64,000 nt of DNA, taken from NCBI GenBank assembly GCA_001917815.1, contig MNES01000058.1, positions 1 through 64,000 on the forward strand, in the 5' to 3' direction. The position numbers were made by a program, and so were the translations under genes. This document shows, piece after piece, positions 1 to 64,000 of this stretch. Positions within the stretch are counted from its first letter, which is position 1; every line of letters starts with the position of its first letter. This DNA is from Chloroflexi bacterium 13_1_40CM_65_17. Lineage in GTDB: Bacteria > Chloroflexota > Dormibacteria > Dormibacterales > Dormibacteraceae. The notes under the pieces are model-generated. The model ran no database searches. It had not been told where the DNA came from and worked only from the letters and a program-made list of their open reading frames with translations.

Positions 1-507
1 GCGGTCCTGGCATCTGGTTTCGGTCGCCTGCTGGCGCTGCGTCTCGCGGGCGCTTTGCTGGCGTGGGCGCTGTTGGCGTTAGAGTCGCCCTGGCCGGTCC
101 TCGGTGTCGGCGCCGCGGTTGCCCTGATCGATGGGGCCGGCGCGCATGCAATTCCAGGCTTACCCGACGCCGGCCAGCTGCTCATTGCTGTCCATGTCGC
201 GGCGATTGGACTCTGGGTCGGTGGCGTAGCCGCGTATCTCGCCGCTCCCGATAAGCGCTTTGGGCGATATGCAGCGATTTTGTTGGGGGTCGCCGTAGCG
301 AGCGGGATTCTCCTCGCATTGGCGCACATCGGTGCGCTGAATGCGTTGATGACCACAGCCTATGGGCAGGCGCTGATGGTCAAGATCGTCGTCATTGGGG
401 CCGCGGTGGCGGTGGTCGTACTTCGCCGGCGTCGCATCGAATTCGGATTGTTGCTGGCAGTATTTGCGGCGGCCGCAGTGCTCGCTGCCTTACCCCCGCC
501 GCGTTAG
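1..507 (+). CDS. CopD-like copper-resistance membrane protein (5' end outside window)
   Basis: The reading frame is open from the first base of the window, so only the last 168 residues are seen. They form about four to five hydrophobic membrane segments. The stretch 'VHVAAIGLWVGGV' followed by 'AYGQALMVKIVVIGA' and a short basic 'RRRRIE' loop resembles the CopD domain of copper-import and copper-resistance proteins, where a His-x(6)-Trp-x-Gly helix is conserved. CopD is often fused behind CopC, so the missing part could carry a CopC domain. Copper handling would fit the cytochrome oxidase and cupredoxin genes downstream. The family call rests on this pattern only; another multi-pass membrane family is possible. 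Confidence 0.6.
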   Translation, partial: AVLASGFGRLLALRLAGALLAWALLALESPWPVLGVGAAVALIDGAGAHAIPGLPDAGQLLIAVHVAAIGLWVGGVAAYLAAPDKRFGRYAAILLGVAVASGILLALAHIGALNALMTTAYGQALMVKIVVIGAAVAVVVLRRRRIEFGLLLAVFAAAAVLAALPPPR

Positions 508-580
508 ACCGTGTGATGGCTACGCAAACGAGGAGTACATTGGGGCGCCCGGCTGGCCGACGAAACAGAGGAGGTTGCAA

Positions 581-1000
581 ATGAACCCGGAGGACTTTCC
601 CGCGCCGAAGGAAGGCTTCGTCATTACGTACTTTCTCGTGGTCTCCGATCAGGAGCGCTCCCGCGAGTTCTATCGGTCGCTGTTCGACGGGCAGGTTCTC
701 CTCGAGCGCGACCCGGTCATCATGAAGGTTGCCAACACCTGGCTGATCCTCAATGTGGGTGGCGGTCCTACGGACGACAAGCCCACCGTTACTCTCGCTA
801 CACCGCAGGATCGCAACCGTACAAGCGCATTCCTAAACATTCGCGTCGCTGACATCAACAAGACATACGAAGAGTGGACGGCGAAGGGCGCAGAGTTCCT
901 CACTGAGCCAAAGGACCATGGACGCGAGATCCGCGCGTATGTCCGGGACCCGGACGGCCACTTGATCGAGGTCGGCCAAGCCACTGGCATACTCACCTGA
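581..1000 (+). CDS. VOC (glyoxalase/bleomycin-resistance) family protein
   Basis: This 139-residue protein has the size of a single VOC domain made of two beta-alpha-beta-beta-beta units. The N-terminal half carries 'ITYFLVVSDQERSREFYRSL' (strand, then helix with the usual FY pair). The C-terminal half ends with 'VRDPDGHLIEVGQ', the usual DPDGxxIE motif whose Glu is a metal ligand in many members. The ATG at 581 is preceded by a strong AGAGGAGG ribosome binding site at 567-574, which rules out the longer upstream frame. VOC proteins include dioxygenases, glyoxalase I and drug-binding proteins; the substrate cannot be told here. It stands alone between the CopD-like gene and the tRNA block. 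Confidence 0.8.
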   Translation: MNPEDFPAPKEGFVITYFLVVSDQERSREFYRSLFDGQVLLERDPVIMKVANTWLILNVGGGPTDDKPTVTLATPQDRNRTSAFLNIRVADINKTYEEWTAKGAEFLTEPKDHGREIRAYVRDPDGHLIEVGQATGILT

Positions 1001-1045
1001 TCCCCGGTCGCGCCCGGAGATGTCCTCGATATTCGGAAGAGCCAG

Positions 1046-1119
1046 TGGAGCGGGCGATGGGAATCGAACCCACGTAACCAGCTTGGAAGGCTGGCGCACT
1101 ACCATTGTGCTACGCCCGC
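1046..1119 (-). tRNA. tRNA-Gly (anticodon TCC)
   Basis: Read on the minus strand, the acceptor stem GCGGGCG/CGCCCGC closes a cloverleaf whose anticodon stem CCAGC/GCTGG holds the loop CTTCCAA, giving anticodon TCC. The 3' CCA is encoded at 1048-1046. It is the last of three minus-strand tRNA genes in a row. Confidence 0.93.
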
Positions 1120-1133
1120 TTTGGCGCTTCGCC

Positions 1134-1210
1134 TGGTGGCCCGTAGGGGCTTCGAACCCCTGATCTCCGGCTTGAAAGGCCGGCGTCCTAGTCCACTAGA
1201 CGAACGGGCC
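1134..1210 (-). tRNA. tRNA-Glu (anticodon TTC)
   Basis: On the minus strand the acceptor stem GGCCCGT/ACGGGCC encloses an anticodon arm CCGGC-CTTTCAA-GCCGG, anticodon TTC. A TTCGAA T-loop core and an encoded CCA at 1136-1134 are present. It lies 14 bp upstream of the tRNA-Gly gene in transcription order. Confidence 0.93.
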
Positions 1211-1272
1211 AGGCGCCACCGATTGTGCCGGAAACACCGACGGCGGTACCGGCGGACCACCCCGCAAGTTGT

Positions 1273-1348
1273 TGGTGGGCGGCGAGGGTTTCGAACCCCC
1301 GACCTCCAGCATGTCAAGCTGGCGCTCTCCCAGCTGAGCTAGCCGCCC
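1273..1348 (-). tRNA. tRNA-Val (anticodon GAC)
   Basis: On the minus strand the acceptor stem GGGCGGC/GCCGCCC pairs, the D-arm reads TAGCTCAGCTGGGAGAGC, and the anticodon arm CCAGC-TTGACAT-GCTGG gives anticodon GAC. CCA is encoded at 1275-1273. It is the first gene of the tRNA cluster and lies just upstream of the divergent molybdenum hydroxylase gene. Confidence 0.93.
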
Positions 1349-1389
1349 GCGGCGGAATGCGCACGGAGTGGACGCTTATTCTAGGCTCC

Positions 1390-3639
1390 GTGACCCAATA
1401 CATCGGCCGGGCCGTGCCTCGCTTCGAGGACGAGCGGCTCATCACAGGCAAGGGTCGCTACGCCGGTGACATCAAGCTCGACGGGATCCTTTACCTTGCG
1501 CTCAGCCGCTCGCCGGTGCCGCACGCACGAATCGCGCGAATCGACACCGAGGCAGCGCGTGCGATGCCAGGCGTCGTCGCGGTTTGGACCGCGGCCGACC
1601 TGCCCGAGGTGACGCCTGGGCTGAGTGATTTCGTGCCGGCGGGCATCGAGCAGCGAGGCCGGCCGATACTCAATCGCGACGAGGTCAACTACGTGGGCGA
1701 GGCCTATGCTGCGGTGGTCGCTGAGACGGAGTATCAAGCGCGAGACGCAGCCGATGCGATAACCGCGAATCTTGATGTGCTGCCCGGCGTTGGTGACGTG
1801 ACGACCGCCATCGCCGATAACGCGCCCACGGTTCATGAGGGGATGACGAGCAACGTTGCTCTCTCCGCCTCATACGCATACGGGGACATCCCGAGCGCAT
1901 TCGCCGCCGATTCGGTGACTGCACGCATCCGCCTCACCACTGCGCGCGTCAGTGGCGCGGCCATCGAGCCGCGTGCTGTTACGGCAGAGCCAGGTGACGG
2001 TGGCATCAAGCTGTGGACGGGTACGCAGGCCGTCTTCACGGTCCGCAACGCGGTCGCTTCGATCCTCGACCTCGCGCAGGACCAGGTACGCGTAATTGCT
2101 GAAGACGTCGGTGGCGGCTTTGGCGCCAAGGGCAATGTTTTCGCAGAAGAGGTGCTGACGGCCCTGGCCGCATGGCGGTTGAAGCGGCCGGTGCGCTGGG
2201 TCGCCTCGCGAAGCGAGGACAGCGCGACCACCGCCCAGGGTCATGGGTCTGTCCTCGAGCTGGAGGTATCCGCGGCGCCCGACGGCAAATTGCGAGGACT
2301 GCGCGGCCGCCTCCTGCACGACATCGGCGCCTACTCGGGCTCGGGTGCCGGGCAGCCCAACAACATCCTGCCCCACCTGATCTCCGCCTACGTCATACCG
2401 GCCATGGACATCGAGTCAGACCTCGTCTATACCAACGCGGTTCCCACCGGCTTCATCCGCGGTGGCGGACGTCCGCTGGGAAACTTCGGGATCGAGCGCG
2501 TGATGGATCGCCTCGCGCGTGCGCTCGGGCTCGATCCCGCGACCCTGCGGCGGCGCAACCTCATCCAGCCGGATCAGATCCCTTACACGACCGGATTTCC
2601 GATGGGCCGCAGTGGATACGTCTACGACAGCGGCGATTACCCTCGCCTCCTCGAGCTCGCGCTCGAGAAATTGGGCCCCGAGAGCGCCGGATCACGTGAC
2701 CGCGACGGAATGCTGGTGGGCACCGGCATCGCCTGCTGCGTCGAGTCGACAAGCTGGGGTCGCGACGAGCCGGCGAAGCTGCGCGTGGAGAAAGACGGCA
2801 TCGCGCGGCTCTTCGTCGGGTCCTCGCCAACCGGCCAGGGCCATCAGACGATGGCGGCGCAGGTGGCGGCTGACCGGCTGGGCTGGCCGCTGGAGAAGAT
2901 CGAGGTCACCGCCGGCGACACCGAGCACGTCCCTTTGGCTCTCCTCACCGCGGGCAGCCGCAGCGCAGTCCAGGTGGGCAACGCGACATCGAAGGCGGCG
3001 CTCGCCATGCGCAAGCAGGTGCTGGAGCGCGCAGGTGAGGTGCTCGAGGCAGCCGCCGATGACCTGATGCTGGAGGATGGCGTGATCACGGTGCGCGGCG
3101 CTCCCGCGCGTCGCATTCCGGCCACCGAGGTGATCCCCGAAGCTGGCCTCGAAGTCCTCGAGAAGTTCGATCCCGCACGGCCGCTCACAATGGCCAGCGG
3201 CTGCCACGTCGCGCGCGTGGCGATAGATCCAGAGACAGGCCACGTCGACGTCTTGCGATATGTCATCGCCCATGACGTGGGCAAGGCGATCAACCCAGCG
3301 ATGCTCCACGGCCAGATCTACGGTGGCTATGCGCATGGGCTCGGCTATGCGCTGCACGAATCAGCGGTCTATGAAGCCGACGGATCCTTTCGCAGCGCGA
3401 GCTTCCTCGATTATTCGATCGTGACCAGCGGCGAGGTGTCGACCCCGGAGCTCGTCCATTTCGAAACTCCCACCGACTCCAACCCTGAGGGATTCAAGGG
3501 CGGCGGCGAGGGCGGCACGATCCCGGTGCCCGCGGCGATCGCCAACGCGGTCGAGGATGCGCTGACACACCGGCGGCCCGACGTGGTGATCGATCGCATC
3601 CCGATCACCCCCGACTACATTGTCGAACTGCTCCGCTAA
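1390..3639 (+). CDS. xanthine dehydrogenase/CoxL-family molybdopterin-binding large subunit
   Basis: A 749-residue protein of the molybdenum hydroxylase large-subunit family. The N-terminal part 'RFEDERLITGKGRYAGDI' to about residue 130 is the Ald_Xan_dh 'a/b hammerhead' domain. The rest binds molybdopterin cytosine dinucleotide: GGGFGAK, the loop FIRGGGRPLGNFGIE, QGHQT, and a C-terminal GGGEGG containing the expected catalytic Glu. The loop is neither the AYXCSFR of form I CO dehydrogenase nor exactly the AYRGAGR of form II-like enzymes, so the substrate is unknown. No FeS (small) or FAD (medium) subunit is encoded beside it, so partners must lie elsewhere. GTG 1390 is chosen because the family begins 'xYIGRxVxRxEDxRLxTGxG'; ATG 1357 is an in-frame alternative, and the longer frame would run through the tRNA genes. 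Confidence 0.85.
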   Translation: MTQYIGRAVPRFEDERLITGKGRYAGDIKLDGILYLALSRSPVPHARIARIDTEAARAMPGVVAVWTAADLPEVTPGLSDFVPAGIEQRGRPILNRDEVNYVGEAYAAVVAETEYQARDAADAITANLDVLPGVGDVTTAIADNAPTVHEGMTSNVALSASYAYGDIPSAFAADSVTARIRLTTARVSGAAIEPRAVTAEPGDGGIKLWTGTQAVFTVRNAVASILDLAQDQVRVIAEDVGGGFGAKGNVFAEEVLTALAAWRLKRPVRWVASRSEDSATTAQGHGSVLELEVSAAPDGKLRGLRGRLLHDIGAYSGSGAGQPNNILPHLISAYVIPAMDIESDLVYTNAVPTGFIRGGGRPLGNFGIERVMDRLARALGLDPATLRRRNLIQPDQIPYTTGFPMGRSGYVYDSGDYPRLLELALEKLGPESAGSRDRDGMLVGTGIACCVESTSWGRDEPAKLRVEKDGIARLFVGSSPTGQGHQTMAAQVAADRLGWPLEKIEVTAGDTEHVPLALLTAGSRSAVQVGNATSKAALAMRKQVLERAGEVLEAAADDLMLEDGVITVRGAPARRIPATEVIPEAGLEVLEKFDPARPLTMASGCHVARVAIDPETGHVDVLRYVIAHDVGKAINPAMLHGQIYGGYAHGLGYALHESAVYEADGSFRSASFLDYSIVTSGEVSTPELVHFETPTDSNPEGFKGGGEGGTIPVPAAIANAVEDALTHRRPDVVIDRIPITPDYIVELLR

Positions 3640-3642
3640 GGA

Positions 3643-4842
3643 GTGAGTCCACCAGTCGATTGGCGGCGCAACCTCGTTGCGCTCTGGTTCGCGGAGTTCA
3701 CAGCCATCTTCGGCTTCAGCTTCGCCTTTCCGTTCCTGTCGATCTTCATCTCGCAGGACCTCGGCGTCCACAACGCCCGCGACCTCGACCTGTGGACCGC
3801 CGCCGCGGGCAGCGTGTCCGGCCTGGCGATGGCGGTCGCCAGCCCGATCTGGGGCGTCCTCGGCGATCGTTTCGGGCGCAAGCCGATGCTCATCCGCTCG
3901 ATGGTCGGGGGCGCGATCACCGTGGGCGTGATCTTCTTCGTCCAGACTCCGCTGCAGCTCGTCATCCTTCGCTTCCTCCAGGGAGCGACGAGCGGCACCG
4001 TCGCCGCCGCCACTGCGCTGGTCGCCGCCGAAACACCGCGCAACAGGGTTGGCTGGGCGCTTGGGGTCGTGACGTCGGCCGTTGCGCTGGGCAGCGCCGT
4101 CGGGCCTGTGGTCGGAGGCCTCGCCGCGTCGGCTTTCGGACTGCGGCTGGTGTTTCTGGGCGGCGGGGTCCTGCTGATGATCGCGATGCTCCCGGTCCTC
4201 ATCGTGGTGCGCGAGAGCCCCCTTCGGCCCAGGGACCGCTCACGGCCGGGAGTCCTCGCGTTGATCAAGCAGAGGCCTGGCGCGGTGCGGGCCCTGGCGA
4301 TGCTGATCGGCGCGCAGGGCCTGGTCACAGTGGTGAACACGGCGACCCAGCAGCTGGTCGTGCTCAAGCTCATCGAGCTGGTCGGCAGGGCCGCATCCAC
4401 CGCGACGGGCCTTGCGTTCGGTGCCGCAGGCCTCTCGAGCAGCGCTTCCGCGATCGGCTACACCACCATCACGCGTCGCGTCGGTTACGTGCGCACGATC
4501 ACGCTGGCCGCCATCCTCCTCGCCGCCACGGTCGCCGCGCTGGTGGTGGCGCCGAGCGCGGCGGTGATCGTGATCGCGGTCGGGGTCGCGGGGCTCCTGT
4601 ACGGCGCCATCGTGCCCGCGACGGCGAGCATGATCGGACTCGAAACGCCGGTCGAGGCCCAGAGCACGGTCTTCGGCTTCAACGCGAGCGCGGTGGCGTT
4701 TGGATTCTTTCTCGGTCCGCTCGTCGGCGGCGGGATTGCGGCCACGAGTGGCGTCCCGAATGCCCTGGCCGTGACCGCTGGACTGGCGCTGGTGCTGGCG
4801 CTCCTACTGGCCTTGGGGACACGCGAACCACCCACGCGCTGA
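3643..4842 (+). CDS. MFS transporter, drug-exporter type
   Basis: A 399-residue protein with about twelve membrane helices. The loop after helix 2 carries the MFS motif A 'GVLGDRFGRKPM', and helix 5 has a motif C-like 'GVVTSAVALGSAVGPVVGG' typical of proton-coupled exporters. This is close to the MdtG/multidrug-efflux group, but the substrate cannot be read from the sequence. The GTG start lies 3 nt after the stop of the molybdenum hydroxylase gene. The AAGGAG at 3638-3643 overlaps the GTG and is too close to act as a normal ribosome binding site, so translation probably depends on coupling to the gene upstream. Confidence 0.85.
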   Translation: MSPPVDWRRNLVALWFAEFTAIFGFSFAFPFLSIFISQDLGVHNARDLDLWTAAAGSVSGLAMAVASPIWGVLGDRFGRKPMLIRSMVGGAITVGVIFFVQTPLQLVILRFLQGATSGTVAAATALVAAETPRNRVGWALGVVTSAVALGSAVGPVVGGLAASAFGLRLVFLGGGVLLMIAMLPVLIVVRESPLRPRDRSRPGVLALIKQRPGAVRALAMLIGAQGLVTVVNTATQQLVVLKLIELVGRAASTATGLAFGAAGLSSSASAIGYTTITRRVGYVRTITLAAILLAATVAALVVAPSAAVIVIAVGVAGLLYGAIVPATASMIGLETPVEAQSTVFGFNASAVAFGFFLGPLVGGGIAATSGVPNALAVTAGLALVLALLLALGTREPPTR

Positions 4843-4867
4843 ACCAAGTTCAGCTCTGTGGATCGTC

Positions 4868-4879
4868 TAAGGTCGAATA
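4868..4879 (+). promoter_or_regulatory. leaderless-type -10 element of the cyclophilin gene
   Basis: TAAGGT at 4868-4873 fits TAnnnT. It is followed by 6 nt and the GTG start at 4880, which would place the mRNA 5' end at or next to the start codon. No Shine-Dalgarno sequence precedes the GTG. Confidence 0.5.
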
Positions 4880-5482
4880 GTGGTTCGGGTCCTCGCGGTT
4901 TCGAGCGTGATGATCGTGGTTTGCGCATGCGCCGAGCTGGCGCCGGCGCCCTCGACACCTTCGGCTACCTCCGGCTGCGACAATGGGATCGTCACCTGTA
5001 TGGAACAACGAACGACGCCCCCGCCGACCATCATCGACTCGGCGAAGAAATACACGGCGATCGTCCATACATCTCGAGGCGACTTCACGATTTCTTTTGT
5101 TGATCCCGACGTCGCTCCGCAGACGGTCAACAACTTCGTTTATCTCTCTCAGAATCACTTCTACGACGGCCTCACCTTTCACCGGGTCGTGCCCGGCTTC
5201 GTCGTCCAGGGCGGCGACCCGCTGGGCAACGGGACTGGTGGCCCCGCCTACAAGCTTCCCAACGAGACCAACTCGTCCAAGTGGCCCCGCGGCACGGTGG
5301 GCATGGCCTCGAGCTCGGCCGGCGTGAGCGGCTCGCAGTTCTTCATCACGACGGGCGACGCGCCGTTTCTCGCTACGAGCGGCGTGTACAACCATTTCGG
5401 CCAGGTGACCGCGGGGATGGATGTCATCGATTCGATCCAGGTCGGCGACCGGATGACCTCGATCGACATCAAATCCACGTGA
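4880..5482 (+). CDS. cyclophilin-type peptidyl-prolyl cis-trans isomerase, exported
   Basis: A 200-residue protein with an N-terminal hydrophobic signal segment ending in 'VVCACAE'. Cys17 could be a lipobox cysteine, although Cys at position -2 is unusual. The mature part from about residue 58 is a cyclophilin domain: 'TFHRVVPGFVVQGGDP' (with the catalytic Arg), 'SGSQFFIT' and 'NHFGQV'. It should catalyse proline isomerisation in secreted proteins outside the cytoplasmic membrane. The stop overlaps the start of the next gene (GTGA), an FKBP-type isomerase, so the two form a folding-factor operon. Confidence 0.9.
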   Translation: MVRVLAVSSVMIVVCACAELAPAPSTPSATSGCDNGIVTCMEQRTTPPPTIIDSAKKYTAIVHTSRGDFTISFVDPDVAPQTVNNFVYLSQNHFYDGLTFHRVVPGFVVQGGDPLGNGTGGPAYKLPNETNSSKWPRGTVGMASSSAGVSGSQFFITTGDAPFLATSGVYNHFGQVTAGMDVIDSIQVGDRMTSIDIKST

Positions 5483-6132
5483 GCAAAGCGCCACTTGCGG
5501 CGCTGACGCTCGCCGGCGTTTTCGCGCTGGCCGCGTGCGGCTACGCGGACCCGTATGCGGCCTCGGGGCCGGTGGCGAACGAAAGCCCAGGCACGCACGT
5601 GAGCCCCTCACCGGGGACGGACGACTTCAACGCCGGCAGCGGCCTGCCGGTGGTGACATATCCAGACGGCCTGCAAATGATCGACCTCAAGGTGGGCACG
5701 GGAGACACTGCGAGGCTGGGCATGATCGCGACCGTGCAGTACACGGGCTGGCTGACCGATGGAACTCGGTTCGACACCAGCCGGCAGAGCGGCCGCGACG
5801 CGATCCACATCCTCATCAGCGAGGACCAGGGACTCTGCGCTAACGCGCCCGCCGATGGCAGCTACGCCTGTGTAATCCCCGGTTGGACCGAAGGCATTCA
5901 GGGCATGAAGGTCGGGGGCAAGCGCAAGCTCATCATCCCTGGGCCACTCGCTTACGGCTCGGCCGGAAAGCAGGACCCGCAGTCGGGCGCATACATCATC
6001 CCACCCAACGCCACGCTCATTTTCCAGGTCGAGCTCATCAGCATCAAGGCTGGACCGACCCCAGCGCCGTCACCGACGCCCACACCCTCGCCCAGCCCAT
6101 CGCCGAGCCCGAGCCCTACTAAGTCGCCATAG
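5479..6132 (+). CDS. FKBP-type peptidyl-prolyl isomerase lipoprotein
   Basis: A 217-residue protein starting at the GTG that overlaps the cyclophilin stop codon. Residues 1-20 form a lipoprotein signal with lipobox LAAC. The FKBP domain covers about residues 70-190, with 'VQYTGWLTDGTRFDTS', 'VIPGWTEGIQGMKVGGKRKLIIPG' and 'LAYG'. Two Cys residues sit in an unusual insertion between the strands ('GLCANAPADGSYACV') and could form a disulfide outside the cell. The C-terminus is a Pro/Ser/Thr-rich tail of about 25 residues, probably a cell-envelope spacer. The longer frame upstream is a shadow of the cyclophilin gene. Confidence 0.9.
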   Translation: MSKAPLAALTLAGVFALAACGYADPYAASGPVANESPGTHVSPSPGTDDFNAGSGLPVVTYPDGLQMIDLKVGTGDTARLGMIATVQYTGWLTDGTRFDTSRQSGRDAIHILISEDQGLCANAPADGSYACVIPGWTEGIQGMKVGGKRKLIIPGPLAYGSAGKQDPQSGAYIIPPNATLIFQVELISIKAGPTPAPSPTPTPSPSPSPSPSPTKSP

Positions 6133-6145
6133 CATCGTCGCATTG

Positions 6146-6168
6146 GCGGCCGGGTTTACCCCGGCCGC
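6146..6168. terminator. strong GC hairpin after the FKBP gene
   Basis: GCGGCCGGG and CCCGGCCGC form a 9-bp perfect stem around a 5-nt loop, 13 bp after the FKBP stop. There is no T-run, so this could be an intrinsic terminator of the short-tail type or an RNA stabiliser. Confidence 0.4.
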
Positions 6169-6267
6169 GGCCAGCGCCGCATAACCACACCATGCGTTGC
6201 CTGGAGGAGCAACTAAACAATCTCAACCTCATCGGAAGGTGAGCAGCCGCGCGCGAAGCGCCCGGCG

Positions 6268-6298
6268 ATGAGAGGAAACCGCTCGGGTTTCCTCTCAT
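6268..6298. terminator. bidirectional terminator-like hairpin between convergent operons
   Basis: A 13-bp perfect inverted repeat (ATGAGAGGAAACC, GGTTTCCTCTCAT) with a 5-nt loop lies between the FKBP gene on the plus strand and the cupredoxin gene on the minus strand. Its position 3 bp from the minus-strand stop codon fits a shared terminator. Confidence 0.6.
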
Positions 6299-6301
6299 AA
6301 G

Positions 6302-6670
6302 TTAAGTCGCCGTAAGCGTCCCCTTCATGCCAAGGGCCTCGTGCCCTTGCTGGTCGCAGAAGATCGTGTAGGTGCCTGCGGCGAGGCTGTCCACCGTGAA
6401 GACGATGCTGTCGCCCGCCGAGACGAGCTCGCTTGCCTTGACTCGATTGCCGGAACCGTCACGAATCACGAGGTCATGCGATACGGTGCCCCCGTTGACC
6501 AGGTAGAAAACGACCTTTCCCGAGGGCGTCGAGATAGTCGATGGGTCGAACTTGTAGTCGGACATGGAGACCTTGATGGATCCGGCCGGCTGCGCCACCC
6601 CCCCACCGCCGCACGCGGCCAGCAGCGCGAACGCAAACGCCGCCATCAGAGCCACCGCAAGGGTCCTCAT
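6302..6670 (-). CDS. cupredoxin (plastocyanin-like) lipoprotein in the cta cluster
   Basis: A 122-residue protein with a lipoprotein signal (lipobox LAAC, Cys about residue 21) followed by one cupredoxin domain. The type 1 copper ligands are visible: His in 'VSHDLVIRD', and Cys, His and Met in 'FCDQQGHEALGM'. It should be a membrane-anchored electron carrier or copper donor on the outer face of the membrane. The start ATG overlaps the ctaE stop by 4 nt, so it is co-translated with oxidase subunit III. It may deliver electrons to, or copper for, the CuA centre of CtaC. The longer frame reading back into ctaE is not real. Confidence 0.85.
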   Translation of the reverse strand: MRTLAVALMAAFAFALLAACGGGGVAQPAGSIKVSMSDYKFDPSTISTPSGKVVFYLVNGGTVSHDLVIRDGSGNRVKASELVSAGDSIVFTVDSLAAGTYTIFCDQQGHEALGMKGTLTAT

Positions 6671-7296
6671 CTGAACGCAGTGACCCCGAGGTAGAGGATG
6701 CCGAAGAGGAAGATCCACACCACGTCGACGAAGTGCCAGTAAAGCGTCACCGCAGCGACTCCGACGTGATGCTGTGACGAGAACTGGCCGCGTGATGCTC
6801 GATAAAGGATGATCAGGATCAGGATCAATCCCCCGAGCACGTGCAGCCCGTGGAAGCCGGTCATGGTGAAGAAGGCGCTGGCGAAGGTGTTCGCCGTGAG
6901 GGTCAAGCCGCGGCCGAAGGCCTGGATGAACTCGTAGAGCTGGCCGGCCTCGAATCCGAAGCCCAGGACGATGGTCGTGATCCAGAGGATGAAGAATCGC
7001 CGCCGGTTGTCGTGGGCGATGGCGTCTGATGCGAAATGGCAGGTGACACCGCTGGAGAGCAGGACGATCGTGTTGACGAAGGGGATCGGCCACCAGTTGA
7101 CGTAGAACTCCGGGGTGCTCGACGGGGGCGGAGGCGGCCACACCAGGTGCGAGCCGTATAGATAGAAGTAGCTTGCGAACAGGCTCCCGAAGAACATCAC
7201 CTCGGAAGCCAGGAATATGTACATCCCCATCATCCCGGGCTTGATCGCTGGGTACTGAGGTCCGGCCGCGTGGCGCTGCAAGGTCGCTACGGCCAT
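6667..7296 (-). CDS. ctaE: cytochrome c oxidase subunit III
   Basis: A 209-residue protein with five predicted membrane helices, the size of the short actinobacterial-type subunit III. Diagnostic stretches are 'GMYIFLASEVMFFGSLFASYFYLY' near the N-terminus, 'GFHGLHVLGGLILI' and the C-terminal 'LYWHFVDVVWIFLFGILYL'. It binds the catalytic core and helps proton uptake and stability of the aa3 oxidase in the cytoplasmic membrane. It overlaps the genes on both sides by 1-4 nt. Together with the zinc-ribbon protein and the cupredoxin it forms an operon that diverges from ctaC-ctaD. Confidence 0.95.
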   Translation of the reverse strand: MAVATLQRHAAGPQYPAIKPGMMGMYIFLASEVMFFGSLFASYFYLYGSHLVWPPPPPSSTPEFYVNWWPIPFVNTIVLLSSGVTCHFASDAIAHDNRRRFFILWITTIVLGFGFEAGQLYEFIQAFGRGLTLTANTFASAFFTMTGFHGLHVLGGLILILIILYRASRGQFSSQHHVGVAAVTLYWHFVDVVWIFLFGILYLGVTAFR

Positions 7297-7784
7297 CAGT
7301 GATGCGCCTCGCCGCTCGTCGTCGACTCGGCCGGGTACATCTTCACGTCCTCGACCAGCACCCAGCCGATCACGCCAATGAGGAAGATCAGCCCGCCGAT
7401 GATCGCGAGAGTGATGCGGACCTCAGGTGAGAAAGGGATCGCGGCCAGGCCGAGAAAGAGGGCGCCTGCGCAGATGACGAACGGCCACCTGCTGGGCGGC
7501 GGCATGTGGATCCCCAGCTCTCGGGCCTTGGCGTCGAAGTCGACCACGAGCTCGACATGCTGCGGAATCTCCATGTCGTAACGCGAGGCCGCGGCGCGCG
7601 CCGGGTCGGCCGCACGCCACGCCTGGAATGCCGCCGATGCGGCATAGCTCGACGGCCACAGCTTGTAGCCGCAGTTGCGGCACAGGTCGAGAAACCTCGG
7701 CGTCAGAAGCCCGCAGCGCGGGCAGGCGACGGCGAGGGAAGGGTTGGAGATGTCCACATATCGAGGCTGCCTGGATGCCGCCAC
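7296..7784 (-). CDS. zinc-ribbon membrane protein, probable cytochrome oxidase subunit IV-like (CtaF-like)
   Basis: A 162-residue protein with a four-cysteine zinc ribbon at residues 20-40 ('CPRCGLL' and 'CRNCGYKL'), a soluble linker, and two membrane helices near the C-terminus (about 100-120 and 128-148). The two-helix tail and the position before ctaE match the small CtaF/subunit IV proteins of actinobacterial-type oxidases. The cytoplasmic zinc ribbon is not part of the usual short subunit IV and looks like a fused N-terminal module. It could bind heme or copper assembly factors, but this is inference. Its start lies 77 bp from ctaC on the other strand. Confidence 0.6.
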   Translation of the reverse strand: MAASRQPRYVDISNPSLAVACPRCGLLTPRFLDLCRNCGYKLWPSSYAASAAFQAWRAADPARAAASRYDMEIPQHVELVVDFDAKARELGIHMPPPSRWPFVICAGALFLGLAAIPFSPEVRITLAIIGGLIFLIGVIGWVLVEDVKMYPAESTTSGEAHH

Positions 7785-7848
7785 GTTCGATTTCGGATTC
7801 TATCAGTGGGAGGGTTGCCGCCCGGGGAGCCCGATCTCACGGCGCCGA

Positions 7849-7861
7849 TATACTGGGCGCC
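7849..7861 (+). promoter_or_regulatory. leaderless-type promoter of ctaC
   Basis: TATACT at 7849-7854, a near-consensus -10 box, ends 7 nt before the ctaC GTG at 7862. No ribosome binding site is present, and no clear -35 is seen. Confidence 0.6.
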
Positions 7862-8638
7862 GTGACTGCGCGGTCGCTGTTGCGGTTGTGGCCACTGGCC
7901 ATGCTGCCCGCGGCCTTCGCGCTCGGCTCGTGCGAGGCGCCGGGTGGCGTGTCGCCCATCTTTCCCGCCCCGGTGTCACCGAACGGCCAGGGCATCTACA
8001 ACACCTACATCGGGATCTCGATCCCCGCGATCATCATCTTCATCGGGGTCGAGCTGGCCCTGCTCTGGGTCGTCATCAGGTACCGCCGGTCGAAGCAGCC
8101 CGCCGGCTACATCCCGCCGCAGATCCACGGCAACACCAGGCTCGAATGGGCCTGGACCGCCGCCCCGCTGATCGTGGTGCTGGCCATCGCCGGCTACAGC
8201 TTCGCGGAGCTGCAGAAGGACTTTCAACCGGTCACCACCTACGACTTCGAGATCGCCGTCTCGGGGCACCAGTTCGGCTGGAGCTACACGTATCCGGAGG
8301 GCTTCACCGTCCACCAGGAGGGGACCCTCGCCGGGGACGTGACACCGTTCGTGGTGCCCGTGAACAAGCTCATTCGCCTGCGCCTGCAGGGCACCGACGT
8401 CATCCACTCGTGGTGGGTGCCGGCCATCTCAGGCAAGACCGACGCCGTCCCCGGTTACGACAACTTCACATGGCTGAAGATCGACACGGTCGGCACGTGG
8501 CGCGGCGAATGCGCCGAGCTCTGCGGCGCCGGGCACAGCACCATGCAGATCATCGTGCAGTCGATGAGCCAGTACGACTACGAACGATGGGTCCGGCAGC
8601 AGCTGGCGACGCAGAACGCCTCGCCCAAGCCAAGTTAG
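7862..8638 (+). CDS. ctaC: cytochrome c oxidase subunit II
   Basis: A 258-residue lipoprotein-type subunit II. The signal segment ends with the lipobox 'LGSC' (Cys about 24), followed by two membrane helices (about 42-65 and 88-108) and a periplasm-side cupredoxin domain. The binuclear CuA site is intact: 'GECAELCGAGHSTM' holds the two Cys, the His and the Met, and the other His lies in 'VIHSWWVPAI'. 'HQFGWSYTYP' is the usual aromatic patch for electron entry. GTG 7862 is chosen because a TATACT -10 lies 7 nt upstream and the signal peptide starts there; the longer frame covers the divergent gene. It forms an operon with ctaD and a 55-residue membrane protein. Confidence 0.95.
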   Translation: MTARSLLRLWPLAMLPAAFALGSCEAPGGVSPIFPAPVSPNGQGIYNTYIGISIPAIIIFIGVELALLWVVIRYRRSKQPAGYIPPQIHGNTRLEWAWTAAPLIVVLAIAGYSFAELQKDFQPVTTYDFEIAVSGHQFGWSYTYPEGFTVHQEGTLAGDVTPFVVPVNKLIRLRLQGTDVIHSWWVPAISGKTDAVPGYDNFTWLKIDTVGTWRGECAELCGAGHSTMQIIVQSMSQYDYERWVRQQLATQNASPKPS

Positions 8639-8650
8639 GATGGATACGTA

Positions 8651-10315
8651 GTGGCGACCACAGTTCAGGTTCTGCCCAAGCCGAAGGCGTACGACGACAC
8701 CTTCTGGAAGCCCATCACGCTGTGGCTGACGACCACCGATCACAAGCTGATCGGGATCATGTACATGGTCACCGGGCTGCTCAGCTTCATCATCGGCGGC
8801 ATCTTCGCCCTGATCATCCGGCTGCAGCTGGCGCAGCCCAACCTGTCGGTGGTCGATCACGAGACCTACAACCAGCTCATCTCAGCCCACGGGGTGACGA
8901 TGATCTTCTTCTTCGTCACGATCTTCCTGACCGGGATCGCCAACTACATGGTCCCGATCATGATCGGCGCTCGCGATATGGCGTTCCCGCGAGTGAACCT
9001 GCTCGGGTTCTGGCTCATCCCGGTGTCAATCCTTCTCTATTACGGCGGCTTCTTCACGGGCGGGGCGCTGAACGCCGGCTGGACTGGCTACGCCCCGCTG
9101 ACCGAGAAGGCCTACCAGGGGCACAGCCTCGGGGTCGACTTCTGGGCCCTGAGCATCATCGTGTGGGCGATCTCCGGGATCATGGCCTCGACCAACTTCC
9201 TGACCACGATCGTGGCGCTACGCGCACCTGGCATGAAGCTGACCCGGCTGCCACTTTTCGTGTGGGCGCAGATCTCCACCTCGATCCTGCTGCTGATCGT
9301 GGGCGCGCCGCTTGCCGCGGCGATGATCCTGGTCGAGTTCGACCGCCAGCTCGGGACGCAGTTCTTCACGACGCAGGGCCGGCCGGTGCTGTACCAGCAC
9401 CTGTTCTGGTTCTTCGGCCACCCCGAGGTCTACATCATGATCCTGCCCGGATTCGGCATGATCTCGGAGATCATCCCGGTCTTCGCGCGCAAGCCGATCT
9501 TCGGCTACATCTCGATGGTCGCGGCGCTGTTCGGGATCGTGTTCCTATCCATGACGGTGTGGGCTCATCACATGTTCACCGTCGGCATGAACACCTGGGT
9601 CGAGGGCTTCTTCATGCTCATGACGATGCTGATCGCCGTCCCGACCGGGATCAAGTTCTTCAACTGGATCGCGACCGCCTGGTGGGGATCGATCGAGTTC
9701 ACGGTGCCCATGAAGTTCGTCTTCGGCTTCCTGGCCACGTTCCTCATCGGCGGCATCACCGGGATCTACCTGGCCTCGGTGCCGGTCGACACGCAGCTGC
9801 ACCAGTCGTATTACGTGGTGGCCCACCTCCACTACGTGCTGTTCGGCGGGTCTGTCTTCACGATCTTCGCCGGGCTGTACTACTGGTTCCCGAAGATCAC
9901 CGGCCGAATGCTGAATCGCACGCTCGGAGAGTGGAACTTCTGGACGCTGTTCGTCGGCTTCAACGGGACGTTCCTGATCATGCACACGCTCGGTCTGGAA
10001 GGAATGCCGCGACGTATCGCAACCTACGCGAACCCGGCGTGGGCGGCGACCAACGCGATCATCACCGTGTCGTCGTTCCTGATCGCTTTCTCGGTGCTGC
10101 TCTTCTTCATCAACATAATCCGCAGCTGGTACGGCGGCGAGATCGCCGGCAATGATCCGTGGAAGGGCAACACGCTCGAGTGGGCGACCACGTCGCCTCC
10201 GCCGCCCTACAACTTCGCTAAGGTTCCGCCCGTGCGCAGCTTCATGCCGCTGCGCGACCTGAGAGAGGCAGGGGAGGATCCGTACGAACCTGCGCCGGTG
10301 CCGGCTCAGGTCTAG
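8651..10315 (+). CDS. ctaD: cytochrome c oxidase subunit I
   Basis: A 554-residue, twelve-helix heme-copper oxidase core subunit. The low-spin heme and CuB/heme a3 ligands are present: 'SAHGVTMIFFF' (His), 'FFGHPEVYIMILPGFG' (His-Tyr crosslink motif), 'VWAHHMFTVGM' (two CuB His) and 'VVAHLHYVLFG' (heme His pair). The HPEVY tyrosine places it with A-type aa3 oxidases that pump protons through D and K channels. The GTG start is 12 nt after the ctaC stop with an AGGA-type site before it. It reduces oxygen to water and pumps protons in the cytoplasmic membrane. Confidence 0.97.
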   Translation: MATTVQVLPKPKAYDDTFWKPITLWLTTTDHKLIGIMYMVTGLLSFIIGGIFALIIRLQLAQPNLSVVDHETYNQLISAHGVTMIFFFVTIFLTGIANYMVPIMIGARDMAFPRVNLLGFWLIPVSILLYYGGFFTGGALNAGWTGYAPLTEKAYQGHSLGVDFWALSIIVWAISGIMASTNFLTTIVALRAPGMKLTRLPLFVWAQISTSILLLIVGAPLAAAMILVEFDRQLGTQFFTTQGRPVLYQHLFWFFGHPEVYIMILPGFGMISEIIPVFARKPIFGYISMVAALFGIVFLSMTVWAHHMFTVGMNTWVEGFFMLMTMLIAVPTGIKFFNWIATAWWGSIEFTVPMKFVFGFLATFLIGGITGIYLASVPVDTQLHQSYYVVAHLHYVLFGGSVFTIFAGLYYWFPKITGRMLNRTLGEWNFWTLFVGFNGTFLIMHTLGLEGMPRRIATYANPAWAATNAIITVSSFLIAFSVLLFFINIIRSWYGGEIAGNDPWKGNTLEWATTSPPPPYNFAKVPPVRSFMPLRDLREAGEDPYEPAPVPAQV

Positions 10316-10319
10316 CGCG

Positions 10320-10487
10320 ATGCTGCTCGCCGGTGAATGGGTCACCGCCTGGCTCGCGATGAGCATCACGTTCCTCGTTGGGCTCCTCGGTGTCACGGGG
10401 CTGGGCTGGTACGTGCTGCACGAGGACAGCATCAACCGCGCCTCCGAAGACACCGGAGAAGCCGAGTCCCAGGAAGGCGGGCACTAG
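10320..10487 (+). CDS. small single-helix membrane protein after ctaD
   Basis: A 55-residue reading frame starting 4 nt after the ctaD stop codon. It begins 'MLLAGEWVTAWLAMSI', has one hydrophobic helix (about residues 8-33) and ends in a charged acidic tail with Glu, Asp and Gly residues. Spacing and size suggest a small accessory subunit of the oxidase, like the tiny subunits found in other aa3 complexes. No family was recognised. The next gene starts 44 bp later with its own promoter. Confidence 0.6.
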   Translation: MLLAGEWVTAWLAMSITFLVGLLGVTGLGWYVLHEDSINRASEDTGEAESQEGGH

Positions 10488-10519
10488 CGAGCCCGGGTAG
10501 GCGGTAGCCCTGTGCCCGT

Positions 10520-10531
10520 TACGCTAGAGAC
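10520..10531 (+). promoter_or_regulatory. -10 element of the MarP-like protease gene
   Basis: TACGCT (TAnnnT) at 10520-10525 ends 6 nt before the proposed CTG start at 10532, the spacing seen at other leaderless genes in this window. Confidence 0.4.
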
Positions 10532-11716
10532 CTGAACCCGAACCTGATCGACCTGGCGATCGTGGTCGCCACCGGGATCGGCCTGGTGAACGGCTACCGC
10601 CGAGGCTTCTGGCTCTCACTAGCCCAGTACGTCGGCCTCGTCGTCGGCGTTGTGCTCGGCGCCACGGCGGCGGGCCCGCTCCTCGACTACATCGGGATCC
10701 ACAACCCGGTCGCGCGCCCGCTCGGTGCCGTGCTTGTCCTGGTCATCGGCGGCAGCCTCGGGTCGAGCCTGGGCTTTGCCGCCGGCGAGCCGATCCGCCG
10801 CAAGATCCTGCGCCAGGGCCTGCACACGACGCCTGATTCGATCGGGGGCGCATTGCTGTCGGCGATCGCGGTTCTCACCATGTGCTGGTTTCTGGGCCTG
10901 AGCTTTTCTCGCGGCCCCAGCCAGGAGGTCGCGCAGCTTATCCAGCGCTCGACAGTCCTGCGAACCCTCGACGCGTTCGCTCCACGCCCGCCCGCGTTTC
11001 TCGCGCGCGTCCAGGGCATCCTGTCAGGGGTCACGTTCCCGCCGGTGTTCGCGGGGCTCGAACCCACTCTGCCCGCCCCACTCCCAATCCCGGCGTCGGT
11101 CGACACACCTGGTGTGAAGCACGCGTCGCAGCTGGTGGTCAAGGTGACCGGCACCGGGTGCGGCGGATTGGTGACGGGTAGCGGATTTCCGATCGGCAGC
11201 GGCTATGTGGTGACCAACGCCCACGTCGTATCTGGAACGGGCACCCATCGAGTCGAAACGGCAGGCGGGATCGTCATGAGGTCCGAAGTCGTTTATTTCG
11301 ACCCCGACCGCGACGTGGCGCTCCTCTATGTGCCGGATTACGCCAGCGCGGCTCTCGACCTGGCCCCGGCGGAGCGCGGTACGAAGGGGGCGGTGATCGG
11401 CTACCCGGGCGGCGGAGGGGAGTCGGTGCAGCCGGCGGTCGTCGACGGCGCCGTCGAGGCGGCGGGCCGCGATATCTACAACCAGAAACCCGTGACGCGC
11501 GAGATTTTCGTGATCCAGGCGCAGGTCAGGCCCGGGAACTCGGGAGGTCCGCTGGTCGACCTGCAGGGTCAGGTGCTGGGGATCGTGTTCGCGACCTCGG
11601 CAAGCGAGCCCGACCAGGCCTACGCGCTCACCGAAGGCGAGGTCACGTCAGCAGTTCAGAAGGCCCACAGCAGTCAATCGCCGATCGACACGAGCCATAT
11701 GCAGTGCGCGGCTTGA
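10532..11716 (+). CDS. marP: MarP-like membrane serine protease (CvpA domain plus trypsin-like domain)
   Basis: About 394 residues. The first 160 form a four-helix CvpA-type membrane domain ('NGYRRGFW' after helix 1). A chymotrypsin-fold protease domain follows with a full triad: His231 in 'TNAHVV', Asp261 in 'DRDVALL' and Ser337 in 'GNSGGP'. This is the arrangement of mycobacterial MarP, a periplasmic protease needed for acid and oxidative stress tolerance. Cysteines near the start of the protease domain ('GTGCGGL') and at the C-terminus ('MQCAA') could pair. The usual CvpA start 'NLIDLAIV' is encoded upstream of the first GTG (10562), so I place the start at CTG 10532, 6 nt after a TACGCT -10 box. 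GTG 10562 would cut into the first helix. Confidence 0.85.
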   Translation: MNPNLIDLAIVVATGIGLVNGYRRGFWLSLAQYVGLVVGVVLGATAAGPLLDYIGIHNPVARPLGAVLVLVIGGSLGSSLGFAAGEPIRRKILRQGLHTTPDSIGGALLSAIAVLTMCWFLGLSFSRGPSQEVAQLIQRSTVLRTLDAFAPRPPAFLARVQGILSGVTFPPVFAGLEPTLPAPLPIPASVDTPGVKHASQLVVKVTGTGCGGLVTGSGFPIGSGYVVTNAHVVSGTGTHRVETAGGIVMRSEVVYFDPDRDVALLYVPDYASAALDLAPAERGTKGAVIGYPGGGGESVQPAVVDGAVEAAGRDIYNQKPVTREIFVIQAQVRPGNSGGPLVDLQGQVLGIVFATSASEPDQAYALTEGEVTSAVQKAHSSQSPIDTSHMQCAA

Positions 11717-11718
11717 AT

Positions 11719-11779
11719 GCTCCCCGCCGTGCGGGGAGCTTCGGCCGCGCCGCGCAGCGGCGCCGCCGGTGAGGGGAGG
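11719..11779. repeat. double-hairpin repeat copy A
   Basis: GCTCCCCGC/GCGGGGAGC (11719-11727, 11731-11739), then TTCGGC, then GCGCCGC/GCGGCGC (11747-11753, 11757-11763), then GTGAGGGGAGG. It fills the gap between the convergent marP and Trm112-like genes and may act as terminator. It is closest to copy F at 34980. Confidence 0.75.
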
Positions 11780-11788
11780 AGCACTGAC

Positions 11789-11965
11789 TTAGGCGGTTGA
11801 TCCGCTCTCCGGCTTCCCCTCTTCGATGAGCAGCACCGGGATGCCGTCGACGATGGGATAGAGAACCTTGCACTGCGGGCAGCGAAGGTGATCCGGCTCC
11901 TTCAGCTCCAGCTTGGTGTGGCACTTGGGGCACGCGAGAATCTCGAGCAGTTCTTGAGAGATCAC
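11789..11965 (-). CDS. Trm112-like zinc-ribbon protein
   Basis: A 58-residue protein whose sequence 'LLEILACPKCHTKLEL' and 'LRCPQCKVLYPIVDGIPVLL' is the classic Trm112/YcaR pattern with two CxxC pairs binding one zinc. Members activate methyltransferases by binding them, or act as small RNA- or protein-binding partners. The GTG at 11965 is preceded at 6 nt by TACCAT, so the mRNA is probably leaderless. It diverges from the membrane protein gene at 11992 with only 26 bp between the two start codons. Confidence 0.9.
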   Translation of the reverse strand: MISQELLEILACPKCHTKLELKEPDHLRCPQCKVLYPIVDGIPVLLIEEGKPESGSTA

Positions 11966-11971
11966 GCACCC

Positions 11972-11984
11972 ATGGTAGTACCGT
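11972..11984. promoter_or_regulatory. back-to-back -10 elements of two divergent leaderless genes
   Basis: On the minus strand TACCAT (11977-11972) lies 6 nt before GTG 11965. On the plus strand TACCGT (11979-11984) lies 7 nt before GTG 11992. The two boxes are separated by one base pair, so RNA polymerase cannot occupy both at once. Confidence 0.6.
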
Positions 11985-11991
11985 TCGGCCC

Positions 11992-12402
11992 GTGATCCTC
12001 CGGCGCCTCTACCTCTACCTCGTCAGCATTGCCGCGCTCGCGGTGCTGGCGTTTGGACTGTCGGCGCTCGGACAGACGCTCCTCGTGTTCGCCCTCAACT
12101 CACCGGACGCCCAGAGCAACCGGACGTCGCTGGCGGGTTATTCGGCCGCGGTGGTGGTGGCGGTGGCGGTCGGCATCTATCACTTCCGAGTTCTCAGATC
12201 CGACGCGGCCGCGCGGCCGGCCAGGATCGCACCGGCCCCGGTCTTGATACTTCCAGCCGAGCCGACCGGCTTAACGCCGGCGCTGGAAGGCGACACGGGC
12301 CGGCATTTCGAGCTGTCGGTCCTCGGCGCGACTGAGGACGACGTGCACCAGGCGCTGGCGAATCTTCCACCGCAGGCGAGCTATAAGCTCAGGGTCAAGT
12401 GA
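11992..12402 (+). CDS. small membrane protein with DUF5671-like N-terminus
   Basis: A 136-residue protein with two membrane helices in the first 65 residues ('RRLYLYLVSIAALAVLAFGLSAL' and 'AGYSAAVVVAVAVGIYHFRVLR'). This resembles the two-helix DUF5671 module of uncharacterised membrane proteins. A soluble C-terminal part of about 60 residues ends in 'PQASYKLRVK'. No catalytic residues can be named. The stop overlaps the start of the nitroreductase gene, so the two are probably co-expressed. Confidence 0.6.
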   Translation: MILRRLYLYLVSIAALAVLAFGLSALGQTLLVFALNSPDAQSNRTSLAGYSAAVVVAVAVGIYHFRVLRSDAAARPARIAPAPVLILPAEPTGLTPALEGDTGRHFELSVLGATEDDVHQALANLPPQASYKLRVK

Positions 12403-13037
12403 TGGAGTTACACAAGGTACTGACCACGACCCGCGCCGTGCGGAAGCGACTCGACTTCGACCGCCCGGTCTCGCGCGAGATGCTGCTCGAGTGCATCGAG
12501 GTCGCCGTCCAGGCGCCGACCGGCAGCAATTCGCAAGGGTGGCAGTGGATGATCGTGACCGACCCGGAGAAAAAGCGCGTCATCGGCGATCTGTACCGGA
12601 AGTCGTGGTACCCCTATGCCGCCAGCAAAGGCCCGCAATACGCGGAGGGCGACCCGCGCCGCAAGCAGATGCCGAAAGTCGCGTCTTCGGCGCAGTACCT
12701 CGCCGAACGCATGCACGAGGTACCGACGATGGTCATCCCGTGCATAAGAGGCCGCGTCGACCGTCCTGGCGTGACCAACCTGGAGATCGCCGGACTATAC
12801 GGCTCGATCCTGCCGGCCGCGTGGAGCTTCATGCTGGCCGCCCGCGCGCGCGGTCTCGGCACGGCGTGGACGACGCTGCACCTCAAGTACGAGCGAGAGG
12901 TGGCAGAGCTTCTCGGCATTCCTTTCGAGCGGTACACGCAAGCGGCCCTGATCACGGTCGGTTTCCACGACGGCGGCGAGTTCAAGCCTGCGGAGCGAAT
13001 CCCGCTCGAACCGATCGTCCACTGGGACACCTGGTGA
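12402..13037 (+). CDS. nitroreductase family protein
   Basis: A 211-residue protein of the FMN-dependent nitroreductase fold. 'LTTTRAVRKRLDFDRPV' is the N-terminal FMN-phosphate motif (usually RRS/TIRxF), 'APTGSNSQGWQWMIV' is the FMN-binding loop, and 'RARGLGTAWTTL' is the second FMN contact. The family reduces nitro groups, quinones or flavins with NAD(P)H, so the physiological substrate is open. ATG 12402 overlaps the upstream stop (ATGA-type coupling); GTG 12399 would add one residue. The stop overlaps the GTG of the DUF1684 gene. Confidence 0.9.
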   Translation: MELHKVLTTTRAVRKRLDFDRPVSREMLLECIEVAVQAPTGSNSQGWQWMIVTDPEKKRVIGDLYRKSWYPYAASKGPQYAEGDPRRKQMPKVASSAQYLAERMHEVPTMVIPCIRGRVDRPGVTNLEIAGLYGSILPAAWSFMLAARARGLGTAWTTLHLKYEREVAELLGIPFERYTQAALITVGFHDGGEFKPAERIPLEPIVHWDTW

Positions 13038-13660
13038 GTAGTGACCCCCAACGCCTGCTCGACCTGGTCGATTGGCGCCGAAGGGTTGGCGACCTTTATC
13101 GAACCGGCGGCCCCGACGCGCTGCAGAGGTTCAGGGAGGGCCGCGACGAGCTGTTCAAAACCCACCCCCAGTCGCCGATCGAGCCCGATGAGCGGGCTTC
13201 GTTCACCGGCCTTCACTACTTCCCGGAGGATCCTGCGTATCGGGTCCATGCACGGATGGAAGCCGGCGACGGATCCGAGCTGGTCATCGACACCGGCGGC
13301 GAGGATGGCGCGATCCGCTACCGCAGGGCTGGTCAGCTGAACTTTCAACTGGCGGGTCAGCCGTGCCGGCTGACGGTGCTCAGCCTTGTTCAATACGCCG
13401 GTGGGCTCTTCGTGCCCTTCAAAGACCTCACCGCACCCCATCAGACATACGGCGCCGGACGCTACCTGTTCGACACCGCTAAGAACACGGACGGCCTCGT
13501 GCTGGAGATCACGCCGGGTTCATCCGAGGTCGTTCTCGATTTCAACTACGCCTACAACGCTTCGTGTGCATATAGCCCGCGTTGGGCATGCCCCCTCGCG
13601 CCGCCAGAAAACTTCCTCCGCGTTCCGGTTACGGCCGGGGAGAAGAATTACAAAAGCTAG
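13034..13660 (+). CDS. DUF1684 family protein
   Basis: A 208-residue protein matching DUF1684 throughout: 'RFREGRDELFKTHPQSPI', 'FTGLHYFPEDPAYRV', 'LFVPFKDLTAPHQTYGAGRYL', 'VLDFNYAYNASCAYSPRWACPLAPPENFLRVPV'. Conserved His, Tyr, Asp and two Cys residues suggest an enzyme, but no reaction is established. Translation is coupled to the nitroreductase by a GTGA overlap. The stop TAG shares the tetranucleotide CTAG (13657-13660) with the stop of the convergent oxidoreductase gene. Confidence 0.9.
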   Translation: MSSDPQRLLDLVDWRRRVGDLYRTGGPDALQRFREGRDELFKTHPQSPIEPDERASFTGLHYFPEDPAYRVHARMEAGDGSELVIDTGGEDGAIRYRRAGQLNFQLAGQPCRLTVLSLVQYAGGLFVPFKDLTAPHQTYGAGRYLFDTAKNTDGLVLEITPGSSEVVLDFNYAYNASCAYSPRWACPLAPPENFLRVPVTAGEKNYKS

Positions 13661-14613
13661 ACGGGTACTGCGCTGCCTCGCACGACTTTGATCAGCTCGC
13701 CCGCGAGCGCGATCGACTCCTTCGTCTGCAGCACATTGTTGTTGAAGGTGAACCCGCCGAATCCTGCGTCCATGTATTGGCCGAGCACCTCAGCGGCCTG
13801 GGGCACGTTCACGGTTATCGCCATGGCGCGTCGTTCCGGGGTCATGCCGTCCATCAGGGCTTTGGCATCCTTCTCGTTTTCGGCGAGCACAAGGGTTAGA
13901 CCGACGGTCAGCAGCACCTCAGAAGGATCCCGGTTGACCGCCGCGCAGTGCTCCTCGAAGACCTTCTTCTTTCGCTTCAGGTCCTCGAGGTTGCCACCAA
14001 ACCAATGCCCGATATCGCCATGCTCGGCAAGAAGCCGCAATGTCCGCCGTTCGCCGCCGCCGCCGACCAGGATCTTCGGACCCCCCGGCTGCACAGGGCG
14101 TGGGACGTTGAGGGCGCGATTGATCCGGTAGTACGTGCCTTCGAATGACGGCCGGTCCTGGGTGAACATCAGCTTCGCGATCGTCAGCGCTTCCCCGAGG
14201 CGGTCCATGCGCTGGGCGATGGGCGGAAACTCGAAGCCATAGCCCATGTGCTCGTCTTCATTCCATGCGGCGCCGATGCCCAGGATGGCGCGGCCTTTGG
14301 AAATGACGTCGAGAGTGGTCACCATCTTGGCCAGCAATGCGGGGTTGCGATAGGTGACTCCGGTCACGAGCGTTCCGAGCTTGACTCGCGAAGTCTGCGT
14401 CGCCAGCGCGGACAGCGTCGTGTACGCCTCCATCATCGGTTCCGTCTCGGGACCTATCCCACGTATCTGATAGAAGTGGTCCATCACAGTGATGAGGTCG
14501 AAGCCGGCGTCTTCTGCCGCCTTCGCGTTGTCGACCACGCTATCGAACAGGCGGTCGTTGGGTACACCGGGAAACGTGAAGGTGGGCATGTGAAAGCCGA
14601 AGAAAGCAGCCAT
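13657..14613 (-). CDS. LLM-class F420-dependent oxidoreductase
   Basis: About 318 residues of the luciferase-like TIM-barrel family. 'GFHMPTFTF' opens the barrel. 'TVMDHFYQI', 'VKLGTLVTGVTYRNPALLAKMVTTLDVIS', 'RAILGIGAAWNEDEH' and 'PKILVGGGGERRTLRL' are typical of F420-dependent members (the cis-peptide bulge and the phosphate-binding GGGGER). It should transfer a hydride between F420 and an unknown substrate, which implies that the organism makes F420. The ATG at 14613 gives the usual short N-terminus. ATGs at 14655 and 14697 would overlap the divergent small membrane gene. Confidence 0.85.
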   Translation of the reverse strand: MAAFFGFHMPTFTFPGVPNDRLFDSVVDNAKAAEDAGFDLITVMDHFYQIRGIGPETEPMMEAYTTLSALATQTSRVKLGTLVTGVTYRNPALLAKMVTTLDVISKGRAILGIGAAWNEDEHMGYGFEFPPIAQRMDRLGEALTIAKLMFTQDRPSFEGTYYRINRALNVPRPVQPGGPKILVGGGGERRTLRLLAEHGDIGHWFGGNLEDLKRKKKVFEEHCAAVNRDPSEVLLTVGLTLVLAENEKDAKALMDGMTPERRAMAITVNVPQAAEVLGQYMDAGFGGFTFNNNVLQTKESIALAGELIKVVRGSAVPV

Positions 14614-14653
14614 GAATGCATAAACAGGGCCCCAAGTCCCAACATTCCGGGTC

Positions 14654-14851
14654 ATGAAGTGGTCCACCACCGCCGGCGTGGCCGCGGCGCTGGCCATCCT
14701 TGCTTATGGAACGGTCCTGGTCTTCCTTGCCTTCGACCGCAACTCCCACTCGGCCAGCGACACGATCCGCCCCTTCGTCATCACGATGGGCCCGGTCTGG
14801 GTGCTGGCAATCTGGAGCGCCGTATCGCTGCTTCGCGGGCGCCATAGATAG
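14654..14851 (+). CDS. small two-helix membrane protein
   Basis: A 65-residue frame with two hydrophobic helices (about 5-27 and 40-60) joined by a short polar loop 'DRNSHSASDT' and a basic C-terminus 'RGRHR'. It starts 41 bp from the divergent oxidoreductase and ends 5 bp before the LysR gene. No family was recognised. Codon use and the clean hydrophobic pattern make it plausible, but it could be a chance frame. Confidence 0.45.
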   Translation: MKWSTTAGVAAALAILAYGTVLVFLAFDRNSHSASDTIRPFVITMGPVWVLAIWSAVSLLRGRHR

Positions 14852-14856
14852 AATTT

Positions 14857-15792
14857 GTGGCCACGGCCGTGGCCATAGACGAATCACGTAACGGCAAGGT
14901 CAACTCGCTGCAGCTGGTCCAGGTGGAAGGATTCCTGGAGGTGGCGCGCCGAGGCAGCGTTAGCCGCGCCGCCGAGGCGCTGTTCATCACCCAGCCGACC
15001 CTCACCGCGCGCCTGCACGGGCTGGAGCGGGAGCTGGGCACCCCGCTGTTCCTACGGACGCCGCATGGAATGCGGCTGACGGATGCCGGGAAGGCATGGG
15101 TTCCGTACGCGGAGCGCGCTTTGCGCGCGTTAGCCGAAGGGCGAGATGCGCTCGAACAGGTGAAGTCGGCATCGGCCGGCCACCTGGTGATTGCGGCGGC
15201 ACCTGCCGTCAGCACCTACCTCCTGCCGCAGCTTCTGGAGAAATTCGTCGCCACACACCCTCGCGTCGAGGTGTCGGTGCGCACCGGCCACTCGGAGGAC
15301 ATCGTGGAGCTTGTCCTTCGTGACGAGGTGCAGCTCGGTCTCGGTCGGGCGATCCGCCATCCTGACCTGGAGCTGCGACCGTTCCACACCGAGGAGCTGG
15401 TCCTCGTTTGCGCCCCAGACCACCCGTTCACGAAACGACGCAGCGTCGCGATGGCGGAGGTCGCCAATCAAAAGCTGATCATGTTCGATCGCACGTCCAG
15501 CTACTACGAGATCACCCAGGCCGCCTTTCTCAAGGCGGGCGCAATGCTGCGTGGCCTCATGGAGCTGGACTCGATCGAAGCCGCCAAGAAGATGGTCGAG
15601 CGCGGCCTCGGGGTGGCCCTGCTGCCGCGCACCGCCGTGGCGCGCGAGGTCGAAGGCGGGATGCTTCGCGCGGTCCGTATGAAGGACGCGCCCGCGATGC
15701 ACAACTCGATCGTCGCCTATCGCCGCCGGGATTCCGGAAAGCCAGAGGGGATCGTGGCGGCGTTCCTGGACCTGCTGAACACGATCGAATAA
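14857..15792 (+). CDS. LysR-type transcriptional regulator
   Basis: A 311-residue LysR regulator. The N-terminal winged HTH spans about residues 15-75 ('FLEVARRGSVSRAAEALFITQPTLTARLHGLERELGTPLFLR'). The effector domain spans 100-305 with the usual two Rossmann-like lobes ('HLVIAAAPAVSTYLLPQLLEKFVATHPRVEVSV'). It sits directly upstream of, and on the same strand as, the cysteine-rich peptide and isocitrate lyase genes. A perfect LysR-type dyad lies in between (15860-15876), so it probably controls them in response to a carbon metabolite. GTG 14857 is 7 nt after an ATAGAT -10-like box. Confidence 0.92.
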   Translation: MATAVAIDESRNGKVNSLQLVQVEGFLEVARRGSVSRAAEALFITQPTLTARLHGLERELGTPLFLRTPHGMRLTDAGKAWVPYAERALRALAEGRDALEQVKSASAGHLVIAAAPAVSTYLLPQLLEKFVATHPRVEVSVRTGHSEDIVELVLRDEVQLGLGRAIRHPDLELRPFHTEELVLVCAPDHPFTKRRSVAMAEVANQKLIMFDRTSSYYEITQAAFLKAGAMLRGLMELDSIEAAKKMVERGLGVALLPRTAVAREVEGGMLRAVRMKDAPAMHNSIVAYRRRDSGKPEGIVAAFLDLLNTIE

Positions 15793-15794
15793 AT

Positions 15795-15829
15795 CCCTCT
15801 CCCCCTCAGGGAGAGGGCTGGAGAGGGGC
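15795..15829. repeat. CCCTCTCC/GGAGAGGG hairpin repeat (copy B, variant)
   Basis: CCCTCTCCC and GGGAGAGGG (15795-15803, 15809-15817) form a 9-bp stem followed by CTGGAGAGGGG, directly after the lysR stop. It resembles the other hairpin repeats in layout but has a different core. It probably ends or stabilises the lysR transcript. Confidence 0.55.
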
Positions 15830-15859
15830 GTGAGTACTCCACGACCCCTATCGGTTTTA

Positions 15860-15876
15860 TTGATCATGGTGATCAA
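15860..15876. promoter_or_regulatory. LysR-type operator (TTGATCA-TGG-TGATCAA)
   Basis: A perfect 7-bp inverted repeat with a 3-bp centre in an AT-rich island, containing the T-N11-A pattern of LysR sites. Its centre lies about 55 bp upstream of the inferred transcription start at 15923, the normal place for an activating LysR site. A second palindrome, CAATTAATTG (15879-15888), adjoins the -35. Confidence 0.65.
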
Positions 15877-15885
15877 ATCAATTAA

Positions 15886-15922
15886 TTGGACTTATATCGA
15901 CGAAGTTGATAGGTTCACGTCC
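15886..15922 (+). promoter_or_regulatory. promoter of the cysteine-rich peptide-isocitrate lyase operon
   Basis: TTGGAC (15886-15891), an 18-bp spacer, TAGGTT (15910-15915), then 7 nt to the ATG at 15923. The mRNA would be leaderless for the peptide, and the -35 overlaps the palindrome next to the LysR site. Confidence 0.6.
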
Positions 15923-16024
15923 ATGGATAGTCACGATCAATCCAATGACCTCGAGACGGCGGGTGCTACCACGTACGAGTGCGAATGCCCCGAGCCTTGC
16001 AACTGCGATCACGAGAACGAGTAG
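15923..16024 (+). CDS. 33-residue cysteine-rich leaderless peptide upstream of isocitrate lyase
   Basis: A short frame of 33 residues beginning 'MDSHDQSND' and ending with 'YECECPEPCNCDHENE', a CxC-x3-CxC-x-H cluster in an acidic tail. The ATG lies 7 nt after a TAGGTT -10, so ribosomes would load on the very 5' end of the mRNA. The stop is 4 nt before the isocitrate lyase ATG, which favours translational coupling. It may be a metal-binding mini-protein or a regulatory upstream ORF; leaderless cysteine-rich upstream ORFs are known as cysteine-responsive attenuators in mycobacteria. A longer frame from GTG 15830 exists but reads through the LysR site and promoter. Confidence 0.6.
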   Translation: MDSHDQSNDLETAGATTYECECPEPCNCDHENE

Positions 16025-16028
16025 CCAG

Positions 16029-17156
16029 ATGGAGTTGATTTCGACGCCACTCCTGCCGGAGGGCTTCAAGGTGCCGGCGTCGCGCAGCGAGGACCCCAGC
16101 CGCCGGCTGCGCAGGCTGCTCGCGACCAAGCCTTACGTGTTCGGGCCAGGAGTTTACGACCCCTTCGGCGCGGAGCTGGTCATGTATCACGGCTTCGACG
16201 CCGTGTACTTCAGCGGGTACTCGTTCGCCATCGGTCATCTAGGCACGACCGACATGGACATCTACTCATCGGTGGAGATTGCGGACGGCGCCCGACGCAC
16301 CGTCAGCGCCCTGCGCAAGTTCCAGCTCACGATGGCGATGGGCGACCCGGAGAAAGGGGCCGCCCCGGTTCATCTCGAGATCCCGCCCGTCGTGGTCGAC
16401 ATGGATGCGGGCTACGGAAACCTGTTCAACGTCCAGCGCACGATCGACCTCTATGTCAAGGCGGGCGTTGCCGCCGCGCATCTGGAAGACCAGGTCATGC
16501 CCAAGCGCTGCGGTCACATCGCGGGCAAAGCACTGATCTCCGCCGACGAATTCGTCGGCAAGCTCAAGATGATGCGGAACGCGGCCGATGACCTCGGCCA
16601 TCGAGACTTCGTCATCATCGCCCGCACCGACGGCGTTTCCGCGACCGAGGCCCCCGAGAGCAAGCGTGGCATCCAGCTCGCCATCGATCGCGGGCTGCGG
16701 TACCTGGACAGCGGCGTCCCCGACCTGCTCTGGTGCGAGTTTCCCACCGCGGAGCGTGGACCGACGGAGCAGTTCTGCGGCGAGATCCGCAAACGCTTTC
16801 CCGGAGCGCGTTTCGCGTTCAACTACTCCTCGTCGTTCAAGTGGTTCAACGAGAATGACCCGATCACCTGGGATCAGCTGGCGCAGCTCGGCGTCGGTTT
16901 CATCTTCATCACCCTCGCCCTGCAGCACGCAGCCGGGCACGGCATTTCGGTTCTGCTCGACGACCTCAAGCACAAGCAGGAGCAGGGCTACATGGCGCTG
17001 CAGCGAAAGGAGTGGGCGGAGGACGCGGACATTCCGACGCGGAGCCACCACCTGTTCACCGGCGTGCCCTATCACCAGCATGTCGGCCAGGTGTATGGGG
17101 CGACACGTCTGAGCGAAGACCTCGACGAGCACCTCGAGCTCTCGAAGGTAGTCTGA
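16029..17156 (+). CDS. aceA: isocitrate lyase / PEP mutase superfamily enzyme
   Basis: A 375-residue TIM-barrel protein. 'MPKRCGHIAGK' is the isocitrate lyase signature with the catalytic Cys. 'VVVDMDAGYGN' and 'AAHLEDQ' supply magnesium ligands, and 'IARTDGVSATEAPESKRG' is the conserved TDxxxA region. 'NYSSSFKW' matches the NxSPSxNW substrate loop of isocitrate lyases. It should split isocitrate into glyoxylate and succinate for growth on acetate or fatty acids. It is about 50 residues shorter than the common 430-residue enzyme, so 2-methylisocitrate lyase or a related activity cannot be excluded. No malate synthase is in the window. The ATG follows the cysteine-rich peptide by 4 nt. Confidence 0.82.
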   Translation: MELISTPLLPEGFKVPASRSEDPSRRLRRLLATKPYVFGPGVYDPFGAELVMYHGFDAVYFSGYSFAIGHLGTTDMDIYSSVEIADGARRTVSALRKFQLTMAMGDPEKGAAPVHLEIPPVVVDMDAGYGNLFNVQRTIDLYVKAGVAAAHLEDQVMPKRCGHIAGKALISADEFVGKLKMMRNAADDLGHRDFVIIARTDGVSATEAPESKRGIQLAIDRGLRYLDSGVPDLLWCEFPTAERGPTEQFCGEIRKRFPGARFAFNYSSSFKWFNENDPITWDQLAQLGVGFIFITLALQHAAGHGISVLLDDLKHKQEQGYMALQRKEWAEDADIPTRSHHLFTGVPYHQHVGQVYGATRLSEDLDEHLELSKVV

Positions 17157-17212
17157 AAAGCTAGCCCAGGGCGCTCACCCAGTCCCCACTAAGCTTTCAC
17201 CTGAGGGCGGGT

Positions 17213-18907
17213 GTGATCTTCTATCCGTTTCGCTACATCTGGTGGCTTCTGTCGAGCCTGCGCCGAAGAATCGGCAAGGCGCCCGACTACGTGCTCTACG
17301 TGCTCGAAACCGCCCTTCCCACGCTGCCCGACCCGCCCGGGCCGTTCTGGCAGCGATTCGTCTCTACGCCGCGCATGAGCATCAAGGAGCTGGGCGAGCA
17401 ACTCGAGGCCATCGCTCACGATCCGCGAACCAAGGGCGTCGTGCTCCACCTCCGGCCGGTGGCCATGCCGATGGCAAGCCTGCAGGACTTGCGAGAGCTC
17501 GTATCCACGCTGCGCGCGGCGGGCAAGCGCGTGATTGCATGGGCGCCGTTCTACACGACGGGAACCTACTACCTGGCCTGCGCATGCGACGAGATCCTTC
17601 TGATGCCGGCAGGCCTGGTGCGCCCGCTCGGTTTCTCGTCGATGGGAGTCTTCCTCGCCGAAGGCCTGGCGCGCATCGGTGTCAAGGCTGACTTCGTCCA
17701 GGTCTCGCCCTACAAAACCGCGGCCGACCCGCTCACGAGATCAAGGATGTCGCCCGAGATGCGCGAGCAGATCACCTGGCTCCTCGACTCGAATCACAAG
17801 CAGCTCGTGGAGGCGATCGCGGAGAGCCGGCACATCGAGCCCGATGCCGCGGCGAAGCTTGTCGACGGCTCCCCCTACACCGACAGCGACGCGCTCGAGC
17901 AGCGGGTCGTCGATGGGGTGCTCCCGGAGGAGAAGCTCCCGGATCACATCGGCAGTGGCGCCGAACGGGCCAGGATCGCGACCTGGGAGCAGGCTCGCCG
18001 CAGGCTCCCATCCCGGCCCCCGACCACGGGCAGAGGAACGTACGTCGCGATCATGCGGGTGGAGGGCACGATCGTCGACGGGCGCAACGGGCGGCTGCCG
18101 ATCACTCCACCGATCGATCTGCCACTGGTCGGGGAGGACCGCGCCGGCGACCTGAGCGTGGTGCCGCTCGCGCGGCAGGTCGCGACGGACAAGCGCGCTG
18201 CGGCCGCGGTTCTGTTCGTGAACTCACGCGGCGGATCGGCGACGGCCTCGGAGGCGATGCGCCAGGCTATCGAGCTCATCGCCAAACGCAAACCGCTGGT
18301 GATCGCCATGGGCGCGATGGCAGCGTCTGGCGGCTACCTCGTCTCGACGCCCGGCCAGTGGATCGTCGCGCGCCCCGGCACTCTGACGGGTTCGATCGGG
18401 GTTCTGACCGGCAAACTCGTTACCGGCGGCGTGTTCTCGAAGCTGCAGGTAAATCGCGACACCATTGCCTTTGGGAAGCACGTCACGCTGGAAAGTGACG
18501 ACGATCCGTTCACCGATGAGGAACGGACGATCGTCCACCACGAGATCAACCGGATGTACGAGCTGTTCCTCGAAGCCGTCGGGACATCGAGGCGGATGAC
18601 GCGCGACGAAGTGGAGCCGGTGGCCGGTGGGCGCGTCTGGACCGGCAGCCAGGCACTGGAGCGAAAGCTGGTCGACGAGCTTGGCGGCCTCGATGCGGCG
18701 GTCCGGAAGGCGCGCAGCCTTGCCGGGCTCGACGCTTCGGCGCCGGCGCGAGAGGTGAAGGCGCCGCGAAAGCCGGTGCCGCCGCGCGCGGTGCCGACCT
18801 CCGCCGGCTACGCCGGCTACGCCGGCTACGTGCTAGAGGGACTCGGCTTGCTCAGCCGGGCGCCGGCCCTGGCGGTGATGGAGTTCCTGCCAAGCGACAT
18901 TTCCTGA
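17213..18907 (+). CDS. sppA: signal peptide peptidase SppA, long (67K) type
   Basis: A 564-residue protein with two tandem S49/ClpP-like domains (about 60-240 and 285-500). The probable catalytic dyad is Lys168 ('SPYKTAADP') in the first domain and Ser372 ('AASGGYLV') in the second, as in E. coli SppA. The N-terminal 'FYPFRYIWWLLSSL' is a single membrane anchor. It degrades released signal peptides at the membrane. A TAAGCT -10 (17190-17195) and GAGGGCGG lie upstream of the GTG. The Pro- and Ala-rich C-terminus contains three exact GCCGGCTAC repeats at 18803-18829. Confidence 0.88.
   Translation: MIFYPFRYIWWLLSSLRRRIGKAPDYVLYVLETALPTLPDPPGPFWQRFVSTPRMSIKELGEQLEAIAHDPRTKGVVLHLRPVAMPMASLQDLRELVSTLRAAGKRVIAWAPFYTTGTYYLACACDEILLMPAGLVRPLGFSSMGVFLAEGLARIGVKADFVQVSPYKTAADPLTRSRMSPEMREQITWLLDSNHKQLVEAIAESRHIEPDAAAKLVDGSPYTDSDALEQRVVDGVLPEEKLPDHIGSGAERARIATWEQARRRLPSRPPTTGRGTYVAIMRVEGTIVDGRNGRLPITPPIDLPLVGEDRAGDLSVVPLARQVATDKRAAAAVLFVNSRGGSATASEAMRQAIELIAKRKPLVIAMGAMAASGGYLVSTPGQWIVARPGTLTGSIGVLTGKLVTGGVFSKLQVNRDTIAFGKHVTLESDDDPFTDEERTIVHHEINRMYELFLEAVGTSRRMTRDEVEPVAGGRVWTGSQALERKLVDELGGLDAAVRKARSLAGLDASAPAREVKAPRKPVPPRAVPTSAGYAGYAGYVLEGLGLLSRAPALAVMEFLPSDIS
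18803..18829 (+). repeat. 3 x 9-bp tandem repeat inside sppA
   Basis: Three perfect copies of GCCGGCTAC encode (AGY)x3 near the SppA C-terminus, outside the catalytic domains. Slippage would change length in frame. Confidence 0.8.
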
Positions 18908-19011
18908 GCCCCCGCCTCAGATCAGCTCACCTTCGGGTGCGCTGTGCGGGTCGGCAGGCCGATCGGCTCGCCGCGCAGCGCTGCTGGTTATTCTTGGATC
19001 AACGACTGGAT

Positions 19012-21402
19012 TCAGTCCAGGGGTGCGAACTTGTCGGGGTTCCGCTCGCGCATCAGCTCGTAGACCGCTTCGACGACGCTCTCGCGATTCGGCTTGCTGA
19101 AGTAGTCGCCATCCGGCCCGTAGGCCGGCCGGTTGGGCGAAGCCGCCAGCGTTCGCGGCGCGGCATCGAGATGCCACCACCCGTTCTGGCGTTCGAGAAC
19201 CTGCTGCATCATGAACGCCGAAGCGCCGCCCGGCATGTCCTCATCGAGGAAAAGCGCGGCGTGCGTCTTCTCGAGCGAGCGGACGATCGACCTATCGGTG
19301 TCGAACGGGTTGAGAGTCTGAACGTCGATTACCTCGCAGGACACCCCAAGCTCCTCGAGGGCTCGCGCGGCATCGAGCGCGATCGCGCAGCAAGCACCGT
19401 AGGTCACCACGGTCACGTCGGTGCCCGCGCACAGCACCTCTGGAACTCCCAATGGAACCGTGAACTCCCCGACGTTGTCGGGCACCCGTTCCTTGAGCCG
19501 GTAGCCGTTCAACACCTCGATCACCACCCCCGGGTTGTCCCCGCGGAAGAGCGTGTTGTAGAAGCCGGCAGCCTGGGTCATGTTGCGAGGCACGGCGATG
19601 TACATCCCGTGGAGGGCGTTGATCAGCACCGCCATAGGCGACCCTGCATGCCAGATGCCGACCAGCCGATGGCCCTTCGTGCGCATGACGACCGGAGCCT
19701 TCTGGCCTCCGGCGGTTCGCCAGTGGAGACTGGCCAGGTCGTCCGACGCGACCTCGAGCGCGTACAGGAAATAGTCCAGGTACTGGATGTCGCAGATGGG
19801 GCGCAGGCCGCGCATGGCGGCGCCGATGGACTGGCCCAAGATGGTCGCCTCGCGGATGCCGGTATCGGTCAGGCGCAGATCGCCGTATTTAGCCTGCAGC
19901 CCCTCGAAGACGAGGTTCACGTCACCCAACCGTCCGACGTCCTCGCCGATGACGAACAAACGCGGGTCGCGCGCGAAGTTGGCGTCGAAGTTGCGCAGCA
20001 GGACCTGCCGGCCGTCGACGGTCGGCGACTTGTCCGAGTAGACCGCCGGTACGACAGGCACGTTCAGCGGGGATTGATCTGAATTGCTGTAGACGTGAGA
20101 GTTGTAGCGCTCGCTGTTTTCGCGCTTGTATCTCTCGATAAACCGAACCAGCTCGGTGCGCTCGGGGGACGCGGTCCCGCGCAGCGTGCGCAGCGCGAAC
20201 GCTGCCCCGGAGATGATCGCGGACCGCGTGACCTTGTTGGCCTCGTTCAGAGTCGACGCGACCTCGGCCACCTTCGGGGTGTCGATTCGCCGGAGGATGC
20301 TCACCACGCGGTCTCGTTCTTTCCGGATGGGCGCCTGGTACGCCTCCCAGGCAAGGTCGCGCGCCGCCTCCACGGCCTCTTTGTCGGCCGCCTCCCATCC
20401 CTCCAGCTGTGAGTCGCCCGCTATGCCCGACTCGATGATCCAATCGCGCATCCGGGTGATGCAGTCGTATTCGACCTCGAAGCGGAGCCGCTCCTTCGTT
20501 TTGTATCGCTCGTGGCTGCCGCTCGTCGAATGGCCCTGCGGCTGCGTCAGCTCGGTGATGTGAAAGAGCGCCGGTTTGTGCTCGCGACGCACGCGCTCGA
20601 CGCCGTTCGCGTAGGCCTCGACCAGGGCCGAGTAGTCCCAGCCGCGTACGACGTAGATGTCGACTCCCGGGCGATCGTCAGGGATGAATCCACGGAGCAC
20701 ATCGGAAATCGAGGCTTTGGTGGTCTCCGCGCTGATCGGCACCGAGATTCCATATCCGTCATCCCAAACCGACAGCGCGATCGGCACCTGGAGGACGCCG
20801 GCCGCGTTGAACGTCTCCCAGAAGTGGCCTTCGCTGGTCGCCGCGTCGCCGATGGTGCCGAAGGCCACCTCGTCGCCGTTGACCGAGAAGCCGTCCTGGG
20901 CCTTGCGCAGCTGGTGGTTGTTTCGATACAGCTTCGACGCGTATGCGAGGCCGAGCAGCCGTGGCATCCAGCCTGCGACGTTGGAGACGTCCGCGGTCGA
21001 GTTGAGCATCTCCACCGACCGCTTGAAATCGCCCCGGTCGTCCACGAACCTGGTCGCAAAGTGGTTCCCCATCTGGCGGCCGCCCGACGCCGGGTCCGCG
21101 TCGAGATTCGTGTTGCCGTACAGCTGTGAGAAGAACTCGCGGACGTTCGACATGCGCGTCGCCCACATGAAGGTCTGGTCGCGGTAGTAGCCCGCCCGCC
21201 AGTCGCCGGGACGAAAGGCCTTGGCCATCGCCACCTGGGCGACCTCCTTGCCGTCGCCGAAGATCCCGAAGGTGGCGTTTCCGCGCAGCACCTCGGCGCG
21301 CCCGATGATGCTGGCGCGGCGGCTGCTGTAAGCAAGTCGGTAATCGGCGATTACGGTTTCGGCGGCGACTGCGAGCTTGGAGTTGCGAAGCGTTTTGGCC
21401 AT
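19012..21402 (-). CDS. fused alpha-beta E1 component of a branched-chain (2-oxoisovalerate) dehydrogenase
   Basis: A 796-residue fusion. Residues about 30-370 are the E1-alpha (thiamine-diphosphate) domain with 'GDAATSEGHFWETFNAAG' and 'QPQGHSTSGSHERY'. Residues about 450-780 are the E1-beta transketolase-like domain ('FVIGEDVGRLGDVNLVFEGL', 'DIQYLDYFLYALE', 'RTKGHRLVGIWHAGSP', 'LDEDMPGGASAFM'). It decarboxylates 2-oxo acids and passes the acyl group to the lipoyl arm of an E2 that is not encoded nearby. Similar fused E1 proteins occur in Bacteroidota and some other phyla. It lies downstream of a TPR regulator on the same strand, about 20 bp away, near the ilv genes. The ATG has no strong ribosome site. 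Confidence 0.88.
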   Translation of the reverse strand: MAKTLRNSKLAVAAETVIADYRLAYSSRRASIIGRAEVLRGNATFGIFGDGKEVAQVAMAKAFRPGDWRAGYYRDQTFMWATRMSNVREFFSQLYGNTNLDADPASGGRQMGNHFATRFVDDRGDFKRSVEMLNSTADVSNVAGWMPRLLGLAYASKLYRNNHQLRKAQDGFSVNGDEVAFGTIGDAATSEGHFWETFNAAGVLQVPIALSVWDDGYGISVPISAETTKASISDVLRGFIPDDRPGVDIYVVRGWDYSALVEAYANGVERVRREHKPALFHITELTQPQGHSTSGSHERYKTKERLRFEVEYDCITRMRDWIIESGIAGDSQLEGWEAADKEAVEAARDLAWEAYQAPIRKERDRVVSILRRIDTPKVAEVASTLNEANKVTRSAIISGAAFALRTLRGTASPERTELVRFIERYKRENSERYNSHVYSNSDQSPLNVPVVPAVYSDKSPTVDGRQVLLRNFDANFARDPRLFVIGEDVGRLGDVNLVFEGLQAKYGDLRLTDTGIREATILGQSIGAAMRGLRPICDIQYLDYFLYALEVASDDLASLHWRTAGGQKAPVVMRTKGHRLVGIWHAGSPMAVLINALHGMYIAVPRNMTQAAGFYNTLFRGDNPGVVIEVLNGYRLKERVPDNVGEFTVPLGVPEVLCAGTDVTVVTYGACCAIALDAARALEELGVSCEVIDVQTLNPFDTDRSIVRSLEKTHAALFLDEDMPGGASAFMMQQVLERQNGWWHLDAAPRTLAASPNRPAYGPDGDYFSKPNRESVVEAVYELMRERNPDKFAPLD

Positions 21403-21426
21403 CTTGAAGGGCTGAAACTTACGTTA

Positions 21427-22821
21427 TCAGGCTGAGCCGACGCGTTCCTCCGCCTTTTGGCTCTTGTCGCGGAGCAGGCCCGGCCGGCTGGCCGACAGCG
21501 CCTTCTTCATGTGCACGTACGCCTTCTGGAGGTCGCCGCGCCGCTCGAGGACCTCGGCATAAACGCCATGGCACCGCAGCAGCCGCTCGCCGCCCCCGTG
21601 GTTCGCCAGGCCGTGGAGCGCCAGCTCGAACTCGCGGTCGACGGTTTCGTCGTCGCCGCGCTGCTCGGCGACCCTGCCAAGCCACATGTGGGCCTCGGCC
21701 ATCGTGGCGCCTTCCTGCATGCGCTCGGCAAGCTGCAGCCCCTGCTCGGCCAGGGCTGCCGCAGCGTCGAGGTTGCCCTCTTGAAGGCTGAGCTCGCTCA
21801 GGCTGAGGATGATGGCGGCGCGCCCGTACTCGAGCTCGGTTTCCTCGGTCAGCTCGAGCGCCCGATCCATGTGCTTGCGGGCTTCGGCGTTGTCGCCTTT
21901 GGCCATCATTAGAAGACCCAGGCTGTTCTGGATGCGCGCCAGCGAGACGCGGTCTCGCAGCACCTCGAGCAAGGCGAGCGACCGGGTCGCATATCGGGTC
22001 GCAGCGTCGGTTTGCCCGGTCTCCTGATACGCGATGGAGAGGCCGTGATACATCAGTGCCAGGCGCCGCAGATCATGCAGCGATCCGGCGGCCTCGATCG
22101 CCTCTCTGTAGAGGATCATCGCCTTTTCCCAATCGCTGTCCGCAAGGTGGGCGGTCGCCAGGATTCCAAGCAATCGGGCCTCCGTCGTCTCAGGCACCGG
22201 CTTCAGGCTCCGGCAGAGCGCCAGCGCGCGCTCGGCGAGAGCCACGGCGCCGGGCTGCTGAGTCATGTACGCCAACGACGCCTGCGACCCCAAACACTCC
22301 GCGAGCATCAGCAGGTCTCCGACCGATTCGAAGTGAGCGCATGCCTGGCGGAGCAGCTCGCCCGCCGGCTCAGGCTTGCCGAGCTGCAGATACGCGCGTG
22401 CGATGTGGTAGCGGATCGGGCCAAGGCGGTAAGCGGACGACCCCAGACCGAGCAGCTTGTCGCCCAGCTCGATCGCGTCCGAGTAAAGCCCGTGCGCGAG
22501 CAGCGTCTCGAGCTCGACCAGCCCGTCCCGCGTCTCATTGCTGACGCCGCTCGGGTCCGCGAGGAAGAACTCCACCGGCTTGCCGGTCCGCTGGGCGATG
22601 TGCTCGAGCGTCGGCAGCGAAGGCCGCGTGCGCCCGGTTTCGATCAGGAAGATCGCCGGGGCGGTAACTTGCCCCTTGCCCACCTGGGCCAGGCTCAGGC
22701 CGGCTTCGCGGCGCGCTTGTTTGACCGCGCCCGCCCTCAGATTGACCCCAGGCAGCCGCCGCCGCTCCGACTTCTGCGGGGGCGCGCTCTCCGCCAAAGA
22801 TGCGCCCCGCCGCCGACCCAC
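21427..22821 (-). CDS. XRE-type regulator with TPR repeats
   Basis: A 464-residue protein. Residues about 30-90 form a Cro/C1-type helix-turn-helix ('VKQARREAGLSLAQVGKGQVTAPAIFLIETGRTRPSL'), and the rest is a superhelix of about eight to nine TPR units. Such TPR regulators (RRNPP-like and others) usually sense a peptide or partner protein. The GTG at 22821 follows a TAAGCT -10 by 8 nt, and an inverted repeat overlaps this promoter, suggesting autoregulation. The gene sits between pheA and the fused E1 gene and may control the latter. 'LSLAQVGKGQVTAPAIFLIE' departs from the most common HTH consensus at several positions. Confidence 0.8.
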   Translation of the reverse strand: MGRRRGASLAESAPPQKSERRRLPGVNLRAGAVKQARREAGLSLAQVGKGQVTAPAIFLIETGRTRPSLPTLEHIAQRTGKPVEFFLADPSGVSNETRDGLVELETLLAHGLYSDAIELGDKLLGLGSSAYRLGPIRYHIARAYLQLGKPEPAGELLRQACAHFESVGDLLMLAECLGSQASLAYMTQQPGAVALAERALALCRSLKPVPETTEARLLGILATAHLADSDWEKAMILYREAIEAAGSLHDLRRLALMYHGLSIAYQETGQTDAATRYATRSLALLEVLRDRVSLARIQNSLGLLMMAKGDNAEARKHMDRALELTEETELEYGRAAIILSLSELSLQEGNLDAAAALAEQGLQLAERMQEGATMAEAHMWLGRVAEQRGDDETVDREFELALHGLANHGGGERLLRCHGVYAEVLERRGDLQKAYVHMKKALSASRPGLLRDKSQKAEERVGSA

Positions 22822-22829
22822 GAACGGAG

Positions 22830-22858
22830 AGCTTAGACCAATTTAGTTGGGGGGTCTA
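22830..22858. promoter_or_regulatory. promoter and inverted-repeat operator of the TPR regulator
   Basis: TAGACC (22834-22839) and GGTCTA (22853-22858) enclose CCAA-N5-TTGG (22838-22850). On the minus strand TAAGCT (22835-22830) is the -10, 8 nt before GTG 22821. A repressor bound here would block the promoter. Confidence 0.45.
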
Positions 22859-22896
22859 CAGGATGAAACAGACGTTACGGGCCGTGTATGTCCCGG

Positions 22897-23715
22897 TCAG
22901 GCGGACGGGTAAGTCCCAAACAGCTTGATCTCCGCCGACGCCTCCTCGAGGTCTTTCAGCGCCGCCTCCGCCGCCGCGGGAGCACCCGCTTCCCCGTTGA
23001 TCGAGAAGTCGAGGTAGAACCGGTATTCGAAGGGGCGTCCCAGCATCGGCCTGCTGTCGAGCCGCGTCAGGTTGACGTTGCGCCGCGCGAAGCAGTCGAG
23101 GGCGTGGGCGAGGCTGCCAGGCCGGTGCGCCGCGACAAACGCCAGCGAGCACTTCGAAACTGGATTGCTCTCTGCCGGCCGGGTCGGGCTCCCACGCTCC
23201 ACGACCACGAATCGCGTGCGATTCTCCGAATCGTCCTGGATCGACTCCGCCAGGACGTACAGGCCGTAGCGCTTCGCCGCCGCCCGGCTCGCGATCGCCG
23301 CCGTCCCTGGCTGACGCTGCTCCGCAACCGCTCGCGCCGCGCCGGCCGTGTCATGAAACGCCACCGATTTGATCTGGCGTGAATGCAGGTAGCGGCTGCA
23401 TTGGGCCAGGGCTTGTGGGTGCGAGAGCGCTCTCTCCACAGGACCGGGCCAGCCCAGAAGACAGTGCTGCACAGGCAGCACGTGTTCCCGCACCACCCGC
23501 ATCCCCGGGAGCTCCCAGAGGAGGTCCGACACCTCCTGCACCACGCCCGCGCTGCTGTTCTCCACTGGCAGGACGGCGCAGTCCACCGCGCCCACCGCCA
23601 GTGCCTCGAAAGTCAAGCGAAAAGTCGCATAGCCGACGGCATCAGCGGCCGGGAACAGCGCCGATACCGCCTCGTCCGAGTAGGCGCCCGGCTCTCCCTG
23701 GTAGGCGATCTTCAC
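22897..23715 (-). CDS. pheA: prephenate dehydratase
   Basis: A 272-residue monofunctional enzyme. The catalytic domain (1-185) begins 'KIAYQGEPGAYSDEA' and contains 'LPVENSSAGVV', 'HPQALAQCSRYL' and the catalytic 'ENRTRFVVV' (TRF motif). The ACT domain (about 195-270) has 'AAHRPGSLAHAL' and 'LTRLDSRPM', the phenylalanine-binding GALV and ESRP regions, so feedback inhibition is expected. It converts prephenate to phenylpyruvate. GTG 23715 is the only start that fits the family. It touches the edge of hairpin repeat copy C, which separates it from leuA. It is last in the ilvB-ilvN-ilvC-leuA run. Confidence 0.93.
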   Translation of the reverse strand: MKIAYQGEPGAYSDEAVSALFPAADAVGYATFRLTFEALAVGAVDCAVLPVENSSAGVVQEVSDLLWELPGMRVVREHVLPVQHCLLGWPGPVERALSHPQALAQCSRYLHSRQIKSVAFHDTAGAARAVAEQRQPGTAAIASRAAAKRYGLYVLAESIQDDSENRTRFVVVERGSPTRPAESNPVSKCSLAFVAAHRPGSLAHALDCFARRNVNLTRLDSRPMLGRPFEYRFYLDFSINGEAGAPAAAEAALKDLEEASAEIKLFGTYPSA

Positions 23716-23770
23716 CCTCCCCACCTCGTGGGGAGGTCGGCTCGCGCGCAGCGCCAGCCGGGTGGGGGGA
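23716..23770. repeat. double-hairpin repeat copy C, abutting the pheA start codon
   Basis: CCTCCCCA/TGGGGAGG (23716-23723, 23729-23736), TCGGC, GCGC-rich core, then CGGGTGGGGGGAG. It fills the leuA-pheA gap. Read in the pheA direction it ends in GGGGAGG directly before GTG. Confidence 0.75.
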
Positions 23771-23783
23771 GTCGAGTTTCCAA

Positions 23784-25034
23784 TTAGCCGAAAATCATGT
23801 GGCGCAGGGTGTCGGCGACGTGGTTGTGGTCGTTGGGCGCATCGACCGCCGTGGCATGCCCGTTGCCATTGGGCTCCCCGGCGGCGATCTTGCGCAGGTC
23901 GTCGTCGGTCACCTCGCGCTTCGTGTCGGCTACCTGAAGGAACCGCTGCCACGCGGCTTCGGCCTTGGCGTCCACGAGCTTGATGCCGAGCAGCCCCAGG
24001 CGGTGGTGAAACGCGTGCCGTCCAGACCGCGCGGTGAGCACGATGCGCGAGTCGTCGAGCCCGACGTCCTCCGGCTTCATGATCTCGTAGTTCAGGCGGT
24101 CCTTCAGCACGCCGTCCTGGTGGATTCCCGACGCATGCGCAAACGCGTTGGCGCCCACGACCGCCTTGTTCGGCTGCACAGGGTTGCCCGTCAACTCAGC
24201 GACAAGCCGCGAAGCGCGTGTGATCTCGGTCGTGTCGATGCCGCACTCGAGGCCAAGCTGAACCTGCCGTACGCGCAGCAGCATCACGATCTCTTCGAGC
24301 GAGGTATTGCCCGCGCGCTCGCCGATGCCGTTGATGGTGCATTCGACACGTCGCGCCCCGGCCGTGATCGCGGCCAGCGAATTCGCGGTGGCGAGGCCGA
24401 GGTCGTTGTGGCAGTGCACCGAGAAGAGCGCGTCGTCGCTGCCCCGAGCCTCGGTGATCACGCGTCGCACGAGCTCGCCGAACTCCCATGGCAAGCAGTA
24501 GCCGGTGGTGTCCGGGATGTTGATCACATTGGCGCCCGCGCCGATCATCGTCTCCACCGTCTCGATGAGATAGTCGATGTCGGCGCGCCCGGCGTCCTCG
24601 GGTGAGTACTGCACGTTCTCGCACAGCGAGCGCGCGTACGCGACCATCTCGGCGCCCCGCTTCAGCACCTGCTGACGGTTCATGCCGAGCTTACGGTCGA
24701 TGTGCACGTCCGAGACGGACAGCACGATGTGAATCTGTGGAGTCTCCGCCTCCTTGATGGCGCCCCACACGGCATCGATGTCTTCGCGAACCGCCCGCGC
24801 CAGCGCCGTGACCGTCGTGCCGCGAATCTCGCGTGCGATCTGGCGGCACGCCTCGAAATCTCCTGGGGACGAGATCGGAAAGCCCGCCTCGATCACGTCG
24901 ACGCCAAGCTTCTGCAGCTGTCGCGCGATGGTCAGTTTCGAGCCCGCGTCCAGGTGGAATCCGGGTGACTGCTCGCCGTCCCGCAGAGTGGTGTCGAAGA
25001 TGAAGACGCGATCTACGTTGGCTTCTTTGGTCAT
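23784..25034 (-). CDS. leuA: 2-isopropylmalate synthase without the C-terminal regulatory domain
   Basis: A 416-residue enzyme of the DRE-TIM metallolyase family: '[15 protein letters not shown]' (catalytic Arg, metal Asp), '[15 protein letters not shown]' (HxH metal ligands), 'NGIGERAGN' and '[12 protein letters not shown]'. It condenses 2-oxoisovalerate with acetyl-CoA, the first step to leucine. Common LeuA proteins have about 510 residues, ending in a leucine-binding LeuA-dimer domain. Here the chain stops after the subdomain helices with a low-complexity tail, so leucine feedback through that domain should be absent. The ATG at 25034 overlaps the ilvC stop by 4 nt. Confidence 0.9.
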
Positions 25035-26023
25035 TTCTCTACCGGCTCCAACCAGGTCATCATCGAGCGGAGCTCGCGCCCGACCTTCTCCACGGGGTGT
25101 TCGGCATCCTTCTGTCGCATCGCCATGAACTTCTCGCGCCCGTTCGAGTTTTCGTCCAGCCACTTCTCGGCGAACGAACCGTCCTGGATCTCGCGCAGAA
25201 CCTGGCGCATGTTCTCGCGCACCTGGTTGTCGATCACGCGCGGACCTGACACGTAGTCCCCGTACTCGGCGGTGTCCGAGACCGAGTAGCGCATGAACCC
25301 GAGCCCGCCTCGATACATCAGGTCGACGATGAGCTTGAGCTCGTGGAGGACCTCGAAGTAGGCGAGCTCCGGCTGGTAGCCGGCCTCGACCAGGGTCTCG
25401 AAGCCGGTCTTGACGAGCGAGCTGACACCGCCGCAGAGGACAGCCTGCTCGCCGAACAGATCGGTTTCCGTTTCTTCCTTGAACGTGGTTTCGAGGATGC
25501 CCGCCCGGCCGGCGCCGAGAGCGCGCGCGTACGCAAGGGCGCGATCGCGAGCGTGCCCGGTGGCGTCCTGATGTACCGCGATCAGCGCCGGCACGCCCTG
25601 GCCCTGGACGTAGGTGCTGCGCACCAGGTGGCCGGGTCCCTTGGGCGCGATCATCGCGACATCGATGTCCTGGTTCGGCTTGATCTGCGCGAAGTGGATC
25701 GCGAAACCATGCGCGAACATCAACATCGATCGCGGCTGGAGGTGCGCTTCGATCGACTCGCGAAAGAGCTTGCCCTGGCCGGCGTCCGGCGTCAGGACCA
25801 TGACAACCGTCGCCTCTGACACGGCCTCGGGCACCGGCACCGCGCGCAGGCCGTCCGCCTCCACGCGCTCGATCGATTTGCTGCCGGGATAGAGGCCGAC
25901 GCGCACGTCTTCGCCGCTGTCACGAAGGTTGAGCGCGTGGGCGCGGCCCTGGCTGCCGTACCCGATGACGGCGACCGGCTCACCCAGCTGGGACGGGCAG
26001 TCCGCGTCGTAGTGGATCTTCAT
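25031..26023 (-). CDS. ilvC: ketol-acid reductoisomerase (class I)
   Basis: A 330-residue enzyme. The Rossmann domain starts '[20 protein letters not shown]', with '[16 protein letters not shown]' as the cofactor-selecting loop. The knotted C-domain carries '[20 protein letters not shown]' (magnesium-binding Asp and Glu) and '[27 protein letters not shown]'. It rearranges and reduces acetolactate or acetohydroxybutyrate to dihydroxy acids using NAD(P)H. It overlaps ilvN (26020-26023) and leuA, so translation of the whole operon is coupled. Confidence 0.96.
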
Positions 26024-26487
26024 GCGGTTCTCCTCATCACGACGGGTCCTGACCGGGCCACGTCCACAATCCCATGACGTATCAGCTCGTCCACGAAGTC
26101 GCCTACGTCCTTGCCTTCGCCCGCGAACTCGACTGTGGTGCCTTCGGGCCCGGTGTCGAGCACCCTTGCGCCTCGCTGCACAAGCCCGGCCACCTCCGAT
26201 GTGGCAACCTTGGCCACGATCAGCTCGCGGCTGTGCACATCGTGGCCGGTGAGGTCCTCGACCTCCACCACCTCGACCAATCGCTCCAGCTGCTTGCGGA
26301 CCTGGTCGGCTTCGGCATGGCCGTGGTCGACCTGCAGCGTGAGCCTGGAACGGCCCGGCTCCTGGCTCGGGCCGACGGAGATGGAACGGACGTGGAAGCC
26401 GCGCCGGCGGATGACACCCGAAACCTTGCTCAACGTGTTCGGTCCGTCCTCGACCAGCACCGACAGGACCCTGATGTTGTCAGGCAT
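26020..26487 (-). CDS. ilvN: acetolactate synthase small (regulatory) subunit
   Basis: A 155-residue protein with an N-terminal ACT domain ('[34 protein letters not shown]') and a C-terminal ACT-like region ('[30 protein letters not shown]'). It binds valine and activates and feedback-regulates IlvB. Its start lies inside the last codons of ilvB (overlap 26480-26487). Confidence 0.95.
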
Positions 26488-28165
26488 CTTCGGGTGCCTC
26501 CCAGAATTCGTTGAGGCTCTTGCCGAGCGGAACGATGGGGTAGACCTTGGCTTCGGGGTCGATGCGGAAGTCGATCAGGAACGGGCCTTTGGTCCGCTCA
26601 GCGGCGTCCATCGCGGGCGCGATGTCGGCGAACTTCTCGACCCGCACCGCGGGTAGGCCGTAGGCCTCGGAGAGCTTCACGAAGTCCGGCATGTGCGTGA
26701 GGTCGACCTGCGAGCGCACACCGCCGTAGAAGTCGTCCTGGAACTGCCGGACCATGCCCAGCGAGAAGTTGTTGAGGAGCACGATCTTGACGTCGAGCTG
26801 GTGCTCCACCGCGACCGAGAGCTCCTGTGCCGTCATCACGAAGCCACCCTCACCCGCGACGCACCACACCGGCAGCTCCGGCCGCGCGAACTTGGCGCCG
26901 ATGGCGGCGGGCAGCGCAAAGCCCATGGTTCCCGAGCCGCCGGAGTTGAGGAACAGGCCGGGGCGGTCGTAGTTCCACCACAGGGCGGCCCAGATCTGGT
27001 TCTGGCCCACGTCCGCGACGACGATCGCCTCGTTGCGGCACCGCTTGTACATGTCGATGAGCACGTCCTGTGGCTGCAGGTGGCCGTTGGAGTGTGCGTA
27101 GCGAAGGGGGTGCTCCTCACGCCAGGCATCGATCTGCGCCAGCCATGTGCCGCGGCCCTTGTCGAGCTCCGGCAGGTGTGGAAGCATCGCCTTCAGCGCC
27201 TGCTTCGCGTCCGCGACGACCTCGATCTGCGGGCGCACGTTCTTGCCCATCTCCGAGCCGTCGATGTCGATGTGGATGAAGGTCTTGACCTTGGGAGCAA
27301 AGTCGGCGAGTCGCGCGGTGACCCGATCGTCGACCCGCATGCCGACCATCATCAGAACGTCAGCGTTCTGGACCGCCTTCAAGTTCCAGCCCGTGCCCAT
27401 GAAACCGGTCATGTGCAGCGACAGGGGGTGCTTGACCGGGAAGGCGCCGATGCCGAGCAGCGTGGTGCCGACCGGCGCTGCCGCCCTCTCGGCGAATTCT
27501 CGCAATGCCTCTTCGGCGTGGCTCAGGAGCACGCCGTGTCCCGCCAGCACAACCGGCCGCTCGGCGGTCCCCAGCGCGATCGCCGCCGCCTGCGCCCGCT
27601 CGAGGTCGACGTGGCCGTTGGGCTTGTAGCCTGGGATTTCGAGGCGCTCGGGGGGCACGTTCTCGGCTTCCGCCATCTGCACGTCCTTGCAGATGTCGAT
27701 CAGGACCGGCCCCGGCCGTCCCGTGGTGGCGATGTGGAACGCCTCGTGGATGACGCGAGGGAGCTGGTCGATCCTGGTGACCAGGTAGCTGTGCTTGGTC
27801 ACCGAGCTGGTGGCTCCGATGACGTCGGATTCCTGGAAGGCATCCCGGCCGACCTGGGTGCTGTTGACCTGTCCGGTGATGGCGATCATCGGCACCGAGT
27901 CCATGTACGCGGTGCAGAGGCCGGTCACCAGGTTCAGCGCGCCGGGACCCGAGGTGGCGAAGACGACACCTGGCTTCCCGCCGGCGCGGGCGTAGCCATC
28001 GGCCATGTGGGCAGCGCCCTGTTCGTGGCGGACCAGGATGTGTTTGAGCTTGGGGTGGCCCGGCAGCCGCTGGTAGATGGGCAGGTTGGCGCCACCCGGG
28101 TAGCCGAAAATCAATTCGACTCCCTCGCGCTCCAGCGCCTCCAGCACCATGTCCGCTCCGGTCAG
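26480..28165 (-). CDS. ilvB: acetolactate synthase large subunit, CTG start
   Basis: About 561 residues of the thiamine-diphosphate acetohydroxyacid synthase family: 'ELIFGYPGGANLPIY' with 'RHEQGAAHMADGYARA' (catalytic Glu region), 'GRDAFQESDVIG', and a C-terminal cofactor-binding GDxxF-N type segment ('GEGGFVMTAQELSV' to 'VLLNNFSLGMVRQ'). It makes acetolactate or acetohydroxybutyrate. Family members start with a LTGAxxxxEALE segment, encoded here from CTG 28165. TAAGGAG lies 5 nt before that CTG, and an in-frame TAA overlapping it rules out a longer start. ATG 28148-28150 would drop five conserved residues. Expression lies behind an attenuator. Confidence 0.93.
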   Translation of the reverse strand: MTGADMVLEALEREGVELIFGYPGGANLPIYQRLPGHPKLKHILVRHEQGAAHMADGYARAGGKPGVVFATSGPGALNLVTGLCTAYMDSVPMIAITGQVNSTQVGRDAFQESDVIGATSSVTKHSYLVTRIDQLPRVIHEAFHIATTGRPGPVLIDICKDVQMAEAENVPPERLEIPGYKPNGHVDLERAQAAAIALGTAERPVVLAGHGVLLSHAEEALREFAERAAAPVGTTLLGIGAFPVKHPLSLHMTGFMGTGWNLKAVQNADVLMMVGMRVDDRVTARLADFAPKVKTFIHIDIDGSEMGKNVRPQIEVVADAKQALKAMLPHLPELDKGRGTWLAQIDAWREEHPLRYAHSNGHLQPQDVLIDMYKRCRNEAIVVADVGQNQIWAALWWNYDRPGLFLNSGGSGTMGFALPAAIGAKFARPELPVWCVAGEGGFVMTAQELSVAVEHQLDVKIVLLNNFSLGMVRQFQDDFYGGVRSQVDLTHMPDFVKLSEAYGLPAVRVEKFADIAPAMDAAERTKGPFLIDFRIDPEAKVYPIVPLGKSLNEFWEAPEDA

Positions 28166-28185
28166 TTCTGCTCCTTACAAACAAG

Positions 28186-28212
28186 AAGCCCCCGCCTTTC
28201 GGTCGGGGGCTT
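28186..28212 (-). terminator. attenuator terminator of the ilvB operon
   Basis: In the transcript AAGCCCCCG (from 28212-28204) pairs with CGGGGGCTT (from 28194-28186) around a 9-nt loop, followed by CTTGTTTGT. It lies 20 nt before the ilvB start and after the leader peptide. Confidence 0.85.
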
Positions 28213-28255
28213 GCGATCTCTTTACGACTTGGGTTAGGTCGCGCGAGCCCCCGAC
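28202..28255 (-). promoter_or_regulatory. antiterminator pairing of the ilv leader
   Basis: Segment GTCGGGGGCT (28255-28246), inside the last codons of the leader peptide, is a perfect 10-nt complement of AGCCCCCGAC (28211-28202), which is also the 5' arm of the terminator. The two structures exclude each other, the layout of ribosome-mediated attenuation. Confidence 0.8.
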
Positions 28256-28323
28256 TGTCCAAGGCCAATAAGGCCCAGAAGGCCAAGGAGGAGGGCTACG
28301 AGCACGCCAGACGTCCTAACCAT
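28234..28323 (-). CDS. ilv operon leader peptide (29 residues)
   Basis: A 29-residue frame from ATG 28323 to TAA 28234. Twelve of its residues are Leu, Val or Ile, concentrated in positions 7-21 ('VLVALLLGLLGLIGL'). A slow ribosome over these codons would leave the downstream GTCGGGGGCT free to pair with the terminator's 5' arm, so ilvB is read. A fast ribosome reaching the stop covers GTCGGGGGCT and lets the terminator form. The ATG is 10 nt after a TAAGAT -10, so the mRNA leader before it is only a few nt. Confidence 0.85.
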   Translation of the reverse strand: MVRTSGVLVALLLGLLGLIGLGQSGARAT

Positions 28324-28333
28324 GTGCCGGACG

Positions 28334-28339
28334 ATCTTA
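28334..28339 (-). promoter_or_regulatory. -10 element of the ilv leader transcript
   Basis: TAAGAT on the minus strand (28339-28334), 10 nt before the leader peptide ATG. No good -35 is seen, but half of an inverted repeat (GGTCAAA) directly adjoins it. Confidence 0.5.
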
Positions 28340-28377
28340 GGTCAAATTGCCTGCCCACAGTTGTGTTTGACCCACAA
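28340..28377. promoter_or_regulatory. inverted repeats in the ilv/leu divergent control region
   Basis: GGTCAAA (28340-28346) and TTTGACC (28366-28372) form a perfect 7-bp inverted repeat with a 19-bp centre. TTGTG-N7-CACAA (28361-28377) overlaps the second arm. They lie beside the -10 of the ilv leader and upstream of leuC, so a regulator could act on both operons. Confidence 0.45.
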
Positions 28378-28481
28378 ATCGATAGGCCTCGGCTTTGAAT
28401 GGCTCCTACGGACGGCCCGCTTCGGGTGCCGGTAGAGTTTGCCTCTCGCGGATGCACTCACTCCCATCTCCCCACCCTTTA

Positions 28482-28503
28482 CCCTCCCCACGAGTGGGGA
28501 GGG
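28482..28503. repeat. hairpin repeat copy D before leuC
   Basis: CCCTCCCCA/TGGGGAGGG (28482-28490, 28495-28503) around CGAG. The right arm GGGGAGGG lies 10 nt before the leuC ATG and can serve as its ribosome binding site. This is a single-hairpin form of the family. Confidence 0.65.
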
Positions 28504-28513
28504 CATCACGTAG

Positions 28514-29896
28514 ATGAATACTCCACGGACCCTTGGCCAGAAGCTGTGGGACTCGCACGTGGTGCGCAGCAAGCCAGGCGAGCCTGATCTCCTCTACGTC
28601 GACCTGCATCTTGTGCACGAGGTCACATCGCCCCAGGCGTTCGAGGGTTTGCGGCTGGCGGGACGGAGCGTCCGGCGCCCGGACCTGACGGTGGCGACGA
28701 TGGACCACAACGTCCCCACGCGCGGCGGCGCGCGAGCAGCCGACGAGCTGTCACGCAAGCAGATGGAGACGCTGGCCGAGAACTGCCGCCGGGAGGGCAT
28801 TCCGCTGCATCAGATCGGCAGCCGCCGGCAGGGCATAGTGCACGTCATCGGCCCAGAGCTGGGGCTGACACAGCCCGGGATGCTCATCGTGTGCGGTGAC
28901 TCGCATACCTCCACCCATGGGGCGTTCGGAGCGCTTGCATTTGGCATCGGCACGTCCGAGGTCGAGCTGGTTTTGGCCACGCAATGCCTGCCCCAAAGCC
29001 ATGCCCGCGACCTGGCGGTGACTGTAGAGGGCGATCTGCCGCTCGGCGTCACCGCCAAAGACGTCGTTCTGGGCCTCATCGGCCGCACCGGCATCTCGTT
29101 CGGGCAGGGGCACCTGGTCGAGTACCGCGGCTCGACCGTTCGCGGCCTGACCATGGAGGGCCGCATGACCGTCTGCAACATGAGCATCGAGTGGGGTGCG
29201 AAAGCGGGGATGGTCGCCCCCGACGACACCACGTTCACCTACCTCGAGCGCCGGCCGCATGCCCCTCGTGGCCCGGGATGGAACGCCGCCCTCGACTACT
29301 GGCGAACGCTCGTCACCGATGCAGACGCGGTGTTCGACCACGAGATCCAGCTGGATGCGACCCAGCTCGAGCCACACGTGACATGGGGCACGAACCCTGG
29401 CCAGGTGGCGCCGGTCACCGGCCGGGTGCCGGAACCGCGATCGGACACGGACGCCCGCGCCCTTCGTTACATGGACCTGCGTCCGGGAACCGCGCTCGCC
29501 GACATCGCGATCGACCGCGTCTTCATCGGCTCCTGCACGAACGCCCGCCTGGAGGACCTCCGCGCCGCGGCCCTTGTCATCGCGGGCAAGCACGTTCACC
29601 CGAAGGTGCGCGCGATGGTGGTGCCAGGATCGACGACGGTGAAGCGTGCGGCCGAGGACGAAGGCCTCGACGCGGTGTTCAAGGCGGCAGGGTTCGAGTG
29701 GCGCAACGCCGGGTGTTCCATGTGCCTGGGCATGAATCCCGACATCCTGGCGCCCGGTGAGCGCTGCGCGTCGACGAGCAACCGCAACTTCGAGGGCCGG
29801 CAGGGTGCCGGCGGTCGCACGCATCTGATGAGCCCTCCGATGGCCGCCGCGGCGGCCGTGACCGGGCACCTGGTCGATGTCCGGGAGCTGATCTGA
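28514..29896 (+). CDS. leuC: 3-isopropylmalate dehydratase large subunit
   Basis: A 460-residue aconitase-family protein. The three Cys ligands of the 4Fe-4S cluster are seen in '[13 protein letters not shown]' and '[12 protein letters not shown]'. '[25 protein letters not shown]' and '[21 protein letters not shown]' are also diagnostic. With LeuD it isomerises 2-isopropylmalate to 3-isopropylmalate. The ATG at 28514 is preceded by the GGGGAGGG arm of a hairpin repeat. The stop overlaps the leuD ATG (TGATG). It diverges from the ilvB operon. Confidence 0.96.
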
Positions 29897-30483
29897 TGCA
29901 GCCGGTCAAGCACGTCCAGGGTCGGATGGCGCCGCTCGATCGCGCGGACGTGGACACCGACCAGATCATCCCCAAGCAGTTCCTCAAGCGCATCGAGCGC
30001 ACCGGTTACGGACCATTCCTTTTCTATGACTGGCGGCAGGCGGACGACTTCGTGCTGAATCGACCCGAGCACCAGGGCGCGTCGGTGTTGGTCACGGGCG
30101 AGAATTTCGGCTGCGGATCGTCGCGTGAGCACGCGCCGTGGGCGATTAGAGACGCCGGCTTTCGGGCGATCATCGCGCCCAGCTTCGCGGACATTTTCCG
30201 CGCGAACTGCTTCAAGACCGGCCTCCTTTCGGTCACGCTGCCCGACAGCCAGGTCCGCCACCTGATCGACCTCGCCTCGGAGGATGCAGCGGCTGAGGTC
30301 ACGGTTGATCTCGAAGCGCAGCAGGTTCGCGGCGATGGCTTCAGCTATCGGTTCGAGATCGACGCCTTCGCGCGCGAATGCCTGCTCGGAGGTCTCGACG
30401 AGATCGGGCTCGTCGAACGGCACCAGCCAGCGATAGCAGCGTACGAAAGCCGGCGTGCCGCCTGGCTACCGACGGTTCGGTGA
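29896..30483 (+). CDS. leuD: 3-isopropylmalate dehydratase small subunit
   Basis: A 195-residue swivelling-domain protein: '[18 protein letters not shown]' near the N-terminus and '[21 protein letters not shown]' type sequence (GCGSSREHA) in the middle. It forms the active site together with LeuC. The one-base TGATG overlap gives tight translational coupling. No leuB is in the window, so 3-isopropylmalate dehydrogenase must be encoded elsewhere. Confidence 0.96.
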
Positions 30484-30500
30484 ATCGCACGGGCTGCTGA

Positions 30501-30554
30501 ACCTCCCCACCCGGCTGCGCTGGCGCAGCCGACCTCCCCGCATGGCGGGGAGGT
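30501..30554. repeat. double-hairpin repeat copy E between convergent leuD and ilvD
   Basis: CCTCCCCACCC, GGCTGCGC/GCGCAGCC (30513-30520, 30523-30530), then ACCTCCCCGC/GCGGGGAGGT (30532-30541, 30545-30554). Reversed, it matches copies C and G. It ends at the ilvD stop codon and could terminate both transcripts. Confidence 0.75.
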
Positions 30555-32221
30555 TACGGCTTGAGGATCGCTCCTTCGGAGGCCGACCCGACCAGCAGCG
30601 CGTAGCGAGCGAGCACGCCCTTGCGGTAATTCGGCTCCGGAGGCGTCCAACCCTTCAGGCGGGCGGCGATGTCGACGCCTTCGACCGCGAGCTTCCGACT
30701 CTCGACGTCGATGTCGATGATGTCGCCGTCCTGGATGGCGGCAATCGGGCCGCCCACCGCCGCCTCCGGAGCGACGTGGCCGATCATGAAACCTTGCGTC
30801 GCGCCGGAGAAGCGGCCGTCAGTGACCATCGCCACGGACTCGCCCAGTCCCTCGCCGACGATGGCCGCGGTGACCTGCAGCATCTCGCGCATCCCGGGCC
30901 CGCCACGCGGGCCTTCGTAGCGGATGACCACGGTATCGCCGGGCTTGATCTTGCCCCCGGTAACCGCCGCGAAAGCGTCCTCTTCGCGGTTGAACACGCG
31001 AGCCGGACCGCGATGCGAGGTCGGCGTGTGCTGCGTCACCTTCACCACCGAGCCGTCGGGGGCCAGCGAGCCGCGGAGCACGACGAGGCCACCCTCATCG
31101 CGTAGAGGTTTCGACAGCGGCGCCACCACCTCCTGGCCCGGCGTCTCGCGCACCGTCTCGCATTCCTCACCGAGAGTGCGGCCCGTGACGGTGAGCGCGT
31201 CACCGTCGACGAACCCGCCTTCGATCAGCCGCTTCGTCAGCACTCCGATGCCGCCCGCTCGATGAAGCTCGACGGCGGCGAAGCGGCCGCCCGGCTTGAG
31301 GTCGCAGAGCAGCGGCGTGCGCCGGCTGATCCGGTCGATATCGTCGATGTACAGCTCCACGTCGACCTCGCGCGCGAGGGCGAGCAGGTGCAGAACGGCA
31401 TTCGTCGAGCCACCGCTGGCGGCCACCGCGGCGATCGCGTTGTCGAACGCGCGGCGCGTGAGGATGCGCGAGGGCCGGAGGTCCTGCTCAAGCACCGCAA
31501 GCACCAGCCGTCCCGCCGCCTCCGCCGCCCGGGGCTTGTCGGGGTCCATGGCGGGGATGGAGTTGAAGCCGAAAGGCGAGAGCCCGATCACCTCCATGAC
31601 CATCGACATCGTGTTGGCCGTGTACTGGCCTCCGCACGCACCCGGCCCCGGACAGGCGACCGCTTCCAGCTCCGCGAGGTCAGCATCGCTCATCTTGCCC
31701 GCGGCGACGGCGCCTATGGCCTCGTACACCTCGCCCACGTTGACCTCGCGCCCGCGAAATCGTCCGGGCATGATCGAACCGCCGTAGAGAAGGATGCCCG
31801 GTCGGTCGAGCCGAACAAGAGAGATGGCCGAAGCCGGGATCGTCTTGTCGCATGCGCAGATGGCGCACATCGCGTCGAACTGATGCCCGCGACCGACCAG
31901 CTCGATCGAGTCCGCGATCACCTCGCGGCTGACAAGGGAGGTCTTCATGCCCTCGCTGCCCATCGTGATGCCGTCGGAGATCGCGATGGTGTTGAACTCC
32001 ATCGGGTTGGCGCCCGCCGCGCGGATGCCGGCTTTGACCGGAACCGCCAGCTCGCGCAGACCGAAGTTGCACGGCATGGTTTCGAGCCAGCAGTTGGAAA
32101 CACCGACAAACGGCTTCTCGATGTCGGCTGCAGTCAGCCCGATCGCATATAGAAAGGATCGTGCCCCGGCACGGTCCCGTCCCTGATACAGCGACCGGCT
32201 GGGCAGCTCACGAGGCGGCAC
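30554..32221 (-). CDS. ilvD: dihydroxy-acid dehydratase
   Basis: A 555-residue enzyme of the IlvD/Edd family. Cluster cysteines are in '[14 protein letters not shown]', '[11 protein letters not shown]' and '[19 protein letters not shown]'. '[21 protein letters not shown]' near the C-terminus holds the catalytic Ser region. It dehydrates dihydroxy acids to the 2-oxo acids of valine and isoleucine. The start is GTG 32221, 8 nt after a TAGACT -10 (32235-32230). An N-terminal extension of 187 codons in the same frame is only a shadow of the divergent epimerase gene. Confidence 0.95.
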
Positions 32222-32229
32222 GATTTGGA

Positions 32230-32258
32230 AGTCTAGCTCGGGCGGGAGCAGGTAAGCT
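32230..32258. promoter_or_regulatory. divergent -10 elements of ilvD and the epimerase
   Basis: Minus strand TAGACT (32235-32230) is 8 nt before the ilvD GTG. Plus strand TAAGCT (32253-32258) is 8 nt before the in-frame ATC 32267 of the epimerase. Both would give very short or no 5' leaders. Confidence 0.45.
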
Positions 32259-32266
32259 GTCGCGTC

Positions 32267-33259
32267 ATCACCAAGAAGTCCGCACCACAAGCAACGCCCA
32301 CCAGCGTCCGCGTCGCGGTCACAGGCGGAGCGGGCTTCATCGGCTCGCACACCGTCGAGATGCTCGTCGCCGCGCAGGCAAAGGTGCTCGTCATCGATGA
32401 CAACAGCCATCCCTGCGGGGAGCCGCTGCCGTCGGAGGTCGAGGTCGTTTCCGCCGATTGCGGCTCTGAAGCCGCGCGCAAGGCACTTGTCACTTTCAAG
32501 CCTGACGTGGTGCTCCATCTCGCTTCCAAGGGCGGCGTGCAGAAGGCCGCGCGCGACCCGGGCGACCACGTGAAGATGAGCGTCGCTAGCACGGTCGGGC
32601 TGTTCGATTCCGCCATCAAAGCCGGCGCGGCCCGGATCGTGACGGCGTCCTCGGGCGGAACGATCTATGGCGAAGGCGCGAAGCTGCCGGCTCGAGAGAT
32701 CCACAAACCGGCCCCGCTTTCCGCATATGGCGCGGCCAAGCGGGCGGAAGAGATTTACATGGCCGCGCTTGGGTTGCGGCACGGAATCTCGACGCTCGCG
32801 CTGCGCTACGGCAATGTTTACGGCCCACGCCAGGATGGCACCGGCGAGGCCGGCGTGATCGCCATCACCTGCTACCGCTTGCTGGAGCGGGCCGCTCCGC
32901 GCGTCTACGGCGACGGCGGCCAGACCCGCGATTTCATCTATGTGAGCGACGTCGCGGCGGCCAATGTGGCCGCCGTCTTCGGGCGCGTCGCGGGAGAGTT
33001 GAACATCGGCACGGGGCGCGAGACGAGCGTCAACCAGATCGTCAAGCGTCTCCTGGCGGAATCAGGCCGGCACACGAAGAGCGAGTTCTTGCCCGCGAGG
33101 GAGTTCGAGGTTCGCCGGGCGTGCCTCAACCCCGCACGCGCGAGTCGCTACCTGCACTGGAAGGCGAAGGTCTCCATCAACCACGGCCTGGAGCAGACGT
33201 GGTCGTGGTTTCGCAAGCGCCACTCGGCCCAGCGGGTGGCGACGCTGGGCCTGCCCTAG
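32267..33259 (+). CDS. NAD-dependent epimerase/dehydratase (SDR, GalE-like)
   Basis: About 330 residues of the extended SDR family. '[15 protein letters not shown]' is the NAD-binding GxxGxxG, 'HLASKGG' is the usual HLAA region, and '[11 protein letters not shown]' is the catalytic Tyr-x3-Lys. '[13 protein letters not shown]' and '[12 protein letters not shown]' are typical of UDP-sugar 4-epimerases. Its nucleotide-sugar substrate is unknown. The N-terminal strand must be encoded upstream of ATG 32360, yet the frame has no ATG, GTG, TTG or CTG there. Candidate starts are ATC 32267 or GTC 32264, close behind a TAAGCT -10; a sequencing error is the alternative. The stop shares CTAG with ctaG. 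Confidence 0.83.
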
Positions 33260-34026
33260 AACCGCCACGTAAGGCGCGCGCGATCCGCCAGGTGCTCGCC
33301 GCCGAACCAGCGGAAGAAGACGGCAAGCGCCGCGACCGCCATCGTTGCTTTGCCGAGGACCATGAGCACCGCGCCGGCGAGCGTCTGGTCTATGAGCGCG
33401 GTCAACCCGGAGACAAGCCTTGGCGCGTTGACGTAGAACTCATAGAAGGGGACGCGCGAGAAGAGAAGGACGAGGGCGACCCCATCCTGCGGGAGGGTCG
33501 CGGCGAGCATGTACAGGAGCTTGATGCCGGGTGACAGCTTCCAGCGGGCGTAGGCGGACGTCGCCTCCAGGATCGGCCAGTAGAGCAGCAGTCCCGCACC
33601 GATGAACGTGAGGTGCTCCACAATGTGCAGCGATTCCGAGCGCAGGGTGGCGTCATAGAGAGCCGGAAGATGCCAGCCGATCATCACGCCGGCTGCGACG
33701 ACCTGCGCAGGAATCGGCTCCGTGATGGCTCTCACGAACGGGAGGCCGGCGAGCAGACCGGCCATCCGCCGCGACAGGCCCAGAAGCATGAGGGGCGGCG
33801 CAACGAACCCGAGCAGGACGTGCTGCAGCATGTGGATGCTGTCGAGGTAGTGGTCGCTGATGGTGTCGATCGGAGTCTCGAGCGCGGCCCACAGCGTCAC
33901 CAGCCCCAGGCCGAAGTAGAACGTGTGCTTCGGCTGGGCGTCGTCGACCTGCCGTGCCAGCCAGGCGTGGCCAAGGAACAGCGCCGCAAGGCCCGCATAG
34001 ACCGTAGGATCCAGCGGCCAGCTCAC
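33256..34026 (-). CDS. ctaG: CtaG/caa3-type cytochrome oxidase assembly protein
   Basis: A 256-residue protein with about seven membrane helices, of the caa3_CtaG family (unrelated to the Cox11-type CtaG). 'SIHMLQHVLLGFVAPPLMLLG' and 'WHLPALYDATLRSESLHIVEHLTFIGAGLLLYWPI' carry the conserved histidines thought to bind copper. It helps assemble the CuA or CuB centre of the oxidase. The GTG start is 17 nt after the stop of the upstream membrane protein. It is the last gene of a four-gene copper/oxidase cluster (36482 to 33256) on the minus strand. Confidence 0.9.
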   Translation of the reverse strand: MSWPLDPTVYAGLAALFLGHAWLARQVDDAQPKHTFYFGLGLVTLWAALETPIDTISDHYLDSIHMLQHVLLGFVAPPLMLLGLSRRMAGLLAGLPFVRAITEPIPAQVVAAGVMIGWHLPALYDATLRSESLHIVEHLTFIGAGLLLYWPILEATSAYARWKLSPGIKLLYMLAATLPQDGVALVLLFSRVPFYEFYVNAPRLVSGLTALIDQTLAGAVLMVLGKATMAVAALAVFFRWFGGEHLADRARLTWRF

Positions 34027-34043
34027 TTCATGAGCCTAGGTCA

Positions 34044-35453
34044 TCACCCTCCGGCTGTAATCGGCTGGGCGAGGATCCACAAGCTGGTCATGGTGTACAT
34101 GACCATCAGGAGGAGCATCGGATACTGGCTCAGCAGCGCGCGCTGGGCAGTACGGAATCTCTCGCCTGCTTTGAGATGTGACAGGTACACCGCGATGACG
34201 TGCCCGATGACGATCAAGATGATCTGGGCGAACCATACTGTCGACGCCTGGGCGAGCGCGAAGCTTGGCTTGTAGCCCACGACCGCGGGCAGAAGATGCC
34301 AGCCCTTGGCGAGCGGGTCGTCGAGCAGCGGTATCAAGGCCTGCGACTGGACCATCACATAGTTGTAGTTGTGCGCGGCGTTGTAGACGAGGGCGATGGG
34401 GACCAGTGTCAGCGCGAATGCCGTGGCGGTCGCCTTCAGGTCGACCTTGCGATTCCCGAAGTAGATCACCATCTCCATGAAGGCGATGAATATGAGAAGG
34501 AACGCCGCCGTGACCAGAAGCAGCCCGACCGTTTTGAAGACGAAGAAACCAAACGCGCCGTAGGGCTGCCATAAAGGCTCTAGGGCGACGCTGAAGTTTT
34601 GCCACGCCGGCGTGACCTCGATGCCGTCGAACGCAAGGGTGCTCAGCATCAGGATCACGAACACGACCCGGTCCCAGCCTGTTGGGCTCGGTTGGAGCAT
34701 GCCGACACCCCACGGCCGGATATAGACGGCGGTGATGATGCCGCCGTCGTCGCGCGCAGCCTCGACCGGTCCGAACCTGCCCACGATGCTAAACAGCACC
34801 GTGAAGGCTTCGCAATGCTCGAGCCACGCTTCGCGGCCGTACAGGATCATGCCCGCGAGCGTCACCGCGGTGTAGACGGCCGCCAGTGTGCCCAATATCC
34901 ATGGGCGGTTGGCCATCCCTGTGGTGAGCTCGAGACACGCGAACCCGAGATAGGCGGCCCCCGCCGGCCAGATGCCAAGGCTCCCCACCCAGTGGGGAGC
35001 TCCGCCGCGAAGCGGCGGCGAGGGGAGGCCCAATCTCTTCATTACGTCGTAGATCGCGGCCCAGGGATTGAGCAGATACCACAGGTTGCCGACGAGCCCC
35101 GACACGATCACAGTCGCCGCCCAGAAGTAGATCCAGGTCAGGTATTCGGCCGGGTTGCGCGTGGCGTCCGGAGATCCGAAGAGGCCGGTGATGATGATCA
35201 GGGTCAATCCGAGCACCCCGATCAGCCCGCCGATGATACGCGGCCAGGGCGAGCGTGCGATGGGGAGCAGAAACGGCAGCGCGCGCCGCGGGTACTGGAT
35301 CGCCTCGGCGCCCACCTGGTCGCCCGCGAACAGGACGACAAGCACGAACGACACGACCACCACGCCGCCCGCCGCAAAGAGATAAATGGCCAGCGACGCG
35401 GGCAGGTCATACCGGACGCCGAACCCGTGAAGCAGGACTGCGGTGGCGGCCAT
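34044..35453 (-). CDS. multi-pass membrane protein of the CtaG cluster, interrupted in frame by a repeat
   Basis: A 469-residue protein with about eleven to twelve membrane helices, starting 'AATAVLLHGFGVRYDLPASLAIYLF'. It resembles proteins labelled 'fenitrothion hydrolase' in actinobacterial genomes, a label from one phosphotriester-degrading isolate and doubtful as a general function. Conserved His in 'LLHGFG', 'AAHNYNY' and 'GHVIAVYL' could bind metal or heme. The gene lies between a cupredoxin and ctaG, so a role in copper or oxidase maturation is more likely. DNA 34980-35028 is hairpin repeat copy F; it encodes 'LPSPPLRGGAPHWVGS' in a loop without breaking the frame. ATG 35453 overlaps the cupredoxin stop. 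Confidence 0.7.
   Translation of the reverse strand: MAATAVLLHGFGVRYDLPASLAIYLFAAGGVVVVSFVLVVLFAGDQVGAEAIQYPRRALPFLLPIARSPWPRIIGGLIGVLGLTLIIITGLFGSPDATRNPAEYLTWIYFWAATVIVSGLVGNLWYLLNPWAAIYDVMKRLGLPSPPLRGGAPHWVGSLGIWPAGAAYLGFACLELTTGMANRPWILGTLAAVYTAVTLAGMILYGREAWLEHCEAFTVLFSIVGRFGPVEAARDDGGIITAVYIRPWGVGMLQPSPTGWDRVVFVILMLSTLAFDGIEVTPAWQNFSVALEPLWQPYGAFGFFVFKTVGLLLVTAAFLLIFIAFMEMVIYFGNRKVDLKATATAFALTLVPIALVYNAAHNYNYVMVQSQALIPLLDDPLAKGWHLLPAVVGYKPSFALAQASTVWFAQIILIVIGHVIAVYLSHLKAGERFRTAQRALLSQYPMLLLMVMYTMTSLWILAQPITAGG
34980..35028. repeat. double-hairpin repeat copy F inside a coding region
   Basis: GCTCCCCAC/GTGGGGAGC (34980-34988, 34992-35000), then CCGCCGC/GCGGCGG (35002-35008, 35012-35018), then CGAGGGGAGG. 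The same layout as copy A at 11719, but here it is read through as part of a membrane protein. Confidence 0.8.
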
Positions 35454-35809
35454 CAGCTCACCACGAGGTGCCCAAGGTGCGCGCTGGTCGATTCCCACTC
35501 GATCTCGAAGTCGCCGGTGTTCACTGCCTGGAACGTTTGCGCGACCACCTGACCCACCTTGGTATCGAAGTGGATGTCGTAGCCATGCAGGTGCACCTCG
35601 CCGTCGGTGTCGCTGGTGACGCTGATCGTCACGGTGTCGTTCTTATGAGCCGTGAGGTCGCTCGGCGACATCGACTTGGCGCCGGTCACCGTGACGTCGA
35701 GCGTCACCGGCTTGCCGGCCGGATTCTGGTCGGCGAAGATGAGGATCCCACCGATGGCGATGAAAATCACGACGACGGCGACCACGATGGGTACGCGATA
35801 GCGATTCAT
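35453..35809 (-). CDS. membrane-anchored cupredoxin-like protein
   Basis: A 118-residue protein with one N-terminal membrane helix (about 6-25) and a cupredoxin-like beta-sandwich. 'AHKNDTVTISVTSDTDGEVHLHGYDIHFD' and the C-terminal 'FEIEWESTSAHLGHLVVS' are typical. Several His residues ('HLHGYDIH', 'SAHLGH') could bind copper, but the Cys ligand of type 1 sites is missing, so it may hold copper differently or not at all. ATG 35809 follows GGAGAC. It is the second gene in the cluster leading to ctaG and is coupled to the next gene by a TGATG overlap. Confidence 0.75.
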   Translation of the reverse strand: MNRYRVPIVVAVVVIFIAIGGILIFADQNPAGKPVTLDVTVTGAKSMSPSDLTAHKNDTVTISVTSDTDGEVHLHGYDIHFDTKVGQVVAQTFQAVNTGDFEIEWESTSAHLGHLVVS

Positions 35810-35855
35810 GAAACGTCTCCTTGCAAATTTGCGATGCGCGCGCGAGCGCGCCGGA

Positions 35856-36482
35856 TCAGTGGGTACTGATGTGCAAGGACGACGGCGGTCCGCGCTTGGC
35901 CAGGGAGGTACCGGCCACGCGAGACATGAGCAGGGCTCGATCCGGCGTCGCGTAAGCGGCCCTTGCTGTGAGCGCCGGCAGTGGCGCCGCTCGCAAAGCC
36001 GCAACGGCATCCCTGATTGAACCGACCGCCGACTCGACATGCGCTCCGAGCCAGCGGAGCGCAAGGGTGGCGATGACTGCGACCGGGAGCTGGCCCAGCG
36101 CGCCCCAGAGCAGAAGGTCCGGCGCCGACCCGACCGGCGAGCCGGCGATCAGAGCCTCGACGACCTCCTGGCCCGCGAACACCGCCAGCTGGATGGTGAA
36201 CAGGACGGCCAGCAGGCCGACGAATGAAGGTCGGGAGACGGGTCGGACCCGGCGGCCCCCCAGCACTCGTGCCAGGCCCACGAGCAGCAGCCCGGCCAGC
36301 ACGGCCGCTGCAATCGCGCCGAGAGTTGTCTTCACCAGCAGCGGAAAGTAGGAATGAGCGCCGGTGCTCTGCACCTGTTGCGCGGCAGCGCCAAACCGCA
36401 TCTGGTAAGCGAGCAGGTGGCCGGCTTGCGACCCGACCAGCGCCAGCCCGACCACCGCGACAGCCTTCCGACTACCGCTCAT
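35856..36482 (-). CDS. membrane protein of unknown function, first gene of the ctaG cluster
   Basis: A 208-residue protein with about four membrane helices (about 5-25, 45-70, 88-110 and 122-145) and a polar C-terminus ending 'SSLHISTH'. No family was recognised. 'GHLLAYQMRFG' in the first helix region has a His that might bind metal. TAAAAT (36496-36491) lies 8 nt before the ATG, so the operon promoter is probably here. The genes that follow are a cupredoxin, a multi-pass membrane protein and ctaG. Confidence 0.65.
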   Translation of the reverse strand: MSGSRKAVAVVGLALVGSQAGHLLAYQMRFGAAAQQVQSTGAHSYFPLLVKTTLGAIAAAVLAGLLLVGLARVLGGRRVRPVSRPSFVGLLAVLFTIQLAVFAGQEVVEALIAGSPVGSAPDLLLWGALGQLPVAVIATLALRWLGAHVESAVGSIRDAVAALRAAPLPALTARAAYATPDRALLMSRVAGTSLAKRGPPSSLHISTH

Positions 36483-36490
36483 GGTTGAGG

Positions 36491-36496
36491 ATTTTA
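36491..36496 (-). promoter_or_regulatory. -10 element of the ctaG cluster
   Basis: TAAAAT on the minus strand, 8 nt before the ATG at 36482. No ribosome binding site lies between them. Confidence 0.45.
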
Positions 36497-36529
36497 GGCG
36501 CCCGATCGTAAGCGGCTCGTAAGCCCTCC

Positions 36530-37294
36530 TTAGAGGATGCTGGAAAGGAACTGCTTTGTGCGCGGGTGCTGGGGTCGGGTGAAAAATTCGTCCGGCGAAC
36601 CCTCCTCGAGGATGGCCCCGGTGTCCATGAGGACGGCGCGGTGGGCCACTTCTCTGGCGAAACCGACCTCGTGAGTTACCACGATCATCGTCATGCCCTC
36701 CTCCGCAAGCTGGCGCATTGCGCGCAGGACGTCGCCGACCAGCTCGGGGTCGAGAGCGGAGGTTGGTTCATCGAACAGCATCAGCGCCGGGTCCATCGCC
36801 AGCGCTCGTGCGATTGCAACCCGCTGCTGCTGGCCACCAGAAAGCTGATGCGGATAGACGTCCGCCTTCTCCACGAGCCCGACCTTCGCGAGGAGCTCCC
36901 TGGCACGAGCGCCCGCCGCCTTCCGGTCCACTCCCTTGACATGGATTGGAGCCTCGATGACGTTTTCGAGCGCGGTCATGTGCGGGAAGAGGTTGAAGCG
37001 CTGAAACACCATTCCGATCTCGGCGCGCTGCCTGGCCACGAGCGCCTCCTTCTGTTCGACCATGCGTCCGCTGCGTTCGATATAACCCATGAGGTGGCCA
37101 TTCACCCGGATCCGCCCGCCGTCGATCTTTTCGAGATGGTTGATGCAGCGCAGGAACGTCGTCTTGCCAGAGCCGCTCGCGCCGAGGATCACGACGACCT
37201 CCCCACGTTTGACGTCAAGGTCGACGCCGCGCAGTACGTGCAGGTTGTGGAAGTACTTGTGGACCTGGTGGGCTTCGACCATCTGGGCCGCCAC
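36530..37294 (-). CDS. polar amino-acid ABC transporter, ATP-binding protein
   Basis: A 254-residue ATPase of the GlnQ/HisP type: Walker A '[10 protein letters not shown]', Q-loop '[18 protein letters not shown]', signature '[15 protein letters not shown]', Walker B '[14 protein letters not shown]' and H-loop 'VVTHEVGFA'. A 13-residue insertion between strand and Q-loop ('[17 protein letters not shown]') is common in this group. The GTG at 37294 overlaps the permease stop, with AAGGAG 8 nt upstream. It powers the permease encoded before it. Confidence 0.95.
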
Positions 37295-38313
37295 TATCTG
37301 TGCTCCTTGGGCGGCAAGGCGGCGACGGTGGCGGGCCTGCGAACCTGCGGCGCCCCCAGGAAGATGCGGCGCAAGTTGTCGGTTAGGCTCGCGCGAACCT
37401 CGCTCCGGCGTTCGCCGAGCCGGATTTCGATCTGAGCCTGGATCAGCGACAAGACGGTCGTCATCGCCAGGTAAAAGATTCCTGCCGCCACGAGGCTCTC
37501 GACCACTTTGAAGTTGTGCGCGTAGATCTGCAGGGTCACCAGCGTCAGCTCCTGCAATCCGATGTAGGACACGAGCGACGTCGTCTTGAGCATCGATATG
37601 AACTCGTTGCCGGTCGGCGGCAGAATGACCTTCAATGCTTGCGGTAGGACGATGCGCCGCATGGCCAGGCCGTAGGTCATACCGAGCGCCTTTGCCGCTT
37701 CCATCTGGCCACGGTCGATCGCTTCGATGCCGGCGCGAACGATCTCCGACATGTAGGCGCCCTCGTTGAGAGAGAGCGCAACGTATCCGGCTGCGAATGA
37801 GCTCGTTGCGATGAGGAGGGCGATCTTGGTCAGAACCCCGGCGCCGCCGGCATCCATCGATTCGAGGATCAGCGGTACACCGTACGCGGTCAATACGAGC
37901 TGAAGGAAGACGGGGGTGCCCCGCCAGACCCATATGTAGAGACCGGACAGGACTCGGAGTACCGCGATTCGGGACTGACGTCCGAGCGCGGAGAACAGGC
38001 CGAGGACCACGCCGGTCGTTTGCGCGAGTATGGCCAGGACGAACGTGACCTGCACGGCCCTGTAGACCTGTGGAAACGTGAAGTACGTCTTGAGGTATGC
38101 GATGTCGTACGGGAATGTCGTGTGGAAGGCCGCGAGCCAGAAGCGCTTGATCGGTTCCTGGTCGAAAAGGCTGTACACGAGGAACGCGGCGACAAGCAGA
38201 CCGGCGAGGGTGAGAACGATGTTGGCTACGAACCAGGCATCGCGCTCGACGACCGGACCTCGGAGCTCCGGTTCGGGCACGTCCGCCGGCGCCGGCCGGA
38301 TCGTCGTGCTCAC
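37294..38313 (-). CDS. polar amino-acid ABC transporter, permease
   Basis: A 339-residue membrane protein. After an N-terminal helix it carries the HisM/GlnP-type permease domain with the EAA loop '[42 protein letters not shown]'. The long N-terminus with an additional helix is usual for single-permease transporters that work as homodimers. The GTG start lies 21 bp after the stop of the binding-protein gene. The exact amino acid is unknown. Confidence 0.93.
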
Positions 38314-38334
38314 GCGGTCTCTACTGCCGCGGGA

Positions 38335-39210
38335 TCAGCCGGTCGGATTCCCGGACACGACGATCCCGGAGGCGGGAATCGCACCGTCCTGCAAGTTCCA
38401 CTGCGTCAGGATCTTCTGGTAGGTCCCGTCGTTGAAGATCGCCTGCATCGCTTCCTGAACCGCCTTGAGCATGTCCTTTCTCTTGGGATCGACCGCGATC
38501 CCCTCGGGGGCTTGCGCGATCGGCTTGCCGGCGATGGCAAAAGACGTTCGATCCTGCTTCACGTAGTACGCAGCCACAGGCGAGTCGTCCATCGCGGCGT
38601 CGACCGCCCCGAGCTTCAGCTTCTGCACGGCGTCGGTGTCTGCCGGGAAGGTCTGGATGTTGATCTTGTTGCTGCTGCAGTCCGCGCCATTGGCCGCGGT
38701 AAGGGTGTCCTGCTCCGTGGTCGTGACCTGGACCGCGACCTTCTTACCACAGAGGCTCGAGATCCCGGTGATCCCCTCAGGATTGCCCGCCTTGACGAGG
38801 ATGGACTGGCCGGCAGAGAAGTAGCCGACGAACGCCACTTGCTTCTGCCGGTCAGGGGTGATGCTCATCGCGGACATGATGGCGTCCCCTTTCTTGGCCA
38901 GCAGCGCGGGGATGATGGTCGAGAAGTCCTGCGTCTGGATGGTGGCGGTCAGGCCCATCTTGGCCGCGATCGCATTCGCGATGTCGACATCGAAGCCGAC
39001 CGCTTTGTTGGTAGCGGGGTCGATGGACTCCTGAGGCGGATAAGTAGTGTCAGACAGGAACGTGATCGTTCCCGCGGTGATCAGGTTGGATGGGGCTTTC
39101 ACGGTTCCGGAGCTCGGGCTGGAGGACCCTGTCCCGCTCGTGCCCCCACATGCCGCAACGATCAGTGCGGCGGCCACGACCACTGACACTCGCAACAGAT
39201 TCGCTCTCAT
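38335..39210 (-). CDS. amino-acid ABC transporter, solute-binding lipoprotein
   Basis: A 291-residue family 3 solute-binding protein. The signal peptide ends in lipobox 'VAAC' (Cys about 21). The mature protein has 'ITFLSDTTYPPQESIDPATNKAVGFDVDIANAIAAKMG' and 'FSTIIPALLAKKGDAIMSAMSITPDRQKQV', typical of polar amino-acid binding. Two internal Cys may pair ('SLCGKK' and 'GADCSS'). The ATG at 39210 is 6 nt after TACAAT (39222-39217), a clear leaderless promoter. It leads the three-gene transporter operon. Confidence 0.95.
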   Translation of the reverse strand: MRANLLRVSVVVAAALIVAACGGTSGTGSSSPSSGTVKAPSNLITAGTITFLSDTTYPPQESIDPATNKAVGFDVDIANAIAAKMGLTATIQTQDFSTIIPALLAKKGDAIMSAMSITPDRQKQVAFVGYFSAGQSILVKAGNPEGITGISSLCGKKVAVQVTTTEQDTLTAANGADCSSNKINIQTFPADTDAVQKLKLGAVDAAMDDSPVAAYYVKQDRTSFAIAGKPIAQAPEGIAVDPKRKDMLKAVQEAMQAIFNDGTYQKILTQWNLQDGAIPASGIVVSGNPTG

Positions 39211-39216
39211 GCGCCG

Positions 39217-39222
39217 ATTGTA
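39217..39222 (-). promoter_or_regulatory. leaderless -10 of the amino-acid transporter operon
   Basis: TACAAT on the minus strand, then 6 nt and the ATG at 39210. Confidence 0.6.
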
Positions 39223-39241
39223 GTCCGAGCCCCCGACGCGA

Positions 39242-40345
39242 CTAGGTGGCCGGCCTGTGCTCGGCGCGCCATTCCTTCCAGTCGGCCCGCACGATCCTGG
39301 CCATCTTTGTCGCCGCTTCGCGCAGCCATGCCGATTTGCGGCGCTTGAGGTCGCCGAGGACCACCTTGCCCGCACCCCGCGTGCCGAGATGGATGTTGCC
39401 CGCCTCCCACCCCATCGCCCTCAAGAGCCTGCCTTCATCCCGCGGCTTCGGAAGCGAGTCGAGCTCGATTCGGCTGCAGTCGGGTGACAGGCGGCGCACG
39501 AGCCAGGCGTCGTGCACCTCAGTCAGCGGATCTGGGCAGCGCACAGCCGAGCCGGCCAGGTCCAGGTAGAAGATCCGGCCGCCGGCATGGTCCTTCTGAG
39601 CCCACTCCCAAGCCGAGGGAGCCAGCGCTTTGGCCTCGTGAGCGACGGCCGAGCCCTTCCATTCGGCGACCGCGACCAGGCGCTCGCGTCCAAGGCTCCC
39701 CAGACCTGACCGCCGCCGCACGAACCGCACCCGTCCCGCGCCATCCGGAAGCCGCTCGACGAGCAGGGTTTTGAGGTGAGGCGGCAGAGAACCGCGCGCG
39801 GATGGCAGGGCCTTTAAGCGCGCCCAGAAGGCGACCGGGTCGCGGAGTCTTCCCGTCGTCATCTTTCGCAGCCACCGATCGTTCTCTGCCAGGACCACGG
39901 GCCGGCCGCCGGCACGCAAGGCGCCGACGTACCCGGCGATGATCGCCCCGCACGCCTGCTTGAGGTCGATGTTCAGATGCCCCTCGGCCGCCGCGAGGCC
40001 GGCGCTGGTGGCCAGGCGTACGAGATCGAAGGTGAACGGCATCCGGTACGCCTCGTCGAAATCGCTGACCCCCCAGATGAGCCTCCCCTCCGCGTCTCGC
40101 CAGGTGCCGTAGTTCTCCACGTGAAGGTCACCGACCGCCAGCACCCGCGGGGCCTCGGCCAGGTCAGGGAGAACCTGCGGCGCGAGCTGCGCCCATCTAT
40201 AGAAGGTCGCGCGAAGGAAGCTGAAGGTGTCGGCGGCCATCATCTCGTGCTTGTAGTCGAGCTCGTGCCGCCGCAGTGGGGTGTGCTCTCGAAGCCAGCC
40301 CTCGAATCTGCGTGTGGATTCGGTGATGTCGGGAGTCGCGGCCAC
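39242..40345 (-). CDS. DUF2252 family protein
   Basis: A 367-residue protein matching DUF2252: 'HEMMAADTFSFLRATFYRW', 'VLAVGDLHVENYGTW' and 'WGVSDFDEAYRMPFTFDLVRLATS'. The GDLHxxNF and DFDxA pairs resemble the catalytic loop and metal site of aminoglycoside-phosphotransferase-like kinases, so a small-molecule kinase is possible but unproven. GTG 40345 is the start that keeps only the conserved region. The upstream in-frame extension has no homology-like features. Confidence 0.8.
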   Translation of the reverse strand: MAATPDITESTRRFEGWLREHTPLRRHELDYKHEMMAADTFSFLRATFYRWAQLAPQVLPDLAEAPRVLAVGDLHVENYGTWRDAEGRLIWGVSDFDEAYRMPFTFDLVRLATSAGLAAAEGHLNIDLKQACGAIIAGYVGALRAGGRPVVLAENDRWLRKMTTGRLRDPVAFWARLKALPSARGSLPPHLKTLLVERLPDGAGRVRFVRRRSGLGSLGRERLVAVAEWKGSAVAHEAKALAPSAWEWAQKDHAGGRIFYLDLAGSAVRCPDPLTEVHDAWLVRRLSPDCSRIELDSLPKPRDEGRLLRAMGWEAGNIHLGTRGAGKVVLGDLKRRKSAWLREAATKMARIVRADWKEWRAEHRPAT

Positions 40346-40403
40346 TGCACGTATTGTCGGATGCAACCATCGAATCGACCGATGCCGGTTTGCGCAGAGG
40401 TGC

Positions 40404-41495
40404 CTAGTGCAGCGATTCGCCCGGCGCGGCACCCTCCCACGCGGTGGTCTCCCAGTTGTCCTGGCGCGCCGCCAGCGGCATCCATGGCGGCAGATCCATG
40501 AGGAGCTCTTGGGCCAGCGCGGCCGCGTACGGCTCGTAGCCCTTGCGAAGCTTCTTCAACCGGTCTCGAAATGCATCCGCATCGACCGCCATGCCGGCGC
40601 TCGACATGGCCTCGACCAGGGCCGCGAGCTCAGGCTCGGTCAGCCGATCGGGGACGTCAAACTTCGGCGCCGCCCTGAGGACCTGACTCAGGTCGCCAAG
40701 CGCGTGCCGTCCCATCGCGTACACCCGCCGGGCTTGCCATGTGCGGCCTGTGGCCTTGCCCGCCTGCCACAGGGCGGAGAAGTCGAGGATCGCGGTCAGC
40801 GCGGCGACCCAAGACTGGTTTTCGTGCTGCGAGCGGAAGTAGCAGAGAACCTGGTAGGAGAGATGGCTCTCCAGGAGCTCTGCGGTCCATTGCTCCCACG
40901 TGCCCATCAACGGGATCAGCTCGTTGACCTCGCCCGCGGCGATGGCGCGACGCAGCAGGTCGCCGGCGCTCGGCGGCGACCCGGCCCATTCGTCGAGCAT
41001 CGAGATGGTCGTCTCCCGGCGCGAGAAGCCCTGATACAGAACAGGGAGATACGAGATGACGACCGCGAGGAACGCGAAACCCATGCCGGCCTCGGCGACG
41101 GTGACCAGTCGTGCGAGGTCCGTCTTGGGTGCGAAGTCTCCGATGCCAAGGGTCGTGAACGTCCACCCGCTGACATAGATCGCGGTGATCACGCTCGGAA
41201 AGTCGAATCCCGTCGCCCACAGCAGGAGGGCGAATCCCGTGATGAGGATCGCGCCCCACAGACCGATAAGGACGAGAAGGGAGATCGGTCCGTACGTGCT
41301 GAGGTACGCCTCGCGCTGCTCCCCCGCGCGCATCTGCCTGCCGACCGCTGCCCATGGCTTCCAGCTGACCTGGTAGAAGATTTTCGACACGCGCAAGCGT
41401 CCCGAGACGCGCCGCGGCAGGACGATGGTTTCGAACGCGTCTCTCAGGACGACGAAGACCAGAATGAGTCCAACAAGAGCGGCCAGCACATGCAT
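40404..41495 (-). CDS. two-helix potassium channel family protein
   Basis: A 363-residue protein. After an N-terminal helix and a cytoplasmic stretch come two membrane helices (about 70-95 and 130-155) enclosing the pore loop 'GWTFTTLGIGDFAPKT'. TTLGIGD is a variant of the TVGYGD selectivity filter (Ile-Gly in place of Tyr/Phe-Gly). The large cytoplasmic C-terminus (about 160-363) is helical and is not a recognisable RCK domain. It would conduct potassium or another cation, with gating unknown. Confidence 0.75.
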   Translation of the reverse strand: MHVLAALVGLILVFVVLRDAFETIVLPRRVSGRLRVSKIFYQVSWKPWAAVGRQMRAGEQREAYLSTYGPISLLVLIGLWGAILITGFALLLWATGFDFPSVITAIYVSGWTFTTLGIGDFAPKTDLARLVTVAEAGMGFAFLAVVISYLPVLYQGFSRRETTISMLDEWAGSPPSAGDLLRRAIAAGEVNELIPLMGTWEQWTAELLESHLSYQVLCYFRSQHENQSWVAALTAILDFSALWQAGKATGRTWQARRVYAMGRHALGDLSQVLRAAPKFDVPDRLTEPELAALVEAMSSAGMAVDADAFRDRLKKLRKGYEPYAAALAQELLMDLPPWMPLAARQDNWETTAWEGAAPGESLH

Positions 41496-41540
41496 CGTCA
41501 GATCAACCCTGACACCGCCGCGGAAATTCTGCGGACCAGG

Positions 41541-42743
41541 CTAGGGGCCCGCGGTGAGCGTCCCGCTCGAGCTCCTGAGCGCGAGCGCCAACGAGCCCAG
41601 CAGCTCGGCCCGTTCCACGAATACCGCCGGCACGACATCAACCCTTTCAGCGGCGGCGAGTACAGCGTGCCGCCGGACTGATTCCCGTATCGGTTGGAGC
41701 AAGAGCTCGCCGGCGCGGCTCAAGAGGCCGCCGATGATGACCCGCTCCGGATTGATCAGGTTGCACAGACCCGCGACCGCGACGCCGATCTCCCGCCCGG
41801 CGTCGGAGATCGCGCGCCGGCAGCGAACGTCGCCGGCTGCAGCGAGCTCGATGACGCGAGCAAGGTTCGGCGCCTCCTGACGGGCCTCACTCACGAGCCG
41901 GATGATGGCCGGGCCGGATGCGACCGTCTCCAGGCAGCCGCGGTTTCCGCAGTAGCAAAGCGCTCCCGCTTGATCGAGGGTTGTGTGTCCAATCTCGCCC
42001 GCGGTTCCCGACGCGCCCCTCAGCAGCCTGCCGTCGATGATGATGCCCGCGCCGATGCCGGTCGCAGCCTTGATGTAAGCGAAGTTCGAGCAGTCGCGGC
42101 CGGCGCCCCAGGTCAACTCGGCAAGCGCGCCACAGTTCGCGTCGTTCTCGATTTCGACGGGCAGACCGAGGCGCCCGCGCATCGCATCGCCGATATGAAG
42201 GCCGAGCCAACCGGGCAGGATCGTCGCCGACCCGACCGCCCCCCGCACGCGGTCAACGGGCCCTGGGATACCGATTCCGGCGCAGGTGACCAGGGCGCGC
42301 TCCACGCCGGCTTCAGCCAGCACCTCGTCGACCATGCGAGCCGATGCATCGAGCGCGTCCTCAGCGCGGTGGTTGACGTCCATGTCTTGCGTGCGCTCCG
42401 CCAGCACGTTGTGCGCGAGATCGGCGAGAGCCACTTGCACGTGGCTGTGCCCGAAGTCGATGCCGACGACGGCTCCGGGCGCGTAGTGGAGCACCAGCTG
42501 AACGCCAGGCCGCCCGCCGCGGGCGCCCGGCGCCCTGCCGTCCACCTCGAACACCAGGCCGGCATCTTTCAGCTCCGCGACGAGGGTCGAGACCGTCGTC
42601 CGCGACAGGCCCGTCGTCCGTGCGATGTCCGCCTGGCTGGTTCGGCCAAGGGCCCGCAGGACCTCGACGACCCGGTCGCGGTTTCGCCCCCGGAGCCACG
42701 CGAGCGTCCCGTCCCCTTTCCGGTTCGCGGCTCTTCTTTCCAC
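41541..42743 (-). CDS. ROK-family transcriptional regulator
   Basis: About 400 residues. The N-terminal winged HTH ('LGRTSQADIARTTGLSRTTVSTLVAELKDAGLV') is followed by a ROK sugar-kinase-like domain with 'GIDFGHSHVQVALAD', 'NDANCGALAE', 'ATGIGAGIIIDGRLLRG' and the zinc site 'CYCGNRGCLE'. Such proteins (NagC/XylR type) repress sugar genes until the sugar binds. It diverges from a sugar ABC operon, its likely target. GTG 42743 is placed 8 nt after an ATGATT -10 with TTGACA 17 bp further upstream; TTG 42770 would start inside the promoter. Confidence 0.9.
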   Translation of the reverse strand: MERRAANRKGDGTLAWLRGRNRDRVVEVLRALGRTSQADIARTTGLSRTTVSTLVAELKDAGLVFEVDGRAPGARGGRPGVQLVLHYAPGAVVGIDFGHSHVQVALADLAHNVLAERTQDMDVNHRAEDALDASARMVDEVLAEAGVERALVTCAGIGIPGPVDRVRGAVGSATILPGWLGLHIGDAMRGRLGLPVEIENDANCGALAELTWGAGRDCSNFAYIKAATGIGAGIIIDGRLLRGASGTAGEIGHTTLDQAGALCYCGNRGCLETVASGPAIIRLVSEARQEAPNLARVIELAAAGDVRCRRAISDAGREIGVAVAGLCNLINPERVIIGGLLSRAGELLLQPIRESVRRHAVLAAAERVDVVPAVFVERAELLGSLALALRSSSGTLTAGP

Positions 42744-42751
42744 CCGGGACG

Positions 42752-42846
42752 AATCATGGCCCCATCCCAAGGTTTGTCAAGGCTTCGGACATGCTTGGAC
42801 GGCGCTTTAACGATCTCTTGACAAACTCCCCAGCCTGAGCAATGCT
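42752..42846. promoter_or_regulatory. divergent promoters and paired operators between the ROK regulator and the sugar transporter
   Basis: Minus strand: TTGACA (42780-42775), 17 bp, ATGATT (42757-42752). Plus strand: TTGACA (42818-42823), 17 bp, AATGCT (42841-42846). Both -35 boxes lie in a perfect 10-bp inverted repeat GTTTGTCAAG/CTTGACAAAC (42772-42781, 42817-42826), with centres 45 bp apart, suited to a looping repressor. Confidence 0.65.
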
Positions 42847-42963
42847 CTGCTCGGCGGCGTCTCCGCCAAGGCCGCTGAGTAGGTACCTGGTTGCCGGCGC
42901 ACTCTCGCCCCGGGACCGCCGGGAAGAAGGCAACAGGTAGCGCTTACAGAGGAGAGATCCAGA

Positions 42964-44034
42964 TTGAGGTTCGCCAAACTCGTCCCGACGCTCGTGCTGG
43001 TCGGGTTCGTCGTGATGGCGTGTGGTGGCAGCGGCAACGGGGGAACGACCCCGAAGAAGATCGCGCTGCTGCTGCCAGAGTCGAAGACGGCCCGCTACGA
43101 GAGCAAGGACCGGCCGTTCTTCACCGACAAGCTGAAGGCGCTGTGCTCCGACTGCCAGCTGATCTACAGCAACGCCAACCAGGACGCGCCGACGCAGCAG
43201 ACCCAGGCGGAGGCCGCCCTCACCAACGGCGCCAACGTCCTCGTGCTCGACCCCGTCGACGGCGCGGCTGCCGCGGCCATCGTCGCCAAGGCCAAGGCCA
43301 AGAACGTCCCAGTAGTGTCATATGACAGGCTGATCCTCGGCACCGCCGACCTCAACTACTATCTGTCGTTCGACAATGCGGCCGTTGGCGCTCTGCAGGG
43401 CACCGCGCTGCTCACCGCTTTGAACGGCAAGGCGAACGCGAGCGTCGTGATGATCAACGGCGATCCCGCGGACAACAACGCCAAGCTCTTCAAGCAGGGA
43501 GCGCACAGCATTCTCGACGGCAAGGTTCAGATCAAGAAGGAGTACGACACCCCTTCTTGGAGCCCGGACACAGCCCAGAAGGAGATGGCCGGCGCCCTCG
43601 TCGCCCTTGGCAACAAGGTTGACGGAGTCCTGGCCGCGAACGACGGCACCGGCGGCGGCGCCATCGCAGCCATGAAGGCTGCCGGCGTCAAGCCGCTCCC
43701 CCCTGTCACCGGACAGGACGCGGAGCTCGCCGCCATCCAGCGCATCCTCGCCGGCGACCAATACATGACCGTCTACAAGGCGATCAAAGCTGAGGCCGAG
43801 GCGGCGGCAACGCTGGCCTACGACCTGGCGACAGGCACCGCGGTGCCGACGTCGATGACCAACGGCAAGACCGTCAACAACGGAGCCAAGGACATCCCTT
43901 CGGTTCTGCTGACCCCGGTTGCGGTCACGAAGGCCAACATCAAAGACACCGTCGTCGCGGACGGCTTCTGGACCAAGGCCGATATCTGCACTGCGGATTT
44001 CGCGACCGCTTGCACTGCGGCAGGAATCTCGTAA
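42964..44034 (+). CDS. sugar ABC transporter, substrate-binding lipoprotein (XylF/RbsB type)
   Basis: A 356-residue periplasmic-binding-protein-like lipoprotein with lipobox 'VMAC' (Cys about 20). 'KKIALLLPESKTARYESKDRPFF', 'LVLDPVDGAAAAAIVAKAKAKNVPVVSYDRLI' and 'VLAANDGTGGGAIAAMKAAG' resemble xylose-binding XylF. The start is TTG with GAGGAG upstream. It is followed by the ATPase and permease genes. Xylose is a guess from similarity; ribose, fructose or other sugars remain possible. Confidence 0.92.
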   Translation: MRFAKLVPTLVLVGFVVMACGGSGNGGTTPKKIALLLPESKTARYESKDRPFFTDKLKALCSDCQLIYSNANQDAPTQQTQAEAALTNGANVLVLDPVDGAAAAAIVAKAKAKNVPVVSYDRLILGTADLNYYLSFDNAAVGALQGTALLTALNGKANASVVMINGDPADNNAKLFKQGAHSILDGKVQIKKEYDTPSWSPDTAQKEMAGALVALGNKVDGVLAANDGTGGGAIAAMKAAGVKPLPPVTGQDAELAAIQRILAGDQYMTVYKAIKAEAEAAATLAYDLATGTAVPTSMTNGKTVNNGAKDIPSVLLTPVAVTKANIKDTVVADGFWTKADICTADFATACTAAGIS

Positions 44035-44046
44035 CCTAACCACTCG

Positions 44047-44868
44047 GTGAGTGAAACTGGCGGGTGGCCGGCGGGCCACCCGCCTTCCGTTCCGGCTCCG
44101 GTTCCGACTGAACGCCAGCCGATACTCGAGCTGCGCTCCATCAGCAAGCACTTCGGCGCCGTGCAGGCCCTGTCCAGCGTCGACTTCGAGGTCTACCCCG
44201 CAGAAGTAGTCGCGCTCGTCGGCGACAACGGCGCCGGCAAATCGACCCTGGTCAAGACCATGGCCGGAATCAACATCCCGGACTCAGGCGAGATCTGGTT
44301 CGAGGGCAAACACGTCGCCATCCACGGCCCCCGCGAGCCGGCCGCCCTCGGCATCTCCACCGTCTACCAGGACCTGGCCCTGTGCGACAACCTCGATGTG
44401 GTGGCCAACCTGTACCTCGGACGCGAAGAGATCCAGCCGCCCGTGCCGCTGCTCAGCGAGGAACGCATGGAGCATCGCGCACGCGAGGTTCTCACCAGCC
44501 TGGACGTAAAGATTCCCAGCGTCCGCAACCCCGTCGCCGCGCTCTCGGGCGGCCAGCGCCAGTCCGTCGCAGTCGCGCGCTCGGTGATGTGGAAGGCCAA
44601 GGTCGTCATGCTCGACGAGCCGACAGCGGCGCTCGGCGTTCAGCAGACAAAGCAGGTCCTAGAGCTCGTGCTGCGTCTTCGCAACCAGGGGCTGGGCGTG
44701 ATCCTCATCAGCCATAACCTCGCCAACGTGTTCGAGGTGGCGGACCGCATCGTGGTGCTGCGGCTGGGCCGGAGGGTCGGCACCTTCGACCGCAGCAAGA
44801 TGTCTGAGGAAGCCGTCGTGGCGGCGATCACAGGCGCCGAGTTCGGCAAGTTCCAACCCCAAGCGTGA
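44047..44868 (+). CDS. sugar ABC transporter, single-domain ATP-binding protein
   Basis: A 273-residue ATPase with Walker A 'GDNGAGKSTL', signature 'LSGGQRQSVAVARS', Walker B 'VVMLDEPTAALG' and H-loop 'LISHNLANV'. Most sugar ABC ATPases of this family (XylG, RbsA) have two tandem domains in about 500 residues; this one has only the N-terminal type, like FrcA. It probably works as a homodimer. The GTG at 44047 follows the binding-protein stop by 12 nt. The stop overlaps the permease GTG. Confidence 0.93.
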   Translation: MSETGGWPAGHPPSVPAPVPTERQPILELRSISKHFGAVQALSSVDFEVYPAEVVALVGDNGAGKSTLVKTMAGINIPDSGEIWFEGKHVAIHGPREPAALGISTVYQDLALCDNLDVVANLYLGREEIQPPVPLLSEERMEHRAREVLTSLDVKIPSVRNPVAALSGGQRQSVAVARSVMWKAKVVMLDEPTAALGVQQTKQVLELVLRLRNQGLGVILISHNLANVFEVADRIVVLRLGRRVGTFDRSKMSEEAVVAAITGAEFGKFQPQA

Positions 44869-46064
44869 GCGTCGCGGCCGCTCCGCAGGTCAGCCTTCGC
44901 GAGACCCTGCTGACGCCGTGGCGCCGGATCCGGTCTGGCGACATCGGCTCGCTGCCGGTCCTCGCCGGCCTGGTGCTGATCTGGGCGGTATTCGACATCC
45001 TCAACCCGAACTTTCTGACGCCGCTCAACCTCACCAACCTGACCGTTCAGATCACCGACATCGGCCTGGTATCGACCGGCATCGTCCTCGTCCTTCTATT
45101 GGGCGAGATCGACCTCTCCGTCGGCTCGGTCTACGGGCTGGGCTCGGCCGTGATGGCGGTGCTGAACGTCAAGATGGGGATTAGCGCGGTCCCGGCGGTG
45201 ATCGGCGGCATCCTCACGGGGACCCTCATCGGACTCCTCCACGGATTCTGGTTCACGCGCTTCCGCATCCCTTCCTTCGTGGTCACACTGGCTGGCCTCC
45301 TCGCATGGTTTGGGCTACAGCTGCGCGTCCTCGGCGAGACGGGAACCATCAACATCTACGACCCCAACATCGACGCCCTGGCCGGGAAGTTCTTTTCGCC
45401 TGCCTTTGGCTGGGCGCTCGCCGCGGTCGTGGTCGCCATCCTCACTGTCGAGCTGTTCGTCAGGCGGCGCCGGCGCGCGACGGCCGGCCTCGTGCAGAAC
45501 GTCCTCGTCCTCGAGCTCGGTGGCCTGGTCGCAGTCGCCGCCGCGATCTTCGTGGCAACCGGGGTTCTGGCGTCTGACCGCGGGGTGCCGCTCGCGCTCC
45601 TCATCCTCCTCGGGTTCATCGTCACCTTCGACCTCATCACCAAGCGGACGAGGTTCGGGCGTCACATCTACGCGGTGGGCGGCAATGCCGAGGCGGCCCG
45701 GCGGGCGGGCATCTCGGTGAACGGCATCCGGATCGCGGTCTTTGCGATCGCCGGCACCATGGCCGCCATCGGCGGGATCTTGGGCGCCTCCCGCCTCCTG
45801 GCCGTCAACTACTCGTCTGGCACGGGCGACATCCTCCTCGACGCCATCGCGGCCGCGGTCATCGGCGGCACGAGCTTGTTCGGCGGCCGGGGCACGGTCT
45901 GGTCGGCCCTTACCGGGTCGCTGGTCATCGGGTCGATTGGGAATGGCCTGGCGCTGCTGAGCGTGAGCGCTGACATCAAGTACATGATCACGGGCGCCGT
46001 CCTGCTGGCAGCCGTGACCATCGACGGGGTGGCGCGACAAGGGCGGCAGCGAGCGGGGCTTTAG
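44865..46064 (+). CDS. sugar ABC transporter, permease (XylH type)
   Basis: A 399-residue, about ten- to eleven-helix permease of the BPD_transp_2 family. 'GIVLVLLLGEIDLSVGSVYGLGSAVMAV' and 'KRTRFGRHIYAVGGNAEAARRAGISV' are family hallmarks. It completes a three-gene importer and should dimerise in the membrane. The GTG overlaps the ATPase stop by 4 nt. Confidence 0.95.
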   Translation: MSVAAAPQVSLRETLLTPWRRIRSGDIGSLPVLAGLVLIWAVFDILNPNFLTPLNLTNLTVQITDIGLVSTGIVLVLLLGEIDLSVGSVYGLGSAVMAVLNVKMGISAVPAVIGGILTGTLIGLLHGFWFTRFRIPSFVVTLAGLLAWFGLQLRVLGETGTINIYDPNIDALAGKFFSPAFGWALAAVVVAILTVELFVRRRRRATAGLVQNVLVLELGGLVAVAAAIFVATGVLASDRGVPLALLILLGFIVTFDLITKRTRFGRHIYAVGGNAEAARRAGISVNGIRIAVFAIAGTMAAIGGILGASRLLAVNYSSGTGDILLDAIAAAVIGGTSLFGGRGTVWSALTGSLVIGSIGNGLALLSVSADIKYMITGAVLLAAVTIDGVARQGRQRAGL

Positions 46065-46185
46065 AAGCCGCCGGCTTCGGGCAGGTAAGTCGTCCTCCCC
46101 ACCACCGCCACCGTATTGGGGGCCTGATTGGGAATGGCCCTGGCGGGGAAACCTTTTAGTAGTTATGAGTCAAGGAGACCCCAAG

Positions 46186-48522
46186 ATGCCCAAGTCCGAA
46201 CTGCTTCCCGTCATGCCTATGGACGATGTGGTCGTCCTGCCTCACATGACCGTCACCCTCGCCGTCGAGGGCGATACGGCCAAGGCCGCCATCGAGGCCG
46301 CCCGACAGGGCAACCGCCTGATCCTCCTCGTGCCGCGGATCGACGGCCACTACGGCAGCATCGGCACCGTCGCCCGCCTGGGCGAGGGCGCCGAGCTCCC
46401 CACTGGAGCGGAGGCGTTCATGCTCCGCGGCGAGTACCGCGCCCGGCTGGGCAGCGGTCAGGCCGACATCGCCGGGGCCTTGTTCGTCAAGGCTGAACCG
46501 ATCGTCGACCCGGAGCCGCCGACGGAGCGCTCGACTGAGCTCGCCCGGGAGTACCGCGCCATGCTCGAGAACCTGGTCGAGTCGCGAGGCGTGCCCCAGG
46601 TGGTGCAGTTCCTACGCGCCGCCCGGACGCCAAGCCACCTCGCCGACCTGGCGGGCTACTCGCCCGACCTGACCACCGAGCAGAAGCTCGAGGTGCTCGA
46701 GACCCTTGAGGTGGAGGAGCGCCTGACCAAGCTGATCGGCTGGACGAAGCAGATACTCGCCGACGCCTCGCTGAAGGAGAAGATCCGCAGCGACGTCGCC
46801 GAGGGCATGGAGAAGACCCAGCGCGAGTTCCTGCTCCGGCAGCAGCTTGAGGCAATCAAGAAGCAGCTGAACGAAGGCGGCAGCGATGTCGTCTCCACGT
46901 ACCGCGAGCGGGTCGCGAAGGCTGGAATGCCAGACGGCGTGCGCACCGAGGTTGAGCGCGAGCTCGACCGCCTGGAGCGCACCAGCGAGCAGAACCCCGA
47001 GTACGGCTGGATCCGCACCTACCTGGACTGGATGCTGGACATCCCCTGGAACGTGCGCTCCGAGGACAACTACGACCTCAACGAGGCGCGCCGGATCCTG
47101 GACGAGGACCACACGGGTCTCTCGGACGTCAAGGACCGCATCATCGAGTTCCTCGCCGTTCGCAAGCTGCGCAAGGAGCGCGGCCTCGAAGTGCTCGGCG
47201 GCCGAGGCTCGGGCGCGATCATCACTCTGGTCGGACCTCCTGGCGTCGGCAAGACGTCGCTGGGTGAGTCGGTCGCCCGCGCGTTGGGGCGGAAGTTCAC
47301 GCGCGTGTCGCTCGGCGGAATCCGCGACGAGGCGGACATCCGCGGCCACCGGCGCACCTACGTCGGCGCGCTCCCGGGCCGCATCGTGCGCGCCTTGAAG
47401 GAGGCGGGCACCAAGAACCCGGTGATCATGCTCGACGAAATCGACAAGGTCGGCAGCGACTGGAGGGGCGATCCTTCCGCTGCGCTGCTCGAAGTACTCG
47501 ACCCCGCGCAGAACAACACGTTCCGCGACCACTACCTGGAGGTCGACCTGGACCTGTCCGAGGTTCTGTTCATTCCGACCGCCAACGTGTCGGAGACGAT
47601 CCCAGCGCCCCTACTGGACCGCATGGAGCTCATCCGGCTCGACGGTTACACCGAACAGGAGAAGGTCGCGATCGCGAAGGACCACCTGCTCAAGCGGCAG
47701 GTCAAGCAGGCGGGTTTGAAGGACGACGAGGTCACAGTGACCGACGAGGCCGTCATGACGGTCATCACCGACCACACCCGCGAAGCAGGCGTGCGGAACC
47801 TCGAGCGCGAGCTCGGGAAGATCACGCGCAAGGTTGCGACCAAGGTCGCCACCGGGGCGCTGACGCCTCCGGTTGAGATCACGCAGCTGCGCGTTAAGGA
47901 GTTCCTTGGCAAGCCCAGGTTTGACAACGAGGTCGCGGCTCGGACCGCGGTTCCTGGCGTCGCGACCGGCCTCGCCGTGACCGGCACCGGTGGAGACGTC
48001 CTCTTCGTCGAGGCAACCTCAGTGAACAAGGAAGGAAACGGCAGCAGCCTCATCCTCACGGGCCAGCTCGGCGACGTGATGAAGGAGTCCGCGCAGATCG
48101 CCCTCTCGTTCGTCCGCTCGCACGCGGTAGATCTGGGGATCGAGCCGGGTGCCGTCGACAAGGCGTTCCACATCCACGTGCCCGCGGGCGCGGTGCCCAA
48201 GGACGGTCCGTCAGCCGGCGTGACGATGACGACCGCGATCGTGAGCCTGCTCACCGGTCGCGCGGTTCGGAGCACGGTCGGCATGACCGGAGAGGTCACA
48301 CTGCAGGGCCTGGTGCTGCCAATCGGCGGCGTCAAGCAGAAGGTGCTGGCCGCTCACCGGATGGGGCTCAAGGAGGTCATCCTCCCGAAGCGCAACGAAA
48401 AGGACATCGACGACGTCCCCGAAAGCGTGCGCAATGAGATGACGTTCCACCTCGCGAGCCGCGTCGAGGAAGTGCTGAAGTTCGCGCTCGAAGAGCGCGC
48501 GTCCGCCGACCGAGCAGCCTAA
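46186..48522 (+). CDS. lon: ATP-dependent Lon protease
   Basis: A 778-residue LonA. The N-terminal substrate domain ('LPVMPMDDVVVLPHMTVTL') is followed by a coiled coil, an AAA+ domain with Walker A 'GPPGVGKTS' (about 350) and Walker B 'IMLDEIDKVG', and the S16 protease domain with Ser676 ('KDGPSAGVTM') and Lys719 ('GGVKQKVLAAHR'), spaced as in E. coli Lon. It degrades misfolded and regulatory proteins in the cytoplasm. ATG 46186 is preceded by AAGGAG (46172-46177) at 8 nt. ATG 46165 is possible but would place that ribosome site inside the gene. I see no HAIR or CIRCE heat-shock operator upstream. Confidence 0.96.
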   Translation: MPKSELLPVMPMDDVVVLPHMTVTLAVEGDTAKAAIEAARQGNRLILLVPRIDGHYGSIGTVARLGEGAELPTGAEAFMLRGEYRARLGSGQADIAGALFVKAEPIVDPEPPTERSTELAREYRAMLENLVESRGVPQVVQFLRAARTPSHLADLAGYSPDLTTEQKLEVLETLEVEERLTKLIGWTKQILADASLKEKIRSDVAEGMEKTQREFLLRQQLEAIKKQLNEGGSDVVSTYRERVAKAGMPDGVRTEVERELDRLERTSEQNPEYGWIRTYLDWMLDIPWNVRSEDNYDLNEARRILDEDHTGLSDVKDRIIEFLAVRKLRKERGLEVLGGRGSGAIITLVGPPGVGKTSLGESVARALGRKFTRVSLGGIRDEADIRGHRRTYVGALPGRIVRALKEAGTKNPVIMLDEIDKVGSDWRGDPSAALLEVLDPAQNNTFRDHYLEVDLDLSEVLFIPTANVSETIPAPLLDRMELIRLDGYTEQEKVAIAKDHLLKRQVKQAGLKDDEVTVTDEAVMTVITDHTREAGVRNLERELGKITRKVATKVATGALTPPVEITQLRVKEFLGKPRFDNEVAARTAVPGVATGLAVTGTGGDVLFVEATSVNKEGNGSSLILTGQLGDVMKESAQIALSFVRSHAVDLGIEPGAVDKAFHIHVPAGAVPKDGPSAGVTMTTAIVSLLTGRAVRSTVGMTGEVTLQGLVLPIGGVKQKVLAAHRMGLKEVILPKRNEKDIDDVPESVRNEMTFHLASRVEEVLKFALEERASADRAA

Positions 48523-48526
48523 GCTA

Positions 48527-48574
48527 ACCTCCCCGCTATGCGGGGAGGTCGGCGCGCAGCGCCGGGTGGGGAGG
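48527..48574. repeat. double-hairpin repeat copy G before a dehydrogenase gene
   Basis: ACCTCCCCG/CGGGGAGGT (48527-48535, 48541-48549), then GGCGC/GCGCC (48551-48555, 48559-48563), then GGGTGGGGAGG. The final GGGGAGG (48568-48574) is 7 nt before the TTG start at 48582 and is the only Shine-Dalgarno candidate. Confidence 0.75.
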
Positions 48575-48581
48575 CACGAGT

Positions 48582-49502
48582 TTGAAGATCCTCGTTCCGG
48601 ACGTACCCCTCCGGCGCGAGATGGAGCCGCTCGCTGACGGCGTCGAGCTCGTCTCGGAGCCGGCTCCCGACGTGGAAGTCGTTCTGCTCGCTCCGGAGCT
48701 CTGGCACGACCTGCCGGGGCTCTTCAGACAGCTGCCCCGCCTCCGGCTGATCCAATCGTTCAGCGCCGGCGTGGACTCGATTCTGCCCGCGGTGCCGCCG
48801 GGGGTCGTGCTGTGCAATGCACACGGCGTGCACGACATCTCGGTTGCGGAGTGGGTGGTGGCCGCGATCCTCGCCATGCAGCGGCGGCTGCCGGAGTTCG
48901 TCGACCTCCAGCACCGCGCCGAATGGAAGCGGGACCTCGCTGATGGCGTCGGCGACCTCGAGGGTCAAAGCGTCGTCGTCGTCGGCTACGGTTCGATCGG
49001 ACGCGCGGTGGCCGCGCGGCTCGCGCCATTCGGCGCGCGCGTGGTCGGTGTCGCGCGGCATCCGCGCGAAGGTGCCCAGTCGACAGTCGCGCTGCCGCGT
49101 CTGCTCCCGGACGCGGACATCGTGGTCAACCTGCTGCCCCTCACGTCCCAGACGGAGAAGTTCATGGACCGCGCGTTCTTCGCACAGATGAAGCCCGGCT
49201 CGCTGCTGGTGAATGCCGGTCGCGGCCCAACTGTCGACATCGAGGCTCTGTTGGACGCACTAACTGCCGGCCGCATCCGCGCCGCGCTTGACGTGACGGA
49301 CCCGGAGCCGCTGCCTGCCGACCATCCACTCTGGCGAGCGCCTAACGTGCTCATCACCCCCCATATCGCGGGCACGGTGGCGAAGTGGGAGGAGCGTGCG
49401 TACCGTTTCGCGGGCGAGCAGATCCGCCGTTACGCGGCAGGCCAACCGCTGCTCGGCGTCCAGACCGGGAATACGCCAGCCGCGCGCGGGCTTGCCAATT
49501 GA
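48582..49502 (+). CDS. D-isomer-specific 2-hydroxyacid dehydrogenase
   Basis: A 306-residue NAD-dependent dehydrogenase. The cofactor domain holds 'VVVVGYGSIGRAVAARL'. The catalytic triad is present as Arg ('NAGRGPTVDIEAL'), Glu ('VTDPEPLPADHPLW') and His ('TPHIAGT'). Substrates in this family include glyoxylate, hydroxypyruvate, phosphoglycerate and lactate; the short length fits a glyoxylate/hydroxypyruvate-type enzyme. The TTG start uses the GGGGAGG arm of repeat G as ribosome binding site. The next gene starts right after its stop. Confidence 0.9.
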   Translation: MKILVPDVPLRREMEPLADGVELVSEPAPDVEVVLLAPELWHDLPGLFRQLPRLRLIQSFSAGVDSILPAVPPGVVLCNAHGVHDISVAEWVVAAILAMQRRLPEFVDLQHRAEWKRDLADGVGDLEGQSVVVVGYGSIGRAVAARLAPFGARVVGVARHPREGAQSTVALPRLLPDADIVVNLLPLTSQTEKFMDRAFFAQMKPGSLLVNAGRGPTVDIEALLDALTAGRIRAALDVTDPEPLPADHPLWRAPNVLITPHIAGTVAKWEERAYRFAGEQIRRYAAGQPLLGVQTGNTPAARGLAN

Positions 49503-49503
49503 T

Positions 49504-49920
49504 GTGAGCAAGACCGGACGCGAGATCCTCGAGGCGTCGAGGGTGATCGCCGTGGTTGGCGCGTCGCGCGATCCGAACAAAGCCGGTGGTTCTGTGCCCG
49601 CGGGGTTGCAGCAGCGCGGCTTTCGGATCATCCCCATCAATCCGTACGCCGACACCTTGTTCGGCGAGCGCGTCTATCGCTCGCTGGCGGAGGTGCCCGA
49701 GCTGGTCGACATCGTCGACGTGTTCAGGCCTGCCGCCGAGGCGCCGGATATCGCGAGGCAGGCAGTCGCCATCGCTGCCAAAGTGCTATGGCTGCAGCTC
49801 GACATTCGGTCGGACGAAGCGCGGCGGATCGCGGAAGCGGCAGGGCTCGACTACGTCGAGGACGAGTGCACCGGAGTGACGAGCTCTATATACCGAATCA
49901 GAAAGAAGGCCGCGGCTTAA
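49504..49920 (+). CDS. CoA-binding domain protein
   Basis: A 138-residue single-domain Rossmann protein of the CoA-binding (YccU-like) family: 'VIAVVGASRDPNKAGGSVPAGLQQRGFRIIPINPYA' and 'VDIVDVFRPAAEAPDIARQAVAIAAKVLWLQLDI'. It is related to the nucleotide-binding domain of succinyl-CoA synthetase, but no enzyme activity is known. The C-terminal 'DECTGVTSSIYR' differs from the more usual 'RCMMVEH' segment. GTG 49504 follows the dehydrogenase stop by 1 nt, so the genes are co-expressed. Confidence 0.85.
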   Translation: MSKTGREILEASRVIAVVGASRDPNKAGGSVPAGLQQRGFRIIPINPYADTLFGERVYRSLAEVPELVDIVDVFRPAAEAPDIARQAVAIAAKVLWLQLDIRSDEARRIAEAAGLDYVEDECTGVTSSIYRIRKKAAA

Positions 49921-49922
49921 CT

Positions 49923-49934
49923 TAATCTCCACTC
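49923..49934 (+). promoter_or_regulatory. leaderless -10 of the CYTH gene
   Basis: TAATCT (49923-49928), 6 nt, then GTG 49935. The box starts 3 nt after the stop of the gene upstream. Confidence 0.55.
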
Positions 49935-50522
49935 GTGGCCAGGCGCCGTCCCCAACATCGCCAGCGCGACCGCAGCGTCGAATGCGAGCTTAAGTTTCGA
50001 GTCGCGGGGTCGCGTGAGCACACCCGGCTGCGTGCCCTGCTGCGCAAGCGGGGGGCCCGGCGCGAGGGCAAATATGACGAAGAGAACTTCCGCTTCCATG
50101 GACCTGGCAAGTCGACACGCCGCACGACGCTGAGGCTGCGCGTCTTCGACGGCGGCCCGCGTGGCGTGCTGACCGCGAAGGGTCCCGCCGAGTTCGTGGG
50201 CGGCGTCAAGGTACGAGAGGAGACCGAGGTCGAAGTCAAGGACGCGCATGCGACCCTCGACCTGCTGGCGGAGCTCGGCTTTCAGGTCGAGTTCACTTAC
50301 AAAAAGCACCGTGACATGTGGACGCTGGACGGCGTGGTGACAATCACCCTCGACACCCTCGAGTTCGGGTCGTTCGTGGAGCTGGAGGGGCCGCTCGAGA
50401 TCCTGCCTGAGAAGGCGCGAAGCCTCGATCTCAACCCGAGCACCGCGGTGAGGGACAGCTATTCGGTGCTCGCGCGCAAGCACCTGGCGCAAACGCGAAA
50501 GAAGGCCGCGCCCGTGGCCTAG
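49935..50522 (+). CDS. CYTH-domain protein (class IV adenylate cyclase / thiamine-triphosphatase-like)
   Basis: A 195-residue protein with the CYTH tunnel-fold signature 'ECELKFRV' (ExExK) at residues 16-23, then 'TLRLRVFDGGPRGVLTAKGP' and 'DGVVTITLDTLEFGSFVELEG'. Alternating acidic and basic residues on the strands bind metal and a triphosphate. Members are CyaB-type adenylate cyclases, thiamine triphosphatases or tripolyphosphatases; which one applies cannot be decided here. The very basic N-terminus 'RRRPQHRQRDR' is unusual. The stop TAG shares CTAG (50519-50522) with the convergent dehydrogenase gene. Confidence 0.87.
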   Translation: MARRRPQHRQRDRSVECELKFRVAGSREHTRLRALLRKRGARREGKYDEENFRFHGPGKSTRRTTLRLRVFDGGPRGVLTAKGPAEFVGGVKVREETEVEVKDAHATLDLLAELGFQVEFTYKKHRDMWTLDGVVTITLDTLEFGSFVELEGPLEILPEKARSLDLNPSTAVRDSYSVLARKHLAQTRKKAAPVA

Positions 50523-51898
50523 TTGTTCGCCGGTCCCACCCAGACCGTCTGGATGTTCGTGAACTCCTTGATCCCGTAGCTCGACAGCTCGCGTCCGTAG
50601 CCGGATTTCTTGACGCCGCCGAACGGAAGCCGGGCGTCGGAGGCGACCATGCCGTTGATGAACACCAATCCGGCCTCCACCCGTTCCGCTAGCTTGCGGC
50701 CGCGTTCGACGTCCGAGGTCCAGATGCTCGAGCCCAAGCCGAATCCGGAATCGTTGGCCACGCGCAGTGCTTCTTCCTCGTTGCTCACTCGAATCACCGC
50801 CGCGACCGGCCCGAAAGTCTCCTCGTGGTACACCGGCATGCCGGGCCGCACGTCAGTAAGCACCGTGGGCTCGAAGAAGTTGCCCGCGCCGTCGAGGCGC
50901 TTGCCACCGGTCAGCGGGCGCGCGCCGAGACGCACAGATTCCCTGACCTGACGCTCGAGATCGTCGACCAGGTCCGGGCGCGCGAGCGGACCGACCTGGA
51001 CGCCGCGATCCTTGGGATCGCCGACCTTGAGCGCCTTGACGGCGCCGGCAAAGAGCTCCTCGAACTCGTTGGCGACCGACTCCACGACGATGAAGCGCTT
51101 GGCCGCGATGCAGCTCTGGCCGTTGTTCTGGTTGCGGGCACGGCAGGCGACCGTCGCCGCGGTCTTGACATCGGCATCCGCCAGGACGATGAACGGATCC
51201 GAGCCTCCAAGCTCGAGCACTGACTTCTTGATCGTCTTGCCGGCCGTCGCTGCCACTCGCGAGCCCGCGGCCTCGGATCCCGTCAGCGTCACGCCCGCCA
51301 CGCGATTGTCGGCAATGATCTCGTCCACAACCCCAGAACCGACGAGCAGGGTCTGAAAGACGCCCTGCGGCACGCCGGCCTCCCGGAAAACCTCTTCGAT
51401 GGCGATCGCAGACTGGGGCACGTTGGAGGAGTGCTTGAGAAGCATCACGTTCCCCGCGGCGAGTGCGGGCAGCCCGGCCCGAAACGCCTGCCAGAAGGGG
51501 AAGTTCCACGGCATGACCGCGAGGATCACCCCAAGTGGCTGGAACCTGACGTAGCTCAGCGTCGCCGTGCTCTCCGCCGGCTCGTCCGCCAGGAGCCTCG
51601 CGGCGTTGTCGGCGATCCAGGCCGCAGTCCACGCGCACTTCTCGATCTCGCCCTCGGCCTCGACGATGGGCTTGCCCATCTCGGCAGTCAGCAGGGCGGC
51701 ATAGCGAGCCCTGTCAGCCCTGAGGACTCCGGCGACCGAGCGCAAGAGGGCCGATCGCATGTCCACGCCGACGTCTCTCCACGCTTGGCGCGAGGCCCAG
51801 GCGCGAGCGATCGCGTCCTCGATGCCGGCCGCGTCGAGCTCGGGAAAGTGGGCGAGCTCCTGGCCGGTTGCCGGGTCGATCGAGCGCAGCGTCCCCAC
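50519..51898 (-). CDS. NAD(P)-dependent succinate-semialdehyde dehydrogenase-type aldehyde dehydrogenase
   Basis: A 459-residue aldehyde dehydrogenase: 'GVILAVMPWNFPFWQAFRAGLPALAAGN', 'VTLTGSEAAG', the catalytic Glu in 'LELGGSDPFIVL' and the catalytic Cys in 'NNGQSCIAAKRFIV'. The sequence is closest in type to GabD/YneI succinate-semialdehyde dehydrogenases, but other short aldehydes are possible. The GTG at 51898 follows TAATCT (51910-51905) by 6 nt. The gene diverges from glgE with only 40 bp between the start codons. Confidence 0.88.
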   Translation of the reverse strand: MGTLRSIDPATGQELAHFPELDAAGIEDAIARAWASRQAWRDVGVDMRSALLRSVAGVLRADRARYAALLTAEMGKPIVEAEGEIEKCAWTAAWIADNAARLLADEPAESTATLSYVRFQPLGVILAVMPWNFPFWQAFRAGLPALAAGNVMLLKHSSNVPQSAIAIEEVFREAGVPQGVFQTLLVGSGVVDEIIADNRVAGVTLTGSEAAGSRVAATAGKTIKKSVLELGGSDPFIVLADADVKTAATVACRARNQNNGQSCIAAKRFIVVESVANEFEELFAGAVKALKVGDPKDRGVQVGPLARPDLVDDLERQVRESVRLGARPLTGGKRLDGAGNFFEPTVLTDVRPGMPVYHEETFGPVAAVIRVSNEEEALRVANDSGFGLGSSIWTSDVERGRKLAERVEAGLVFINGMVASDARLPFGGVKKSGYGRELSSYGIKEFTNIQTVWVGPANN

Positions 51899-51904
51899 CG
51901 CACC

Positions 51905-51932
51905 AGATTACGTGCTCGCGGGAAAGTACGAT
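51905..51932. promoter_or_regulatory. divergent leaderless promoters of the aldehyde dehydrogenase gene and glgE
   Basis: Minus strand TAATCT (51910-51905), 6 nt, GTG 51898. Plus strand TACGAT (51927-51932), 6 nt, GTG 51939. The whole intergenic region is 40 bp, so any shared regulator must act over overlapping polymerase footprints. Confidence 0.6.
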
Positions 51933-51938
51933 TTACCC

Positions 51939-53971
51939 GTGGCTCGCGCACCGGTCAAGCGGAGACCAGCAGCCTCGTCCCCACCTGGCCTCCAGGGGCT
52001 GCCGGCCGACGGCAGAAAGCGGGTCGTCATCGAGGCCGTATCGCCTGAGATCGACGCCGGGCGTTTCCCGGCCAGGAGGACGGTCGGCGAGAAGGTCACC
52101 GTCGAAGCCGACGTCTTCGCCGATGGCCATGACGCCCTGGCCTGCGTCATGCGATATCGGCACGAGTCTGCCCCAGAATGGACCGAGGTCCCGATGACGG
52201 CCCTTGTCAACGACCGGTGGCGAGCCGAGTTCACAGTCACCGAGCTCGGGCACTATGTGTTCACGGTCGAGGGTTGGATCGACCCGTTCGAGACGTGGAG
52301 CCGCCAGTTCGCCAAGCGGGTCGAGGCGGGCCAGGATGTGACGCAAGAGCTCGAGGTGGCGGCTCGTCTGGTTGAAAGCGCCGCCGCTCGCGCATCAGGT
52401 CCTGAGGCGGCGAAGCTGATGGCTTACGCCGCCCAGCTGCGAAAGGGCAAGGCCGCCGCAGCCGCGGCCCTCGCTTCAGACCTGGCCGAGCTCATGGACC
52501 GGAATGCCGATCGCAGCCGGTCCGTGACTCATGGTCGCGACCTGCGCGTGTTCGTGGAACCGGAACGCGCGCGGTACAGCTCCTGGTACGAGATGTTTCC
52601 AAGGTCGGCCGGCAAGGGCGGCAAGCACGGCACCTTCCGCGACGTCGAGGAATGGCTGCCGTACATATCGGGCATGGGATTCGACGTCCTGTACTTCCCG
52701 CCCATCCACCCCATCGGCCGCACGCACCGCAAGGGCGCGAACAACAACCCCCTGGCCAGGCCCGACGAGCCCGGAAGCCCCTGGGCCATCGGCTCCGAGG
52801 AGGGCGGGCACAAGTCAGTCCACCCGCAGCTGGGGACTCTGGACGATTTCCGCCGCCTGCTCAAGGTCGCTGGAGAGCACGGGCTGTCGATCGCGCTGGA
52901 CATCGCATTCCAGTGCTCGCCCGACCATCCCTATACGAAAGAGCACCCCGAGTGGTTTCGCCATCGCCCTGACGGTTCGATCCAGTACGCCGAGAACCCG
53001 CCCAAGAAATACGAGGACATCTATCCGTTCGACTTCGAGTGCGAGGCATGGCCGGAGCTGTGGGCGGAGCTGCTCTCGATCGTCGAATTCTGGATCGACC
53101 AGGGCGTTAAGATCTTCCGCGTCGACAATCCGCACACCAAGCCGTTCCCGTTCTGGGAATGGCTGGCCGGCGAGATCAAGCGCGAGCATCCTGAGGTGAT
53201 CCTTCTCTCCGAAGCCTTCACGCGCCCGAAGGTGATGTACCGGCTCGCGAAGGCCGCATTCAGCCAGTCGTACACCTACTTCGCGTGGCGCAATACGGGC
53301 TGGGAGCTGACGCAGTACTTCACGGAGCTGCGGTCGGCGCCCGTACGCGAGTTTCTTCGCCCCAACCTCTGGCCGAACACCCCCGACATCCTCACCGAGT
53401 ACCTGCAGACAGGTGGGCGGCCCGCGTTCTCCGCGCGCCTGGTGCTGGCGGCGACGCTGGGCGCGAGCTACGGCATCTACGGGCCCGCGTTCGAGCTCTG
53501 TGAAAACCGCGCCAAGGAGCCTGGATCGGAGGAATACCTCGACTCCGAGAAGTACCAGATCCGGAGCTGGAACCGCGACAGCCCCGACAGCCTGCGCGAG
53601 CTGATCACTCTGATCAACAACGTGCGCCGCGAGAACCCCGCGCTGCAGAGCGACAAGGGTCTGATGTTCCACCCCACCGAGAACGACCAGATCGTCGCCT
53701 ACACGAAGAGCACCGACGATCTGGCGGACGTCGTCCTCACCGTGGTCAACGTCGACCCTCATCACAGGCAGATCGGAATGGTCACGCTGCCGCTCGAGGC
53801 GCTTGGCATTGACCGCGACCGCAGCTTCCAGGCGCACGAGCTTCTGAGCGGCGCGCGCTACCTGTGGAACGGGCCTCGCAACTACGTGGAGCTCAGTCCC
53901 CAGACATCGCAGGCCCAGATCTTCCGTTTTCGCCGCCGCATCCGCAGCGAACACGACTTCGAGTACTTCCT

Positions 53972-53975
<4 letters not shown>
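51939..53975 (+). CDS. glgE: alpha-1,4-glucan:maltose-1-phosphate maltosyltransferase
   Basis: A 678-residue GH13 subfamily 3 enzyme. After an N-terminal beta-sandwich (about 25-125, 'PEIDAGRFPARRTVGEKVTVEADVFADGHD') and a helical insert comes the catalytic barrel with 'FDVLYFPPIHPIGRTHRKG', nucleophile Asp396 ('FRVDNPHTKPFPFW') and acid/base Glu425 ('LLSEAFTRPKVM'). It transfers maltose from maltose-1-phosphate to the growing alpha-1,4-glucan. The GTG at 51939 is 6 nt after TACGAT. The stop overlaps the treS GTG, and glgB follows, so the complete GlgE route from trehalose is in one transcript. Confidence 0.96.
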
Positions 53976-57354
<3,379 letters not shown>

Positions 57355-57358
<4 letters not shown>

Positions 57359-59271
57359 TCGCGACCTCGCTGCTCACGCCGTTCGACCTGCACCTGTTCA
57401 ACGAGGGCACTCACAGCCACCTGTACGAGAAGCTTGGCGCTCATCTGTCGACCGATCCCGAAGGCGCCTGGTTCGGTGTGTGGGCCCCCAACGCCGACGC
57501 GGTCAGCGTGATCGGCGACTTCAACGGATGGGACCGCAACGCGAACGCGCTCATGCCGCGCGAGCAGTCTGGAATCTGGGAAGGCTTCATCCCGGGTGTC
57601 AATCACGGGGCCATGTACAAGTTCCACATCCACTCCCGTGTCACGCGGATGGGCGCTGACAAGGCCGACCCGTATGCGGTGTACGCCGAGCAGCCGCCGC
57701 GCCAGGCGTCGATCGTCTGGGACCTGAGCTATGACTGGCGAGACCGCGACTGGATGTCCAGCCGCTCGCGCGCCAACGGCCGCCAGGCGCCCTGGTCGGT
57801 CTACGAGGTCCATCTCGGTTCATGGATGCGGGTGCCAGAGGAGGGCAAGGGCTGGCTTACGTATCGCGAGCTGGCGCCGCGCCTTGCCGACTACGCGCAC
57901 CGGCTGGGCTTTACGCACGTCGAGTTCATGCCAGTCATGGAGCACCCCTTCTATGGTTCGTGGGGATACCAGGTGACCGGCTTTTTCGCGCCGACGAGCC
58001 GCTACGGCACGCCGCAGGACTTCATGTTCCTGGTCGACCACCTGCACCAGCACGGCATCGGGGTGATCCTCGACTGGGTCCCGTCCCACTTCCCTTCCGA
58101 CGAGTTCGGGCTTCAGAACTTTGACGGCACGCACCTCTACGAGCACGCGGACCCTCGGCTGGGTGTCCACCCGGACTGGGGCAGCTCGATCTTCAATTAC
58201 GGCCGCAACGAGGTCCGCGGTTTTCTGTTGAGCAGCGCCCTGAGCTGGCTGAACCGCTATCACGCCGACGGGCTCCGTGTCGATGCGGTCGCGTCGATGC
58301 TCTACCTCGACTATTCGCGCAAGCCCGGCCAGTGGCTTCCGAACAAGTTCGGAGGCAACGAGAACCTCGAGGCGGTCGATTTTCTTCGCCGCTTCAACAT
58401 CGAGGTCTACAGAGAGCACTCGGACGTGCAGACGATCGCGGAAGAGTCGACGTCGTGGCCGCTGGTGTCGCGACCGACGTATCTTGGCGGGCTCGGTTTT
58501 GGAATGAAATGGGACATGGGCTGGATGCACGACACGCTGGTTTACATGTCGAAGGATCCTGTCCATCGCCGTTTCGAGCATCACCACTTGACGTTCCGCA
58601 TGGTCTACGCGTTCTCGGAGAGCTACATGCTCCCGCTCTCACACGATGAGGTCGTGCACGGGAAGGGATCGCTGCTGTCGAAAATGCCCGGCGACGATTG
58701 GCAGAAGTTTGCCAACCTGCGGCTGCTGCTCGCCTACATGTATGCGATGCCCGGCAAGAAGCTGCTCTTCATGGGCGCCGAATTCGGACAGTGGAGCGAG
58801 TGGAACCATGAAGGCAGCCTCGACTGGCATCTCCTCGAACAGCCGATGCACGGCGGGTTGAGCAGGTGGACCGGCGATCTGAACCGCGTCATGCGTGAGG
58901 AGAAACCCCTTCACGAGCTGGATTTCGACCCCGCAGGCTTCGCATGGATCGACTGGACCGATGCGGAGCAAAGCGTTATCAGCTTCTTGCGCCGGAGCAC
59001 GCAGGACGAGCTGCTCATCGCGGCCTTCAACTTCACCCCCGTGCCGCGGCACAACTACCAGATCGGGGCGCCCCTTCCTGGCCGCTGGCTCGAGCTTTTG
59101 AACAGCGACGCGCCCATCTACGGCGGCAGCGGGCAGGGCAACCTGGGTGGAGTCGACGCGGCCCCGGTCGGTCGCCACGGGCACCTGCACAGCCTGACCC
59201 TCACCCTGCCTCCTCTTGGTGCCATTTTTCTGAAACCAGACCGGGGCGACGGCGGCGAGCTGAACGAATAA
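57355..59271 (+). CDS. glgB: 1,4-alpha-glucan branching enzyme
   Basis: A 638-residue GH13 enzyme. The N-terminal CBM48 ('GAWFGVWAPNADAVSVIGDFNGWDRNANAL') is followed by the barrel with nucleophile Asp310 ('LRVDAVASMLYLDYSR'), acid/base Glu363 ('IAEESTSWP') and Asp431 ('LSHDEVVHGKGS'). It is about 90 residues shorter than E. coli GlgB because the extra N1 module is absent. It introduces alpha-1,6 branches into the glucan made by GlgE. The ATG at 57355 overlaps the treS stop (ATGA). A short ACCCC/GGGGT hairpin (59285-59298) follows the gene. Confidence 0.96.
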
Positions 59272-59282
59272 GGCCCGGGAAT

Positions 59283-59298
59283 CGACCCCTATCGGGGT
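59283..59298. promoter_or_regulatory. CGACCCCTATCGG motif and short hairpin upstream of the hybrid kinase
   Basis: ACCCC-TATC-GGGGT (59285-59298) is a 5-bp hairpin. The 13-mer CGACCCCTATCGG (59283-59295) is repeated exactly at 15842-15854 upstream of the cysteine-rich peptide operon, and both copies are followed by an AT-rich TTA(T/A)TTG stretch. Its function is unknown. Confidence 0.35.
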
Positions 59299-59316
59299 TA
59301 ATTGGTGAGTTAACGG

Positions 59317-62142
59317 GTGGATAATCCAGCCGGTACTGAGGTGTTACCGGGTTCTGGCCCTGCGCCGGGGGGACGCCGTCACGATGCTGAGGAGTGGGTT
59401 CGTCTTCTCATCGATAGCATCAAGGACTACGCGATCATCACCCTTGACACTACCGGCCATGTGACAACGTGGAACTCCGCCGCTGAGGGGATCAATGGGT
59501 ACAAGGCGGAGGAGATAATCGGTCAGCATTTCTCTCGCTTTTATACGGACGAGGACATCAAAGCAGGCAAGCCAGGCCGAGAGCTATTTGAGGCCGCCCG
59601 GGTAGGCAGGCTCGAGGACGAAGGGTGGCGAGTCCGTAAGGACGGCAGCCAATTTTGGGCCAACGTCGTGATCACTGCGATGCACGACAAAGATGGCCGG
59701 CTTCGCGGATTCGGCAAGGTTACACGCGACATCACCGAGCGGAAGCACTCCGAAGACGCAATCCGTGCTCTCAACGAGCAGCTAGTCCAGCTCGTGGCCG
59801 ACAGGACGGCAAGCAACGCCGATCAGGGCGAGCAAAAACGGCTCGTAGAGAGTCTGCTTCAGAACCTGAGCGACATGGGAGTAGGACTACTGTTGTCCAC
59901 TAGCGGGACGGCCGAATCATTCAACGACGCCTTCGCTCGAATGGCCGGGTACGGCCCTGGACAGGGCCCACTCCCGCCGTTGGCGAAGCTCATCGCACCG
60001 GAGTACATGGACCAATTCCGTGAGCGACTTGCGGCGCGCGTAGCCGGCGTGGGCGATGTGGTCATCCAGGAGTGGGAGATCATCGCTCGCGATGGTCGTC
60101 GCATCCCCGTCGAGAGCATCTCGCGTTCTGAATTGATTGACGGCCAGCAGCACAGCGTGGCGATTGTGCTGGACATCACCTCCCGCAAGAAGGCCGAGCG
60201 AGCACTTGCCGGATCGCAGGCTCGCCTTCAGGCGATCATTGACACCTCCCTGACCGCGATCGTGACGATGGACAACCAGGGCGTCATCACCGATTGGAAC
60301 CCGCAGGCCGAAGCAACCTTCGGCTGGCCGCGCCGGGAGATTGTGGGCAAGGTCCTCGCCGACACCATCATCCCACCGCAATACCGCGGCGCGCACCGTG
60401 CGGGGCTCGCGCGCTATCTGGCCAGCGGAGAGGGCCCGGTCCTGGGCAATGTCCTCGAGCTCACCGGGCTGGGGAAGGATGGCCGCGAGTTTCCGATCGA
60501 GCTCGCGATCTCACTGGCCTCAGCGCCCGGCGGCGAGCCGTTGTTCGTCGGTTTTGTGAGGGACATCACCACCCGCAAGGAGTCAGAAGTCGCGATCCGC
60601 GATCTCAACACGGAGCTGCAGATCGCAACTCAGCACAAGAGCGAGTTCCTCGCCAACATGAGCCACGAGCTTCGCACGCCGCTCAACGCGATCCTCGGCT
60701 TCTCTGAGCTGATGCTCGACGACACATCTGACAGGTACGACGCCAAGACGCGGCAGAAATTCCTCGCGCAAATCAATTCGAGTGGGAAGCATCTCCTGAG
60801 CCTGATCAATGACATCCTCGACCTGTCCAAGGTAGAGGCGGGCCAGATGACCTTGAATCTCGAGACGGTCTCGATCGTCGACGTCGTGCGCGAGGTTCTG
60901 AGCATCATTGAACCGCTTGCAACGAAGAAGCGAATCCGGATCAGCGCTGATGTCGCCGGTGCCGGCCAGCTCGACGCGGATGCGGGCAAGCTGAAGCAGA
61001 TGCTCCTCAATCTCGTCTCCAATGCGGTCAAGTTCACGCCCGAGGTCGGCCTCGTGACGATCGAGGTACAGCGCCTCCAAAACGCGATCGAGATCTCGGT
61101 TGCGGACACAGGAATTGGAATCGCCGAGTCCGACCTCGGTCGGCTGTTCAAGGAGTTCCTGCAGCTGGAGACGGGCGCGGGTCGCCATCAGGAGGGAACC
61201 GGCCTGGGCCTGGCGCTCACCAAGCGCCTGGCCGAGCTCCACGGCGGCGATATCGGAGTCGTGAGCGAGCCAGGTAAGGGAAGCACCTTCACAATCAGGC
61301 TGCCGCTCCGGCCGGCGGACGCCGCGCTCCGCGCTCCCATACCGGCGCCTGCAACTTCAGGTGACGCACGCCCGCTCGTGCTGGTGGTCGAGGACAACCA
61401 CCAGGCGGCCGAGCTCCTGGTGCGTCAGCTGGATGGCGGAGGCTTCCGCGCCGAGGTCGCGCTCAGCGGCACCGAAGCTCTGGCCAAGGCCCGCGAGATA
61501 CGGCCGATCGCCATCACGCTCGACATCCTGCTGCCTGGAATCGACGGCTGGGACGTGCTGGAACAGCTCAAGCGCGATGAGGCTACGCGCGATATCCCAG
61601 TGGTGGTCATCAGCGTCCTCGACAGACCTGAGCTCGGACGCGCCCTCGGCGCCATGGACTATTTCGTCAAACCCGTAGATGGCAAAGCTCTGCTGGCGCG
61701 CCTGAGCGAATACACGTTCATGAGCAGGGTTGGGACCGAGGTGACACGCGTCCTCCTCGTCGATGACGAGCCAGCCAACCTGCAATGGCTCGAAGGAGTG
61801 CTGAAACCTGCGGGATTTTCCGTGATCTCAGCACATGGCGGTCGCGAGGGCATCGACCTGGCCAGGGAGAACCTGCCGCACCTTATCCTTCTCGATCTGA
61901 TGATGCCCAACGTGAGCGGCTTCGATGTGGTGGAAGCTCTGCACGAAGACGAGGCGACCCGCTCGATCCCGATCATGATCCTCACCGCCAAGGACCTGAC
62001 CGATGATGACAAGCGTCTGCTCAACGGTCATGTGGCGGCCATCGTGGCGCGGCGGTCTACCGCGGCAACGGACCTCGTGGGCTGGCTCAACCGGCTTATG
62101 GCCGCACGGAGAGGGAGCACTCTTGATTCCCGAGCGGGGTAG
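59317..62142 (+). CDS. hybrid sensor histidine kinase with three PAS domains and two receiver domains
   Basis: A 941-residue cytoplasmic protein without membrane helices. PAS1 spans about 25-145 ('DTTGHVTTWNSAAEGINGYKAEEIIG'), PAS2 about 180-290 and PAS3 about 300-425. HisKA follows with the phospho-accepting His450 ('NMSHELRTPLNAILGFSELM'), then the HATPase with 'NLVSNAVKFT', 'VADTGIGI' and 'GTGLGLALTKRL'. Two receivers follow, with Asp736 ('ITLDILLPG') and Asp860 ('ILLDLMMPN'). It probably senses a redox, light or small-ligand cue and passes phosphate to a separate Hpt or response regulator, because it has no output domain. The second receiver is atypical after 'LTAKDLTD'. The GTG start has a GAGTTAACGG stretch before it. 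Confidence 0.92.
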   Translation: MDNPAGTEVLPGSGPAPGGRRHDAEEWVRLLIDSIKDYAIITLDTTGHVTTWNSAAEGINGYKAEEIIGQHFSRFYTDEDIKAGKPGRELFEAARVGRLEDEGWRVRKDGSQFWANVVITAMHDKDGRLRGFGKVTRDITERKHSEDAIRALNEQLVQLVADRTASNADQGEQKRLVESLLQNLSDMGVGLLLSTSGTAESFNDAFARMAGYGPGQGPLPPLAKLIAPEYMDQFRERLAARVAGVGDVVIQEWEIIARDGRRIPVESISRSELIDGQQHSVAIVLDITSRKKAERALAGSQARLQAIIDTSLTAIVTMDNQGVITDWNPQAEATFGWPRREIVGKVLADTIIPPQYRGAHRAGLARYLASGEGPVLGNVLELTGLGKDGREFPIELAISLASAPGGEPLFVGFVRDITTRKESEVAIRDLNTELQIATQHKSEFLANMSHELRTPLNAILGFSELMLDDTSDRYDAKTRQKFLAQINSSGKHLLSLINDILDLSKVEAGQMTLNLETVSIVDVVREVLSIIEPLATKKRIRISADVAGAGQLDADAGKLKQMLLNLVSNAVKFTPEVGLVTIEVQRLQNAIEISVADTGIGIAESDLGRLFKEFLQLETGAGRHQEGTGLGLALTKRLAELHGGDIGVVSEPGKGSTFTIRLPLRPADAALRAPIPAPATSGDARPLVLVVEDNHQAAELLVRQLDGGGFRAEVALSGTEALAKAREIRPIAITLDILLPGIDGWDVLEQLKRDEATRDIPVVVISVLDRPELGRALGAMDYFVKPVDGKALLARLSEYTFMSRVGTEVTRVLLVDDEPANLQWLEGVLKPAGFSVISAHGGREGIDLARENLPHLILLDLMMPNVSGFDVVEALHEDEATRSIPIMILTAKDLTDDDKRLLNGHVAAIVARRSTAATDLVGWLNRLMAARRGSTLDSRAG

Positions 62143-62145
62143 CGG

Positions 62146-62655
62146 ATGAAAAATCTCAGATTGGTCCTGTCGGCCGTCGCGATTGGACTGCTCGCCGGCG
62201 TCCTGCTCGACGTTGGGACCTTTCTCGTCGCGCGATACGGCCCTGAGGCGGACGGATGGTCGTTTCGGGGCAATGGCGCACTCTCCATCCCGTTCGGTCT
62301 GGGGCCGGCCATTCTTGCCGGGTTCTGGGCCGGGCTCGTGTTCCGCTTCCGCGGGTTCGGACGCTGGCTCGCGCTCGGTCTGGTTGCCGCGCTGGTCGGG
62401 ACCGCGTTGCTGTTGATCAGCGTCGTCGTGCTCGTGCTGTTCAACTCCGATGGAGCTGGCGTATCGAACGCCATGACGTACTTCATCCTCGCCTGGATGG
62501 TGCTGGCTCCGATCCTGGCCGCTGTTGTACCGGCCCCGAGAGAGCATCCGGCGCGGCCGGAGCTGGCCGGCCACGTTGGTGCAGGGATCCTCATCACTGT
62601 GGCCCTGGTCGTCGCTTTCTCCGTCGCGTCGCTGGTGCTCGCGCCGGGTTCCTAG
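62146..62655 (+). CDS. small four-helix membrane protein after the hybrid kinase
   Basis: A 169-residue hydrophobic protein with about four membrane helices (about 5-25, 45-70, 75-100 and 105-125) and a last one near 140-165. It starts 4 nt after the kinase stop and is probably co-transcribed. No family was recognised; a membrane input partner for the soluble kinase is possible but only an inference. The stop shares CTAG (62652-62655) with the convergent glucoamylase gene. Confidence 0.65.
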   Translation: MKNLRLVLSAVAIGLLAGVLLDVGTFLVARYGPEADGWSFRGNGALSIPFGLGPAILAGFWAGLVFRFRGFGRWLALGLVAALVGTALLLISVVVLVLFNSDGAGVSNAMTYFILAWMVLAPILAAVVPAPREHPARPELAGHVGAGILITVALVVAFSVASLVLAPGS

Positions 62656-64000
62656 GCCCCTGGTTGGACTGTCAGCGGGCCTCCGAACCGATTGGTCTGG
62701 CCGCTCTCGGCACGTATGACGTGCATGACGGCGTTGATCAGCGCGAGGTGTGAGAAGGCCTGCGGGAAGTTGCCGAGGTGGCGGCCGCTGCGGGGGTCGA
62801 TCTCCTCGGCGTAGAGCTGCAGCGGGCTCGCGTACGAGAGCAGCTTCTCGCAGAGCTCCCGCGCACGGGTGATCTCTCCGATCTCGCACAGCGCCGACAC
62901 CATCCAGAACGAGCAGATGGTGAACGTGCCCTCCTCGCCCGACAGGCCGTCATCGGTCTGCTCGGTGCGGTAGCGCAGCACCATCCCGTCGTCGGTCAGC
63001 TCGTCGGCGATCGCGAGCACGGTTGCCCTCACGCGAGGATCGTCGGGCGGCAGGAAGCGCACCAGGGGGATCAGCAGCACCGACGCGTCCAGCGCGGTCG
63101 CTCCGTAGTGCTGCACGAACACCCCGCGTGAGTCGACGCCATTTGTGCAGATGTCGCTTTTCATCTCATCCGCCGCTTCTTGCCAGCGCGTGGCCAGGTC
63201 GAGATCTCCGTGCAGCTCCGCAAGGCGGGCACCCCGATCGCAGGCGACCCAGCACATCAGCTTCGATGACGTGAAATGCTTCGGCTCGCCGCGAACCTCC
63301 CAGATGCCGCGATCCGGCGTCTTCCAGTTCTCGATGGCCGCTTCGACGGATCGCTTCAGGATCGGCCACACGACCTCTGGCAGGTAGTCCCTCGACTTGG
63401 TGTGGAGGTACACGGAGTCGAGGACGGCTCCCCAAACATCGTGCTGCTTCTGCGAATACGCGGCGTTGCCGACGCGGACGGGATGCGATCCCTCGTAGCC
63501 GCTCAGGTGGTCGATGGTGCGTTCGGGCAGCTCGCGCTCGCCGCCGATCCCATACATGATCTGCAGGTCCTGCTGTCCAGCGGCGACATCCGCGATGAAG
63601 TAGAAAAAGTCGTTGGCTTCACGAGCGAAGCCGAGCGTGTACAGGCCCCACAACATGAAGGTGCCGTCGCGGATCCACGTGTAGCGATAGTCCCAGTTGC
63701 GCTCGCCGCCGATTGTTTCCGGCAGCGATGTCGTGGGGGCCGCGAGCAGCGCCCCGGTCGGGCTATATGTCAGGCCCTTCAGCGTCAGCGCGCTGCGCTG
63801 TAGGTAGCTCTGCCACGGGTGCTCAGGAAAGTCGCCGCGGTTGATCCACTCGCGCCAGAAGTCGGCAGTGCGCTCGGTCCGGGCGAAGGCCTCGTCGGCG
63901 TTGGCCGGAGGCGGGTGCTCCGCCCAGAACTCGCTCGTGGCCGAATACTGGGACCGCGGCCAGGCGAGCGCGACATACGCTTTCTCCCCCTGACGCAGGG
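62652..64000 (-). CDS. GH15 glucoamylase/trehalase family protein (5' end outside window)
   Basis: The last 449 residues of a GH15 protein; the frame is open to the right edge. 'RNWDYRYTWIRDGTFMLWGLYTLGF' is the conserved substrate-binding block, 'VWGAVLDSVYLH' and 'PDRGIWEVRGEPKHFTSSKLMCWVACDRGARLA' contain the general acid Glu region, and 'SGEEGTFTICSFWMVSALC' and 'GNFPQAFSHLALINA' contain the base region. Full members have about 600 residues. They release glucose from alpha-glucans, or in some actinobacteria split trehalose. The position next to glgE-treS-glgB suggests turnover of the same glucan or trehalose pool. Confidence 0.92.
   Translation of the reverse strand, partial: LRQGEKAYVALAWPRSQYSATSEFWAEHPPPANADEAFARTERTADFWREWINRGDFPEHPWQSYLQRSALTLKGLTYSPTGALLAAPTTSLPETIGGERNWDYRYTWIRDGTFMLWGLYTLGFAREANDFFYFIADVAAGQQDLQIMYGIGGERELPERTIDHLSGYEGSHPVRVGNAAYSQKQHDVWGAVLDSVYLHTKSRDYLPEVVWPILKRSVEAAIENWKTPDRGIWEVRGEPKHFTSSKLMCWVACDRGARLAELHGDLDLATRWQEAADEMKSDICTNGVDSRGVFVQHYGATALDASVLLIPLVRFLPPDDPRVRATVLAIADELTDDGMVLRYRTEQTDDGLSGEEGTFTICSFWMVSALCEIGEITRARELCEKLLSYASPLQLYAEEIDPRSGRHLGNFPQAFSHLALINAVMHVIRAESGQTNRFGGPLTVQPGA

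Follow-up and report, generated by a model that had tools for sequence, protein, structure and literature searches.

A conserved small cysteine-bearing protein family encoded with isocitrate lyase and malate synthase genes in Chloroflexota and Actinomycetota

Within the window, the 64-kb stretch of DNA analysed here, a 33-codon open reading frame lies directly before a gene for an isocitrate lyase (ICL)-type enzyme, and comparison with relatives gives good support for a real, conserved and previously unnamed small protein family that is tied to the glyoxylate shunt. This finding is carried by conservation at the level of translation, by the geometry of the promoter, by linkage to ICL or to malate synthase (MS), whatever the order of the genes, and by co-occurrence with ICL. 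The peptide very likely acts in trans as a protein tied to the shunt, and is probably an accessory or regulatory protein that has so far gone undescribed; our literature search found no description of the family. The glyoxylate shunt decides between carbon retention and burning in cells on acetate or fats, and drugs are aimed at ICL in other bacteria.

The gene order in the window is LysR-type gene, promoter, 33-codon frame, ICL-type gene and SppA (Table 1), and the MAG that carries it is 84% complete. The 375-aa enzyme scores above the PF00463 cut-off and has the catalytic KRCGH motif, with C161 as the conserved catalytic cysteine, and the ICL fold; its top-ranking hits in PDB and by fold are all isocitrate lyases, the first being that of Chloroflexus (6lrp). 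It stays below the NCBIfam equivalog cut-offs, and both isocitrate and methylisocitrate are possible substrates. On the minus strand, at 19012-21402, a single 796-aa ORF unites E1 alpha- and beta-type dehydrogenase domains.

Table 1. Features of the peptide-ICL locus in the window
Feature	Position	Strand	Basis or remark
LysR-type regulator	14857-15792	+	PF03466/PF00126
Putative LysR-type box ATCGGTTTTATTGAT (ATC-N9-GAT)	15850-15864	+	-73 to -59 relative to peptide ATG
Inverted repeat TTGATCA-TGG-TGATCAA, overlapping the LysR-type box	15860-15876	+	Sequence
-35-like TTGGAC	15886-15891	+	TTGGAC/TTTGAC in almost all of the 30 relatives; spacer of 18 nt
-10-like TAGGTT (TANNNT)	15910-15915	+	30/30 relatives, also f3 loci
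Gene of the 33-aa peptide, predicted leaderless, MDSHDQSNDLETAGATTYECECPEPCNCDHENE	15923-16024	+	Stop TAG 16022-16024
Conserved C-terminal motif ECECPEPCNCDHENE	15977-16021	+	Alignment A1 and codon analysis
ICL-type enzyme, 375 aa	16029-17156	+	PF00463/PF13714, KRCGH catalytic motif
SppA	17213-18907

The sequence-only reading had proposed a TTGGAC-N18-TAGGTT promoter in front of a leaderless peptide gene that ends 4 nt short of the ICL ATG. Both hexamers are present with 18 nt between them and 7 nt between TAGGTT and the peptide ATG, and the 4-nt gap agrees with the coordinates of the two genes. The comparison supports the leaderless start: in all 30 relatives a TANNNT element precedes the peptide ATG, ending 7 nt from it in 28 loci and 6 nt from it in two. 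The same spacing to a start was found at only 2 of 786 plus-strand ATGs of the window, and the whole promoter-plus-start arrangement occurs once in the window when both strands are searched. A generic sigma-70 scan of the window left this promoter unflagged because its hexamers are weak. The position of the ATC-N9-GAT box is constant within 1 nt in 27 of the 30 relatives, several of which carry paired changes in it (ATCGG..CCGAT to ATAGG..CCTAT). A LysR-type gene is near the peptide in 39 of the 80 fetched loci, and the one in the window is the probable regulator of the peptide-ICL promoter. With a predicted LysR site around -65 and the -10 element ending 7 nt upstream, the mRNA would begin at the ATG, and a leaderless start at 15923 is very likely. 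This geometry agrees with published work in which a TANNNT some 12 nt ahead of the start is the mark of leaderless genes (PMC3160421).

Genus g10 (L181, L182) lacks the peptide, and there this promoter stands 6 nt before the ICL ATG; ICL itself appears to be leaderless there, which would make these loci a natural control for the reading of the promoter. The promoter is also retained in L180/L193 (G018), with a 28-aa GTG frame lacking Cys as the leaderless small ORF, perhaps a decayed or replaced peptide. Just 3' of the LysR stop in the window (15795-15817) there is a perfect inverted repeat, CCCTCTCCCCCTCAGGGAGAGGG, which is REP-like or terminator-like and was not found in the fetched loci of relatives.

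A tblastn query with the longest possible frame (52 aa, from ATG 15866) gave matches in every genome of the same genus and in most of the family. This longer ORF was rejected, its extra part being conserved promoter DNA that is open by chance and not protein. In the alignment of 30 relatives six loci have stops or frameshifts in the part upstream of the internal Met, and many have no start codon for it; the DNA of this part is conserved despite the broken frame, and the peptide's own frame is conserved. Since the extension is interrupted in relatives, the start at 15923, that of the sequence-only reading, is the right one.

In the 29 closest copies, a codon set gathered without imposing the motif, pN/pS was 0.15 for the final 16 codons as against 0.82 for the eight that precede them, and Cys, Pro, Asp, His, Asn and the Glu in front of them show little or no variation although third positions vary. 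The last 16 codons are thus under strong selection at the protein level. They encode the motif E-C-x-C-P-x-x-C-x-x-D-H-x-N-E-stop, with C20, C22, P23, C26, D29, H30 and N32 as conserved residues; its core CxCx3CxxDH occurs once in the six frames of the window. The N-terminal half is probably a variable, disordered spacer, and the peptide alone is predicted to be unstructured. A mixed alignment of peptide and ICL (A2) was misaligned and was discarded.

Searching 84,980 species with the DNA pattern ECxCPxxCxxDHxN gave 80 loci; the pattern fixes its letters, which makes their invariance in alignment A1, where only three Cys are invariant, partly circular. The motif finishes at the stop or one residue before it in 78 of the 80 loci; the matches L037 and L047, with the motif away from the C-terminus, were dropped. 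The profile match G366 has no motif. A pattern-free profile search returned further variants, for example ACECPYDCPRDHENE and AECGCPEWCQLDHEHE, and the tblastn set contained VECNCFDDCQRDHETD, all keeping CxCx3CxxDH. Many soil Chloroflexota share the conserved C-terminal tail. By profile search the peptide was present in 41 of 400 sampled Chloroflexota genomes; it was found in 3 of 397 Actinomycetota genomes and at one locus on a contig titled Eremiobacterota (MAG), and each of 17 genomes checked has one copy. The Chloroflexota-like peptide-ICL pair on a contig titled Steroidobacteraceae (L101) may be a binning error, because its ICL is 71% identical to that of the window. No family match was obtained for the peptide in Pfam, NCBIfam or PDB, no solved structural relative was found, and the viral contigs searched gave no match.

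The sequence-only reading would have been refuted had relatives lacked the peptide before aceA. All 30 first relatives carry it immediately 5' of ICL, and the tie between a conserved Cys-rich peptide and ICL passed this check. Among the 75 assessable motif loci (three further loci, cut too close to judge, lie outside this number), 69 adjoin ICL or MS, with ICL directly downstream in 63 and the peptide just after MS in 6. The orders include peptide-ICL-MS (L058), peptide-MS-ICL (L185), ICL-peptide-MS (L219) and ICL-MS-peptide-GntR (L032, L074), and the peptide follows ICL-MS at the 3' end of the operon in L032, L074 and L095. The partner ICLs are of at least three types, with 375 aa (window), about 430 aa and about 720-830 aa, the latter two being only about 30% identical to the ICL of the window. 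The peptide stands alone in L046, L062 and L091; the copies in L062 and L091 are leaderless by the same promoter geometry. In all, five copies from MAGs labelled Actinobacteria adjoin neither ICL nor MS, and the genomes concerned have ICL on other contigs. Neither enzyme gene lies beside the peptide in L053 and L070, which come from Actinobacteria-labelled MAGs; L053 has only about 300 nt downstream of the peptide, and in L070 the peptide is followed by a GntR regulator of the type that comes after ICL-MS-peptide in Thermoleophilia.

These arrangements bear on the proposal that the frame is a leaderless cysteine leader, in which ribosomes slow at Cys codons and ICL is altered through attenuation or translational coupling. 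Its leaderless geometry, the 4-nt gap in the window, the stop/start overlap in some loci and the mycobacterial precedent (PMC4633059, PMC9031893) are in keeping with such a leader, but the Cys codons of the window peptide are non-contiguous (CECPEPCNC), contiguous Cys being found in some family members only and not conserved, and the conservation of Pro, Asp, His, Glu and Asn equals that of Cys, the whole C-terminal motif being selected as protein. Moreover, the spacing to ICL ranges between overlapping genes and gaps of more than 120 nt, some Actinomycetota copies are led by a Shine-Dalgarno sequence after ICL-MS or stand alone, no plus-strand terminator was found near the peptide and an Rfam search gave no known RNA element there. 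Because a leader has no means of acting when it lies 3' of the operon's other genes or on a different contig, cis attenuation is not the conserved function; the cysteine-responsive attenuation of the earlier reading is not sustained, and we regard a cysteine leader as highly improbable. An extra cis effect on the ICL of the window through the 4-nt gap is possible.

PF00463 was detected in 39 of the 41 profile-positive Chloroflexota genomes versus 211 of 400 overall (Fisher p 5.5e-10, not corrected for relatedness), and the two profile-positive genomes without it are the two weakest matches. In the family of the window, genomes without ICL are also without the peptide. The peptide is not essential to ICL, because several genera keep ICL without it; it is lost in some genera, and no ICL residues convincingly tracked this loss. 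The LysR gene is retained where the peptide is lost, which speaks against the peptide being a co-regulator of the adjacent transcription factor, as an anti-activator or sensor for LysR or GntR. A LysR gene is indeed nearby in Chloroflexota and a GntR gene in Actinomycetota, but the type of regulator switches while ICL/MS stays constant, and we consider this role very unlikely.

MS is present in 37 of 42 genomes of the window's family, and the peptide is linked to both enzymes in several orders, as would suit a scaffold that bridges ICL to MS or a peptide whose thiols trap reactive glyoxylate. However, a ternary complex finds no support in the analysis and in that family no MS gene was seen next to peptide and ICL; we consider this function unlikely. 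MS was also not found in the window's own MAG, which is incomplete, and this may be a gap.

Taken as a whole, the best explanation is a trans-acting small protein with a metal or redox C-terminus that docks on and tunes ICL/MS, to which we give slightly less than an even chance. The LysR-regulated promoter would start the mRNA at the peptide ATG, and the peptide would be translated first and ICL second. The C-terminus, C-x-C-P-x-x-C-x-x-D-H-x-N-E, may then bind metal or switch its redox state and dock on ICL and/or MS, and the docked peptide could adjust the enzymes or couple them, much as CP12 does. The conserved end has a free carboxylate, three Cys, Asp-His and Asn-Glu, and reads as a metal/redox site plus docking tail; metal or redox binding, physical docking and the direction of the effect are what we infer. 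The mechanism by itself, a CP12-like docking of a metal/redox C-terminus on ICL and/or MS, is put forward tentatively, and the narrower version of a dedicated effector whose C-terminal metal/thiol switch docks into ICL (and MS), a CP12-like device independently invented in non-photosynthetic bacteria, is doubtful. In L079, a natural read-through frame of peptide, 16-aa linker and ICL, AlphaFold2 gave a disordered (pLDDT 30-40) and undocked peptide, from a shallow peptide alignment and with partner subunits absent; the ICL part was modelled well, with Chloroflexus ICL 6lrp as best PDB match.

A metallothionein-like or metallochaperone peptide could instead sequester thiophilic metals and shield the catalytic Cys of ICL, or handle metal for the pathway. 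CxC..C..DH is a plausible ligand set for Zn, Cu or Fe, and ICL has C161 to be shielded, but the metals of ICL are Mg/Mn, to which Cys is a poor ligand, and scores against metallothionein, SWIM and CDGSH models were not meaningful. Metal binding, suggested in the sequence-only reading, is kept as a possibility and its metallothionein variant is weak, as only three Cys are invariant; a metallothionein-like or metallochaperone role seems unlikely. That a conserved small protein accompanies ICL and MS, whatever the gene order and in no fewer than two phyla, suggests a layer of regulation or assembly in this pathway that standard annotation misses, and with so small a peptide in vitro work would be quick.

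The mycobacterial polycysteine attenuators resemble the peptide gene as leaderless, Cys-bearing short ORFs at the 5' end of an operon, whereas the peptide is conserved at the protein level, has non-contiguous Cys and a non-sulfur target, and elsewhere lies downstream or alone. DUF6907 (PF21848) matched weakly in 2 of 47 members, with a best E-value of 0.2 that is short of the Pfam cut-off and a model of 116 positions. CDGSH iron-sulfur and SWIM zinc motifs share CxC followed by Cys and His, with the C-x3-H step as in CDGSH, but differ in spacing, and no Pfam match was significant (best SWIM 0.043, one member). Bacterial metallothioneins are also short and contain CxC, but the peptide has far fewer Cys and matches no Pfam or NCBIfam model of them. 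Neither the window peptide nor any of the 47 members matched the Pfam family of CP12, the redox small protein of the Calvin cycle that links GAPDH to PRK and whose disordered C-terminus bears Cys and inserts a near-terminal Glu into the active site of GAPDH (PMC4436894). The two are unrelated in sequence and differ in pathway, in Cys spacing and in the conserved Asp-His of the peptide, for which docking is a prediction. The analogy would thus be functional only, and lies in small size, a variable disordered N-terminus, a conserved Cys-bearing C-terminus with a near-terminal Glu, and two enzymes of one pathway.

Follow-up and report, generated by a model that had tools for sequence, protein, structure and literature searches.

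A high-copy palindromic repeat of Dormibacterota read in frame in a membrane-protein loop and in the linkers of other proteins

The window analysed here is a stretch of 64,000 nucleotides from Chloroflexi bacterium 13_1_40CM_65_17 (contig MNES01000058.1). On its minus strand, positions 34044-35453 encode a conserved membrane protein of 469 amino acids, and a palindromic repeat at 34979-35029 is read in frame within this gene at about residues 141-158. The gene specifies a strongly conserved multi-helix membrane protein, and its neighbours are a CtaG-like gene (33256-34026) and a gene (35453-35833) that is weakly cupredoxin-like. Neither Pfam nor NCBIfam gave a match for the protein, PDB gave none that was significant, and a fold search returned no match at E ≤ 0.001. 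Its closest named relatives are in Candidatus Dormibacterota MAGs, many of them deposited as Chloroflexi, and there are relatives in MAGs that bear the labels SAR202, Rhodospirillaceae, Nitrospinota and Patescibacteria. The orthologue in Candidatus Dormiibacter inghamiae (locus L097, genome G008) contains one in-frame TGA.

In the orientation of the family model the repeat copy lies on the plus strand, so it is antisense to the gene, and it is read in phase 1. Two hairpins are seen both in the sequence and in the predicted fold, namely hairpin 1 at 34980-35000 (GCTCCCCAC-CCA-GTGGGGAGC) and hairpin 2 at 35002-35018 (CCGCCGC-GAA-GCGGCGG), and they are followed by the tail CGAGGGGAGGC at 35019-35029, for which the family consensus is GGTGGGGAGG. 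The copy scores 53.4 bits (E 1.1e-8) with the family covariance model in its own genome, a score that is partly given by construction since the copy is one of the 19 model sequences. The predicted fold of the mRNA-strand copy has an energy of -31.8 kcal/mol (z -3.1), and 1 of 200 shuffles was as low. An earlier note on this DNA had described a repeat at 34970-35040 inside the gene; the copy is genuine and the frame is open, but the extent of the repeat is 34979-35029. According to that note the hairpins must form in the mRNA, which is a prediction.

The minus-strand frame of 34044-35453 stays open across the repeat, and its translation includes ...DVMKRLGLPSPPLRGGAPHWVGSLGIWPAG...; the residues at the place given in that note read LPSPPLRGGAPHWVGS. 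The host protein matches its orthologues over the whole length with an identity of up to 81%, which bears out the claim that the repeat is read without breaking the frame. Judged from this open and conserved frame in MAGs, the insert would be translated as part of the host protein. An AlphaFold2 model (43 sequences, mean pLDDT 89.6) places residues 141-153 as a coil between the helix at 130-140 and those at 154-158 and 162-176, with a pLDDT of 72-80 in the repeat block compared with more than 90 in the neighbouring helices. The repeat thus lies in a loop between helices, as had been proposed.

Five other copies were found in the window with the covariance model, so that six copies start at 11718, 23715, 28466, 30501, 34979 and 48527. 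Those at 11718-11780, 23715-23771 and 48527-48575 are on the plus strand, and on the minus strand there are a short copy with a weaker match (28466-28503) and a copy (30501-30554) that has its end next to the stop codon of the gene at 30554-32782. The only known RNA families detected in the window at gathering score were three tRNAs. In the whole genome (2.5 Mb in 98 contigs, 84% complete), the model built from 19 copies gave 77 matches at E ≤ 0.01, some of which are the two strands of one place, and merging left about 68 distinct places within the stretches examined. A count made independently of the covariance model found 60 hairpins of the form CTCCCCN{5,10}GGGGAG, compared with 2 for the reversed pattern.

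The consensus of the family consists of hairpin 1, CCTCCCC...GGGGAGG (with the variant GCTCCCC...GGGGAGC), a hairpin 2 that is hypervariable in length and sequence, and the tail GGTGGGGAGG; in some copies the first arm can pair with the tail. Among the 19 copies, 12 of 21 pairs are changed on both sides and 91.5% of cells pair, and the covariation score was reached by none of 500 shuffles. Over 140 copies the core measures 46-66 nt, with a mode of 61. Most copies have terminal inverted repeats, the two ends carrying CCTCCCC and GGGGAGG. A T stands two bases before the model start in 72% of copies and the bases past the model end are weakly conserved, which suggests that the model misses a few bases of the true element. 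All six frames are free of stops in 70% of the 140 copies compared with 30% of mononucleotide shuffles. The core length divided by three leaves a remainder of 1 in 75 copies, 0 in 38 and 2 in 27, and is therefore not biased to multiples of three.

Misassembly, a pseudogene or chance resemblance might be invoked, given that the genomes are MAG assemblies and that assemblers can be confused by short repeats. Against this, the frame is open along a whole-length orthologue match of up to 81% identity, independent genomes carry copies at the same loop, and the covariation in the family is strong. Considering the pattern counts, the covariation and the orthologue evidence, we reject chance or artefact as an extremely unlikely explanation.

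Model matches occur in 35 of the 42 genomes of the window's family, with a maximum of 125 in one genome. A stricter search of 151 genomes of the phylum gave matches in 3, all in the window's family; the kinship of the 128 match-free genomes that it leaves unlisted is not visible there. The repeat family appears to be new and restricted to a lineage within one Dormibacterota family. A plasmid search with one copy gave two weak matches. Genome G005 is poor in copies, with 29 matches versus 97 in G001 and 125 in G004, and lacks copies common to its relatives, a pattern that looks like loss of copies in its lineage. At loci L228, L254, L223, L220 and L248, two or three copies stand in tandem with a period of about 74-84 nt.

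How the element moves was approached through PF01797, the Y1 transposase domain of RAYTs, to which the transposase search was confined. This domain was detected in 1 of the 42 family genomes (G016, with no copies of the repeat) and in none of the copy-bearing genomes; the same search was positive in 5 of 14 control genomes. RAYT-mediated mobility is accordingly not supported. No target-site duplication above baseline was found beside 140 copies. GTAG tags at the two ends numbered 1 and 1, and CGTC tags 4 and 3, of 140, compared with 2 and 13 in a control window.

The host gene was found in 43 of 61 genomes. Of 30 orthologous loci that were aligned, most have a loop of about 23-24 residues and 25 have no copy in it. 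Full copies are present in the window's own genome (locus L040), G004 (L042), G001 (L062) and G024 (L044), and the loop of G003 (L041) contains similar residues that are probably the remnant of a largely decayed copy. G005, which is of the same genus as the window genome, has an ordinary loop. Orthologues in other genera have a shorter loop that lacks the stretch, with G024 as the exception, which agrees with the earlier claim of an in-frame insertion. It had also been noted that distant orthologues with the same residues minus the DNA repeat would contradict this claim; in the loops aligned, none was found. In a separate set of 33 named loci (496,615 bases), which partly come from the same genomes as the orthologue set, the model gave 21 matches, or about 16 places after strand merging by hand count, and three of these matches (L071, L093 and L074) lie in the host-gene loop.

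In a tree built without the loop, L093 with a copy is sister to the empty L072 (100/100) and L074 with a copy is sister to the empty L078 (100/99), and the presence or absence of a copy requires three changes. The full copies fall into three classes of orientation and frame, antisense phase 1 in the window's genome, antisense phase 0 in G024, and sense phase 0 in G004 and G001. Judging from the sequences, two gains in the loop, one in G024 and one in the window's genus, are well supported, and three gains are likely because there are three such classes; the copies of G004 and G001 may share one gain. Host residues (about 5-11, by reading the alignment) are missing beside the loop copies, so these were either not clean insertions or were later trimmed.

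A different history would be a single ancestral insertion in the genus, after which recombination among copies, or gene conversion, inverted the inserted copy, overwrote it or trimmed it. Such a history would account for the copy or remnant in four of the five same-genus genomes that have the gene, the inverted-repeat ends permit inversion in place, and the tandem copies in DnaX (see below) are more alike within than between genomes, as concerted evolution gives. However, G024 belongs to another genus and has its own copy next to an empty sister, G015; ancestral loop residues are kept in G005 and missing in G001; and, by our reading of the alignment, the window's genome differs from G001 and G004 in the point of insertion and in which host residues are missing. 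We regard a single insertion as possible but rather unlikely. Insertion into this loop was probably recurrent, since the four copy-bearing genomes fall into three orientation and frame classes.

The membrane-protein loop is not the only protein segment that contains the repeat. At least 10 of the 68 copies in the window's genome are in frame, in seven genes and mostly in interdomain linkers or loops. Nine of them passed a two-sided in-frame coding test, in which a codon score was compared with a threshold set by hand, and a tenth was found later; at least one copy (E2, L299 825-884) escaped the test. Apart from the host gene, the sites are the DnaX linker (two tandem copies), the pyruvate dehydrogenase E2 linkers (three copies), the linker of an E3-E1alpha fusion, an oligopeptide permease-ATPase junction, a LysE-type transporter and a protein with two ThyX-like stretches. 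In-frame places number 4 of 50 in G004 and 2 of 34 in G001, in samples that are the better-scoring part of the 125 and 97 matches and that include the known loop copy. The other cases are acyl-CoA dehydrogenase in both genomes, and ArgC and the tail of ribosomal protein L15 in G004.

When 30 loci were fetched per gene, in-frame matches at E ≤ 0.01 were found in 13 genomes for DnaX, 11 for E2, 8 for E3-E1alpha and 2 for acyl-CoA dehydrogenase, frequencies that are not those of random genes, these four having been picked for copies already seen. Many E2 matches and some DnaX matches are weak (<40 bits), and at ≥40 bits the genome counts fall to 8 for DnaX, 3 for E2 and 6 for E3-E1alpha (hand count). 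Three of 20 DnaX matches are out of the gene's frame, and one E2 match (L313 2819-2868) is seemingly outside the linker. The in-frame copies represent the opposite orientation in phases 0, 1 and 2 and the same orientation in phases 0 and 1, in addition to one weak match in the same orientation and phase 2. In DnaX, the linker copy is doubled in tandem in G000 and G003 and apparently tripled in G035. The suggestion that the repeat is a source of protein diversity therefore stands as a statement of history, as the family feeds loops and linkers of several proteins in several genera.

Acyl-CoA dehydrogenase offers the clearest before-and-after case. The segment has 30 residues in G005, G000 and others, and 53 in G004 and G001, so that the filled site of 159 nt exceeds the empty site of 90 nt by 69 nt, or 23 codons. 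This copy is common to G004 and G001 and absent in G005, the sister of G001 in the host-gene tree, which calls for precise loss, transfer or another tree. The trinucleotide CAG flanks the copy on both sides. A candidate 8-nt duplication at this site was dropped, because the bases just outside the model show weak conservation and could be part of the element.

The concentration of copies in the DnaX, E2 and E3-E1alpha linkers, together with the doubling (G000, G003) and apparent tripling (G035) in DnaX, might be taken to mean that the peptide is selected as a flexible Pro/Gly-rich spacer. The peptides nevertheless differ in sequence and are read in more than one frame and in either orientation, other genomes have linkers in these proteins with no copy, and tolerance gives the same pattern. 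An adaptive linker is therefore improbable.

Whether the hairpin itself is maintained can be judged from pairs that differ between genomes. The tandem DnaX copies are identical at 59 of 59 positions within G000 and at 58 of 59 within G003, compared with 50 of 59 between the two genomes. Both changed pairs in this DnaX comparison, and the one changed pair in acyl-CoA dehydrogenase, are compensated, and the amino acids change with them. Among the DnaX copies of G024, G015 and G027, every comparison shows compensation in 2 pairs and a loss of pairing, in one or both genomes, in 2-4. E2a and E2b (G000/G003) have no compensated pair, and the pairs that are open in at least one genome number 2 and 1. 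Of the two DnaX copies of G006/G019, one has no such pair and the other has two one-sided changes of the G-T type. This mixed compensation across genes speaks against one uniform selection for the hairpin. In a codon-shuffle control, z was below -2.5 in 6 of 20 DnaX linkers, 5 of 24 E2 linkers and 1 of 21 loops, and the window's own host-gene loop had a z of -1.91.

These data bear on the idea that the hairpin is kept for a function in RNA or DNA, such as pausing translation near membrane insertion, affecting mRNA stability or binding a protein, with the peptide as a by-product. The stable predicted fold (z -3.1) is in line with it, as is the compensation of all changed pairs, despite an amino-acid cost, in the G000/G003 DnaX copies (2 of 2) and in acyl-CoA dehydrogenase (1 of 1). 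On the other hand, E2a and E2b are uncompensated, compensation is mixed in the DnaX of G024, G015 and G027, and the host-gene copy of G003 is largely decayed. Moreover, template switching at hairpins is described as a process that can yield compensated pairs without selection (PMC8794818), so the compensated cases could have come from it or from conversion between copies. We find retention for such a function quite improbable. A tentative and unlikely extension is that hairpin-templated correction or conversion rewrites both stem arms, so that linker amino acids would change together and the linker would double as a unit. Coupled evolution of this kind fits DnaX (59/59 within G000 and 50/59 between genomes, both changed pairs compensated) and acyl-CoA dehydrogenase (one compensated pair).

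The reading that we prefer, and consider very likely, is that 34979-35029 is a non-autonomous, high-copy palindromic element that was inserted into the gene and kept since it is in frame in a tolerant loop. An element with a core of 46-66 nt would insert into a protein gene and would be retained where the net change is a multiple of three and the loop is tolerant. Because the copies are GC-rich and mostly stop-free in six frames, they could be translated in several frames and both orientations to give short peptides rich in Pro, Gly, Ser and Arg. Purifying selection would purge insertions that break the frame or damage the protein core, leaving survivors mainly in loops and in linkers between domains, and several species have been colonised at the same sites. 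Since the core length shows no preference for multiples of three, the in-frame survivors would be a filtered sample. We infer that the inserts are nearly neutral.

In-frame palindromes have precedents. Rickettsia palindromic elements (RPE) are described as short palindromes that lie between genes and also in frame in genes of conserved proteins (PMC2229807, PMC10969869), and the Dormibacterota palindromes resemble them in this in-frame insertion into protein-coding genes. In the same descriptions, RPE are 105-146 bp (or about 150 bp) and have an open frame for a conserved peptide; unlike them, the Dormibacterota element has a core of 46-66 nt that is read in several frames and both orientations, so that it is set apart by these descriptions, and the host phylum differs. 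GTAG/CGTC REPs are reported as high-copy short stem-loops that are mostly intergenic, with some in genes including replication genes, and different REPs were recorded at about the same recB site in two Xanthomonas species (PMC3733652). The CGTC class is said there to have no dedicated transposase. The Dormibacterota family is likewise made up of high-copy short stem-loops that are mostly outside genes (about 10 of 68 in frame), but it has no end tag above the control rate and no Y1 transposase gene in copy-bearing genomes. It works like RPE and GTAG/CGTC REPs and, by the features tested, is a member of neither. Bacterial MITEs, for example ERIC/RU-1 and Correia elements, are also described as fused in frame to ORFs (PMC2229807). 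They share with the present repeat a small size, non-autonomy, inverted ends and possible in-frame gene fusion; unlike MITEs, the Dormibacterota copies are shorter, have two internal hairpins and have no known parent transposon, the search being that for PF01797. As to a target-site duplication, none was detectable over 140 copies, and the acyl-CoA dehydrogenase copy has the 3-nt CAG on either side.

In-frame palindromes as such were already known. What appears to be new is this repeat family, the lineage in which it occurs and its repeated arrival in the same linkers; our literature search found no report of intragenic palindromic repeats in bacterial interdomain linkers. In-frame insertion of palindromes is best known from Rickettsia, and these results extend it to a repeat family that has neither the usual tags nor the usual transposase, in uncultured soil Dormibacterota, in which a mobile hairpin of this kind would repeatedly have become part of proteins. 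The linkers of DnaX and of the pyruvate dehydrogenase complex, and one membrane-protein loop, contain copies in several species and in different orientations and frames. Together they form a natural series in which one can ask by what route a mobile hairpin turns into protein, at what rate it decays, and if amino-acid changes are coupled through mutation directed by the hairpin.

The E3-E1alpha linker also merits comment. E3 (dihydrolipoamide dehydrogenase) and pyruvate dehydrogenase E1alpha form one open frame in most genomes of the family, including the window's own (L179:2203-4749, minus strand, with Pfam domains for this copy) and loci L359-L388. We rejected the idea that the repeat made the fusion of Lpd and E1alpha, as most family genomes have the fused frame whether or not they carry a copy. 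At L374 and L377 (G063 and G028), this linker contains a second repeat-like peptide (PPLPTGERAGERG and similar) that has no model match and comes perhaps from another repeat family.
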